Shown here piece by piece: positions 1 to 41,718 of a DNA stretch of 41,718 bases (the first letter of the stretch is position 1; each line of letters starts with the position of its first letter). The notes under the pieces were generated by a model, which did not search any database, was not told where the DNA came from, and saw only the letters and a program-made list of their open reading frames with translations. Source of the stretch: Candidatus Solibacter usitatus (lineage in GTDB: Bacteria > Acidobacteriota > Terriglobia > Bryobacterales > Bryobacteraceae); contig JACPVQ010000110.1 of NCBI GenBank assembly GCA_016191645.1, positions 1 through 41,718 on the forward strand, given 5' to 3'. The translations under genes and the position numbers were made by a program.

Positions 1-1799
1 AAGGGCCGCAAGGAACACGCAACTATGAGGTCGCGCATGTGCTGGGTGGAAAGAACGTCTATTACCTGTTGACGCCGCTGGCGCGCGGGCGATTGCAAGT
101 GTTGCCCGTTGCCTTCGACGTGCGAACAAAGAAGTGGTACGACATGGCGGCCACCGGAGTTCGCCCGCACGCGGACCGTCCCACGCAATCCCCGCTACCG
201 TGGACCGATGCGGCGTTTACCTTCAATACATCCTGCTACGGCTGTCACGTGAGCCAGGTGCAAACCAATTACGACGCGGCGGCGGACAGTTATCGCACAA
301 CGTGGACGGAGCCGGGCATCAATTGCGCAACATGTCATGGCGACGGCGCGGAGCATGCGGCGCTTATGAAATCCGGCCGGAGTGAAAAAGATCCGCGCAT
401 CGCTCGAATGGGTTCGATGAGCACGCAACAACGCAACGAAATGTGCGCGCCGTGTCACGCCAAGATGAGCGCGTTGAGCTCCGGCTACCAGCCCCTGCAG
501 CGGTTCTTCGATCATTACGATCTGGTGACGCTGGAGAGCCCGGATTTCTATCCGGACGGACGCGATCTGGGCGAGAACTACACCTACACAAGTTGGCAGA
601 TGAGCTCCTGTGTGCGCAGAGCGAAATTCGAATGCCTGCACTGCCACACCTCCTCAGGCGCGTTTCGATTCGCGGGCGAGAATGCGGATCGTGCGTGTCT
701 GCCGTGTCATGCGAACGTGACGGCGGCACACACGCACCACAAGCCTGAAAGCGCGGGCGCGCGGTGCATCGGTTGCCACATGCCGAAGACGCGATTCGCC
801 GCCATGGAGCGGAGCGACCATTCGATGCAGCCGCCGACGCCCGCCGCGACCGCGCGTTTTGGCTCGCCGAATGCGTGTAACGTCTGCCATGCCGATCGCG
901 ATGCCGCGTGGGCGGATCTGCAAGCCCGCCAATGGTACGGCGCAGGTTATCAAACGAAAGCGTTGGAGCGCGCCGGTTTAATCGACGCCGCGCGCAAGCG
1001 GCAATGGAGCCGCGCGCCGGCAATGCTTGCGTATCTGGCGCGGCGCGATTTGGCGAACCCGGTGATGGCAGCTTCTCTCATCCGGTTACTCCGCGCATTG
1101 GATGATGCCCGAAAGTGGCCGGTGTTGTTGGAAAAGCTGCAAGATCCAAGTCCCCTGGTACGCGCGGCCGCGGCGAGCGGCTTGGCCGATGGCGTGCATT
1201 TCGCAAACGTGAGGGAGGCTCTGCGCAAGGCGGTCCGCGACGAGTACCGGCTGGTGCGCATTCGCGCCGCGGCGTCTTTGGCCGGCGTGCCCTCGGAAGC
1301 GATTCCGCAAAACGCCATTGCGGAATTGGAGGCATCCTACAATGCGCGTCCCGATGATTTCGCCGCTCAAACGAACTTGGGAAATTTCCTGTTGCGACGA
1401 GGGAATGTGGCCGGATCGGTGCATGCCTTCGAGCGCGCCATCCGCCTTCGCCCGGACAGCGTCGGCACACTGGTGAACGCCTCGGTTGCGTACAGCAGTG
1501 CCGGCAAGACGGCGGATGCGGAGCGCGTCCTACGGCAGGCGCAGCAACATGCTCCGCAAAATGCGGCGGTGCATTTCAACCTTGCGCTGCTGCTTGCCGA
1601 GACGAACCGAGCGCCGGAAGCGGAAGCGGCTTTGCGCGCAGCACTGGAAGCCGATCCGAAGCTCGCGCCCGCGCTCTACAATCTTGCAATTCTCGTCGCG
1701 CGCACGGACCGCAAACAGGCCATCGAACTCTGCCGGAGAGCGATCGCGATCTCTCCCGAGCGAAGGTACGTCGAGTTGCTCGATCGCTTGCAGCGCTGA
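1..1799 (+). CDS. Secreted multihaem c-type cytochrome with HEAT and TPR repeats (5' end missing)
   Basis: The reading frame is open from the first bases of the window (first full codon at 3), so the start lies upstream. Numbered from the Met at 39, there are seven CxxCH haem-binding motifs, at residues about 66, 96, 136, 199, 220, 243 and 280, as in the cytochrome c554/doca-haem families. The haem part is followed by HEAT-like helical repeats (about 365-420, with the pattern PLVRAAAASGL ... LVRIRAAASLAG) and TPR repeats from about 440 to the end. A signal peptide is expected in the missing part because c-type haem is attached outside the cytoplasm. A periplasmic electron-transfer or redox-scaffold role is inference; the substrate is unknown. 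The gene ends one base before the stop of the convergent sulfatase gene. Confidence 0.85.
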   Translation, partial: GPQGTRNYEVAHVLGGKNVYYLLTPLARGRLQVLPVAFDVRTKKWYDMAATGVRPHADRPTQSPLPWTDAAFTFNTSCYGCHVSQVQTNYDAAADSYRTTWTEPGINCATCHGDGAEHAALMKSGRSEKDPRIARMGSMSTQQRNEMCAPCHAKMSALSSGYQPLQRFFDHYDLVTLESPDFYPDGRDLGENYTYTSWQMSSCVRRAKFECLHCHTSSGAFRFAGENADRACLPCHANVTAAHTHHKPESAGARCIGCHMPKTRFAAMERSDHSMQPPTPAATARFGSPNACNVCHADRDAAWADLQARQWYGAGYQTKALERAGLIDAARKRQWSRAPAMLAYLARRDLANPVMAASLIRLLRALDDARKWPVLLEKLQDPSPLVRAAAASGLADGVHFANVREALRKAVRDEYRLVRIRAAASLAGVPSEAIPQNAIAELEASYNARPDDFAAQTNLGNFLLRRGNVAGSVHAFERAIRLRPDSVGTLVNASVAYSSAGKTADAERVLRQAQQHAPQNAAVHFNLALLLAETNRAPEAEAALRAALEADPKLAPALYNLAILVARTDRKQAIELCRRAIAISPERRYVELLDRLQR

Positions 1800-1800
1800 A

Positions 1801-3384
1801 CTACTTGCCCATACTCTTCTGGAGCGCTTCCATCATCTGATCGATGGTGAAACTGGCCGGACGCTGGCGCTGCGGATACTCCCGGAATGTGGTGAGGTAG
1901 TCGCGGATGATCTTCGAAGAAAACTCCCGCATGTAGGAGCGCGACATCATCCAATCCCAATAAGTGTTGGACGTGATTTGCGCGCGCTCAAACGGATCGA
2001 TGCGCAGGTTGAAGATCAGCGGCATGCGCGTCTTAACGAACGGCTCCACCCAAACCGCGTACGTGCCCTCCGCCCGCTGCTGCGCGTAAACGAATTTCCA
2101 ATTGTCGTATCGCAGCGCTACCAGGTCGCCGTCGTCGGAAAAATAAACAAACTCCTTACGCGGGCTGTTCGGAGTCTTGCCCATGAGAAACGGGCCCAAG
2201 TCATAGCCGTCCAGATGCACGCGGTAGCTCATGTCGCCCACTTTGTAGCTGGAAAGCAGCGTCTGCTTGACGTTCGGCACGCCGGCCATGGCAAGGATGG
2301 TTGGGAACCAATCGAGATGCGAAACGATTTCGTTCGTCACCGACCCCGGCTTGATCTTCCCCGGCCAACGCACCAGCGCGGGAACGCGGAAACCGCCCTC
2401 CCAATTCGTATTCTTCTCGCTGCGGAACGGCGTGGTGGCCGCGTCAGGCCATGCGTTGGCGTGCGGACCATTGTCGGTGCTGTACATCACCATCGTGTCT
2501 TCGGACATGCCGAGTTCATCAAGCTTCTTGAGAATCGTTCCGACGTTGCGGTCGTGGTCGATCATGACGTCGTGGTATTCACTCTGCCATTTGCCGGATT
2601 GTCCGCGGCTCTCCGGCTTCGCATACGTGCGGTAATGCATGTGCGTAAAGTTGACCCATACGAACATCGGCTTGCCGCTCTTGCGAGTCTTTTCGATATA
2701 CTGCGCGGCGCGCGCGGCAATTTCGTCGTCAATGGTCTCCATGCGTTTCTTGGTCAGCGGGCCTGTATCCGTGCACTTCTGCTTGCCCATGGGACCCGAC
2801 CGCGTATCGCCGCCGGGAGTTTCGGTATCCGTCGCGACGCAATGCAAAACTCCTCGCGGACCCACGCGCTTGCGAAATTCCGGATCGTCCGGATAGTCGA
2901 TGTGCTCCGGTGCTTCCTCCGCGTTCAAGTGATACAAGTTGCCGTAGAATTCATCGAACCCGTGAACCGTGGGAAGGAATTCATTGCGGTCGCCAAAATG
3001 ATTCTTGCCGAATTGACCCGTGGCGTATCCCAGAGGTTTGAGTAATTCCGCAATGGTTGGGTCTTGCTTCTGCAAACCGAGAGGCGCTCCGGGGACGCTG
3101 ACTTTACTGAGTCCCGTACGGAACACGCTTTGGCCCGTCATGAACGCCGAGCGGCCGGCGGTACAACTCTGCTCGCCGTAGTAGTCGGTGAACATGATGC
3201 CTTCCTTGGCCAGGCGATCGATGTTCGGCGTCTGGTAGCCCATGAGGCCGTGCGAATAGGCGCTGATGTTGCTGATGCCGATGTCGTCGCCCCAGATGAC
3301 GATGAAGTTGGTCTTCGCCGTTTGCGCAGTGGCAAGAGAAGAGAGAACCGCTAACGATAACAGGCTTCTAAGGAAGAGCATCAT
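1801..3384 (-). CDS. Sulfatase (arylsulfatase family), exported
   Basis: 527 aa. The N-terminus is a signal peptide (MMLFLRSLLSLAVLSSLATA). Sulfatase signatures follow: IVIWGDDIG with two metal-binding aspartates (D33, D34) and CTAGRSAFMTG at 74-84. Cys74 in the C-x-A-x-R context is the residue that an anaerobic- or FGE-type enzyme converts to formylglycine. Later family motifs include MVMYSTDNGPHANAWPD and the metal/substrate region FPTILAMAGVP. Such enzymes hydrolyse sulfate esters, probably on polysaccharides in the periplasm or outside the cell; the substrate cannot be read from sequence. Two adjacent ATG codons (3382-3384 and 3379-3381) can serve as start. There is no clear ribosome-binding site, but a perfect -10 hexamer lies 12 nt upstream. 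The length is normal for the family. Confidence 0.93.
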   Translation of the reverse strand: MMLFLRSLLSLAVLSSLATAQTAKTNFIVIWGDDIGISNISAYSHGLMGYQTPNIDRLAKEGIMFTDYYGEQSCTAGRSAFMTGQSVFRTGLSKVSVPGAPLGLQKQDPTIAELLKPLGYATGQFGKNHFGDRNEFLPTVHGFDEFYGNLYHLNAEEAPEHIDYPDDPEFRKRVGPRGVLHCVATDTETPGGDTRSGPMGKQKCTDTGPLTKKRMETIDDEIAARAAQYIEKTRKSGKPMFVWVNFTHMHYRTYAKPESRGQSGKWQSEYHDVMIDHDRNVGTILKKLDELGMSEDTMVMYSTDNGPHANAWPDAATTPFRSEKNTNWEGGFRVPALVRWPGKIKPGSVTNEIVSHLDWFPTILAMAGVPNVKQTLLSSYKVGDMSYRVHLDGYDLGPFLMGKTPNSPRKEFVYFSDDGDLVALRYDNWKFVYAQQRAEGTYAVWVEPFVKTRMPLIFNLRIDPFERAQITSNTYWDWMMSRSYMREFSSKIIRDYLTTFREYPQRQRPASFTIDQMMEALQKSMGK

Positions 3385-3396
3385 GGTATCTGCATT

Positions 3397-3402
3397 ATTA
3401 TA
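3397..3402 (-). promoter_or_regulatory. Candidate -10 element of the sulfatase gene
   Basis: On the minus strand this is a perfect TATAAT, with 12 nt between it and the sulfatase ATG at 3384. No convincing -35 is seen at 17-18 nt. Transcription would start about 5 nt before the ATG, giving an almost leaderless mRNA. Confidence 0.4.
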
Positions 3403-3511
3403 CTGAGCCGCGGGGTCATGAGTTCTTGAAGATGTTGGTGGTAGGGCAAGCGTTCACCTTGATAATGGCTTCAGCCCGATCCTAGGAAAACGGGACTCTG
3501 AAGGCCCGCGC

Positions 3512-3739
3512 ATGCTTAACGCATTGGAACAGGTCTGGCCGAGGCCGATCGATGTCAAAGCAATCCGAAAGCGTGTGAAGATGTCGCAGGCCGAATTCTC
3601 GCGAGTCTATGGGATCAGCAAGCGGGCCTTGCAGGAGTGGGAGCAAGGGGGTCGTCAGCCGGACTCGGCCGCACGTGCGTATCTCACAGTCATTGCGAAG
3701 GAGCCTAGCGTAGTACGACGTGCGCTCGGCAGAGATTAA
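3512..3739 (+). CDS. Orphan XRE-family HTH protein (NadS/HigA-like antitoxin)
   Basis: 75 aa. Residues about 18-45 form a helix-turn-helix (VKMSQAEFSRVYGISKRALQEWEQG), followed by the tail RQPDSAARAYLTVIAKEP, which is typical of the small antitoxins NadS/HigA. These bind their own promoter and pair with a RelE/HigB toxin normally encoded just upstream. Here only 127 bp separate the gene from the sulfatase start and hold no toxin frame, so the gene is an orphan. AGG at 3502-3504 is a weak ribosome-binding site. The frame is open without a start codon back to 3422, so the N-terminus could be a remnant of a longer coding stretch. DNA binding is well supported; a live partner is not seen. Confidence 0.7.
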   Translation: MLNALEQVWPRPIDVKAIRKRVKMSQAEFSRVYGISKRALQEWEQGGRQPDSAARAYLTVIAKEPSVVRRALGRD

Positions 3740-3748
3740 GGACCGCCG

Positions 3749-3957
3749 CTAACCTCGCCCCACCAGCGGCATCTTCGTCGCCATCACCGTCATGTAAAGG
3801 ATGTTCGCGTCCAACGGCAGGTTCGCCATGTGCACCACGGCATCGGCGACGTGCCGCACATTCATGAACGGTTCCACGGCGAGCGTTCCATTCGCCTGCG
3901 GGACGCCCGCGGTCATGCGGTCCGTCATCTCGGTCGCCGCCTTTGCCGATGTCGATC
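3749..3957 (-). pseudogene. Displaced 3'-end copy of the neighbouring SDR gene
   Basis: These 209 bp align with the last 208 bp of the intact SDR gene (4712-4919) with 13 mismatches and one inserted base that I count by eye, about 93% identity. The stop codon and C-terminal residues (TKMPLVGRG) are kept. Within the shared protein only about two internal residues differ, so most base changes are silent. Homology stops abruptly at 3957, followed by sequence unrelated to the SDR gene. The fragment has no start signal of its own and lacks the Rossmann core, so it cannot encode an active enzyme. It is one arm of a direct repeat around the higBA pair. Confidence 0.88.
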
Positions 3958-3972
3958 CTGGCATGGAGGCTC

Positions 3973-4002
3973 TTGACGAAAAAGGTTTACATTTGGTAAA
4001 CT
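3973..4002 (+). promoter_or_regulatory. higBA promoter with overlapping palindromic operator
   Basis: TTGACG at 3973-3978 is a good -35. TAAACT at 3997-4002, 18 bp downstream, matches the -10 consensus at 4 of 6 bases. Between and over them lies the inverted repeat GTTTAC-ATTTG-GTAAAC (3985-4001). An operator overlapping the -10 fits autorepression by the HTH antitoxin HigA, as known for this family. The toxin start at 4012 is only 9 nt after the -10. Binding itself is inference. Confidence 0.6.
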
Positions 4003-4011
4003 TCTGCATTG

Positions 4012-4299
4012 GTGAGGGTGATTAGCAAACCCGCTATCGTTGGCTTCGCACGGAAACATGCTGATGCGCTGGTGCCATTGATGAACTGGTACAGGATTAC
4101 GAGGAGAGCCAATTGGACTTCGCTTGACGATGTTCGCGCAGACTTTGCACATGCGGATATTGTCGGACGACGCACCGTTTTCAATATCCACGGAAACCAT
4201 TATCGGCTGATTGCCCGTGTGAATTACCTGAGCAAGCGCGTTTTTATCTTGCGCATCCTCACGCACACCGAGTACCGCAAGGGAGGCTGGCAGGAATGA
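4012..4299 (+). CDS. higB: HigB-family toxin (mRNA interferase)
   Basis: About 95 aa from the GTG at 4012; a TTG at 4009 is also in frame, but the family begins MRVI, which fits the GTG. Family features are RVISKPAIVGFARKHADA near the N-terminus, LMNWYRITRRANW, the block GRRTVFNIHGNHYRLIARVNY and the tail RVFILRILTHTEYRKGGW. This is the HigB_toxin family (PF09907 type): ribosome-dependent mRNA endonucleases of the RelE superfamily neutralised by HigA. Toxin-first order and the ATGA overlap with the next gene (4296-4299) are typical of higBA. It lies between the two copies of the SDR 3' end and is probably co-transcribed from the operator-promoter just upstream. It appears intact. Confidence 0.9.
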   Translation: MRVISKPAIVGFARKHADALVPLMNWYRITRRANWTSLDDVRADFAHADIVGRRTVFNIHGNHYRLIARVNYLSKRVFILRILTHTEYRKGGWQE

Positions 4300-4700
4300 G
4301 AGCGACACTCGAATGGAAGGACTCGGCCTACCGGAAGTTGCTTTCCAAGGCTCTCCCGCGTCCCGTCCGCACGTCGGATGAACTGGACCGCCTGACGAAA
4401 GAGCTTCTCCGATTGGACGAGCGCGAGGACCTCACGCCTGAGGAGGAAGCATTTGCCGAACTGCTCACCTTGATTGTTCAAGATTACGAAGAGCGTCATT
4501 ACCCATTGCCACATGTATCGCCGAACGAATCCTTGAGCGCGTTGATGGAGGAGCGAGGCCTCAAACACAAAGACATCTGGCCAGTAATCGGCAACAAGGG
4601 GGCGACCACAGAAGTACTATCCGGGCGCAGGTCCATTAGCAAGGAGCAGGCGAGGAGACTCGCGTCGTACTTCCGCGTCCCTATCGATCTCTTCATCTGA
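4296..4700 (+). CDS. higA: HigA-family antitoxin (HTH)
   Basis: 134 aa, overlapping the toxin stop by four bases (ATGA), so translation is probably coupled. The N-terminal half is acidic and helical (LDRLTKELLRLDEREDLTPEEEAFAELL pattern) and likely wraps the toxin. The C-terminal half is a Cro/C1-type HTH (LSALMEERGLKHKDIWPVIGNKGATTEVLSGRRSIS) ending in a domain with RLASYFRVPIDLF, as in HigA proteins of about 130-140 aa. It should neutralise HigB and repress the pair through the palindrome at 3985-4001. The stop (4698-4700) is only 11 bp from the start of the second SDR repeat arm. Confidence 0.9.
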   Translation: MRATLEWKDSAYRKLLSKALPRPVRTSDELDRLTKELLRLDEREDLTPEEEAFAELLTLIVQDYEERHYPLPHVSPNESLSALMEERGLKHKDIWPVIGNKGATTEVLSGRRSISKEQARRLASYFRVPIDLFI

Positions 4701-4711
4701 TTCGCTCAGCA

Positions 4712-5467
4712 CTAACCCCGTCCCACCAGCGGCATCTTCGTCGCCATCACCGTCATGTAAAGAATGTTCGCGTCCAACGGCAGGTTCGCCATGTGCACCA
4801 CGGCATCGGCGACGTGTTGCACGTTCATGCGCGGTTCCACGGCGAGCGTTCCATTCGCCTGTGGGACGCCCGCCGTCATGCGGTCGGTCATCTCGGTCGC
4901 CGCGTTGCCGATATCGATCTGCCCACACGCAATATCGTGCGCGCGGCCATCGAGCGCGATGCACTTCGTCAATCCCGTGATCGCATGTTTCGTCGTCGTG
5001 TAGGGTGCGGAACCCGGCCGCGGCACCTGGGCTGAGATCGATCCGTTATTAATGATGCGCCCGCCGCGGGGGGTCTGCGCCTTCATCATGCGAATGGCCT
5101 CTTGTGCGCAGAGGAACGCGCCGGTCAGATTTACTCCGACCACCGTACTCCATTGCTCAAAGGTCAAATCCTCCATGGGAACCGAGGGCACGTTTGTGCC
5201 CGCATTATTGAACAGCACGTCGAGGCGGCCGAACTGTTCGCGGATGGCCGCGAACAACGCCTTCACCGCCTCGGGTTGGCTGATATCCGCGGGCACGGCG
5301 ATCATCCTGCCGCCTTGCGGCGATGCCTGCGATGCGGTCTTCTCCAATTCCGCGGCGCGGCGTCCCGCCAGCGCGACGTTGTACCCAGCCGACTGAAGCG
5401 CTAAGGCCGCCGCGCGTCCAATGCCGCTTCCAGCGCCTGTGACCAGTGCATACTTTTGTTGATTCAT
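4712..5467 (-). CDS. Short-chain dehydrogenase/reductase (SDR)
   Basis: 251 aa from the ATG at 5467, chosen because the Rossmann fold begins at once ([15 protein letters not shown]), a CAGGAT ribosome-binding site precedes it, and longer readings run into the divergent gene. Classical SDR motifs are TGAGSGIG for NAD(P), NNAG, a serine in NNGSISA, and the catalytic pair in YTTTK. The enzyme is a cytosolic NAD(P)-dependent oxidoreductase; its substrate is unknown. The last 208 bp are duplicated at 3749-3957. The part just before the repeat ([20 protein letters not shown]) keeps the usual SDR context, so the full-length copy looks functional. Its start is only 27 bp from the divergent TonB-receptor gene. 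Confidence 0.9.
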
Positions 5468-5494
5468 ATCCTGCTGTACCATGAAACCATAGCT

Positions 5495-8400
5495 ATGAGA
5501 CTCGCAGCCATTCTTCTGTTCACCTCCTGCCTCGGCGCGCAAACGGTAACAGGCACGCTCGACGGCCACATCAAAGATTCCACCGGCGGTCTGATCGCCA
5601 ACGCGAAGGTCACTGCCCGCAACAACGATAACGGCCTCACGCGCACGGCCGCCACCGGATCCACGGGTTACTTTCAGATGACGTTTCTTCCCGTGGGAGA
5701 CTATTCCGTGACCGCGGAATCGAGCGGTTTCACCACCGTGCGGCGCGCCGCCGTGGTCGAGCTCAACGCTACCCGCTCTGTCGATTTCGAACTCAAGCCG
5801 GCGGGCGTGGCAACCGAAGTCACCGTGACGGAAGAGATTCCCTTGATCGAAGTTTCACGCGGCGACGTGAAAAACAACATCGAGCAACAAGTGATTGAGG
5901 ATCGTCCCCTCTCTTCCCGCAACATCCTTTCGCTTGTCGAAATGCTTCCCGGTTTCCAATCGAGCGGAAGCTACAGCGGCATCAACAACCCAACCCTCTC
6001 CTCCGGCAGTTACGTTTCTTTTAGCGGCACCGGATCGCGCTCGGCCACTTTCCAAATCGATGGCGTCAACAACGACGACAGCAGCGAGGGAAGCAGCCGC
6101 CAGAACGTGAACGTCAGCGCGATCAAGGAATTTCAGGTGCTCACCAACTCCTACGCGGCCGAATTCGGACGCGCCGGCGGCGCGGTGGTTCTTGTGCAAA
6201 CCAAGTCCGGAACCAATCGCTTCCACGGTGATGCCTATGAATTTCTGCAAAATGAAAAACTGAACGCCAACTCGTTCTACGGCAATGCATCCGGCCGAAG
6301 GCCCGACGGAACGGAGATTTCGCCGCGCGCGCCTTACCGCCGCAATCAGTTCGGATACACTGCCGGCGGACCGATCCGCAAAAACAAACTATTCTTTTTT
6401 CACAGCCTTGAGCAAACACGGCTGATTCAATACAACACGTTCACGCGCTGGATTTTTCTGCCTACCGACAAGTTGCAGGTGGGCGATTGCCGCCTCTGCC
6501 TGAATCCGGCGGAACACCCGAATGTCGAATCCGACCGCCGCTTTTTGCAAAGCATTCTCGATCGTTTCCCTCGCGAAGCGCCGAACAATCCCAATCTCTG
6601 CGATCACTGCTTCACCGCAACCCGTCACGCCAACTACCCCGATCAGGATTACAGCGGCAAGCTCGATTGGAATCCAGGCCAACGCGATGCTTTTGTGGTT
6701 CGCTACCAGTATTCCCGCCAGAAGCGGTTCCCGTTGCCTTTAATTCAAGGCGAGACAGCGTATCAAAATAATCGCCAGCAGAATGTCGGCGCGACGCACA
6801 CGCACATGTTCTCGGCCTCTACGTGGGGCGAATTCCGCTTCGGCCTGGGCCTGCGCACCACGCTGGTCGATATCTCTTCGGGAAACGATACGCCCATCGT
6901 CCGTATCTCCAACGCATCCGCCTACACGACGACAACCATGGGCAGCGCCGGACAGTTTCCCATCAACCGTTACCAGACGGATTATCAATTCGTGTACAAC
7001 CTCTCCCACATTCGCGGACGCCACATTGTACGCGCGGGAATTGATTTCCGCCGTCAGCACCTCAACGATCTGGCCGACAACTATTCGCGCGGCTGGTGGA
7101 CGTTCGGGCAGGTTGGGGTGCGCGGCCAGCCAACCTTCTACGAAGGTTGGGAGAATTTCCTTCGCGGTTACTACACAACCTTCGAAAAGGGCTATGGCAA
7201 TTTCACCACGTTCAACCGGCTCGGCGAGTTCAACCAGTACGTGATGGACGACATTCGCATCACGCCAACACTTACGCTCAATGTCGGCTTCCGCTGGGAA
7301 GTAGTATTGAAGCCCAGCGAGGCGAAGGGCAAGGTGCAATATCTTTTCGATACGTTCAAGGACGGCTACGAACCGCGATTCGGATTCGCATGGTCGCCCG
7401 GCGCGCACCGTAGCTCCCGGTGGGGCAAGATCACGGGAGGCCCGGGCCGCCTCAGCGTGCGCGGCGGATACGGCATCTTCCACAATCGCATCTTCCAAAG
7501 CGTCTTCTCGCAGGGAGGCGCGAGCTTGCGTTCTCAGCCGCCTTACGGAATCTATTCCGGCTTTGGCGCGGGTTTCGAAACCGCCGATCCCACCAAGGGC
7601 TTTCTGTACACGCCCGGCTACGATCCGGGACGCATTTCGGTCGGTCAAGTCGATCCGGGCTTGCGCATGCCCTCCATCCAACAGTTGCATTTCACCATCG
7701 ACCGCCAACTGCCCGGCAGAATCGCATTGAGCATCGGGTACAACCGCACGCGCGGAATCGGCCTTCTGGCCAATCAGAATACCAATCGCGCGCGATTCCC
7801 CTTCCTCTCTCCGGTGGACGGCATTCTTTATGACAAGATCGAAACCGATCTTGGCACCACCGCCCCACGGCCGGGCTACATTTCAATCGCGCAGCCGCGT
7901 TACAATCAGCGCCGCCCCGATACGCGGTACGGCACGGTCGTCTACATTCACAACGGATCCTGGAGCTACTACAACGCGCTCCGCCTGTCCATCAATAAGC
8001 GATATTCGGCGGGCCTGCATTGGGCCGTGGCATACACGTTAGGCAAAACAGTCGATACAGGTTCGGACGTCACCGCCGGCGTCACGATCAGCGAATTCGG
8101 GGCTGCCATCAACAATCGCGGACTGAGCGATTTCGATCAACGGCAGCGATTGAATCTGAACTACGGATATCAACTGCCGTTCTTCAAGACGCAGCGCGGA
8201 GTGCGCGCCGCGGCGTTGAAGGGTTGGACGCTCACCGGCAACATGACGCTGGCGTCGGCGAATCCGTTCACCGTGAGTTCCGGCATCGATTTCAATTCCG
8301 ACGGCGTCGTCAACGATCGTCCCCTGATTTTGAAACCGCAGTATTTCGGCGCAACCGTCGACGACGGCCGCCGCAACGCGAACGGTGTAATCGTCTCAAC

Positions 8401-8764
8401 GACGCAGCTTCCGCTGGACGCCTTCTATCCAAACCTCGGCACGCCGCTGGCGCAGCGGCCGTTCGACCCCGGCGGCTCCGGCAAAGGGTCCATCGGCCGC
8501 AACACGTTCTATGGCCAGAATCTGTTCAATCTGGATTTTGGTTTGTACAAGAGCTTCCGCATTCGCGAAGGCCACAACGTGATGTTCCGCACGGAGATGT
8601 ACGGGGCAACCAATACTCCGCATTTCGGATTCCCAACACGCTCGACCAACAGCGCGAGCTTCGGCGTGATCGCCGGAACCTTCAACCCCTTCAATTATGT
8701 GGGGGCGTCGCGCAGTGATGCCTCGGCCCGCGTCGTTCAATTCGCATTGCGCTATACGTTCTGA
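5495..8764 (+). CDS. TonB-dependent receptor-like outer-membrane protein with carboxypeptidase-regulatory domain (Oar-like)
   Basis: 1089 aa from the ATG at 5495, which begins a good signal peptide ([17 protein letters not shown]). Residues about 18-105 are a carboxypeptidase-regulatory-like beta-sandwich ([37 protein letters not shown]). A plug domain follows (about 115-235, with [12 protein letters not shown] and [20 protein letters not shown]), then a long beta-barrel ending in an aromatic C-terminus (ALRYTF), the usual outer-membrane assembly signal. Proteins of this size and build are abundant in Acidobacteriota and are thought to take up polymers or large ligands. Two CxxC pairs (C332/C335, C369/C372) lie in one predicted loop. 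The ligand is unknown. The 27-bp gap to the divergent SDR gene must carry both start regions. Confidence 0.93.
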
Positions 8765-8800
8765 GCGCGCACATCTGGAGATCTGCTTAGGCTGCGAAGA

Positions 8801-8868
8801 TTTTCTTTGGTTGCGGCTGTGCTGCTCTGTACTACTAGTTTTCTTTGGTTACGGCTGTGCCGCTCTGT
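8801..8868. repeat. 30-bp direct repeat, two units
   Basis: Units at 8801-8830 and 8839-8868 start with TTTTCTTTGG and end with GCTCTGT; they differ at two positions. The second unit abuts the palindromic repeat element. There is no coding potential that I recognise. Confidence 0.85.
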
Positions 8869-9052
8869 GGGGCAGATCTCCAGATCTGCGAGGCGGTCTC
8901 CAGACCGCCTCTGCCGGAAGTATTTGTACTCTCCGAAGCGGCTGCATGGCAGCCGATGGCCTCCAGCGAGGCCATGCGGGATCTGGAGATCCCGCCGCAG
9001 ATCTGGAGATCTGCCCCACCGAGCTTGGGAAGATTTCAAAGACTAGTAGTAC
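8829..9052. repeat. Outer inverted repeat enclosing the palindromic element
   Basis: GTACTACTAGT at 8829-8839 is the exact reverse complement of ACTAGTAGTAC at 9042-9052. The pair frames the nested-palindrome element at 8867-9019 and could be the ends of a small non-autonomous element. It is not present around the second copy at 16067-16199. No target-site duplication was found. Confidence 0.5.
8867..9019. repeat. Nested-palindrome intergenic repeat, copy 1
   Basis: The 153-bp element has perfect 24-bp terminal inverted repeats (8867-8890 and 8996-9019, starting GTGGGGCAGATC). Inside are four further stem-loops: AGGCGGTCT/AGACCGCCT (8891-8910), CGGCTGC-atg-GCAGCCG (8939-8955), ATGGCCTC-cagc-GAGGCCAT (8956-8975) and GGGATCT-gg-AGATCCC (8978-8993). 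The dodecamer RTCTCCAGAY recurs in several of these. It fills the gap between two convergent genes, where it may act as a bidirectional terminator or mRNA stabiliser; that role is inference. The 295 bp between genes here hold nothing else but the repeats described. Confidence 0.9.
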
Positions 9053-9059
9053 ATCGGAA

Positions 9060-11261
9060 TTAGCGCAAGAACGCTTCGGAGAGTCCCGCGTCCACGGGGA
9101 TCACGTTCCCCGTCGTGCGCGCGCTGCGGTCTCCCGCCAGCCACACAATTGCCTCGGCGCAATGCTCCGGCAGGATTGGCTCTTTTAGCAGTGTGCGCTT
9201 GGCATAGAATTCCGCAAGCCGCTGTCGCAAGGCCTCTGTCGTCTCGTGCTCATCGAAAGCAATCTTGTACTTCGCCAGCGACGAAATCACGCGGTCTCGC
9301 GGAAACATTGTCGACCCCGCAACCACAGTTGCCGGAGCAATTCCGTTTACGCGCACCAGGGGCGCCATGCCCATGGCCAACTCGCCGATTAGATGATTGA
9401 CGGCGCTCTTGCTGACGTCGTACGCCTCGCTGCCCTTCTTCGGAACCACGGCGTTCGCGGAGCTTGTGAACACCATCGATACGGTCAGATCCTGCGGATC
9501 GAAAACCTTTTCCGCCTCCTTCGCCAGGAAGTAGTTGCCGGTCACGTTCACATCGAGAGTAACGTGCCACGCATTTTCGTCGAGATGACCGAACGCATCC
9601 GGCGGGATAAAGACGGCAGCCGTGTTAATGACGGAATCCAATCCGCCGTACTGCATCACCGTCAATTCTATGGCCTGAGCAATCGACTCGCGCTTGCGCA
9701 GGTCCAGCCCGCAGGCCGCGACCGCTTCGCGATCATGTTTGGCCGCGCAGAGATCGGCGGTGTCCCGCGCGGATTGTTCGTTGAGATCGGCGATCATGAG
9801 GTGAGCGCCGGCTGCCGCCAGTTTCAACGCAGTGGCACGGCCAACACCCGCGCCGCCACCCACCACCAGCACGATCTTGCGGCTGAACTCCGCTTCCGGC
9901 GGCATGCGCCGCAGCTTCGCCTCTTCCAATTGCCAGTACTCGATGCGGAACGCTTCGCGCCGCGGCAGTGAAACGTAATTCTTAAAGCTCACGAAATCGC
10001 CTGCGCGCGCGGCGTCCTTGGCATGTGGCAGAACGCCCTGATCCACAGCGCCGTTAGCCATACCCGTCGCGCCGGACATCACGCGGATCGCATTGCGGTA
10101 GAACTCACCCGTAATGCGCGCTTCTTTTTTTGAGCGCCCGAACGAAACCATGCCCACGCCGGGAATCAGCACAACCGTTGGATTCTGGTCGCGCAGCGCC
10201 GGCGATCCTTCTTCCTTGTTGTTTTCGTAATAATTCGCGTAGTCGTTGCGATACCGCTCCAACCCCGCGTCCAGAGCCTTGTCGAAGGAATCGAGGTTCC
10301 CTGCCGCCGGATCCCAATCCACCAGCAGCGGCGAGATGCGCGTGCGCAGGAAGTGATCGGGACAACTTGTGCCCAGCGATGCCAGCGTGGCCGCGTCGGC
10401 GGAATTGATAAAAACGAGAGCCTCTTCGGCTCCATCGAAGTGTCCAATCGAGCGGCGGCTCTGTCCCACTTTGCCGCGCAGCAAGGGAAGCATTTTCGGA
10501 GCGAGCACGCGGGCATCGGATCTGGTTGCGTATTTCAACCCGCCAAATAATTCCTTCCCTTCCGCATGTCCTAAGACGAACTGGCCGAGCTGATCAATGA
10601 TGGTAACGCTGTTGATGTACGATTCGCGCTGCGTCGCGCCCCACGTGAAGAGCCCATGGCTTCCCAGTACAATGCCGTCGCAGCCGGGATTATCCGCAAC
10701 CGCTCGCCGCAACATCAGCCCCAGTTCAAAGCCGGGACGCTGCCACGGCAACCAAACCAGCTTATGTCCGAACCGTTTGTTGAACTCTTCCATCTTCGTC
10801 TTGCCGTTGCGGCTGGCCGCAAGTGCGATGCCCCAATCGGGATGGAGATGATCGACGTGATCGAAAGGCAGGTAGCCATGCAGCGGCGTATCGATGGAGG
10901 CGGCGACCGTGTTGCCGGAAAAGGAACACGATGGATACAATCCCACCATGTCGTCTTCGAAATTCTCGCCGCGATAGACTTTTTCCAACGCCAGTAGACG
11001 GTCCAGATAGAGTACTGCGAAGCCCGTCGTCTTGATGGATCCAAGATCGCCCCCGCTGCCTTTGACGGCCATCACCCGAACGGGTTTCCCGCTCAGCGGG
11101 TCGGTCACTTCGTATTTGGAACTGGTGTTGCCGCCGCCGAAATTGGTAATACGCAGATCCGCGCCGAGAAGATTAGAACGATATCGAAGCAGGTCCAGAT
11201 GGTCGCCGTCCAAGGAGGCGGCATGCTCATCTTTCCACAGGTCTTGTAAGTAAGTATGCAT
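9060..11261 (-). CDS. rhaEW: Bifunctional rhamnulose-1-phosphate aldolase / lactaldehyde dehydrogenase-type SDR fusion
   Basis: 733 aa. The N-terminal part (about 1-420) is a class II aldolase domain with N-terminal phosphate-binding patterns (ITNFGGGNTSSKYE) and zinc-ligand histidines (FDHVDHLHPDW, H138 and H140; later SHGLFTWG). The C-terminal part (about 460-733) is an SDR with GGGAGVGR at 468-475, NTAAV, and YDVSK (Y614, K618). Fusions of this type cleave L-rhamnulose-1-phosphate to DHAP and L-lactaldehyde and oxidise or reduce the aldehyde; the symbol follows the name used for such fusions, and the exact sugar is not proven. The ATG at 11261 has GGA 8 nt upstream. No other rhamnose gene (isomerase, kinase) is in the window. 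Confidence 0.85.
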   Translation of the reverse strand: MHTYLQDLWKDEHAASLDGDHLDLLRYRSNLLGADLRITNFGGGNTSSKYEVTDPLSGKPVRVMAVKGSGGDLGSIKTTGFAVLYLDRLLALEKVYRGENFEDDMVGLYPSCSFSGNTVAASIDTPLHGYLPFDHVDHLHPDWGIALAASRNGKTKMEEFNKRFGHKLVWLPWQRPGFELGLMLRRAVADNPGCDGIVLGSHGLFTWGATQRESYINSVTIIDQLGQFVLGHAEGKELFGGLKYATRSDARVLAPKMLPLLRGKVGQSRRSIGHFDGAEEALVFINSADAATLASLGTSCPDHFLRTRISPLLVDWDPAAGNLDSFDKALDAGLERYRNDYANYYENNKEEGSPALRDQNPTVVLIPGVGMVSFGRSKKEARITGEFYRNAIRVMSGATGMANGAVDQGVLPHAKDAARAGDFVSFKNYVSLPRREAFRIEYWQLEEAKLRRMPPEAEFSRKIVLVVGGGAGVGRATALKLAAAGAHLMIADLNEQSARDTADLCAAKHDREAVAACGLDLRKRESIAQAIELTVMQYGGLDSVINTAAVFIPPDAFGHLDENAWHVTLDVNVTGNYFLAKEAEKVFDPQDLTVSMVFTSSANAVVPKKGSEAYDVSKSAVNHLIGELAMGMAPLVRVNGIAPATVVAGSTMFPRDRVISSLAKYKIAFDEHETTEALRQRLAEFYAKRTLLKEPILPEHCAEAIVWLAGDRSARTTGNVIPVDAGLSEAFLR

Positions 11262-11325
11262 TATAGTTCCATTTTACGCTGTCGGCGCGATGCCTCGTGG
11301 CAATGGAACTGGACGGATTCCCGGA

Positions 11326-11574
11326 TCACATCCGCACACCCACGAATTTCCCGGCGTGCATCTTGATAGGCCCAATCTTCGGGCTCTGGGCTAGCTCCTG
11401 AAAGGTCTGTTGAGCGGCGAGAAGAAAGCGTATTGCCAAATCTCTGCCAGCCTCTTCGGCCAACCATACCAAGTGACGAGTCAAGTCCCTTTTTGCGGCG
11501 ATTCGCTGATGACTCGCGGCATCGACTTCAGGTTGGCCTACGGGAATTAACGATTCCCATTCCCTCGCGTTCAA
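11326..11574 (-). pseudogene. Truncated ParE/RelE-type toxin
   Basis: The frame reads ...AAKRDLTRHLVWLAEEAGRDLAIRFLLAAQQTFQELAQSPKIG...GKFVGVRM and stops. This is the helical hairpin and first strands of ParE-like toxins. The family normally continues for about 25-30 residues after the VRM strand with a beta-sheet block (pattern PGFxxYLIFY) needed for the fold; here nothing like it follows in any frame up to the next gene. The only available start is TTG at 11574 inside the antitoxin frame, or an unidentified later one. I infer a C-terminally truncated, inactive toxin. Confidence 0.6.
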
Positions 11575-11686
11575 TGTCCTCCCAATCCTGGGCAGTCATT
11601 TCAGTGTAGTCACCGCTCTGTTCCGCTTCTTGTATCAGCAGTTCCAGGTGCCGCTCTTCAAGCTCAGGAGAAATAGTTAGTGTCAT
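11528..11686 (-). CDS. Small ParD-like antitoxin
   Basis: 52 aa, starting MTLTISPELEERHLELL, the beta-strand/helix opening of ParD/CopG-type antitoxins, and continuing through an acidic helix (TAQDWEDIEREG). The ATG (11684-11686) begins one base after the stop of the upstream Gfo/Idh gene, so it is translated as part of that operon. Its 3' end overlaps the toxin remnant by about 47 bp, a usual antitoxin-toxin arrangement. It is short for the family (70-90 aa) and may itself be shortened. Function as an antitoxin is inference from pattern and position. Confidence 0.6.
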   Translation of the reverse strand: MTLTISPELEERHLELLIQEAEQSGDYTEMTAQDWEDIEREGMGIVNSRRPT

Positions 11687-11687
11687 T

Positions 11688-12806
11688 TTACGCCTTCGAC
11701 ACCTTATCCCAAGTTGCTTCTTTGCCCGTGTAGATCGCCTCGCGCCCGAGAATGGCGATGAGCGTGCTTTCGGCGGCGTGGAACGCGGCGTTTTCCAGCT
11801 TGCCGTTGCGGCATCCGTCGATGAATTGATTCACGGAATCCTGCGTGATGTCGTGCTTTGTTTCGATGCGCTGCTCCTTACCATCGGCGCGCATGATGGA
11901 AACTCCCCTGCGCGAAGTATTGATCCAACCCTTTTCGCAGATGAATGTTTCGGAGATGTCCTGATAAGTCTGGCGGCCGAATTGGTGCGCACTGTAGCTG
12001 AACACGACGCCGCTGTCGTAAACATACGTCACGGAAAGATTGTCCAACACATCGCCGATAGTTCGCATGGCGCGTCCACCGTAACCCGTTGCCTTGCTGG
12101 GATGCCCGCCCATAAACCAGTTGACGACGTCCAGGTTGTGGCAATCCTGCTCCACGATGATGTCGCCGGACGTTTCGCGGTAGAAGTACCAGTTGCGGAT
12201 CTTCTCTTCGCTCTGCGGATGGCCGCTGCGCGTCGGCGGCGGGCCGCCCAGCCACGCCGCCCGAATCATCTTCACCGCTCCCAGTTCGCCTGATTTCAGC
12301 ACGCCGTAAGCGGTTTGATAATCCTTGCCGTAGCGCTGCTGATAGTCGACGGTAATGCGCTTCGTCTTGTCGGCCTTCTTCGCCGCTTCGACAATGCGGC
12401 GGCAACCCTTGGCATCGACGCCGGCGGGTTTCTCCATGAAGATGTGTTTGCGCGCCTGCACGGCGGCTTCGAAATGTTCGGGGTGCAGAAACGCCGGCGT
12501 CGCAATGAGCACCGCGTCAACGTTGCTGCTCAGTACGTCTTTGTAATTCTTGTATTCCTTCGCGCCGGAATACTTCTCCCGCGCCGCCGCCAGCTTGTCG
12601 TCATAGATGTCGCAAATGACGGCGATGCGCGCGAATTCATTTTTCGCGGCGATGCCGCTGTCGTGCATCCCGCGTCCGCCACAGCCAATCAGTCCGATGG
12701 TGAGCGCGGAGTTCGCCTGCGAACCCCTCACCTGATGCGGCTTGACAATCAGGAATGCCGCACCGGCCGCCGCGGCGCTGGCATCGCGTCTGGAAATAGT
12801 TGTCAT
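11688..12806 (-). CDS. Gfo/Idh/MocA-family oxidoreductase with Tat signal
   Basis: 372 aa. The N-terminus (MTTISRRDASAAAAGAAFLIV) is a twin-arginine signal, so the folded, cofactor-loaded protein is probably exported. The NAD(P)-binding fold starts at ALTIGLIGCGGRGMHD, and the catalytic lysine is in the family motif EKP (HIFMEKPAGVD). The C-terminal half has EQDCHNLDVVNWFMGGHP, common in sugar dehydrogenases of this group. Some Tat-exported relatives (GH109) are NAD-dependent glycosidases, so dehydrogenase versus glycosidase is open. It is divergent from the glycosyltransferase gene across 26 bp holding a symmetric -10 palindrome. It probably heads the operon with the ParD-like gene and the aldolase fusion. 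Confidence 0.88.
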   Translation of the reverse strand: MTTISRRDASAAAAGAAFLIVKPHQVRGSQANSALTIGLIGCGGRGMHDSGIAAKNEFARIAVICDIYDDKLAAAREKYSGAKEYKNYKDVLSSNVDAVLIATPAFLHPEHFEAAVQARKHIFMEKPAGVDAKGCRRIVEAAKKADKTKRITVDYQQRYGKDYQTAYGVLKSGELGAVKMIRAAWLGGPPPTRSGHPQSEEKIRNWYFYRETSGDIIVEQDCHNLDVVNWFMGGHPSKATGYGGRAMRTIGDVLDNLSVTYVYDSGVVFSYSAHQFGRQTYQDISETFICEKGWINTSRRGVSIMRADGKEQRIETKHDITQDSVNQFIDGCRNGKLENAAFHAAESTLIAILGREAIYTGKEATWDKVSKA

Positions 12807-12812
12807 ACGTCA

Positions 12813-12824
12813 ACAGTATACTGT
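12813..12824. promoter_or_regulatory. Palindromic bidirectional -10 element
   Basis: ACAGTATACTGT is a perfect 12-bp palindrome in a 26-bp divergent gap. It gives TATACT on both strands: plus 12817-12822, 10 nt before the ATG at 12833; minus 12820-12815, 8 nt before the ATG at 12806. No good -35 is visible on either side. It could equally be a repressor site. Confidence 0.45.
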
Positions 12825-12832
12825 GAGATTAC

Positions 12833-14242
12833 ATGCTCCTTTCCATTCTGGTTCCTGTGTATAACGAACGGTCGGTTGTCGAGCGCAGTTTGGGGCTGGT
12901 TCTGGCCGCTCCGCTGCCTGAACATATGGAGCGGGAATTGATCGTCGTGGACGATTGCTCCACCGACGGCACCTTCGCAATTCTGCAGCGCCTTGCCGCG
13001 GCGGAGCCGCGCATTCGACTCTACCGTCACGAAGTGAATCGCGGCAAAGGAGCGGCTGTGCGCAGCGCGATTCAATATGCGCAAGGCGATTTCGTCGTCG
13101 TGCAGGATGCCGATCTCGAATACGATCCCAATGAGTATCCGCGTCTGCTGCGTCCTTTGCTGGATGGCCGCGCGGATGCCGTATTCGGGTCGCGCTACCT
13201 GGCCGGGGAACAAACCCGCGTGCTGCCGTTCTGGCATTCGATGATCAACAAACATCTGACTTTGTTGTCGAACATTTTTTCCAACATCAAGCTCACGGAC
13301 ATGGAGACCTGCTACAAGGTCTTCCGTACAGATCTGCTGAAGAGCATTCCCATCCGCTCGGACCGCTTCGGCTTCGAACCGGAAATCACCATGAAGAGCG
13401 CCAAGCGGAAGCTGCGTATTTACGAGGTGCCGATCAGCTATCACGGGCGAACTTATGAAGAGGGCAAGAAGATCGGATGGAAGGATGGTCTGAAGGCGCT
13501 GGGCGTGATTCTGCGCTTCTGGCTGGAGGATGACCTCTACGTGCAGCCATATGGAAGGGCGTTTCTCAACAATCTCAGCGGAACGCCCGCGCACCTGAGC
13601 TGGATCACGGAGACCATTCGGCCGTATCTTGGCGAAGTAGTTCTGGAACTGAGCGCCGGCATCGGCAACTTTGCCGGACGCCTGCTTGCGCGGCGGCAAT
13701 TGTATGTCGCGGCGGAATCGGATCCATTCTATCTGCACGCATTGGAGAATCGCTTTCTGCGCACCCCGAACGTTCGCATGGTGAAACTGGATCCGAATCA
13801 GCCGTCGTCCTATGCGCAATTCGATCATCGCTTCGATACCGTCCTTTGCCTCAACGTACTGGAGAATATGGATTCGCCGGAGACGGCCGTCGCGGAATCG
13901 GCGAAGTTGTTGGAACCCGGCGGGAGACTTGTCGTGCTGGTGCCGCATGGCAGGGAACTGTTCAGCCGCCTGGATGAAACACGCGGGCACAAGCGCCGTT
14001 TCTCGCGTGACGAAATCGAAGCGATGATGCGCAAAAACGGATTTCACATCGAACGCGCGCACAAGATTGCCAAACTAGGCGCAGTCGCGTGGTGGTTCTT
14101 CGGCAAGATCCTGCGGCGCAAGGAAATCGGCAAACTGTGGTTGAAACTCTTTGACAAAACGGTCTGGATTACGCGCCGCCTGAATTTCCTCGCGCCCTGG
14201 GGAGGCATGGACCTCATCGTTGTGGGCCGGACAAGCAAGTAA
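12833..14242 (+). CDS. Family 2 glycosyltransferase fused to a SAM-dependent methyltransferase
   Basis: 469 aa. Residues 1-235 are a GT-A family 2 glycosyltransferase of the dolichol/polyprenyl-phosphate mannose synthase type: ILVPVYNERSVV, IVVDDCSTDGT, the DxD motif at D92-A-D94, and the acceptor region TDMETCYKVFR. The C-terminal part (about 265-450) is a class I methyltransferase: VLELSAGIGNFAGRLL (motif I), FDTVLCLNVLENM, and LLEPGGRLVVLVP. Single proteins with both domains occur widely; they probably transfer a sugar to a lipid carrier and methylate a linked product, but the order and substrate are unknown. No membrane segments are evident. There is no ribosome-binding site; a -10 hexamer is 10 nt upstream. 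Confidence 0.9.
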   Translation: MLLSILVPVYNERSVVERSLGLVLAAPLPEHMERELIVVDDCSTDGTFAILQRLAAAEPRIRLYRHEVNRGKGAAVRSAIQYAQGDFVVVQDADLEYDPNEYPRLLRPLLDGRADAVFGSRYLAGEQTRVLPFWHSMINKHLTLLSNIFSNIKLTDMETCYKVFRTDLLKSIPIRSDRFGFEPEITMKSAKRKLRIYEVPISYHGRTYEEGKKIGWKDGLKALGVILRFWLEDDLYVQPYGRAFLNNLSGTPAHLSWITETIRPYLGEVVLELSAGIGNFAGRLLARRQLYVAAESDPFYLHALENRFLRTPNVRMVKLDPNQPSSYAQFDHRFDTVLCLNVLENMDSPETAVAESAKLLEPGGRLVVLVPHGRELFSRLDETRGHKRRFSRDEIEAMMRKNGFHIERAHKIAKLGAVAWWFFGKILRRKEIGKLWLKLFDKTVWITRRLNFLAPWGGMDLIVVGRTSK

Positions 14243-14285
14243 AGGATTGTCTGCGGACTGTCGATAAATAGCTAAACTAAGGCAA

Positions 14286-15122
14286 ATGAAGGAACTGAGG
14301 CAGGCAATCTGCAACGAGGCGTTCCAGGGATGGGACTTCGCCGGATCATGCCGGTTCATGAAGAAGACCGGCTACAGCGGAATCGAAATCGCGCCGTTCA
14401 CTTTATTGGAAGACCCCGCTGCCATTCCGGTCCAGCGCCGCGCGGAACTGCGCGACATCATGGCCTCAGAGGGTTTGGAATTTGTCGGATTGCATTGGCT
14501 GATGGTGTCGCCGAAAGGATTGCACGTGACGACGCCGGACAACGCCCTGCGGGAGAAGAGCTGGTTGCACATACGCAACCTCGTCGATCTGTGCGCCGAT
14601 CTCGGCCCGGATGGCGTGATGGTGTTTGGCTCGCCGCAACAGCGTGGGACGGTGGGCGGATCGTCACGCGCCGAAGCCACGGGACGGTATGTCGACGGAT
14701 TGTCGGAAGTGGCTCCACACGCGGCGGCGCGCGGCGTGACGATTCTAGTTGAGGCGCTGCCGGTGGCACAGTGCGACGTCGTGCAGACGTTGGAAGAAGC
14801 GGTTGGAATTGTGCGGCAGATTGATAGCCCGGGAGTCCGCACGATGTTCGACACGCACAATGCGATTGATGAGCGCGAACCGCACGCCGTTCTCGTGGAC
14901 CGTTATTACGACTACATCCGCCACGTTCACGTGAATGAACTGGACGGCAAGCATTGCGGCGTTGGAGATTATGATTTCAAGCCGCTGCTGCAAATGTTAT
15001 TGCGGCGCGGATACCGGCGGTGGGTGTCGCTGGAAGCTTTCGACTTTTCATTTGGCGCGGAGCGGATTGCCACGGAATCGCTGCGGCATCTGGAGGCGGA
15101 GATAAAGAGGATTGCATCATGA
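14286..15122 (+). CDS. Sugar phosphate isomerase/epimerase (xylose-isomerase-like TIM barrel)
   Basis: 278 aa. AP-endonuclease-2/xylose-isomerase-like barrel. The expected metal ligands are present: E156 (ILVEALP), D189 and H191 (MFDTHN), H215 (HVHVNELD) and E250 (SLEAFDF). It has no signal peptide, so it is cytosolic. AAGG lies about 8 nt before the ATG. The stop overlaps the start of the epimerase gene (ATGA at 15119-15122), so the two are translated together. Members of this family isomerise or epimerise ketoses, inosose or hydroxypyruvate-type substrates; the present substrate is unknown. Pairing with a nucleotide-sugar epimerase and a glycosyltransferase points to sugar interconversion for glycan synthesis, which is inference. 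Confidence 0.88.
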   Translation: MKELRQAICNEAFQGWDFAGSCRFMKKTGYSGIEIAPFTLLEDPAAIPVQRRAELRDIMASEGLEFVGLHWLMVSPKGLHVTTPDNALREKSWLHIRNLVDLCADLGPDGVMVFGSPQQRGTVGGSSRAEATGRYVDGLSEVAPHAAARGVTILVEALPVAQCDVVQTLEEAVGIVRQIDSPGVRTMFDTHNAIDEREPHAVLVDRYYDYIRHVHVNELDGKHCGVGDYDFKPLLQMLLRRGYRRWVSLEAFDFSFGAERIATESLRHLEAEIKRIAS

Positions 15123-16066
15123 AGAAGATCGTCGTTACAGGCGGAGCGGGTTTCATTGGATCGAATCTCGTGCGATCTCTGTTGGAACAGCGCGAAGGAA
15201 AAGTTATCGTCATCGACAACCTCTTCTCCGGCAAGGAAGAGAACCTCGCCGAAGTTCGGAATGAGATTGGCTTCGAACGCATGGACGTGCGGGATCTGAA
15301 TGCAATCCTGCCTGTCATCGACGGCGCGGACACCGTGTATCATTTGGCTGCGATTCCGTCCGTCCCGCGCTCCATTGAAGATCCGGTGCCGTCCCATGAC
15401 ACCAATTTGAACGGCTGTTTCAACGTATTCCACGCGGCCGTGCAAGGGAAGGTGCGCCGTCTCATCTACGCTGCGTCGTCCTCCGCTTATGGCGACACCG
15501 AGGTGCTGCCGAAAGTGGAGACCATGATTCCGCGTCCGAAGTCACCCTACGCCGCGCAGAAAGTGATGGGCGAATACTACGCGCGATGTTTCTATGAATG
15601 CTATGGCCTTGAGGCCGTGGCGCTGAGGTTCTTCAACGTTTACGGTCCACGGCAGGATCCAACCAGCGCGTATTCAGGCGTGCTTTCGTTGTTCATCACG
15701 GCTCTAATCGACGGCAAGAACCCCACGATCCTCGGCGATGGCGAACAATCGCGCGATTTCACCTATGTAAAGGATGTTGCCGGACTGTGTATCAAAGCGG
15801 CTCACGCCGGGAAGCACGTTGCCGGCATCACCTACAACGCGGGTAATGGGAATCGCCACACGCTGAACAAAGTTTGGTCGCTCCTGCAAAAGATTGAAGG
15901 CATCGAACTGCCTGCGAAGTACGGCCCGCCGCGCTCCGGCGATGTGCTGCATTCGCAGGCCGACACGACTCTCGCAATCCGCGATTTAGGCCATGATCCC
16001 AAGTATTCGTTGGAAGAAGGTTTGCGGCTCACGCTCGAATGGTATCGCCAGGATCGCGCCGCTTGA
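15119..16066 (+). CDS. NAD-dependent nucleotide-sugar epimerase (extended SDR)
   Basis: 315 aa from the ATG at 15119. The Rossmann motif is VTGGAGFIGSN; the catalytic tyrosine and lysine are in YAAQK, with the serine in SSSAYG. Further family motifs are HLAAIPSVPRSIEDP and FFNVYGPRQDP, with GDGEQSRDFTYVKDV near the substrate pocket. The SVPRSIEDP version is typical of UDP-N-acetylhexosamine 4-epimerases (WbpP type) rather than simple GalE, but specificity is not certain. Cytosolic; probably supplies sugar nucleotides to surface polysaccharide synthesis together with the upstream glycosyltransferase. The stop codon is followed immediately by the palindromic repeat at 16067. Confidence 0.9.
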   Translation: MKKIVVTGGAGFIGSNLVRSLLEQREGKVIVIDNLFSGKEENLAEVRNEIGFERMDVRDLNAILPVIDGADTVYHLAAIPSVPRSIEDPVPSHDTNLNGCFNVFHAAVQGKVRRLIYAASSSAYGDTEVLPKVETMIPRPKSPYAAQKVMGEYYARCFYECYGLEAVALRFFNVYGPRQDPTSAYSGVLSLFITALIDGKNPTILGDGEQSRDFTYVKDVAGLCIKAAHAGKHVAGITYNAGNGNRHTLNKVWSLLQKIEGIELPAKYGPPRSGDVLHSQADTTLAIRDLGHDPKYSLEEGLRLTLEWYRQDRAA

Positions 16067-16199
16067 GTGGGGCAGATCTCCAGATCCCGCATGGCCTCGC
16101 AAGAGGCCATCGGCTGCTTTGCAGCCGCCCGGGAGATTGCGATTACTTCAGGCAGAGACGGTCTGGAGACCGGCTCGCAGATCTGGAGATCTGCCCCAC
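16067..16199. repeat. Nested-palindrome intergenic repeat, copy 2 (inverted relative to copy 1)
   Basis: 133-bp element with perfect 20-bp terminal inverted repeats (16067-16086 and 16180-16199). Internal stems are ATGGCCTC-gcaa-GAGGCCAT (16091-16110), CGGCTGC-ttt-GCAGCCG (16111-16127) and CGGTCT-gg-AGACCG (16159-16172). Compared with the reverse complement of copy 1, the stems are kept in the same order while the loops differ. It begins on the base after the epimerase stop codon and ends 8 bp before the stop of the convergent ROK gene. Confidence 0.9.
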
Positions 16200-16207
16200 C
16201 AAGCAGC

Positions 16208-17125
16208 CTAGAGGCAATCGAGGGCCAGCGCTGCCGCGCCCACTACTCCCGTGCCGTCCAACTCCGACCGCACCACAGGAATTTCGCGCTGTAACATCGG
16301 ATAAGTCCGTTCGCGAATCATGGCGCGAATGGGGTCGAACAGAATCGATCCGGCCGCCGCCATCTGCCCGCCTAACACGATCACTTCGGGGTCAAACACA
16401 TAGACCAGACCAGCCAGAGCCGCCCCCAACACGTAAACGGCGCGGCTGACAATCTCGATGGCGACGGCATCGCCGGAAGTTGCGGCGGCGAACACCTGCT
16501 CGCATGCCGGCGAATCCGGCCCGTTCAAAAGCACGCTCGCCACGCCGCGATGCCGGGCCGAGAATGCGGCAGCCTCAATCGCCTTCGCCGAAAACACCGT
16601 TTCCAGGCAGCCGCGATTACCGCAAATGCACGGCACGCCTTGCGGATCCACCGTGAGATGGCCAATGTGACTGCCCGCCCCGGTGGACCCGCGCAGAAGC
16701 CGGCCACCCGTCAAAACGCCGCCTCCAACGCCTGTGCCCAGTGTGAGAAAAATCACGTCGTCGCGGCCGCGCGCCGCCCCCCAACGGCGTTCTCCTAACA
16801 ACGCGACGCGTGCGTCATTCTCCGCCGCTGCCGGAATCGCGGCAACTCCGAACAATTCGGCCAGCGATCTGCCTTCGAGATAATGCAATGTTCCGGGCAG
16901 AACGCGCACCACGGTGGTTCGCGTATCGACGAGGCCCTTACATCCAAACCCGGCGGCAGCCGCGCCAGTCGCCAGTTCCTTTGTTAGGACGGCGGCAGCG
17001 GCGGAAAAATCTTCGATAGAATGCGGCGTGCCGATCTTGCGCGAATCCAGGACGCGGCCCTGCTCGTCCACGCGAGCCGCCTTGATTTGCGTCCCGCCAA
17101 TATCCACGGCGAACACTTCGGGCAT
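16208..17125 (-). CDS. ROK-family sugar kinase, ManNAc/GlcNAc-kinase-like
   Basis: 305 aa from the ATG at 17125, chosen because GGA lies about 8 nt upstream and the phosphate-binding motif VDIGGTQIK follows directly; an ATG at 17140 is possible. ROK features are the catalytic aspartate D104 (ENDA), LGTGVGGGV, and the zinc site with H156 and C166-x-C168-GN-x-G-C173. The usual ExGH sugar-contact motif reads H153-I-G-H156, the variant known from N-acetylmannosamine kinases (NanK). I therefore lean to an N-acetylated amino sugar as substrate and not glucose. It is divergent from the SIS gene, which may act on the same pathway. Cytosolic. Confidence 0.87.
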   Translation of the reverse strand: MPEVFAVDIGGTQIKAARVDEQGRVLDSRKIGTPHSIEDFSAAAAVLTKELATGAAAAGFGCKGLVDTRTTVVRVLPGTLHYLEGRSLAELFGVAAIPAAAENDARVALLGERRWGAARGRDDVIFLTLGTGVGGGVLTGGRLLRGSTGAGSHIGHLTVDPQGVPCICGNRGCLETVFSAKAIEAAAFSARHRGVASVLLNGPDSPACEQVFAAATSGDAVAIEIVSRAVYVLGAALAGLVYVFDPEVIVLGGQMAAAGSILFDPIRAMIRERTYPMLQREIPVVRSELDGTGVVGAAALALDCL

Positions 17126-17167
17126 AATATGTTCCAGCATACATTGACCGCTATCACGGGCGGTTGC

Positions 17168-17173
17168 TATACC
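17168..17173 (+). promoter_or_regulatory. Candidate -10 element of the SIS operon
   Basis: TATACC, with 9 nt to the ATG at 17183. A TTGACC at 17144-17149 is 18 bp upstream of the hexamer, a usable spacing. No ribosome-binding site lies between, so a leaderless or very short-leader mRNA is likely. Confidence 0.4.
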
Positions 17174-17182
17174 TGATTCTTC

Positions 17183-17953
17183 ATGTCTGCCGCGGAGAAG
17201 TATTATCAATCGGTGATGGCTGTTCTCGCCGGGATGGAGCGCACGGAACTGCCCAACATCCGGCGCGCGGCGGCCCTCTGCGCCGATTCCATTGCCGCCG
17301 GTGGCTTGGTGTTTCTCTTTGGAAACGGCCACAGCCGCATGTTGTGCGAGGAGATGACGCCGCGCCAGGGCTGTTTCGTGGGCTTCGTGGCGTTGGTGGA
17401 ACTGGCGCTGTCGAATCACGCCTCCATCGTCGGAGCGAATGGCCTGCGCGCGCCGCTGCATCTGGAAAAGTACGAAGGCTACGCCGAAGAGATTCTCCAG
17501 GGATTCCGCTTCGGCCCGCACGACGCGTTTATCGTCATCTCCACCAGCGGCATACGGCCGGTGATTGTCGAGATGGCCGCCGGCGCGCGAAAACGAAAGA
17601 TGCCGGTGATCGCCATCACATCGCGCACGCACTGCCAGAACTCTCCGGCCGCCCATTCTTCGGGAACAAAGTTAATCGATCACGCCGATGTCGTCATCGA
17701 CAATCATTGTCCCGCCGGCGATTGCCTGGTGGAACTGGAAGGGCTGGAGTGGCGCACGGGTCCCGCATCGACAGTGGCCGGCGCGGCTATCATCAATATG
17801 ATCCGCTGCGAAACCGCCGAGTACCTGCTGGCACAAGGAGTGAAGCCCGTCTTGCTGCCCAGCCATCAATTTGTCGGCAATGCCGGCGCCGCGGAGCAGT
17901 TGGACCGCTTTTATGAAGCCTACCGCAAGAGTTTGAGGCACTTGTATGAGTAA
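17183..17953 (+). CDS. SIS-domain phosphosugar-binding protein (COG4821 type)
   Basis: 256 aa. The sugar isomerase (SIS) fold is shown by GLVFLFGNGHSRMLCEEM (phosphate-loop region), FIVISTSGIRPVIVEMAAGARKRKMPVIAITS and a long N-terminal helix. The match is to the uncharacterised SIS group COG4821, related to MurQ and the AgaS/GlmS isomerase half, which act on phosphorylated amino sugars. It starts an operon: its end overlaps the next gene by 8 bp (17946-17953). The divergent HxGH kinase could supply its phosphosugar substrate; this is inference. It has no transmembrane segment, and the length is normal for the group. Confidence 0.85.
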   Translation: MSAAEKYYQSVMAVLAGMERTELPNIRRAAALCADSIAAGGLVFLFGNGHSRMLCEEMTPRQGCFVGFVALVELALSNHASIVGANGLRAPLHLEKYEGYAEEILQGFRFGPHDAFIVISTSGIRPVIVEMAAGARKRKMPVIAITSRTHCQNSPAAHSSGTKLIDHADVVIDNHCPAGDCLVELEGLEWRTGPASTVAGAAIINMIRCETAEYLLAQGVKPVLLPSHQFVGNAGAAEQLDRFYEAYRKSLRHLYE

Positions 17954-18986
17954 CGTTCGCATCGCGATGCTGGGGTCCGGTTTCGTAGCCGAGTTCTATC
18001 TGCAGGGGCTGGCCAACGTTGCCGGACACGAAGTGGTCTTGAACTACTCGCGTTCGACGAAACGCGCCAAGGCATTCGCGACGAGTTGGGGAATTCCGGA
18101 ATCGACGGTAAGTCTGGAAAAGGCCATTGCGCGTGACGACATTGATCTGTTTATCATCGCGCTGCCCAACGAAGAGCATCTTCCCGTTTCGCTGATGCTC
18201 TCCAAAGCCAGGCGGAATCAGGTTTGTACAAAGCCTCTAGCCAGGAATCGCAACGAGGCGAAGCAAATGTTGGCGGCGGCGAGACGCTCCGGAAAAATGC
18301 ACGGCTATGCGGAGACGGAAGTGTTTTCGCCGTGCGTGGTCAAGGCGCGCGACACCATTGTGAACGGCGGCGTGGGACGTGTTTTGTGGGTGCGCTCGCG
18401 CGAATCGCATAGCGGTCCTCATAGTCCGCATTTCTGGGACCCGGCGAAGACCGGCGGCGGCGCGATGAACGATCTCGCCTGCCATTGCATTGAGGCCGCG
18501 CGCTACTTTTTCGGCAAAGAAGAAAAAGTCGTGGAAGTGATGGCCTGGGGCGCGACGCTGGTTCACCACGCGAAAACGAAGGGCGAGGACAACGCGCTGC
18601 TCGTTCTGAAATTCGCCGGCGGCGGTATTGGACATTGCGAACTTTCCTGGACCACCAAGGGCGGTCTCGACCTCCGCAACGAGATTCACGGATCGGAAGG
18701 TTCCATCTTCACCGATGTGACGCGCGGCACTCCCATTGCATCGTTCACCAGTAAGCCGGCGGGCTACATTATTGAGAAGGCCGATATCGATCACGGCTGG
18801 ACGCGGCCGTTGCCCGAAGAGGCGTTTGCTTACGGCTATCAGGCTGAGATGCGCCATTTTGTGGAATGTGTTCGCGACGGCGCAACGCCTCGCGAAACCT
18901 ATGAGGACGGCTACTCCGTGAATTGTATTCTCGATGCCGGTTATCAATCGATGCGTTCGCGCCGCTGGATAAAGGTCAAATACTAA
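17946..18986 (+). CDS. Gfo/Idh/MocA-family oxidoreductase
   Basis: 346 aa, cytosolic (no signal peptide; compare the Tat-exported paralogue at 11688-12806). NAD(P)-binding motif is MLGSGFVAEFY. The family EKP motif reads TKPLAR: the catalytic lysine is kept but the preceding glutamate is threonine. The C-terminal half has GGGAMNDLACHCIEAARYFFG, the usual sugar-binding helix. It probably oxidises, epimerises or opens a sugar or sugar derivative handled by the SIS protein. It overlaps the SIS gene by 8 bp, and its stop overlaps the following start (TAATG, 18984-18988), so the three genes are one translationally coupled operon. Confidence 0.88.
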   Translation: MSNVRIAMLGSGFVAEFYLQGLANVAGHEVVLNYSRSTKRAKAFATSWGIPESTVSLEKAIARDDIDLFIIALPNEEHLPVSLMLSKARRNQVCTKPLARNRNEAKQMLAAARRSGKMHGYAETEVFSPCVVKARDTIVNGGVGRVLWVRSRESHSGPHSPHFWDPAKTGGGAMNDLACHCIEAARYFFGKEEKVVEVMAWGATLVHHAKTKGEDNALLVLKFAGGGIGHCELSWTTKGGLDLRNEIHGSEGSIFTDVTRGTPIASFTSKPAGYIIEKADIDHGWTRPLPEEAFAYGYQAEMRHFVECVRDGATPRETYEDGYSVNCILDAGYQSMRSRRWIKVKY

Positions 18987-20011
18987 TGCAACCGAAACCC
19001 CTTCGAACTACGGTCGTCGGCAGTTATCCGTTTCCAGGCTGGCTGGAGTTCGCTTCTTCCCATCTCGATCAATTCGGCGTTGACGACATCAACGAAATGT
19101 TGGATGACGCCGTGTCGGTGGCCGTTCTCGATCAGGTCACCGCCGGCCTCGACGTAGTTACGGACGGCGAGCAGACACGCCTCGATTTCAATTTGTCGTT
19201 CTATGGTTTTCTGGAAGGCATCGAACGCGATCCACAGCCGCATCGCCGCCTTGGTCCGCCGGCCCACGATCAGCGGAGCAAACATCGCATCGCGGGACAA
19301 ATCACCGCGCCGCGCGGGTTGGGTTGTGTCGCCGAATACCAGCGCCTGCTGCGATTGGCGCCGGCGGGCCCGGCATTGAAGATCTCCGTTCCAGGCCCCT
19401 ACACGCTGAGCGGCCGGCTGGAACCCAACGCCGATTATCCGGACCGCTGGGCCATCACGGAAGCCCTGGTTCCCATTGTCAATGCGGAGTTGCAGGCGCT
19501 GGTGGCCGCGGGCTGCGCGGAGATCTGTGTCGATGAGCCATCGATGAGCTGCTACGGATATCGCGAAGATCCGCACCGGCTGGTGAACATCTTCAATCGC
19601 GCGGTTGCGGGCATCCGCGGCCATTGCCGTCTTTCCACGCATTTGTGTTTCGGCAACTACAAGGCGCGTTCGGTCGCGCCACGCTCCTACGCTCCGCTGT
19701 ATCCGGCTTTCTACCAGTTGGACGCCGACGAGGTCCACGTCGAAATGGCAAACCGCGAGTTCGCGGAGATCAATCTGATTGGCCGCATCGCCGAATACCA
19801 TGACGTGTCGGTGGGCATTGTCGATACGAAAAACTACTACATCGAAACGCCGGATGATATTGCCGCCCGTGTGCATCATTGCCTGCAATTCGCGCCCGCG
19901 GAACGGTTGAGCTTTGCGCCGGATTGTGGCTTGAGCCAAACGGCTCGCTGGGCCGCGCGGCGTAAGCTGCAAAGCCTGGTGCAAGGGGTTCAGCTGGTTG
20001 CGCTATCCTGA
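18986..20011 (+). CDS. Short cobalamin-independent methionine synthase-like protein (MetE catalytic domain only)
   Basis: 341 aa, the size of the catalytic C-terminal half of MetE; the N-terminal barrel of ~760-aa MetE is absent. The zinc and homocysteine ligands are all present: H219-x-C221 (STHLCFGN), E253 (VHVEMA) and C314 (PDCGL). Opening motif is TTVVGSYPFP. Proteins of this kind are methyltransferases that methylate a thiol, with methyl donors that differ among members (folates, methylcobalamin proteins, other methylated compounds). Being locked in an operon with SIS and Gfo/Idh genes, it may take a methyl group from, or serve, that pathway rather than general methionine supply. This is inference. 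Confidence 0.85.
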   Translation: MQPKPLRTTVVGSYPFPGWLEFASSHLDQFGVDDINEMLDDAVSVAVLDQVTAGLDVVTDGEQTRLDFNLSFYGFLEGIERDPQPHRRLGPPAHDQRSKHRIAGQITAPRGLGCVAEYQRLLRLAPAGPALKISVPGPYTLSGRLEPNADYPDRWAITEALVPIVNAELQALVAAGCAEICVDEPSMSCYGYREDPHRLVNIFNRAVAGIRGHCRLSTHLCFGNYKARSVAPRSYAPLYPAFYQLDADEVHVEMANREFAEINLIGRIAEYHDVSVGIVDTKNYYIETPDDIAARVHHCLQFAPAERLSFAPDCGLSQTARWAARRKLQSLVQGVQLVALS

Positions 20012-20050
20012 TTTTTTCGCCGTTTCGAACCACTTAGTCCATTTCCGCCT

Positions 20051-20782
20051 ATGACTGCCGAAGCACCCCAAGTGATGATTGAGGCCACGGGTCTCAGCAA
20101 AATCTACGGTAAGTTCCGCGCCATTCACGATGTCACCTTTTCCATTCCGCGCGGACAAGTCTGCGCGTTTCTGGGACCGAATGGCGCGGGCAAGTCCACA
20201 ACGATGAAGATCCTCACGGGCTTTCTGTCGCCTTCTTCGGGGACCGCGCGCATCGCGGGTATAGACGTCAATGGGAACCGCATGCAGGCGCTGGAGCGTC
20301 TGGGCTATCTTCCCGAAAACGGTCCGCTCTATCCGGAGATGACGCCGCGCGGACTGCTCCAATTCTTTGGCCGCGCCCGCGGCTTGGAGGAAGCGCGCTT
20401 GCAACAGCGCATCTCCGAAGTGGTGCGCATGTGCGCATTGGAAGCTGTGATTGAGAAACCCATCCGCAAGCTTTCCAAAGGCTACCGGCAGCGCACGGGA
20501 ATGGCCCAGGCGCTGTTGCACGAGCCGGACGTCTTAATCATGGATGAGCCGACAACGGGTCTTGATCCGAATCAGATCACGGAAGTGCGGCGCATGATTC
20601 GCGAACTGGGGCAGCAGAAAACGATTCTGCTTTCCACGCACATTCTGCAAGAGGTGGAGGCGATGGCGGATCGAGTGGTTTTCATCACACGCGGCCGCAT
20701 TGTGTTCGATGGAACTCCGGCGGAGATGAGTGAGCGGTGGGGCGCATTGGACACTGCGTTCCACGCTTTGACGGAGGCATGA
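20051..20782 (+). CDS. ABC transporter ATP-binding protein (GldA-like)
   Basis: 243 aa. Walker A GPNGAGKST (42-50), signature LSKGYRQR (141-148), Walker B VLIMDEP (161-167) and the switch histidine in LLSTH (H197) are all intact. The C-terminal part (VVFITRGRIVFDG) fits the GldA/NatA-type exporters. It powers the ABC-2 permease encoded 4 bp downstream. In Bacteroidetes the homologous GldA-GldF-GldG complex is needed for gliding; in Acidobacteriota the cargo is not known. Cytoplasmic face of the inner membrane. Confidence 0.93.
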   Translation: MTAEAPQVMIEATGLSKIYGKFRAIHDVTFSIPRGQVCAFLGPNGAGKSTTMKILTGFLSPSSGTARIAGIDVNGNRMQALERLGYLPENGPLYPEMTPRGLLQFFGRARGLEEARLQQRISEVVRMCALEAVIEKPIRKLSKGYRQRTGMAQALLHEPDVLIMDEPTTGLDPNQITEVRRMIRELGQQKTILLSTHILQEVEAMADRVVFITRGRIVFDGTPAEMSERWGALDTAFHALTEA

Positions 20783-20786
20783 CGGC

Positions 20787-23375
20787 ATGAGGACACACGT
20801 CGTTCGATCCGTTTTCCTCCGCGAGTTGGCGGCCTACTTCGCCACGCCCACGGGATACGTTTTCATCGCGATGTTCGTTTTCCTCAGCGCCATCGCCGCG
20901 TTCTGGCAGGAATCGTTCTTCGCCACGAACCTTGCCAATCTCGATCAACTCAACGCTTATTTCCCTTTCCTGTTGATCTTCCTGCTGCCCTCCATCAGCA
21001 TGAGTTTGTGGGCCGAGGAAAAACGGCAGGGAACGGAAGAACTTCTATTGACATTACCCGCCGGCGATTTTGAAATCGTAATGGGCAAGTACTGCGCGGC
21101 TGTGAGCATCTACAGCGTTTGCCTGCTGTTCTCGTTCAGCCACATCGTCGTGCTGCGATGGCTGGGCGCGCCCGATCCGGGCCTGATGATGACCACATAC
21201 TTTGGCTACTGGCTGATGGGGGCGTCGCTGCTTGCACTGGCGATGCTCGGGTCGATGCTTACCGACAACCTGACGGTGGCATTCCTTCTCGGCGGGTTGT
21301 TCGTATCGATTCCCGTGTTCCTGAACCGGGCTGGCGCAATTGTGCAGGGTGGTCTGCAGGGAACGCTCGAGCGGTTGTCGGTGGTGGAACAGTTCCGCGA
21401 CCTGGCAAGCGGCGTTGTCACCGCCGGAAGCGTAGTCTATTTTCTGTCGCTGGCCGCGGTCGCATTTCATGCCAACGTCGCACTGCTGGGAAAACGCCGT
21501 TGGCAGACGGGGCACGGCGCGCCTGCCATGCGATGGCATGTGACTGCGCGGTTTGTAGCTTCAGTTGTGATTGCCGGAGCACTGACAATAATCGCATCGC
21601 ACGCGCGTGTGCGATGGGACGCCACGTCGGAGCGCATTCATTCCCTGTCGGACGATACGCGTAAATTGCTCGGCGGCCTGGATCCCCGGCAGCCCGTATT
21701 CATTCACGCCTACGTTAGCCCCGACGTCCCGCGAGGATACTTGCCGCTGCGCCGCGCGTTGATTGAAACGCTGCGCGAGTTCGACGCCGTATCCGGCGAA
21801 AGGCTGCACACGCGCATCATTGAAACCGTAAAGTACACTCCGCAGGCGCGCGAAGCGCAGGAGCGCTACAACATCCGGCCATTCCGCGTTCCCGTGACTG
21901 AAGAGTCCGGATCTCTGAACGAGATCTTCATGGGGATTGTGTTTACCAGCGGTGGCGAGGAGTTCGTCATTCCGTTTCTCGACCGTGGATTGCCGGTGGA
22001 ATATGAGCTGATGCGCTCCATTCGCGTCGTCTCGCGCGCCAAGAGGAAGAAGGCCGGCATTCTGGCCACACGCGCAAAGCTTTTCGGTGGGTTCGATTTC
22101 CAGCGCCGCGCGCAATCGGAGGATTGGTCGATTGTCGCCGAGATGAAGAAGCAGTACGAGGTGGTGGAGGTGAATCCGGATACGGATTATCCGGAAGTAG
22201 ACGCGTTGATCGCCCCATTGCCAAGCACTCTCACGCAACCGCAGGCGGACCGGCTCACCGCCTATGCAAAGACAGGTAAGCCGCTGGCTGTCTTTCTCGA
22301 CCCCATGCCCGCCTTCAACCTGGAGCTTGCGCCCAATGAAATCGCCTCGCCGGAAATGCCCGCGGCGGAGGCCGGCGATCGCGCCAATCTGCGCGGATTT
22401 CTGGAAACGCTGGGAGTCGTCTGGCAATCGAATCGCATCGTCTGGGACGATTACAACCCGCATCCGCAATTGAAGAGCCTCCCCAAAGAGTTTGTCTTCG
22501 TGGGCAAGGGCTTTCAACAGGCTGACGCCATCACCGCCGGACTGCAGGAAGTTGTTCTGCTGTATCCGGGCGAGTTGAAGCCGCGCAGCGACGCGAAGAC
22601 AAAGTTCGTCCCGCTGCTGGAGACAACGGCCGCCGGCGGGGTGGTTCGTTGGGAGGAACTGGTCCAGCGCTCTCTGTTTGGCGTTGGGGTGAATCCGGCG
22701 GTGAATCGTAAGACGGATCAGGCCAAACACGTAATGGCGGCGCGCGTTTCCGGCCCTGCGAATGCCGTGATCGTTGCCGATCTCGATCTGATGGGCGAAC
22801 AGTTCTTCGAACTGCGACGCCGCGGCGTGGAGAATTTGAACTTCGATAACGTGACCTTCCTGTTGAACGCCGTGGATCAGATGGCGGGCGATGCGTCGTT
22901 CATCGCACTGCGCAAGCGCCGTCCGAAGCATCGCACTCTGGAGGCCGTTGAGGCTCGCACGCGCCGTTACGACGAGCAGCGTTTGAAACAAACGCAGGAA
23001 GCCGAGTCAATCGCCGAAGCTCGCTTGCAGGAGGCGCAACTGCGCCTGGATCGCGCCGTGCGGGAGATCGATGCGCGCTCCGATCTGGATGAACAGGCGA
23101 AGCAGATCATGATCTCCAACGTGCAGTCGGTGGAGAACCGCCGTTTGACGGTGGCGCGTCAGAATATCGAAGACGAGCGGCAGAAGCAGATTGAAACTTC
23201 GCGTTCGGAGATGGAGAACTCCATTCGCGGAATTCAAAACACCATCAAACTTCTGGCCGTGGCGCTGCCGCCCGTTCCGGCCTTCCTCGTATTCCTGTTT
23301 GTTTCGGCGCGGCGCGTGGCGCGGGAGCGTCTGGGCACGCCGGACGACCGCGTGGTGGAGGAGAAGGCGGCATGA
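20787..23375 (+). CDS. Fused ABC-2 permease and GldG-like auxiliary protein
   Basis: 862 aa. Residues 1-240 are a six-segment ABC-2 permease like GldF (EELLLTLPAGDFEIVMGKYCA, the cytoplasmic loop typical of this family). A further membrane segment (about 250-270) leads into a large periplasmic GldG/ABC_transp_aux domain (about 275-690, with DDTRKLLGGL and NVTFLLNAVDQMAGD). Then comes a charged coiled coil (about 715-815, with EAESIAEARLQEAQLRLDRAV) and a final membrane helix (about 821-841). In Bacteroidetes GldF and GldG are separate genes, so this is a fusion. It lies 4 bp after the ATPase gene; its stop overlaps the DUF4340 start (ATGA). Confidence 0.9.
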   Translation: MRTHVVRSVFLRELAAYFATPTGYVFIAMFVFLSAIAAFWQESFFATNLANLDQLNAYFPFLLIFLLPSISMSLWAEEKRQGTEELLLTLPAGDFEIVMGKYCAAVSIYSVCLLFSFSHIVVLRWLGAPDPGLMMTTYFGYWLMGASLLALAMLGSMLTDNLTVAFLLGGLFVSIPVFLNRAGAIVQGGLQGTLERLSVVEQFRDLASGVVTAGSVVYFLSLAAVAFHANVALLGKRRWQTGHGAPAMRWHVTARFVASVVIAGALTIIASHARVRWDATSERIHSLSDDTRKLLGGLDPRQPVFIHAYVSPDVPRGYLPLRRALIETLREFDAVSGERLHTRIIETVKYTPQAREAQERYNIRPFRVPVTEESGSLNEIFMGIVFTSGGEEFVIPFLDRGLPVEYELMRSIRVVSRAKRKKAGILATRAKLFGGFDFQRRAQSEDWSIVAEMKKQYEVVEVNPDTDYPEVDALIAPLPSTLTQPQADRLTAYAKTGKPLAVFLDPMPAFNLELAPNEIASPEMPAAEAGDRANLRGFLETLGVVWQSNRIVWDDYNPHPQLKSLPKEFVFVGKGFQQADAITAGLQEVVLLYPGELKPRSDAKTKFVPLLETTAAGGVVRWEELVQRSLFGVGVNPAVNRKTDQAKHVMAARVSGPANAVIVADLDLMGEQFFELRRRGVENLNFDNVTFLLNAVDQMAGDASFIALRKRRPKHRTLEAVEARTRRYDEQRLKQTQEAESIAEARLQEAQLRLDRAVREIDARSDLDEQAKQIMISNVQSVENRRLTVARQNIEDERQKQIETSRSEMENSIRGIQNTIKLLAVALPPVPAFLVFLFVSARRVARERLGTPDDRVVEEKAA

Positions 23376-24496
23376 GAGAATCCGTCAAAACCGCATGCTT
23401 CGCCGGAGTCGCCATCGTGCTGTGCGTGTCCGCGAATGTGACCGCGCCGGAGCGCCGTGCGGCGGCCATCTTTCGCGAAACGGGTCAGACCTTCTATCCG
23501 GCGTTCACGAATGCCGCCGACGTGAAAACCATCGAAGTGGTGGATTACGACGAGGCCACCGCCAGCGCGCGGCCATTTCAAGTGGCGTTCGAAAAAGGCC
23601 GCTGGATTCTGCCCGCGAACTACAACTACGTGATCGACGCCGGCGACCGTTTGCTCAAAACCGCGGGAGCGCTGGTCGATCTTAAGAAAGAAAATGTGGT
23701 GACTGAATCCACGGCCGACCACGTCAGGTTCGGCGTGATCGATCCGCTGGACGCAAAGAACGCATCGCTCACCGGACGCGGCAAGCGCGTCACTTTGCGC
23801 AACACGCACAAGGATATGCTGGCGGATTTCATTCTCGGCAAGACGGCCGAGGGTAAGCCCGGATATCGCTATGTGCGCGCGCCCAACGACAAACGCGTGT
23901 ATTCCGTAAAGACGGATGCCGACCCGTCGGCGCGCTTTGCCGATTGGGTCAACGCGGGATTGCTGCGCATTGCCTCTTCCACCATCCGCCGCGTGCAGAT
24001 TGTCAGCTACACGCTGGATCAGGGTCGCGCGGCGAATCTGGAGCAGTTGCAGCTGACCCAGGATGGCGGCAAATGGCAAGTGGCCGGAACCGGCGGGTTT
24101 AAGCAGAATGCCGTGAATGCAATGGCCGCGACATTGGACACGCTGAAGATTGTCGATGTGCGGCCGAAGCCGCCGTCGATGGCCGAAGGGTTGCGCAACG
24201 GGAAGTTGGAAATGAGTCTGGAAGGCATGATGTCCATGCGGCAGCGCGGCTTTTTCCTCTCGCCCGCGGGCCGCCTGATGGCGAATGAAGGCGAGATGGT
24301 GGTGGAAACTTCCAATGGTTTGGTCTACGCGATTCGATTCGGCGAAGTGGCCACGACGGGCGACGTGAAGCCATCCACTCCCGCGGGACAGGATGAGAAT
24401 CGCTACATTTTCGTCACCGTGAATTTTGACGCGCAGCGCGCCGCGAAATACGGCGACACGTCGGGGTCGGGCGAACGCATGGCGCGCGCGATTTGA
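23372..24496 (+). CDS. DUF4340-domain protein, C-terminus lost by frameshift
   Basis: 374 aa as read, in an ATGA overlap with the permease fusion. A short hydrophobic N-terminus (ACFAGVAIVLCVSANV) anchors it to the inner membrane. The periplasmic DUF4340 repeats follow (IEVVDYDEATASARPFQVAFEKGRWILPANYNYVIDA pattern, twice). DUF4340 proteins usually accompany GldG-type exporters. The frame ends at ERMARAI, inside a run of alternating G and C (24482-24490), whereas the next frame continues with a sequence typical of the family's C-terminus up to 24609. The likely ancestral reading ends there, about 38 residues longer. See the tail entry. Confidence 0.88.
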   Translation: MRESVKTACFAGVAIVLCVSANVTAPERRAAAIFRETGQTFYPAFTNAADVKTIEVVDYDEATASARPFQVAFEKGRWILPANYNYVIDAGDRLLKTAGALVDLKKENVVTESTADHVRFGVIDPLDAKNASLTGRGKRVTLRNTHKDMLADFILGKTAEGKPGYRYVRAPNDKRVYSVKTDADPSARFADWVNAGLLRIASSTIRRVQIVSYTLDQGRAANLEQLQLTQDGGKWQVAGTGGFKQNAVNAMAATLDTLKIVDVRPKPPSMAEGLRNGKLEMSLEGMMSMRQRGFFLSPAGRLMANEGEMVVETSNGLVYAIRFGEVATTGDVKPSTPAGQDENRYIFVTVNFDAQRAAKYGDTSGSGERMARAI

Positions 24497-24609
24497 ACAA
24501 CCGGTTCTCCGATTGGTATTACGTACTGCGCGGCGCGGATGTGCAGAAACTTCGATTGCGCCGCAAGGATCTAGGATTGACGGCCGCACCACAGGACGAA
24601 ACAAAATGA
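24490..24609 (+). pseudogene. Frameshifted C-terminal tail of the DUF4340 protein
   Basis: From GAT at 24490 this frame reads DLNNRFSDWYYVLRGADV, then QKLRLRRKDLG, and so on to a TGA at 24607-24609. The motif NxRFxDWYYV is the usual end of DUF4340 proteins. Removing one GC pair from the run at 24482-24490 joins ERMAR to DLNNRF in frame. The restored stop would overlap the next gene's ATG (24606-24608) as ATGA, matching the overlaps elsewhere in this operon. It is either a true slippage mutation or a sequence error. Confidence 0.75.
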
Positions 24610-25514
24610 TCACGCGCCGCTGCCTGTTGCAAACGTTGCCCGCGGCGATGGCCGCGCAAACCGCGGAAGCGCGGACGGAGTTTCAGATCGCCTGCATGTC
24701 TCTGCCTTACCAGGCGTCTTCCTTCCGCCGCGCGGTTCAGGGAATTGCCCAAGCCGGGTTCCGTTACATTGCCTGGGGTCCCAACACGACGGATGCGAGT
24801 GGCCGGCGCGCCCCGTTGTTGGCGGACCATGCTCCGGCGAGCGCGGCGGTGGAGTTGGCGAAGGTTTCGCGCGACGCGGGTCTGGAACCTGTTCTGATGT
24901 TTGGCGCAGTCTATCCCGAACGTCCTGAGTTCGTGGAGACTTACAAGCATCGCATCGAGCAGGCGCACGCGGCGGGCATTCCCAACATTCTCTGCTTTGG
25001 TTCGCCGCAGGCGAAGCCGGAAGAGTATGCGCCTACCGTGCGCAGTTTGCGGGCGGTCGCGCCCATCGCCAAACAGGCGGGCATTACCATCGGCGTGAAG
25101 CAGCACGGAGGCATCACGGCTACGGGCCGGATGACGGCTCGCGTGATTGCCGAAGTCGCGCACGAAAGCGTGAGGCTTTTCTACGACGCCGGCAACGTCT
25201 GGTGGTACACGGGCGAGGACGCGAACATCGATTTCGCAGCGTGCGGCGCTGAGGCTCGCGGGTTCGCCATCAAGGACTTTCGCGCCGCGGGTAAGCTTCG
25301 CGCAACCTGCGGACCCGGCTTTGGGCAGACGGATCATTACAAGATGTTGTCACGCATCGCGCGCGCCGGCGGGAAAATTCCACTCGCGTTCGAAAACATT
25401 TCTCAACCCTTTACCGCGCGGCCGAATACGCCTGAGGATGTCGATGCTTTGGCCCGCCGCGCGCGCGAATACATGGAAACCGTTGTTGCGGGCGTTCATG
25501 CGGCCGCCGTCTGA
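24606..25514 (+). CDS. Exported TIM-barrel sugar isomerase/epimerase-like protein
   Basis: 302 aa from the ATG at 24606. The N-terminus MITRRCLLQTLPAAMAAQTAEA has a paired arginine and a short hydrophobic stretch, so Tat export is likely. The barrel is of the xylose-isomerase-like type, with FYDAGN and AFENI in ligand positions. Where the family usually has a glutamate (VEN/VEAL strand), this protein reads GVKQHGG, so the metal site may differ or be absent. It overlaps the restored DUF4340 frame. The creatininase gene follows 14 bp later, suggesting co-transcription. Substrate unknown. Confidence 0.78.
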   Translation: MITRRCLLQTLPAAMAAQTAEARTEFQIACMSLPYQASSFRRAVQGIAQAGFRYIAWGPNTTDASGRRAPLLADHAPASAAVELAKVSRDAGLEPVLMFGAVYPERPEFVETYKHRIEQAHAAGIPNILCFGSPQAKPEEYAPTVRSLRAVAPIAKQAGITIGVKQHGGITATGRMTARVIAEVAHESVRLFYDAGNVWWYTGEDANIDFAACGAEARGFAIKDFRAAGKLRATCGPGFGQTDHYKMLSRIARAGGKIPLAFENISQPFTARPNTPEDVDALARRAREYMETVVAGVHAAAV

Positions 25515-25528
25515 AGGGAGCCTCTTCA

Positions 25529-26335
25529 ATGAGAATCTACGTACTCTTCTTGCTTGCGCCGCTCGCGTTCGCGCAGCAACCCTCCACTCGTGAGATGAAC
25601 GACATCAACTGGATGGAGTTTCGCGAACTGGTTCCGGCGAAGATTCAGACAGTGCTGCTTCCTACCGGCACCATGGAGGCACATGGCGTGGTCAACAACG
25701 GCGCGGACAACACCGCGCCTCTCGCTTTAGCGCGCGGCATGGCGAAGGATCTGAATGCCTTGGTCGCTCCGGTGCTGAACTACGGTGTGACGGGAAGCCT
25801 CGACGGCTATGCCGGCACGTTCTCCATCAGTGAAGAAGCGTATCGGTTGTTCCTGCGCGATGTGATCGTGGGCCTGGCGCGCAATGGATTTCGCAACATC
25901 ATCATCGTCAATGGCCACGGTGGCCCGCAGACGGCCATCTTGAACGACCTTGCCGAGAAAGTGGGCCGCGAGCTTCGCGTGCGCACTCTTGTCGTGAATT
26001 GGTGGGCGTATTGCTCCGACGTAACGATGAAGATTTTCGGAGAGGATGGCGGGCACGCCGGCTGGAATGAAACCGCGTTCATCCAGGCGATTGATCGCAA
26101 GCTGGTGCATCCCGAACGCTACAACGCGTCTCAAGCAACTCCTCGCGCCCCTGCGGGCTCCTGGAGTGCCTTCCCCTTTCCGTCCTCCATCATTCTGTAT
26201 CAAGCGGGGCAGGGATATCCGAAGTTCGATCAGGCCAAGGCCGATGCCTATTTCAAAGCGGTGGTGGAGAAGATGACCGGCCTGGCAAAGGACACGATCG
26301 CCAAATGGGACGCCGCCGGGTTGTTTGTAAAGTAA
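25529..26335 (+). CDS. Creatininase-family amidohydrolase, exported
   Basis: 268 aa with a signal peptide (MRIYVLFLLAPLAFA). The metal-binding residues of the creatininase family are recognisable: E50 and H52 (PTGTMEAHG), D60 (NNGADN), H130 (NGHGG) and E181 (WNETA). The family includes creatinine amidohydrolase and enzymes that open cyclic amides or remove formyl groups in cofactor synthesis. Export, and being next to sugar barrels, argue for an extracytoplasmic substrate rather than creatinine itself. GGGAG lies about 11 nt before the start. Its stop is 3 bp from that of the convergent TIM-barrel gene. Confidence 0.85.
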   Translation: MRIYVLFLLAPLAFAQQPSTREMNDINWMEFRELVPAKIQTVLLPTGTMEAHGVVNNGADNTAPLALARGMAKDLNALVAPVLNYGVTGSLDGYAGTFSISEEAYRLFLRDVIVGLARNGFRNIIIVNGHGGPQTAILNDLAEKVGRELRVRTLVVNWWAYCSDVTMKIFGEDGGHAGWNETAFIQAIDRKLVHPERYNASQATPRAPAGSWSAFPFPSSIILYQAGQGYPKFDQAKADAYFKAVVEKMTGLAKDTIAKWDAAGLFVK

Positions 26336-26338
26336 CCG

Positions 26339-27181
26339 CTAATAGTTCAACTTGCTGATGTGCGCGAAGCTTTGGCGCAGGCTGTCCAGAGGATTGCCCG
26401 GCGTCTGATCCTGTTCGATGAAGTAATGCTTCACGCCCGCCTTCGCGGCCGCCGCCAACACGGGGGCCATGTCGATGACGCCTTTGTCGAGTTCGGCGAA
26501 TCCATCGCGCGGGATGCCTTCGTTGTAGCGCGAAGGAATGCCCGCCTTCACGTTTTTCAAATGCATCAGGGCAACGCGCTTGCCGTATTTCTCTATGACG
26601 GAAACGGGTTCGACGCCAGCCACCTTTACCCACATGATGTCGAGTTCGAGCTGCACCAGTTTGGCGTCGGCATTCTGCATCAACACGTCGAGCAGCGTGC
26701 CCGAGCCGGCTGGTTCAAACTCAAAGGCGTGATTGTGATACGCCAGCGTGAGGCCGGCGGCATTGCACTTCTCACCGGCCTTGTTAAGCGAATCCGCCAA
26801 GCGCTTGATCACCTCCACGCCGCCGCGATCCTGCGGCGCGATATAAGGGCAGACGGCGAAACGGAAACCACGCTTAGCGGCGTCTTCAATCGCCGCCGGC
26901 AGTTTTTCGGGGGTGCGCAGGAACAGGCCCGTGTCCAGGTGCACGCTGACCGCCTTTAGTTTCGTCTGCTGCAAGTGCGGCCAGATTGCAGGCAGCGATC
27001 CGCCAACCACTTCCACCTCTTTGAAGCCGATCTCTTCAATCGCCTGCAACGTTTCGAGCGGCTTTTCCGGCAGCACGCTGCGCACGGTATAAAGCTGCGC
27101 GCCAACGGTGGATAACGTGCGCGCGGAAGCGGTCATTGCCGCCGAAACCGCGGCAGCGGAGAGGAATTGACGCCTTTGCAT
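26339..27181 (-). CDS. Exported sugar phosphate isomerase/epimerase-like TIM barrel
   Basis: 280 aa from the ATG at 27181 (MQRRQFLSAAAVSAAMTASA, a Tat-type signal); an ATG four codons earlier (27193) is also possible. The xylose-isomerase-like barrel shows GAQLYTVRS at strand 1, LAYHNHAFEFEP, the metal aspartate in LELDIMWV, HLKN and the glutamate in YFIEQD. The family is widespread in Acidobacteriota and Planctomycetota; substrates are mostly undefined. It is divergent from the beta-propeller lipoprotein gene across 40 bp. Confidence 0.85.
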   Translation of the reverse strand: MQRRQFLSAAAVSAAMTASARTLSTVGAQLYTVRSVLPEKPLETLQAIEEIGFKEVEVVGGSLPAIWPHLQQTKLKAVSVHLDTGLFLRTPEKLPAAIEDAAKRGFRFAVCPYIAPQDRGGVEVIKRLADSLNKAGEKCNAAGLTLAYHNHAFEFEPAGSGTLLDVLMQNADAKLVQLELDIMWVKVAGVEPVSVIEKYGKRVALMHLKNVKAGIPSRYNEGIPRDGFAELDKGVIDMAPVLAAAAKAGVKHYFIEQDQTPGNPLDSLRQSFAHISKLNY

Positions 27182-27221
27182 AAGAAACAGCATAGCGCTC
27201 GACTTACAATAAAAGAAAGAG

Positions 27222-28346
27222 ATGCAGTTAGACGCAAGCCGCCGCACCTTTCTCGCAGGCGCGGGGTTGACCATTCTTGGATGCGGCAGGCGAGCCCGGC
27301 CCGGCTTCGCCGGATTTGCGTTCATTGCCAATGAAGAAGGCTCGGCCGTTGCGGCGGTCGATCTCACCGCCTTCGCTGTGATACGCCACATTCGTTTGGA
27401 CGCCGCCCCCACGGAGTTGATCAATCACAACGCGCGAAAGACGATCTACGCTCTAACGCCGACGACGGGAGGCGTGCACGAGATCGCAACGGCGAGCATG
27501 CTGCGTGCGCGTTCCACCGGCGTTGGCGGGAAGGTAGTGGGCGTCCGCCACTCGCGTCTCAAAGATGCGATCTATGCGATCGTTTCCACTCCGCGCCAAC
27601 TGGTGGAGATCGAACTGGATTCAATGCGCGTCACACGGCGAATCCCTCTGCCCGCGACGCCGGTGGATATGGACCTCGCGCCGCACCAGCCCCTTGCGCT
27701 GATCAGCATGGGGGCGGAGGGGGCGGCCGTGGTGAATCTTGCGTCGGGGGCGGTGGAACGCGTCCCAACGGGCTTTCCCGCCGGCACCGTGCGTTTTCGT
27801 CAAAACGGATTGCAATGGATCGCCGCGCATCGCGAGCGGAAGATGCTCTCTTTTTTCGATACGGCAACGTCGCGGTTGGTTGTGCGCGTGCCGCTGGCAA
27901 TGCATCCGGAGAACTTTTGCTTCAAAGCCGATGGCGGCCAGTTGTTCGTCACCGGCGCCGGCATGGACGCTGTTGCCATCGTCTATCCGTATTCCACGGA
28001 AGTAGCGGAAACCGTGCTGGCGGGACATGGGCCGGCGGCAATGGCCGTGTCGCATGATGTGCGGGGAACGGCGGAACTGCTCTATGTCACCAACCCGCAA
28101 TCCGGGCAGGTGACCATTCTCAGTATTGATTCGCGCAAGGTCATCACAACCGCGCCCGCCGGCGGAGAGCCTTCGTTCATCGCGCTAACGCCGGACAACC
28201 AGTGTGCCCTTGTGTTGAACCGGCGCAGCGGCGATGTGTCGGTTCTCATGACGTCGGTGGCCCGCCGCAACAAGAATACGCCGTCCCTGTTCACCATGAT
28301 TCCCGTAGGGTCGAAGCCCGTCTGCGCCGTCGTGCAGGCGGTGTGA
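27222..28346 (+). CDS. YncE-like beta-propeller lipoprotein
   Basis: 374 aa. The N-terminus ASRRTFLAGAGLTILGC combines a twin-arginine motif with a lipobox (ILGC), so the mature protein starts at that cysteine and is membrane-anchored after Tat export. The rest is repeated four-stranded blades of the YncE/lactonase type (SAVAAVDLTAFAVIRHIRL, EGAAVVNLASGAVERVP, DRRSGDVSVL-like repeats near the end). Such propellers bind ligands or partner proteins; no catalytic residues are evident. TACAAT (27205-27210) and a GAAAGAG ribosome-binding site precede the ATG. The stop abuts that of the convergent TonB-receptor gene with no spacer. Confidence 0.82.
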   Translation: MQLDASRRTFLAGAGLTILGCGRRARPGFAGFAFIANEEGSAVAAVDLTAFAVIRHIRLDAAPTELINHNARKTIYALTPTTGGVHEIATASMLRARSTGVGGKVVGVRHSRLKDAIYAIVSTPRQLVEIELDSMRVTRRIPLPATPVDMDLAPHQPLALISMGAEGAAVVNLASGAVERVPTGFPAGTVRFRQNGLQWIAAHRERKMLSFFDTATSRLVVRVPLAMHPENFCFKADGGQLFVTGAGMDAVAIVYPYSTEVAETVLAGHGPAAMAVSHDVRGTAELLYVTNPQSGQVTILSIDSRKVITTAPAGGEPSFIALTPDNQCALVLNRRSGDVSVLMTSVARRNKNTPSLFTMIPVGSKPVCAVVQAV

Positions 28347-31300
28347 TCAAAAATAAAAGCGCATTGCCAGTTGAATGCGCCGCGGTTCCCTTGCCGCTGT
28401 CATCTCACCGAAGCGCGCGTTCACCTGGGTTCCCTGGGGGTCGAAACGCGCCCCCGTATCCACGCCGCTGAACTGCGTGTGGTTGAACACGTTGTACATC
28501 TCGGCGCGAAACTGGCCCTTGATTCTTTCGCGGATGGGAAAGTCCTTAAAGAGGGATACATCGAAATTGTTGATGCCGGGCAGCCGGATGAGCGTGGTTG
28601 CCGCGTTGCCAATGGTGCCTCGCGCGGGCGATTGGAAGACGTCCGTGCGGAAGAAACGGCTGAAGGTCCGTTCATTTTTCGGAAGGATAGGGTCGCGCAG
28701 CACGACGATGCGCGCGCCGTCCGTGGGCGATCCCGTGATGTCGACGGCGTTGGTATTGGAAAAGCCGATGGACGACGGCGCACCGCTGATGAAACTCGTG
28801 ATGCCGGAGAGTTGCCAGTGGTTAAGCAGATAGCCCGCCACTTTGTTGGGTACGGGAATGGCAGGGATGGACCACTGATAATTCAGCTTGAAAATGTGAG
28901 TGCGGTCGAAGCTGGGCAGCCCGTAATTCCATACGCGAATGGGAACCAGCGTACTGACCGCGCCGCCGTCGCCCTCGTTGTACGTCAGCGCTCTGGACCA
29001 CGTCCATGCCACGCCGAAGGTGATATCTCTGGCGAACCGCCGGTTGGCCGTGACTTGCATCGAATGGTAGTTGGAAGAGCCCGCCTGCTCGCTGAAGTTC
29101 ACGTTGTTGTAGCCTGTGTAGGTGCGGAGAAAGGCCGGAGACAGCGCGGCATTCGTCGTGGCGTCGAGGTTCTTCGGATCGAAATTCGTTCCAAACGGAA
29201 TGGCGTTGAGATTGCGATTCCATAACAGGTGCCTGGCCAGCGAGCCCACATAGGCGACATCGAGAACGGTGCTGAATCCAATCTGCCGCTGCACGGAAAA
29301 GCTGTAATTCATTGTTGTGGGGATCTTTCCGCCGCGGTCGACGCCCGTAACATTGTTGGGAAAGAGATAGCCCGTCGAGCCGAGCAATGTGGCCAGGGTG
29401 CTGTAGTAAATGGTCGGTGTTTGCACAATGGGCGGCTGCGCGATGAACGGCGTCAGAATCACGCCTTGCGCCTGGCGGTTGTAGAACATGCCGAAGCCGC
29501 CGCGGACCGCGGTCTTCCCGTTTCCGAAGACGTCCCATGCAAAACCGAAGCGGGGCGCAAGTTGCACGCCGCGGCCATTGTACAGAGCGTCCGGGACGCC
29601 GCTTCCCGGTTGGATCATGCCGTTCGTAACGTTCCCGCTTCTGGGGGCATACGCGCCGATTAACGCCGCGGGCAGCGCCTCTCCAGTGAGTGGATTGATA
29701 CCCACTCGCGCCGTACCTTGCCTTCCGGGCTGGATCAGTTGAATCTGTTGCGAGCGGTTGAACGCCGATGGGTCGAAGCCGGAGAGAACATTCCCATCGA
29801 CCACCGACGTTCGCACCACATAGAAACGCATTCCGTAATCGAGCGTGAAGCGGCGCGCGACCTTCCAGTTGTCCTGCGCAAACCATTCGAAATTCCGCGC
29901 GCTATGTACAGGCAGCGGCCGGCCCGACGGCTCCGTGTAGGTGTTGAACACGCCCACCGACGCGTTGGCGTAGGCATATCCGGTATTCATCGGGTTGTTG
30001 ACGTTGTTACCGAAATCGAATGCGCCGTTGAACGGGAGTCCCAGCCCGGCCACGCCTTGCGTCGCCCATGCGCGGTCCGTGTAGAAGCCGGCTTTCACCG
30101 TATGCGGGCCAAGCGTCTTGCTGACGCTGTCGGAAATCGTGTAGATCCAGTGATCCGTCGTAAGAGGAAAGCGCGATTCCAATGCGAGCGTGGCCGCGCC
30201 GGTGACTCCGCCGAAGGTCGCATTGGGAATCAGACCCAGTGGATTGTTGGCGGAAAAGAACTGACCGGTTTTGAAACCCAAAGCATCGCGCTGGATTTTT
30301 TTGATGGCGGAATCTTCCACGCTGTTGTTCCAGGGCCTGTTCACGTAGGCGAGATTCAATTCATTGATCAGCGTCGGGCTGACGATCTTCTGATAGCGCC
30401 CGATGAAGGCCCATCCCTCGTTCACCGATTTCTGACTTACCTGGTGCCAGTTGTCCTGACGCGTGGTCGCATTCGGTCCCTCCGTGGTGAAGTTACTGTG
30501 CGTAAAATTTCCCGTGAAAATGTTTTTCGGGTTGAAGTGGTAATCGAGTTTCAGCGTGTCCGTACGCGAAGGATTCCTGTTGTTGTTCTGGTAGACGTAG
30601 TTGTAGCGGTTGGCGGAAATAGCCGTGTCGAAGAAGTTGGCGGCGGGAAAGACTTTCAGCAGCGCAACGCCATTCGCGTCCAGCCTGTTGGCCGGAATGA
30701 TGTTGCCCGCGAACGGCGCTCGCGATGCCGGATCGATCACGCCAATCAAGCGTCCGTTGAGATCCACCGATCGTGAAAAGTTGCCGGCGCGTTCCAAATC
30801 GGTGGGAACCGTTACCGTGCCTTCCGACGTGGAGGATTGCGGCCAGAACTCCTGCGTCCAGAAAAAGAAAAGCTTTTCTCTCTTGGAATTGAAGCGTCCG
30901 GGAATGGTCACCGGACCGCCCACCTGATAGGTCCACGTGTCGAACCGGTAACGCCCGATGGGCAGCCCGATGCGATTGTTGAAGAAGCTGTTGGCGTTCA
31001 GATCCTCGTGACGTTTGAAGTAAGAGACCAACCCGTGAAAATCGCGGGAGCCCGAACGGCTGACAATCTGCACGTTCGCGCCCGACGTGCGCCCAAACTC
31101 CGCCTGGTAGTTGCTCAGCAGCACTTTGACTTCGGCGACGGCATCCATGCTCACGCTGACCACGGAGTTAAACATGTTGCCGATGGCGTTCAGCGTCGCC
31201 CCATCCAGCGATACGTTGTTGGTGTTGCTGCGGCTGCCCTGCGCGTTGATGGTCCAGCTGTTGCTGAGCGAATCCGATCCGCCCGTGTCGACAATGCCCG

Positions 31301-31766
31301 GCAGCGTTTGCAGCAGTGACATGACGTTGCGTCCGCGGATGGTCAGCGAATCGAGCTGATCGGTGGTGATCACCCCGGCGCGCTCCGCGCTAGCCGTCTG
31401 TACCACCGCTCCCTGCGCCGTGACGGTGACGCTTTCATTGACCGCGCCCACTTCGAGAACCAGATCGCCAATCCGCAGCGTCTCCGCCGCGGTGAGGTTC
31501 ACGCCCGTGCGTTCGTATCTTTTGAAACCAGGCGCAGACGCGCTGACGCGGTAAGCGCCCGGCGCGACGCTGCTAAAGACGAAATCTCCTCGTGTGTCCG
31601 TTGTGGCTTGGCGCTGTAATCCGGTAGCGTCCTGCGTCAACGTTACGTTCGCGCCGCCAACCGGCAGATTGGATGAATCCTTCACGACACCGGTGATGGT
31701 CCCGGTAACGGTTTGGGCCGCGGAAACTCCAAGAAACAGCAAGGCAAGGTAGACCATTCGAAGCAT
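28347..31766 (-). CDS. TonB-dependent receptor-like outer-membrane protein with carboxypeptidase-regulatory domain (Oar-like)
   Basis: 1139 aa from the ATG at 31766, which opens a signal peptide (MLRMVYLALLFLGVSAAQ). A carboxypeptidase-regulatory-like domain follows (TVTGTITGVVKDSSNLPVGGANV, GDFVFSSVAPGAYRVSA). Next is a plug with VMSLLQTLPGI and VAEVKVLLSNYQAEFGRTSGA, then a large barrel ending in RIQLAMRFYF with the terminal Phe of outer-membrane proteins. It is a paralogue of the protein at 5495-8764 but clearly diverged. The barrel contains GWAFIGRYQKIVSPTLINE and other Oar-type strands. Ligand unknown; neighbouring sugar genes hint at carbohydrate. A TATACT hexamer lies 6 nt before the ATG and there is no ribosome-binding site. 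Confidence 0.93.
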   Translation of the reverse strand: MLRMVYLALLFLGVSAAQTVTGTITGVVKDSSNLPVGGANVTLTQDATGLQRQATTDTRGDFVFSSVAPGAYRVSASAPGFKRYERTGVNLTAAETLRIGDLVLEVGAVNESVTVTAQGAVVQTASAERAGVITTDQLDSLTIRGRNVMSLLQTLPGIVDTGGSDSLSNSWTINAQGSRSNTNNVSLDGATLNAIGNMFNSVVSVSMDAVAEVKVLLSNYQAEFGRTSGANVQIVSRSGSRDFHGLVSYFKRHEDLNANSFFNNRIGLPIGRYRFDTWTYQVGGPVTIPGRFNSKREKLFFFWTQEFWPQSSTSEGTVTVPTDLERAGNFSRSVDLNGRLIGVIDPASRAPFAGNIIPANRLDANGVALLKVFPAANFFDTAISANRYNYVYQNNNRNPSRTDTLKLDYHFNPKNIFTGNFTHSNFTTEGPNATTRQDNWHQVSQKSVNEGWAFIGRYQKIVSPTLINELNLAYVNRPWNNSVEDSAIKKIQRDALGFKTGQFFSANNPLGLIPNATFGGVTGAATLALESRFPLTTDHWIYTISDSVSKTLGPHTVKAGFYTDRAWATQGVAGLGLPFNGAFDFGNNVNNPMNTGYAYANASVGVFNTYTEPSGRPLPVHSARNFEWFAQDNWKVARRFTLDYGMRFYVVRTSVVDGNVLSGFDPSAFNRSQQIQLIQPGRQGTARVGINPLTGEALPAALIGAYAPRSGNVTNGMIQPGSGVPDALYNGRGVQLAPRFGFAWDVFGNGKTAVRGGFGMFYNRQAQGVILTPFIAQPPIVQTPTIYYSTLATLLGSTGYLFPNNVTGVDRGGKIPTTMNYSFSVQRQIGFSTVLDVAYVGSLARHLLWNRNLNAIPFGTNFDPKNLDATTNAALSPAFLRTYTGYNNVNFSEQAGSSNYHSMQVTANRRFARDITFGVAWTWSRALTYNEGDGGAVSTLVPIRVWNYGLPSFDRTHIFKLNYQWSIPAIPVPNKVAGYLLNHWQLSGITSFISGAPSSIGFSNTNAVDITGSPTDGARIVVLRDPILPKNERTFSRFFRTDVFQSPARGTIGNAATTLIRLPGINNFDVSLFKDFPIRERIKGQFRAEMYNVFNHTQFSGVDTGARFDPQGTQVNARFGEMTAAREPRRIQLAMRFYF

Positions 31767-31772
31767 GTGGGA

Positions 31773-31778
31773 AGTATA
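31773..31778 (-). promoter_or_regulatory. Candidate -10 element of the second TonB-receptor gene
   Basis: TATACT on the minus strand, 6 nt upstream of the ATG at 31766, so transcription would start at or next to the start codon. No convincing -35 is seen. Confidence 0.4.
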
Positions 31779-31825
31779 CATCAGCGGGCGACATTTGGTG
31801 GAGGGGATGCCAGAAATGTTCAAAG

Positions 31826-31858
31826 TTGACTATGGTCTTAATTTTTGACTATAGTCAA
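31826..31858 (+). promoter_or_regulatory. Phd/VapC promoter embedded in twin operator sites
   Basis: TTGACTATGGTC (31826-31837) and the perfect palindrome TTGACTATAGTCAA (31845-31858) share their left half and start 19 bp apart. The first contains a -35 hexamer (TTGACT, 31826-31831), the second a -10 (TATAGT, 31850-31855), with 18-bp spacing. The antitoxin ATG is 6 nt after the -10. Binding of the Phd-type antitoxin here would block both promoter elements; the binding is inference from family behaviour. Confidence 0.7.
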
Positions 31859-31861
31859 GTC

Positions 31862-32101
31862 ATGGAGCAGATCAATGTTTCCGAGTTCAAAGCGGTCTGT
31901 CTTCGCCTATTAGAACGTGTCCGGCAGACGGGAGAACCGATTGAAATCCTGAAGAACGGACAACTTCTTGCTGTTGTCCACCCGCCCACTTCAACCGGAC
32001 AGCGGGCAGCGTTCGGGTCGATGAAAGCAACCCTCAAGGGTCCTGTTGGAGACTTGGTGGAACCACTGGACGGCATCGACTGGGAGGCGACAGGCAAGTG
32101 A
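31862..32101 (+). CDS. Phd/YefM-family antitoxin
   Basis: 79 aa from the ATG at 31862. The start MEQINVSEFKAVCLRLLERVRQTGEPIEILKNGQLLAVV is the DNA-binding Phd/YefM fold, and the tail (PVGDLVEPLDGIDWEATGK) is the toxin-binding segment often seen before VapC genes. It should neutralise the PIN toxin and repress the promoter at 31826-31858. Its stop overlaps the toxin start (GTGA, 32098-32101). There is no ribosome-binding site. Confidence 0.88.
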   Translation: MEQINVSEFKAVCLRLLERVRQTGEPIEILKNGQLLAVVHPPTSTGQRAAFGSMKATLKGPVGDLVEPLDGIDWEATGK

Positions 32102-32484
32102 AGCTCTTGTTGGATACGCACACCTGGCTTTGGTATTTGTTGGGCGACGAAAGGCTGCCCTCGGCCCATCGGGCGTTGATTACAGCCGCCGAAAACCAGT
32201 TGTACCTCAGCCCGATCAGCGTTTGGGAGGCCCACCTCCTCATCGAGAGGAAACGGATTGCGGTTGAGGAAGCGGCGTCACAATGGATTCACAAATCGAT
32301 GCAGGTGCTTCCTCTGCGAGAGGCAGTTCTCAGCTTCGAAGTGGCGCAAAAGGCGCGTAACTTGTCGTTGGCGCACCAGGATCCGGCGGACCGTTTTATC
32401 GCTGCGACTGCTTCTGCCCTAAAAATGCCACTGCTCACCTCTGATGCCCGCCTGCGTGCCTGCCCGGACATTCAGTGCCTTTGA
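32098..32484 (+). CDS. vapC: PIN-domain toxin (VapC family)
   Basis: 128 aa with a GTG start overlapping the antitoxin stop. The PIN-domain acidic residues are all present: D6 (LLLDTHTWLW), E44 (SVWEAHLL), D95 and D98 (HQDPADRFIAATA) and D116 (TSDARLR). This is the HTWLW subgroup usually paired with Phd/YefM-type antitoxins. VapC proteins are magnesium-dependent RNases that cut tRNA or rRNA. The pair looks intact. It stands between the second TonB-receptor gene and the lyase gene. Confidence 0.9.
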   Translation: MKLLLDTHTWLWYLLGDERLPSAHRALITAAENQLYLSPISVWEAHLLIERKRIAVEEAASQWIHKSMQVLPLREAVLSFEVAQKARNLSLAHQDPADRFIAATASALKMPLLTSDARLRACPDIQCL

Positions 32485-32603
32485 TTCAGCCGCCCAGCAT
32501 ACCACGCGCGCGGTCTCAGAATTGCTTACACTCATCAACAAGAACACTTTTGGACGCTCGATGTGCCGGGAGTGGGTGCAATGGCGCAGTTAGGAGGGTG
32601 TGC

Positions 32604-34892
32604 ATGCGTTTTCTCATCTTGTGCGGCGTTCTATCCTGCGCGGCTGCCGCGGATCGACCGGCCAAGCCCGATGAATGGGGCTACCGTCCGGCCGATGGTT
32701 CGCGGGTCGAATTGAACCCGCCATCGTTGAGCTGGGTGCCCTTCGGGAGCAAGTCGAAGTACGCGGTACAGATGGCATCGAATCCGGCGTTCCGCGACGC
32801 CATCACCGTCACGAACCTTCCCTATACCGTCTATACGCATTCGAAAACTCTGAAGCCCGGGACTTGGTATTGGCGATTCCAACCCACCGGGCAGCCATGG
32901 AGTGAGACGCGGCGTTTTGCGATTGCTTCCGATGCCGTGGCGTTTCCCCAGCCCACCATGGACGAGCTTCGGGCGCGCGTTTCTAAACGGCATCCACGAT
33001 TGTTCGCCCGTCCCGAAGATCGCGAGCGCCTGCGAACGGCATTGGATAGCGAAGCGGGGAAGCGGCTGATCCGCGCCGCCGATGCACTGCTCCGCGCGGT
33101 TCCTACTGCCGAGCCCACGGTGAGGGCAAACGCAAAAGATGAAGCGACGAATCAGTTTTGGTGGTCGAACCGCGTTCAGACCGTCAAGGCGCTGCAAGAG
33201 GCGGAGGTGCTGTCCTTCGCCTATTGGGTCACGGGCGAGAAGAAGTATGGCGAAGCTGCGCGGCGATTCACCTTGGCTTTGGCCGCGTGGGATCCGGACG
33301 GCCCCACCAACTTCACCGTGAATTGCGAAGCGGCGAAACCGATGCTGCATCGCTTGGCTCGCGCCTATGATTGGGCCTACGATGTTTTTTCCGAAAGCGA
33401 GCGCGCTGTCATTCGCAAAGTGGCTCTGCGCCGCGCGCTGGACGCATGGAAGAGCGGCGAGGCCAGAGAAGGCGCGCATCTGAGCATGCCCTACGGCAGT
33501 CACGCCAATCGCTTGTGGCACAAGTTGGCGGAGAATGCGATTGTCACGCTGGGCGAAACTCCCGAATCCGATCTCTTCCTCAACTATGCCGTCACCAAGT
33601 TCTTTGCCGCCTATCCCGTCTGGTCCGACGATGACGGCGGCTGGCACGAAGGGCTCTCCTATTTCGCCGGCTACATGTCGAAGGCAACCTGGTGGTTCCA
33701 TATTGCGCGCACGGCATTGGGAATCGACGGCTTCCAAAAGCCGTTCTTTGCGCACTTCGGCGATTATGCCATGTATTCCGCGCCGCCCGGTTCACCCAAT
33801 CTCGGCTTTGGCGATCTCTCCTCCGGGCGCATTGGTTCCGGCTGGTCGTTTATGGATTTCTTCGTGCGGGAAACGCGCAACGAGCAATGGGCGTGGTGGA
33901 TGGATGCATCGCAGATACGCCACGAAGCGGATGAACCGGTGCTGGCGTTTCTGTGGAGTGCGATTGCCGCGGTGAAACCCAAGCCACCGGCGGATCTGCC
34001 ACCCTCGAAGGTTTTTCGCGGCACCGGCGTGGCGGTGATGAATACGACTCTGCTCGATTCGGTGAAGAACGTACAGGTGCGGTTCAAATCGAGCCCGATG
34101 GGCCGGTGGAGCCACGGACACGACGCGCACAACAGTTTCACATTGAATGCCTATGGCGAAGCGCTGCTGGTGAACAACGTCTACCGCGACATCTACGGCA
34201 GCCCTTTCCACAAGGATTGGGTTTGGAAGACCGTCGCGCAGAACGCGGTCCTGGTGAATGGGAAGGGGCAGCGGGAGCACAACACCGAACCTGACGGGCG
34301 CATCGTGAAATCGCAATTCGACGGTGATGTCGAATATGTGTCGGGCGATGCAACAGCGGCTTATGAAGGGCGATTGACGCGGGCCCTGCGGCATATCTTG
34401 TTCCTGAAACCCGCACTGGTGCTGGTGGTGGATGAGTTGGAGGCGCCGGTCCCTTCCACCTTTCAGTTTCTGCTGCACGGGTTGAAAGAATTTACTTTGC
34501 GGCCCGAGACGCAATCGTTGGAATTGACGAACGGCAAGGCGGCAGTCGCCGTGACGTATGTACTAGGCCAGCCGCCGGCGTTTCGACAATGGACCGGCTA
34601 CCAGCCGGAGCCGGATCATCGCTATCTGGCCGCTTCGAACCGGTCCGGGATTCCGGCGCAGTGGCATGTCGAGGCGGCATCCCAGCAGCCGGTATCGAAG
34701 ATGTTCGCCGTGACGATCCTGCGTCCGCATGCGTCGGGAGAGAAGCCTGGGCCGCTGGAAACGAAGCGGGATGTTGACACCGTGACGGTCCGCGCGGGCC
34801 GTTCGTCGGTGAAACTGTACATGGGGAATAGTTTTCAGGTCTTCGCGGATGTCGATAGTAATGGCCGCCGCCTGAGCATCGCGAGAGAATAA
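32604..34892 (+). CDS. Exported DUF4962 / heparinase II/III-family polysaccharide lyase
   Basis: 762 aa from the ATG at 32604, preceded by a perfect AGGAGG (32592-32597), the best ribosome-binding site in the window. The signal peptide is MRFLILCGVLSCAAAA. Residues about 20-105 are a fibronectin-like DUF4962 N-terminal sandwich (RVELNPPSLSWVPF ... LKPGTWYWRF). A helical toroid follows (about 110-460; NCEAAKPMLHRLARAYDWAYD). The heparinase II/III-like beta-sandwich has its motif at 502-510 (WSHGHDAHN). Such enzymes cleave uronate-containing polysaccharides by beta-elimination; the substrate is not predictable. It probably acts in the periplasm on material taken up by the neighbouring TonB receptor. 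Confidence 0.88.
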   Translation: MRFLILCGVLSCAAAADRPAKPDEWGYRPADGSRVELNPPSLSWVPFGSKSKYAVQMASNPAFRDAITVTNLPYTVYTHSKTLKPGTWYWRFQPTGQPWSETRRFAIASDAVAFPQPTMDELRARVSKRHPRLFARPEDRERLRTALDSEAGKRLIRAADALLRAVPTAEPTVRANAKDEATNQFWWSNRVQTVKALQEAEVLSFAYWVTGEKKYGEAARRFTLALAAWDPDGPTNFTVNCEAAKPMLHRLARAYDWAYDVFSESERAVIRKVALRRALDAWKSGEAREGAHLSMPYGSHANRLWHKLAENAIVTLGETPESDLFLNYAVTKFFAAYPVWSDDDGGWHEGLSYFAGYMSKATWWFHIARTALGIDGFQKPFFAHFGDYAMYSAPPGSPNLGFGDLSSGRIGSGWSFMDFFVRETRNEQWAWWMDASQIRHEADEPVLAFLWSAIAAVKPKPPADLPPSKVFRGTGVAVMNTTLLDSVKNVQVRFKSSPMGRWSHGHDAHNSFTLNAYGEALLVNNVYRDIYGSPFHKDWVWKTVAQNAVLVNGKGQREHNTEPDGRIVKSQFDGDVEYVSGDATAAYEGRLTRALRHILFLKPALVLVVDELEAPVPSTFQFLLHGLKEFTLRPETQSLELTNGKAAVAVTYVLGQPPAFRQWTGYQPEPDHRYLAASNRSGIPAQWHVEAASQQPVSKMFAVTILRPHASGEKPGPLETKRDVDTVTVRAGRSSVKLYMGNSFQVFADVDSNGRRLSIARE

Positions 34893-34897
34893 ACCAT

Positions 34898-35473
34898 ATG
34901 ACAGCTGCACTCTTATCCATACTTTTCTTGACGGCTCAAGCCGAGCCGGTCGAATACAAGCTTCAGCCTGGAGGCTCCAACCGCCTCACTCTGGAAGTGG
35001 AAAAAACAGGGCTCATGAAGGGGAAGAAGCACATATTTGAGTTTCCCCAGTTTCAAGGCAAGATCACTCTGGATTTGCAAAACCCGTCAAATTCGAAAGT
35101 AGACTTGCGCATCGACGCCGCCAGCATCACGTGCAAGGACACCTGGCTGGGTCCGAAGGACTTGAAGAAAGTCCTCGATTACGCGCAGACGGATATGCTC
35201 AACGTGAAGCGGTATCCGGAGATGCGATTTGTCTCCACGAAAATCACAGCGAAGGGCAATGACTCGTTCGACGTTGAGGGAACGCTGAACATTCGCGGAA
35301 ACGGAAAGACGGTGACGCTCAACGTTACGCTGGATCAGCCCTCGCTGCGCGTTTCCGGCAAGGCCGTTTTCAAGTTGACCGCATACGGAATGAAGCCGCC
35401 CTCGGCGGGGCTGGTCGCCATCGGCACGAAAGACGATGTAACGGCGCTGTTCCAGGTGCTGGCAACGAAGTAG
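34898..35473 (+). CDS. YceI-family protein, exported
   Basis: 191 aa with a signal peptide (MTAALLSILFLTAQA). The YceI lipocalin-like barrel is shown by LTLEVEKTGLMKGKKHIFEFPQF, the VDLRIDAASI strand, DMLNVKRYPEMRFVS and the closing VEGTLNIRGNGKTVTLNV. YceI proteins bind long isoprenoid or lipid chains in the periplasm. It follows the lyase gene by 5 bp and is probably co-transcribed with it. Function in this organism is unknown. Confidence 0.87.
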   Translation: MTAALLSILFLTAQAEPVEYKLQPGGSNRLTLEVEKTGLMKGKKHIFEFPQFQGKITLDLQNPSNSKVDLRIDAASITCKDTWLGPKDLKKVLDYAQTDMLNVKRYPEMRFVSTKITAKGNDSFDVEGTLNIRGNGKTVTLNVTLDQPSLRVSGKAVFKLTAYGMKPPSAGLVAIGTKDDVTALFQVLATK

Positions 35474-35487
35474 CGTCCGCGAATCCC

Positions 35488-35493
35488 TATAAT
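35488..35493 (+). promoter_or_regulatory. Candidate -10 element of miaB
   Basis: Perfect TATAAT with 17 nt to the miaB ATG at 35511; GGAG follows at 35496-35499 and can act as a ribosome-binding site. The gap to the YceI stop is only 37 bp, so part of this promoter lies in or next to that gene's end. Confidence 0.45.
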
Positions 35494-35510
35494 GGGAGTA
35501 GCGGCTCTAC

Positions 35511-36827
35511 ATGAGGAAGTTCTACATCGAAACCTTCGGCTGCCAGATGAACGTGCATGACTCGGAAAAAGTCATCGGCACGCTGGCGGCGCGCGGCTAT
35601 GATCAGGTGGAAAGCGCCGACGATGCGGACCTGGTGCTGTACAACACGTGCAGCATTCGCGACAAGGCCGAGCAGAAGGTATTCAACCGGCTGCAGGAGT
35701 TCAAACGGAATGGCCGCGGCAGGACCTTCGGCGTGCTGGGCTGCGTGGCACAGCAGGAAGGCGAGAAAATCTTTGAGCGCGCACCGCACGTCAGTTTTGT
35801 CTGCGGCTCGGCCAGCTACAATCTGCTGCCCCAGTTGCTGGACAAAGTGGAAGCGGGTGACCGGCGCGTGACCGGATTGAGCCTGGATACCGAAGACACC
35901 TTCGATACGCCGATGACGCGGCGCGACAATCCGCATCGCGCCTACATTACGATTATCGAAGGCTGCGACAAATCCTGCGCTTATTGCGTTGTTCCCTTCA
36001 CCCGCGGACCGGAGCGCAGTTCCGCTTCCACCACTGTGTTGCGTGAAGTGCGGGAACTGGCCGACCGAGGCTACACGGAGATTCAGTTCCTCGGCCAAAA
36101 CGTCAACAGCTATCGTGATCCGTCGCCGGCGGGGCTGAACTTCGCGCAACTTCTGCGGGAAGCCGGCCGCACTCCCGGCATCCGCAGAGTGCGCTTCACT
36201 ACTTCGCATCCGCGCGATTTCGGCAAGGACATTGTCGACGCAATTTCCGAGAATCCCGTTTTATGCAATCAGGTTCATTTGCCGGTGCAATCGGGAAGTT
36301 CGTTAATGCTTGCCTCGATGCAGCGTCAATACACCAGAGACGAATACATGCGCCGCATCGAGTGGATGAAGAATTCGCCGCGCAACATCGCCCTCTCCAC
36401 GGACATCATCGTCGGATTTCCCGGCGAGACGCTGGAAGATTTTGAGCACACGCTCTCGCTTCTGGATGAAGTGGAGTTCGATTCCATCTTCAGCTTCAAG
36501 TATTCGCCGCGTCCCAACACGCCGGCATTGAAACTGGAAGAACAAATTCCAGAGGACGAAAAGGGGCGGCGGCTGACCATTTTGCAGGAGAAGCAGCGCG
36601 CCATCCAACTGCGCAGGAATGCCGATTACATTGGAGTGGTCCAGGAAGTGATGGTAGAGGGGTACAATAAGGCCACTGGCCAGTGGATCGGAAGAACGTC
36701 GCAAAACAAGACGTTGAACTTTGCCGCGGGTTCCGGTGAAACCGCGGAAAACATGTTGGGCCGGTACATGGATGTACAAGTGCTGCGAGCGGGGCCGAAC
36801 TCGCTAGTGGGAGAAAGAGTCAACTAG
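35511..36827 (+). CDS. miaB: tRNA-2-methylthio-N6-dimethylallyladenosine synthase MiaB
   Basis: 438 aa. The N-terminal UPF0004 domain carries the three auxiliary-cluster cysteines C11 (FGCQMN), C47 (NTCSIR) and C78 (LGCVAQQ). The radical-SAM cluster motif is C152-x3-C156-x2-C159 (GCDKSCAYC) with the flanking VVPFTRGPERS typical of MiaB. QFLGQNVNSY and SGSSLMLASMQRQYTRDEY confirm MiaB rather than RimO or MtaB. The C-terminal ~65 residues form a TRAM domain. The enzyme adds a methylthio group to i6A37 of tRNAs. Cytosolic. It heads the group with the nuclease and the small gene downstream. Confidence 0.96.
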   Translation: MRKFYIETFGCQMNVHDSEKVIGTLAARGYDQVESADDADLVLYNTCSIRDKAEQKVFNRLQEFKRNGRGRTFGVLGCVAQQEGEKIFERAPHVSFVCGSASYNLLPQLLDKVEAGDRRVTGLSLDTEDTFDTPMTRRDNPHRAYITIIEGCDKSCAYCVVPFTRGPERSSASTTVLREVRELADRGYTEIQFLGQNVNSYRDPSPAGLNFAQLLREAGRTPGIRRVRFTTSHPRDFGKDIVDAISENPVLCNQVHLPVQSGSSLMLASMQRQYTRDEYMRRIEWMKNSPRNIALSTDIIVGFPGETLEDFEHTLSLLDEVEFDSIFSFKYSPRPNTPALKLEEQIPEDEKGRRLTILQEKQRAIQLRRNADYIGVVQEVMVEGYNKATGQWIGRTSQNKTLNFAAGSGETAENMLGRYMDVQVLRAGPNSLVGERVN

Positions 36828-36840
36828 GAGGCGTTCGTAT

Positions 36841-37326
36841 ATGGAAATCGAAATGAAGATCCGCGGGCTGATGATGGATCCGGCGACCAATATGCCCATC
36901 GTGATCTTGAAAGACACGAACGGCAGCACGATCCTTCCCATCTGGGTGGGGATTTACGAAGCGAACGCAATTGCGCTGGAGATTGAAAAGGTCTGTACTC
37001 CGCGCCCGATGACGCACGACCTGATGAAAACTCTGCTCATGGGCCTGGAGGCGCAAGTGCGGAAGATTGTCGTGAGCGAACTGCGCGACGACACCTTCTA
37101 CGCGTTGATCTGGCTGGAGAAAAACGGCGAATGGATCACTGTGGATTCGCGGCCCTCCGACGCGCTGGCTCTGGCGCTGCGCACCGATTGCCCCATCTAT
37201 GTGGAGGATTCCCTGTTGAAGTCGGCCAAGGGTGTGAGCGCCGTTTCCGACCGCGTGAACAGCGAAGAGTGGCGCAGGTATCTGGAAAACCTCAACGATG
37301 AGGACCTCGGCCGCTACAAGATGTAG
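36841..37326 (+). CDS. Bifunctional nuclease (BFN/DUF151) domain protein
   Basis: 161 aa. The DUF151 domain is complete: MKIRGLMMDPATNMPIVILKD, LPIWVGIYEANAIALEIE, TPRPMTHDLM and SRPSDALALALRTDCPIYVED. BFN proteins have DNase/RNase activity in plants and unknown roles in bacteria. AGGAGG (36826-36831) overlaps the miaB stop and sits 9 nt before this ATG, so translation follows on from miaB. miaB-BFN neighbours are common in several phyla. The 3' end is 2 bp from the next start. Confidence 0.93.
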   Translation: MEIEMKIRGLMMDPATNMPIVILKDTNGSTILPIWVGIYEANAIALEIEKVCTPRPMTHDLMKTLLMGLEAQVRKIVVSELRDDTFYALIWLEKNGEWITVDSRPSDALALALRTDCPIYVEDSLLKSAKGVSAVSDRVNSEEWRRYLENLNDEDLGRYKM

Positions 37327-37328
37327 GG

Positions 37329-37634
37329 ATGCAGCAGATTCTGGAACGTCTGGCCGCCGCGAATATTCAACTTCTTCCGATTACCGCCATCGAAAACCAC
37401 TTCGTCTTTGAACGCGACGGATTCATTGCGCTGGTGGAGCGCACCAAAGAGAACGGCTTTGGGAAAGTGGGTTCCGCGGGTCTGTTGACGGAGCGCGGCA
37501 TGGCGGTTCTCATCTCGCGCGGCGAGCGGAACCTGTTTGTCGCCAAGGGCTTCGAACTGGAGGCGACTCCGGATCAAGTGCGGGTCATGCGCCGGTTCGA
37601 TGTAGATCTGCGGGCAGCGCTGGGCACGGCGTAG
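37329..37634 (+). CDS. Small conserved protein of unknown function
   Basis: 101 aa, cytosolic, starting 2 bp after the nuclease stop and so probably coupled to it. The sequence is regular and alternates strands and helices (PITAIENHFVFERDGFIALVER, GSAGLLTERGMAVLISRGERNLFVAKGFELEAT); codon use matches the neighbours. I do not recognise a named family. The gene is the last of the miaB group; the next 245 bp contain no gene. Confidence 0.75.
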   Translation: MQQILERLAAANIQLLPITAIENHFVFERDGFIALVERTKENGFGKVGSAGLLTERGMAVLISRGERNLFVAKGFELEATPDQVRVMRRFDVDLRAALGTA

Positions 37635-37879
37635 AAAGCGGTAGCCGTTCCGAAGGCCTTGTGGCGCGCGCTCTCAGCGTGCCGTCTCGACAATCGTGTC
37701 GAGACCAATGCTGTCAGAACTACAGACTAGTGCCGACCGCTCCCTTTACGGTCGCGGCTCGGTAACCGCCATGTTCACGCGGCTTTGGGTGCTGAGCCGC
37801 GCGCGTCAGCAAGCGGTTTTCGGATGCCGGTGAACCGCGCGAGTTGTCCAGTTATTTCTTGGATACTACACTAGCAAGC
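37635..37879. other. Non-coding stretch with hairpins
   Basis: No credible gene. It contains a 9-bp perfect stem with a 4-base loop (GTCTCGACA-ATCG-TGTCGAGAC, 37684-37705) without a following T-run, and a 7-bp stem CGCGGCT/AGCCGCG around 37778-37801. These may end or stabilise the upstream transcript, or be relics of a repeat; I cannot decide. Confidence 0.45.
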
Positions 37880-38103
37880 CTAAGACCACGTTCCAAAAGC
37901 TCCGATCGGCCCGACGATGTCATCATCACACTCGAACGTGCCCTTCATGCACCCTAGCCGGGAGCCTGTCTGAGAACGTGACGGCATTAGGACGGCCACT
38001 GGCTTACCACGTCTCATGATGTGAACTGGTACTCCGGTGCGCTCCACATCCTCAATACCTCGAGGCATTTGGACTGGAACTTCGATGCATCCATTCTTCG
38101 CAT
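37880..38103 (-). pseudogene. Frameshifted Phd/YefM antitoxin remnant
   Basis: From ATG at 38103 (or 38094) the frame reads MDASKFQSKCLEVLR, the opening of a Phd-type antitoxin. After the GTATTGAGGATG stretch near 38050 the frame must shift by one base to continue DVERTGVPVHIMRRGKPVAVL, and then the usual tail LGCMKGTFECDDDIVGP up to a TAG at 37880. Both halves are typical of one protein, so this is a single-base deletion. No toxin gene is next to it. Expression would yield a short non-functional peptide. Confidence 0.75.
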
Positions 38104-38124
38104 GTCTCACTTGTACCATGGTGC

Positions 38125-38156
38125 AAAAAAAAACGGCGCGAGGTTGCCCCCGCGCC
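38125..38156 (-). terminator. Rho-independent terminator of glnA
   Basis: On the minus strand a GGCGCG/CGCGCC stem (38151-38156 with 38135-38140) and its loop are followed by a run of nine T (38133-38125). It starts 28 bp after the glnA stop, the classic form and place. Confidence 0.88.
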
Positions 38157-38183
38157 TTACTCTAGTACACAAAAAAACTGAAT

Positions 38184-39593
<1,410 letters not shown>

Positions 39594-39759
39594 TTACTGT
39601 GGCTTTCCTCTCCTGGAATTCGGCTTGCGCCGCTATGACGAACAATTGGGTGAAGCCGCCGCGCGAAACAGGTATAGTTGGCCGTCATGGCTTCGCGGAT
39701 GGTCTCTTTCAGAGGTATGTTAGCGCCCTAATAAAGACCCCGTCAAATAGAAAAACCTT

Positions 39760-41157
39760 ATGGGACCGATACGAGGAGGGGTCCCTGCCAGCTACTATGG
39801 ACTGGTGCAGATCCCTTTTGCGTGGGAGGAGTCGCGGCGGGCGCTCACGGTAACGGAATTGACGGAAACCATCCGCGCGACACTGGCGGCGGAATTTACC
39901 GGGATCTGGGTTGCCGGCGAGATCTCCGGTGTCAAGACCGGGCCGAGCGGGCACATTTACTTTACATTAAAGGACAGCGGAGCACAGGTCCGATGCGCGC
40001 TCTTCGCGCGAACCGCGCGCATTGTAAGATTCAAGCCGCAGGACGGGGTGGAGGTTCTGCTCAGCGGCCGCATCGACGTCTACGCGCCGCGAGGGGAATA
40101 CCAATTTCTGGTGGACAGCATCGAGGCGCGCGGGTTGGGCGCGTTGCAAGCGGCCTTCGATTTGCTTAAAAAGAAACTCGCGGCGGAAGGTCTGTTCGAC
40201 GCCGCCCGCAAGCGTTCGCTGCCGCCGTTCCCACGCCGTATCGGCATTGTCACCTCGCCGACCGGGGCGGTGATCCGCGACATGATCAACATTCTGACGC
40301 GCCGTTTTCCCGGATTGCACATCCGGCTCTATCCGTCGATGGTGCAGGGCGAAGGATCGGCCGAGCAGGTTTGCCGCGGAATCCAGTCCTTCAGCGCGGG
40401 AGGCTGGGCGGAAGTGGTGATCGTCGCGCGCGGCGGCGGATCGATTGAGGATCTTTGGACGTTCAACGAAGAGAGCGTCGCTCGCGCCATCGCCGCCTGC
40501 TCGATGCCGGTGATTTCCGCCATCGGGCACGAGACCGACTTCACGATCGCGGATTTTGTCGCCGATCTGCGCGCGCCAACGCCATCGGCCGCCGCGGAAC
40601 TGGTCGTTAGTTCCCGTTTGCAAATAGCGGAGAAACTGGATTCTCTCGATCGGCATCTCCTCCAGAATGCGCGCTATCGCATCGCGATGGTAACGCAAAA
40701 ACTGCATCAGTTGGAGACAGGCCGCGCCGCCGCCAGCCTGCACCGGTTTATCGGACGGGCATTTCAACAGGTGGACGACGCGGGCAATCGCATGCGGGAC
40801 GCCGTGCGCGCTCGCATGGAGCATTCCCATCGATCGCTGCTAGGTTTAGATGCCCGGCTCCGCGTGCTGGATTTGCGCTTGCGCATGGCCGAAGGGCGCA
40901 GGCGTTTGCAGGCATCGCAATCCCGTCTCGAAGAGCGGGGGCGATGGACTCTGTCGCAGGCCCGCCGCGGATTCGAGCCAGTTGTGGCGCAACTCGAACA
41001 ACTGAGTCCGTTGCGCGTACTGGACCGCGGTTATGCAATTGTGCAAGACGAAAAAGGCGCTGTAGTGAAAGAGTCTTTACAAGCGCCGGCCGGCACGCAA
41101 GTCAACATACGTCTGGCGAAAGGACGCATTGCCGCGCGCGTGGAGCCGGCGTCATGA
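39760..41157 (+). CDS. xseA: Exodeoxyribonuclease VII large subunit
   Basis: 465 aa. The N-terminal OB-fold runs from LTVTELTETIRATLAAEFTGIWVAGEIS through HIYFTLKDSGAQVRCALF. The catalytic domain has RIGIVTSPTGAVIRDM, VVIVARGGGSIEDLWTFNEE, SAIGHETDFTIADFVADLRAPTPSAAAE, followed by a long coiled coil and the conserved end LRVLDRGYAIVQDEKG. With XseB it degrades single-stranded DNA. The start is uncertain: ATG at 39760 is used here; a GTG at 39805 would fit family N-termini as well. No xseB follows in this window. The stop overlaps the next start (ATGA). Confidence 0.95.
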   Translation: MGPIRGGVPASYYGLVQIPFAWEESRRALTVTELTETIRATLAAEFTGIWVAGEISGVKTGPSGHIYFTLKDSGAQVRCALFARTARIVRFKPQDGVEVLLSGRIDVYAPRGEYQFLVDSIEARGLGALQAAFDLLKKKLAAEGLFDAARKRSLPPFPRRIGIVTSPTGAVIRDMINILTRRFPGLHIRLYPSMVQGEGSAEQVCRGIQSFSAGGWAEVVIVARGGGSIEDLWTFNEESVARAIAACSMPVISAIGHETDFTIADFVADLRAPTPSAAAELVVSSRLQIAEKLDSLDRHLLQNARYRIAMVTQKLHQLETGRAAASLHRFIGRAFQQVDDAGNRMRDAVRARMEHSHRSLLGLDARLRVLDLRLRMAEGRRRLQASQSRLEERGRWTLSQARRGFEPVVAQLEQLSPLRVLDRGYAIVQDEKGAVVKESLQAPAGTQVNIRLAKGRIAARVEPAS

Positions 41158-41654
41158 AGCGCGTTTGCGTATTTTGCGCATCGAGCATGGGGACGGAGGC
41201 CGCGTTTTCAGCTGCCGCGCGAGAGATGGGCGAAACACTGGTCCACCGCAACCTGGCGCTGCTCTATGGTGGAGCCGGCGTCGGGCTGATGGGATTGATC
41301 GCCGACACCGTTCTCAAGCACGGAGGCCACGTGCATGGAGTCATTCCAAGGTCCATGGTGGATCGCGAGATTGCGCACCGCGGCCTGACGCATCTGGACG
41401 TGGTGGAAACGATGCATCAGCGAAAGGCGCGCATGGCTGATCTGTCCGACGCGTTCATCGCCATGCCCGGCGCCTATGGAACCCTCGACGAGTTGTTTGA
41501 AATTCTTACCTGGAAGCAATTGGGACTCCACAACAAGCCGGTCGGCATTTTGAACGTGGACGGATACTTCGATGGGCTACTGGAGTTTCTCGATCACCCG
41601 TCAGCACCTGGACCTGTGGCGGCGCCGCGGCATCCGCACAATGCCCAGCTGTGA
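41154..41654 (+). CDS. LOG-family protein (cytokinin riboside monophosphate phosphoribohydrolase-like), altered C-terminus
   Basis: 166 aa, overlapping the xseA stop. It starts KRVCVFCASSMG, with LLYGGAGVGLMG, the MHQRKARMADLSDAFIAMPGAYGTLDE block holding the LOG catalytic motif (PGGxGTxxE, here with A for the second G), and LTWKQLGLHNKPVGILNV. LOG enzymes release the base from N6-modified AMP or hydrolyse AMP. After EFLDH (about residue 147) the sequence becomes Pro/Ala-rich and ends, while the family normally continues ~25-40 residues differently. A different frame is open from there to the window end. The 3' end may be broken. Confidence 0.85.
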   Translation: MKRVCVFCASSMGTEAAFSAAAREMGETLVHRNLALLYGGAGVGLMGLIADTVLKHGGHVHGVIPRSMVDREIAHRGLTHLDVVETMHQRKARMADLSDAFIAMPGAYGTLDELFEILTWKQLGLHNKPVGILNVDGYFDGLLEFLDHPSAPGPVAAPRHPHNAQL

Positions 41655-41718
41655 AGTCTTGGACAACGTCTCTCGAGTCATAGGCCGCGACTACGTCGCC
41701 GTCCTGACGGCAGTCTTG

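What the first reader, a model, noticed from the sequence alone, without database searches (positions are those of the whole stretch)
8867..16199. Interspersed nested-palindrome repeat whose stems are conserved and loops are not
Seen: copies at 8867-9019 and 16067-16199 are reverse complements in layout, each with perfect terminal inverted repeats of 24 or 20 bp and three or four inner stem-loops in the same order. Loops differ (cagc/gcaa, atg/ttt) and the RTCTCCAGAY core varies in paired positions, as if structure is selected. Both copies fill the space between convergent genes; one starts on the base after a stop codon. This resembles REP/BIME or MITE families, but I do not recognise it as a described one. 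Terminator, mRNA-stability or transposase-target roles are inference.
Basis: partly seen in the sequence, partly recalled or inferred. Interest (0 to 1): 0.75.

Follow-up and report, generated by a model that had tools for sequence, protein, structure and literature searches.

The report
Twin-hairpin REP elements with their transposase
These repeats look like gene-less copies of a small jumping element whose enzyme gene sits inside one full-length copy elsewhere in the same soil-bacterium genome; the kind (REP/REPIN) is known, but its double-hairpin ends are an unusual variant.

Summary
Confirmed and largely explained. Both copies belong to a family with 426 terminal repeats in the 4.47-Mb draft genome, against 0 for the reversed pattern. 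The element (mode 153 nt) is two inverted GTGG-tagged REPs around a structured spacer, i.e. a REPIN. Another copy (C250:18704-18866) keeps the RAYT leader, ATG and about 10 nt of ORF, as an internal-deletion derivative would. Six local hairpins covary; the 23-bp whole-element stem does so less well. Loops of the two middle hairpins drift, but the four REP-type loops are almost invariant. Of 62 assignable loci 29 are convergent, 30 tandem, 3 divergent. No target duplications, few T-tails. What looks new: related RAYTs form a supported clade whose ends carry two adjacent hairpins with similar cores. Not tested: actual movement, RNA function, cleavage.

The parts
8867..9019 (+). Copy 1: complete 153-nt element (REPIN-type head-to-head REP dimer), in the orientation of the RAYT-carrying copy
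8867..8889 (+). Left REP: GTGG tag and hairpin 1 (8872-8889), loop TCCA
   Evidence: alignment A1 columns 1-23
8890..8911 (+). Hairpin 2, untagged, loop TCCA, same polarity as hairpin 1
   Evidence: A1 columns 24-45
8912..8938 (+). Variable linker; the place where the C62 copy holds the RAYT gene
8939..8975 (+). Hairpins 3 (8939-8955) and 4 (8956-8975); stems kept, loops free
8976..8995 (+). Hairpin 5, loop TGGA (TCCA on the - strand)
8997..9019 (-). Right REP on the - strand: GTGG tag and hairpin 6 (8997-9014)
16067..16199 (-). Copy 2: 133-nt element on the - strand; 20 nt missing so that hairpins 5 and 6 are fused; abuts TGA 16064-16066
8809..8866 (+). Outer module: one GGTTGCGGCTGTGCTGCTCT core (8809-8828), GTACTACTA (8829-8837) and a second, degenerate core (8847-8866) that abuts the left tag
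9020..9052 (-). Partial outer module on the right, inverted (GTACTACTA at 9044-9052)

Best explanation
The repeats are a REPIN-type non-autonomous mobile element: two inverted GTGG-tagged REPs, each followed by a second hairpin of the same polarity, around a spacer. They were spread by a cognate RAYT, a Y1/HUH tyrosine transposase that acts on single-stranded DNA, whose gene lies inside one full-length copy of the same element. SHOWN by sequence: family size, the RAYT-in-element copy with both complete ends, one short copy that keeps the RAYT start region, covarying hairpins with fixed tag and REP-type loops, no target duplication, position mostly behind genes. INFERRED: the RAYT binds the TCCA hairpins and nicks near the tag; short copies arose by internal deletion of RAYT-carrying elements and were then amplified in trans; placement behind genes reflects survival where insertion does little harm.
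For: RAYT ORF between complete ends of this element at C62; NCBIfam REP-associated tyrosine transposase 83.2 bits, cut-off 80; HUH and Tyr among the invariant columns of 32 relatives; model of a 60%-identical relative matches 4er8, a RAYT bound to a REP hairpin, first (TM 0.53-0.57). RAYT leader and start kept in the C250 copy: score 41, at most 30 in 5000 shuffles, next best of 69 other dimers 25. 426 ends, control 0. Local hairpins 99.2% paired, 11 of 46 pairs changed on both sides, 0 of 500 shuffles; REP-type loops nearly invariant. No 3-10 nt duplication in 66 elements. Outward-tagged hairpins on both sides of 40 of 88 related RAYTs, shuffled control 0.
Against: No movement seen: no empty site could be read in congeners. 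The RAYT element is a single copy in a 79%-complete draft, so the parent itself shows no sign of recent spread. Linkers of the other dimers keep no convincing RAYT sequence; deletion is shown for one copy. G074 has 31 sites with a related core but no RAYT hit at E<=1e-20. Flanking dinucleotides before the tag (CC 5, CA 4 of 133; T last in 89 of 133) do not favour the CC or CA cleavage that GTGG-tagged substrates of one other RAYT gave in vitro (PMC8266576, passages). TM-scores are modest.
Confidence: 0.87

Rival explanations
1. Selected RNA elements at transcript 3' ends: the hairpins protect mRNA or end transcription in both directions, and any mobility is only their origin.
For: Copies lie mostly behind genes: 29 convergent and 30 tandem of 62; median 41 nt to a stop codon. 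Covarying stems.
Against: Placement of this sort is reported for REPs in general (PMC3733652 section 15) and also follows from avoiding promoters and genes. No terminator-like site at the window copies; T-tails at 8 of 132 ends, shuffled mean 4.1, maximum 9. Fixed TCCA loops and GTGG tag are not needed for a terminator.
Confidence: 0.15
2. Pairing is kept by mutation, not selection: hairpin-templated correction copies one arm onto the other, so palindromes stay perfect after spreading.
For: Hairpins 3 and 4, whose loops drift, pair as well as the others (98.8% and 99.3% of cells).
Against: Does not explain fixed loops in four hairpins, the fixed tag, or hairpin 1 and 2 cores that resemble each other within an end across RAYT lineages.
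Confidence: 0.2
3. The RAYT gene entered a pre-existing short element, or its ends were overwritten by gene conversion from short copies, so that the short element is the ancestor.
For: Only one copy carries the gene; linkers of the other dimers keep no convincing RAYT sequence.
Against: The C250 copy carries the RAYT start; in other genera related RAYTs sit between comparable twin-hairpin ends.
Confidence: 0.2
4. DDE-type MITEs with terminal inverted repeats.
For: Long terminal inverted repeats and short length.
Against: No target duplication of 3-10 nt in 66 elements; the gene between the same ends is a Y1/HUH enzyme.
Confidence: 0.02

Closest known systems
REPINs (REP doublets forming hairpins), Bertels and Rainey 2011, PMC3116915 (passages seen)
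   Same: Inverted REP doublets with a spacer that can fold, intergenic, tied to a RAYT; compensatory changes reported there too.
   Different: Two hairpins per end; spacer hairpins and ends are shared with a RAYT-carrying copy; one copy keeps RAYT coding sequence. In that paper descent from REPs flanking an IS200-like element is offered as a possibility.
RAYT/REP units (REPtrons), Nunvar 2010, PMC2817692 (passages); Quentin 2018, PMC6006769 (abstract, section 12, passages)
   Same: RAYT gene between two inverted GT(A/G)G-tagged palindromes.
   Different: A second untagged hairpin next to each tagged one, with a similar core; [quoted passage not shown]
GTAG superfamily REPs, TIRYTs and TIRtrons, Di Nocera 2013, PMC3733652 (abstract, sections 5, 14, 15, 16, passages)
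   Same: Tag, short loops, head-to-head dimers, placement behind genes; TIRYTs with terminal inverted repeats are named from Acidobacteria.
   Different: What I read does not describe this family. The legend of Figure 9 mentions double palindromic TIRs; the figure was not available and may be a precedent for twin ends.
RAYTs that recognise perfect palindromes (group 3), Corneloup 2021, PMC8266576 (abstract, section 29, passages)
   Same: Perfect palindrome with loop positions that matter.
   Different: Tested there on single hairpins; tag here is GTGG with two hairpins.

Membership tests
REP (GTAG superfamily) | GT(A/G)G tag beside a GC-rich palindrome with short loop | tested here: met
   GTGG + GCAGATC-TCCA-GATCTGC; tag and hairpin conserved in 37 aligned copies
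REP (GTAG superfamily) | High copy number in one genome | tested here: met
   426 sites, control 0
REP (GTAG superfamily) | Mostly extragenic, behind or between genes | tested here: met
   62 of 73 classifiable loci intergenic, 59 of those 62 convergent or tandem; 11 overlap a predicted ORF
REPIN | REPs mainly as inverted doublets | tested here: met
   140 of 169 ends in fetched DNA form 70 head-to-head dimers; 29 single, some cut by contig ends
REPIN | Doublet is the unit that moves (excision or insertion seen) | not testable with these tools
   no reads or strains; no empty site found
RAYT / REPtron | Y1 transposase with HUH motif and tyrosine, scored as RAYT | tested here: met
   PF01797, NF047646 above cut-off, invariant H104, H106, Y163 in 32 sequences
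RAYT / REPtron | Gene flanked by two inverted REPs of the genome's family | tested here: met
   C62 copy
RAYT / REPtron | Enzyme binds and cleaves its REP as single strand | not testable with these tools
   needs biochemistry
DDE-type MITE | Target-site duplication | tested here: not met
   0 of 66 elements for 3-10 nt; 2 nt at chance (4 against 3.2)
Intrinsic terminator | T-tract after the stem | tested here: not met
   0 at the window copies; 8 of 132 ends against 4.1 in shuffles, maximum 9
Rfam families | Match at the gathering score | tested here: not met
   0 matches in the window

The most novel reading that the evidence does not exclude
A clade of RAYTs, sampled mostly in Bryobacteraceae and other Acidobacteriota, uses two adjacent, same-polarity hairpins per end with matched loop cores, perhaps as a pair of binding sites. 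Its elements behave as real autonomous/non-autonomous pairs: here REPINs are caught arising by internal deletion of RAYT-carrying elements, which would answer where REPINs come from in at least one lineage.
Probability: 0.4. Interest if true: 0.65.

Novelty: new variant of a known kind. Interest (0 to 1): 0.47.

Why it matters
The paper that named REPINs lists their evolution as an unknown and offers descent from REPs flanking an IS200-like element as one possibility (PMC3116915, passages). A genome with a RAYT-carrying copy, a copy with only the RAYT start left and many short copies with the same hairpins makes that route testable. Twin-hairpin ends whose cores differ between RAYT lineages give a natural series for studying how these single-strand enzymes read hairpins.

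Tried and rejected
Rfam: no match in the window. Intrinsic terminators: none at the copies. Empty sites in congeners: the gene beside copy 2 was found in 9 of 11 and that beside copy 1 in 10 of 11 congeners, but within the fetched flanks (up to 1500 nt, some cut by contig ends) the gene on the other side of the element was not seen next to it; one locus, L227, shows a 30%-identical TonB-receptor relative, not the neighbour in question. RAYT sequence in linkers of the first dimers (up to 69; those under 15 nt skipped): best score 21 against a shuffled maximum of 20, not convincing; the C250 copy came to light only. The CCCCTGG-type REP of related RAYTs in 12 chosen genomes: 9 have it, at most 11 sites, so little amplification there. 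The genome's second RAYT (C167) has its own core GCTTCAGC with 13 sites and does not explain this family. Literature searches showed no paper on this family or on twin-hairpin REP ends as a clade feature; the Di Nocera figure on double palindromic TIRs was not available.

Full report
What is there. The window copies are real, with perfect terminal inverted repeats of 24 and 20 bp. The window is contig C115 of an unnamed 4.47-Mb draft (267 contigs, 79% complete). Genomes of the same family include records titled Candidatus Sulfopaludibacter and Bryobacterales (same contigs), so the host is most likely a Bryobacteraceae acidobacterium (inference). The end pattern GTGGGGCAGRTCTCCAGAYCTGC with up to 3 mismatches gives 211 + 215 sites, control 0 + 0. 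An exact two-ended pattern finds 46 copies.

Anatomy. In 294,939 nt of fetched own-genome DNA (6.6% of the draft) there are 169 ends with up to 4 substitutions; 140 form 70 head-to-head dimers, 29 of them exactly 153 nt, and 29 ends are single, several cut by contig ends. These places came from the best BLAST copies and the first 100 places listed, not from all 426 sites. The 153-nt plan is tag, hairpin 1, hairpin 2, variable linker, hairpins 3, 4, 5, 6, inverted tag. Hairpins 1, 2, 5 and 6 share the core TCTCCAGA, each with TCCA on the strand where the nearest tag lies 5' of it.

Covariation. Alignment A1 holds 37 of the 70 dimers: those of 149-155 nt with the common plan; one rearranged 153-nt copy and the other lengths were left out. 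Six local hairpins: 99.2% of cells paired, 11 of 46 pairs with a change on both sides, 43 such cells, 0 of 500 shuffles as high; slid versions 29-41% paired. The copies are related, so cells are not independent events. With the 23-bp outer stem in place of hairpins 1 and 6, that helix is 97.1% paired and pair 10-147 is broken in 5 of 37, whereas the local pairs 10-19 and 138-147 are never broken. The outer stem also beats its shuffles, so both readings pair; the local one fits better. Loop entropy is 0.02 bits for the four REP-type loops and 0.95 for hairpins 3 and 4.

The transposase. PF01797 finds two genes in the genome. At C62 (L040) the RAYT ORF 81-650 is enclosed by hairpins 1 and 2 upstream and hairpins 3 to 6 downstream: the short element with a gene in its linker. 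Its left 55 nt equal those of the short copy at C69:6661 (read). It is a RAYT by NCBIfam, 83.2 bits against a cut-off of 80. The modelled relative L102, 60% identical (pLDDT 87.5), has 4er8, a RAYT bound to a REP hairpin, as first fold match (TM 0.53-0.57). The second RAYT, at C167, has a different core, GCTTCAGC, with 13 sites.

A deletion derivative. The 163-nt copy at C250:18704-18866 aligns with the RAYT copy through leader, ATG and about 10 nt of coding sequence (one base inserted), then passes to hairpin 3. The linker scores 41; 5000 shuffles reach 30 at most; the best of the other 69 dimers scores 25. I saw it by eye before testing. It supports descent of short copies from RAYT-carrying elements, directly for this one copy.

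Placement. Gene calls are from my own coding-potential script. Of 94 loci 62 could be assigned: 29 convergent, 30 tandem, 3 divergent. 20 ran off the DNA, 11 overlap a predicted ORF by more than 20 nt, 1 is the RAYT copy. Element-free neighbour pairs in the same DNA: 13 convergent, 103 tandem, 23 divergent of 139; of the 37 with gaps of 60 nt or more, 1, 17 and 19. Fisher p against the 139 is 8e-9 for convergent and 0.02 for divergent. Median distance to a stop codon is 41 nt (88 distances). This pattern is reported for REPs in general (PMC3733652 section 15).

Mechanism clues. No target duplication of 3-10 nt in 66 elements; T precedes the left tag in 44 of 66 and A follows the right tag in 43 of 66. 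T-tails at 8 of 132 ends, shuffled mean 4.1. Some copies are embedded in an outer module of about 66 nt that begins GTACTACTA, ends GGTTGCGGCTGTGCTGCTCT, abuts the tag and can be tandem: 23 of 133 ends have the adjacent core and 31 of 133 have GTACTACTA within 220 nt, controls 0 and 3. The genome has 102 core sites.

Relatives. The RAYT has hits in 49 of 121 family genomes at E<=1e-20, G000 included. The CTCCAG-type end with up to 1 mismatch has 338 sites in G000 and 1 to 47 in 19 other genomes, 101 having none; G074 has 31 sites but no RAYT hit. Among 40 nearest relatives only G001 gave BLAST matches to the element, weak ones. Of 88 distinct RAYT loci with enough flank, 40 have outward-tagged hairpins on both sides (shuffled control 0), and 24 on the left and 21 on the right have a second adjacent hairpin (left control 0). 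In a tree of 89 RAYTs one clade (support 99/91, 36 rows) holds 29 of the 30 twin-hairpin rows, 2 single and 5 without a tagged hairpin. The label needs 4 changes against 22.5 in shuffles, and well-supported branches force 3, so a single gain without loss is not shown. In 29 twins (the G000 element not counted) hairpins 1 and 2 share 4.31 of 6 central bases against 3.06 (maximum 3.79 of 1000) when permuted, not corrected for kinship; some lineages, such as L092, L097 and L098, have unlike cores.

Judgement. A member of the REP/REPIN-RAYT kind with a distinct end architecture and an unusually legible parent-derivative relation. Known for the kind: inverted REPs around RAYTs, compensatory stem changes, placement behind genes (PMC2817692 passages; PMC3116915 passages; PMC3733652 abstract, sections 5, 14, 15, 16 and passages; PMC6006769 abstract, section 12 and passages; PMC8266576 abstract, section 29 and passages; PMC12306157 passages). 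My searches showed neither this family nor twin-hairpin ends as a clade feature in print; one figure of PMC3733652 could not be seen and may be a precedent.

Noticed in passing
window 8809-8866 and 9020-9052; G000 C147:42199-42349, C150:4946-5097: Outer module of about 66 nt (GTACTACTA...GGTTGCGGCTGTGCTGCTCT), tandem in places, abutting the REP tag on either side of some elements; 102 core sites in the genome.
   Followed up: partly
window 8768-8786: Isolated REP-type core (ATCTGGAGATCTGC) without a tag, probably a degraded end.
   Followed up: no
window 3749-3943 and 4712-4906: 195-nt direct repeat, 94% identical; the second copy is the 3' part of a short-chain dehydrogenase gene (4712-5569, -), the first seems a truncated duplicate.
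   Followed up: no
L041, G000:C167: Second RAYT with a different low-copy REP family (core GCTTCAGC, 13 sites) and a complete small dimer just upstream.
   Followed up: partly
L198 (C50:1442), L216 (C100:6402), L217 (C100:30306), L209 (C82:3): Longer copies (187-198 nt) share an extra inner segment resembling GCACGGTCGAAAACCCACC, of untraced origin.
   Followed up: no
G000 contig ends, e.g. C87:1-23, C10:44789, C21:9596, C99:21337: Several contigs end inside a copy, so the family probably breaks the assembly and its copy number is underestimated.
   Followed up: no
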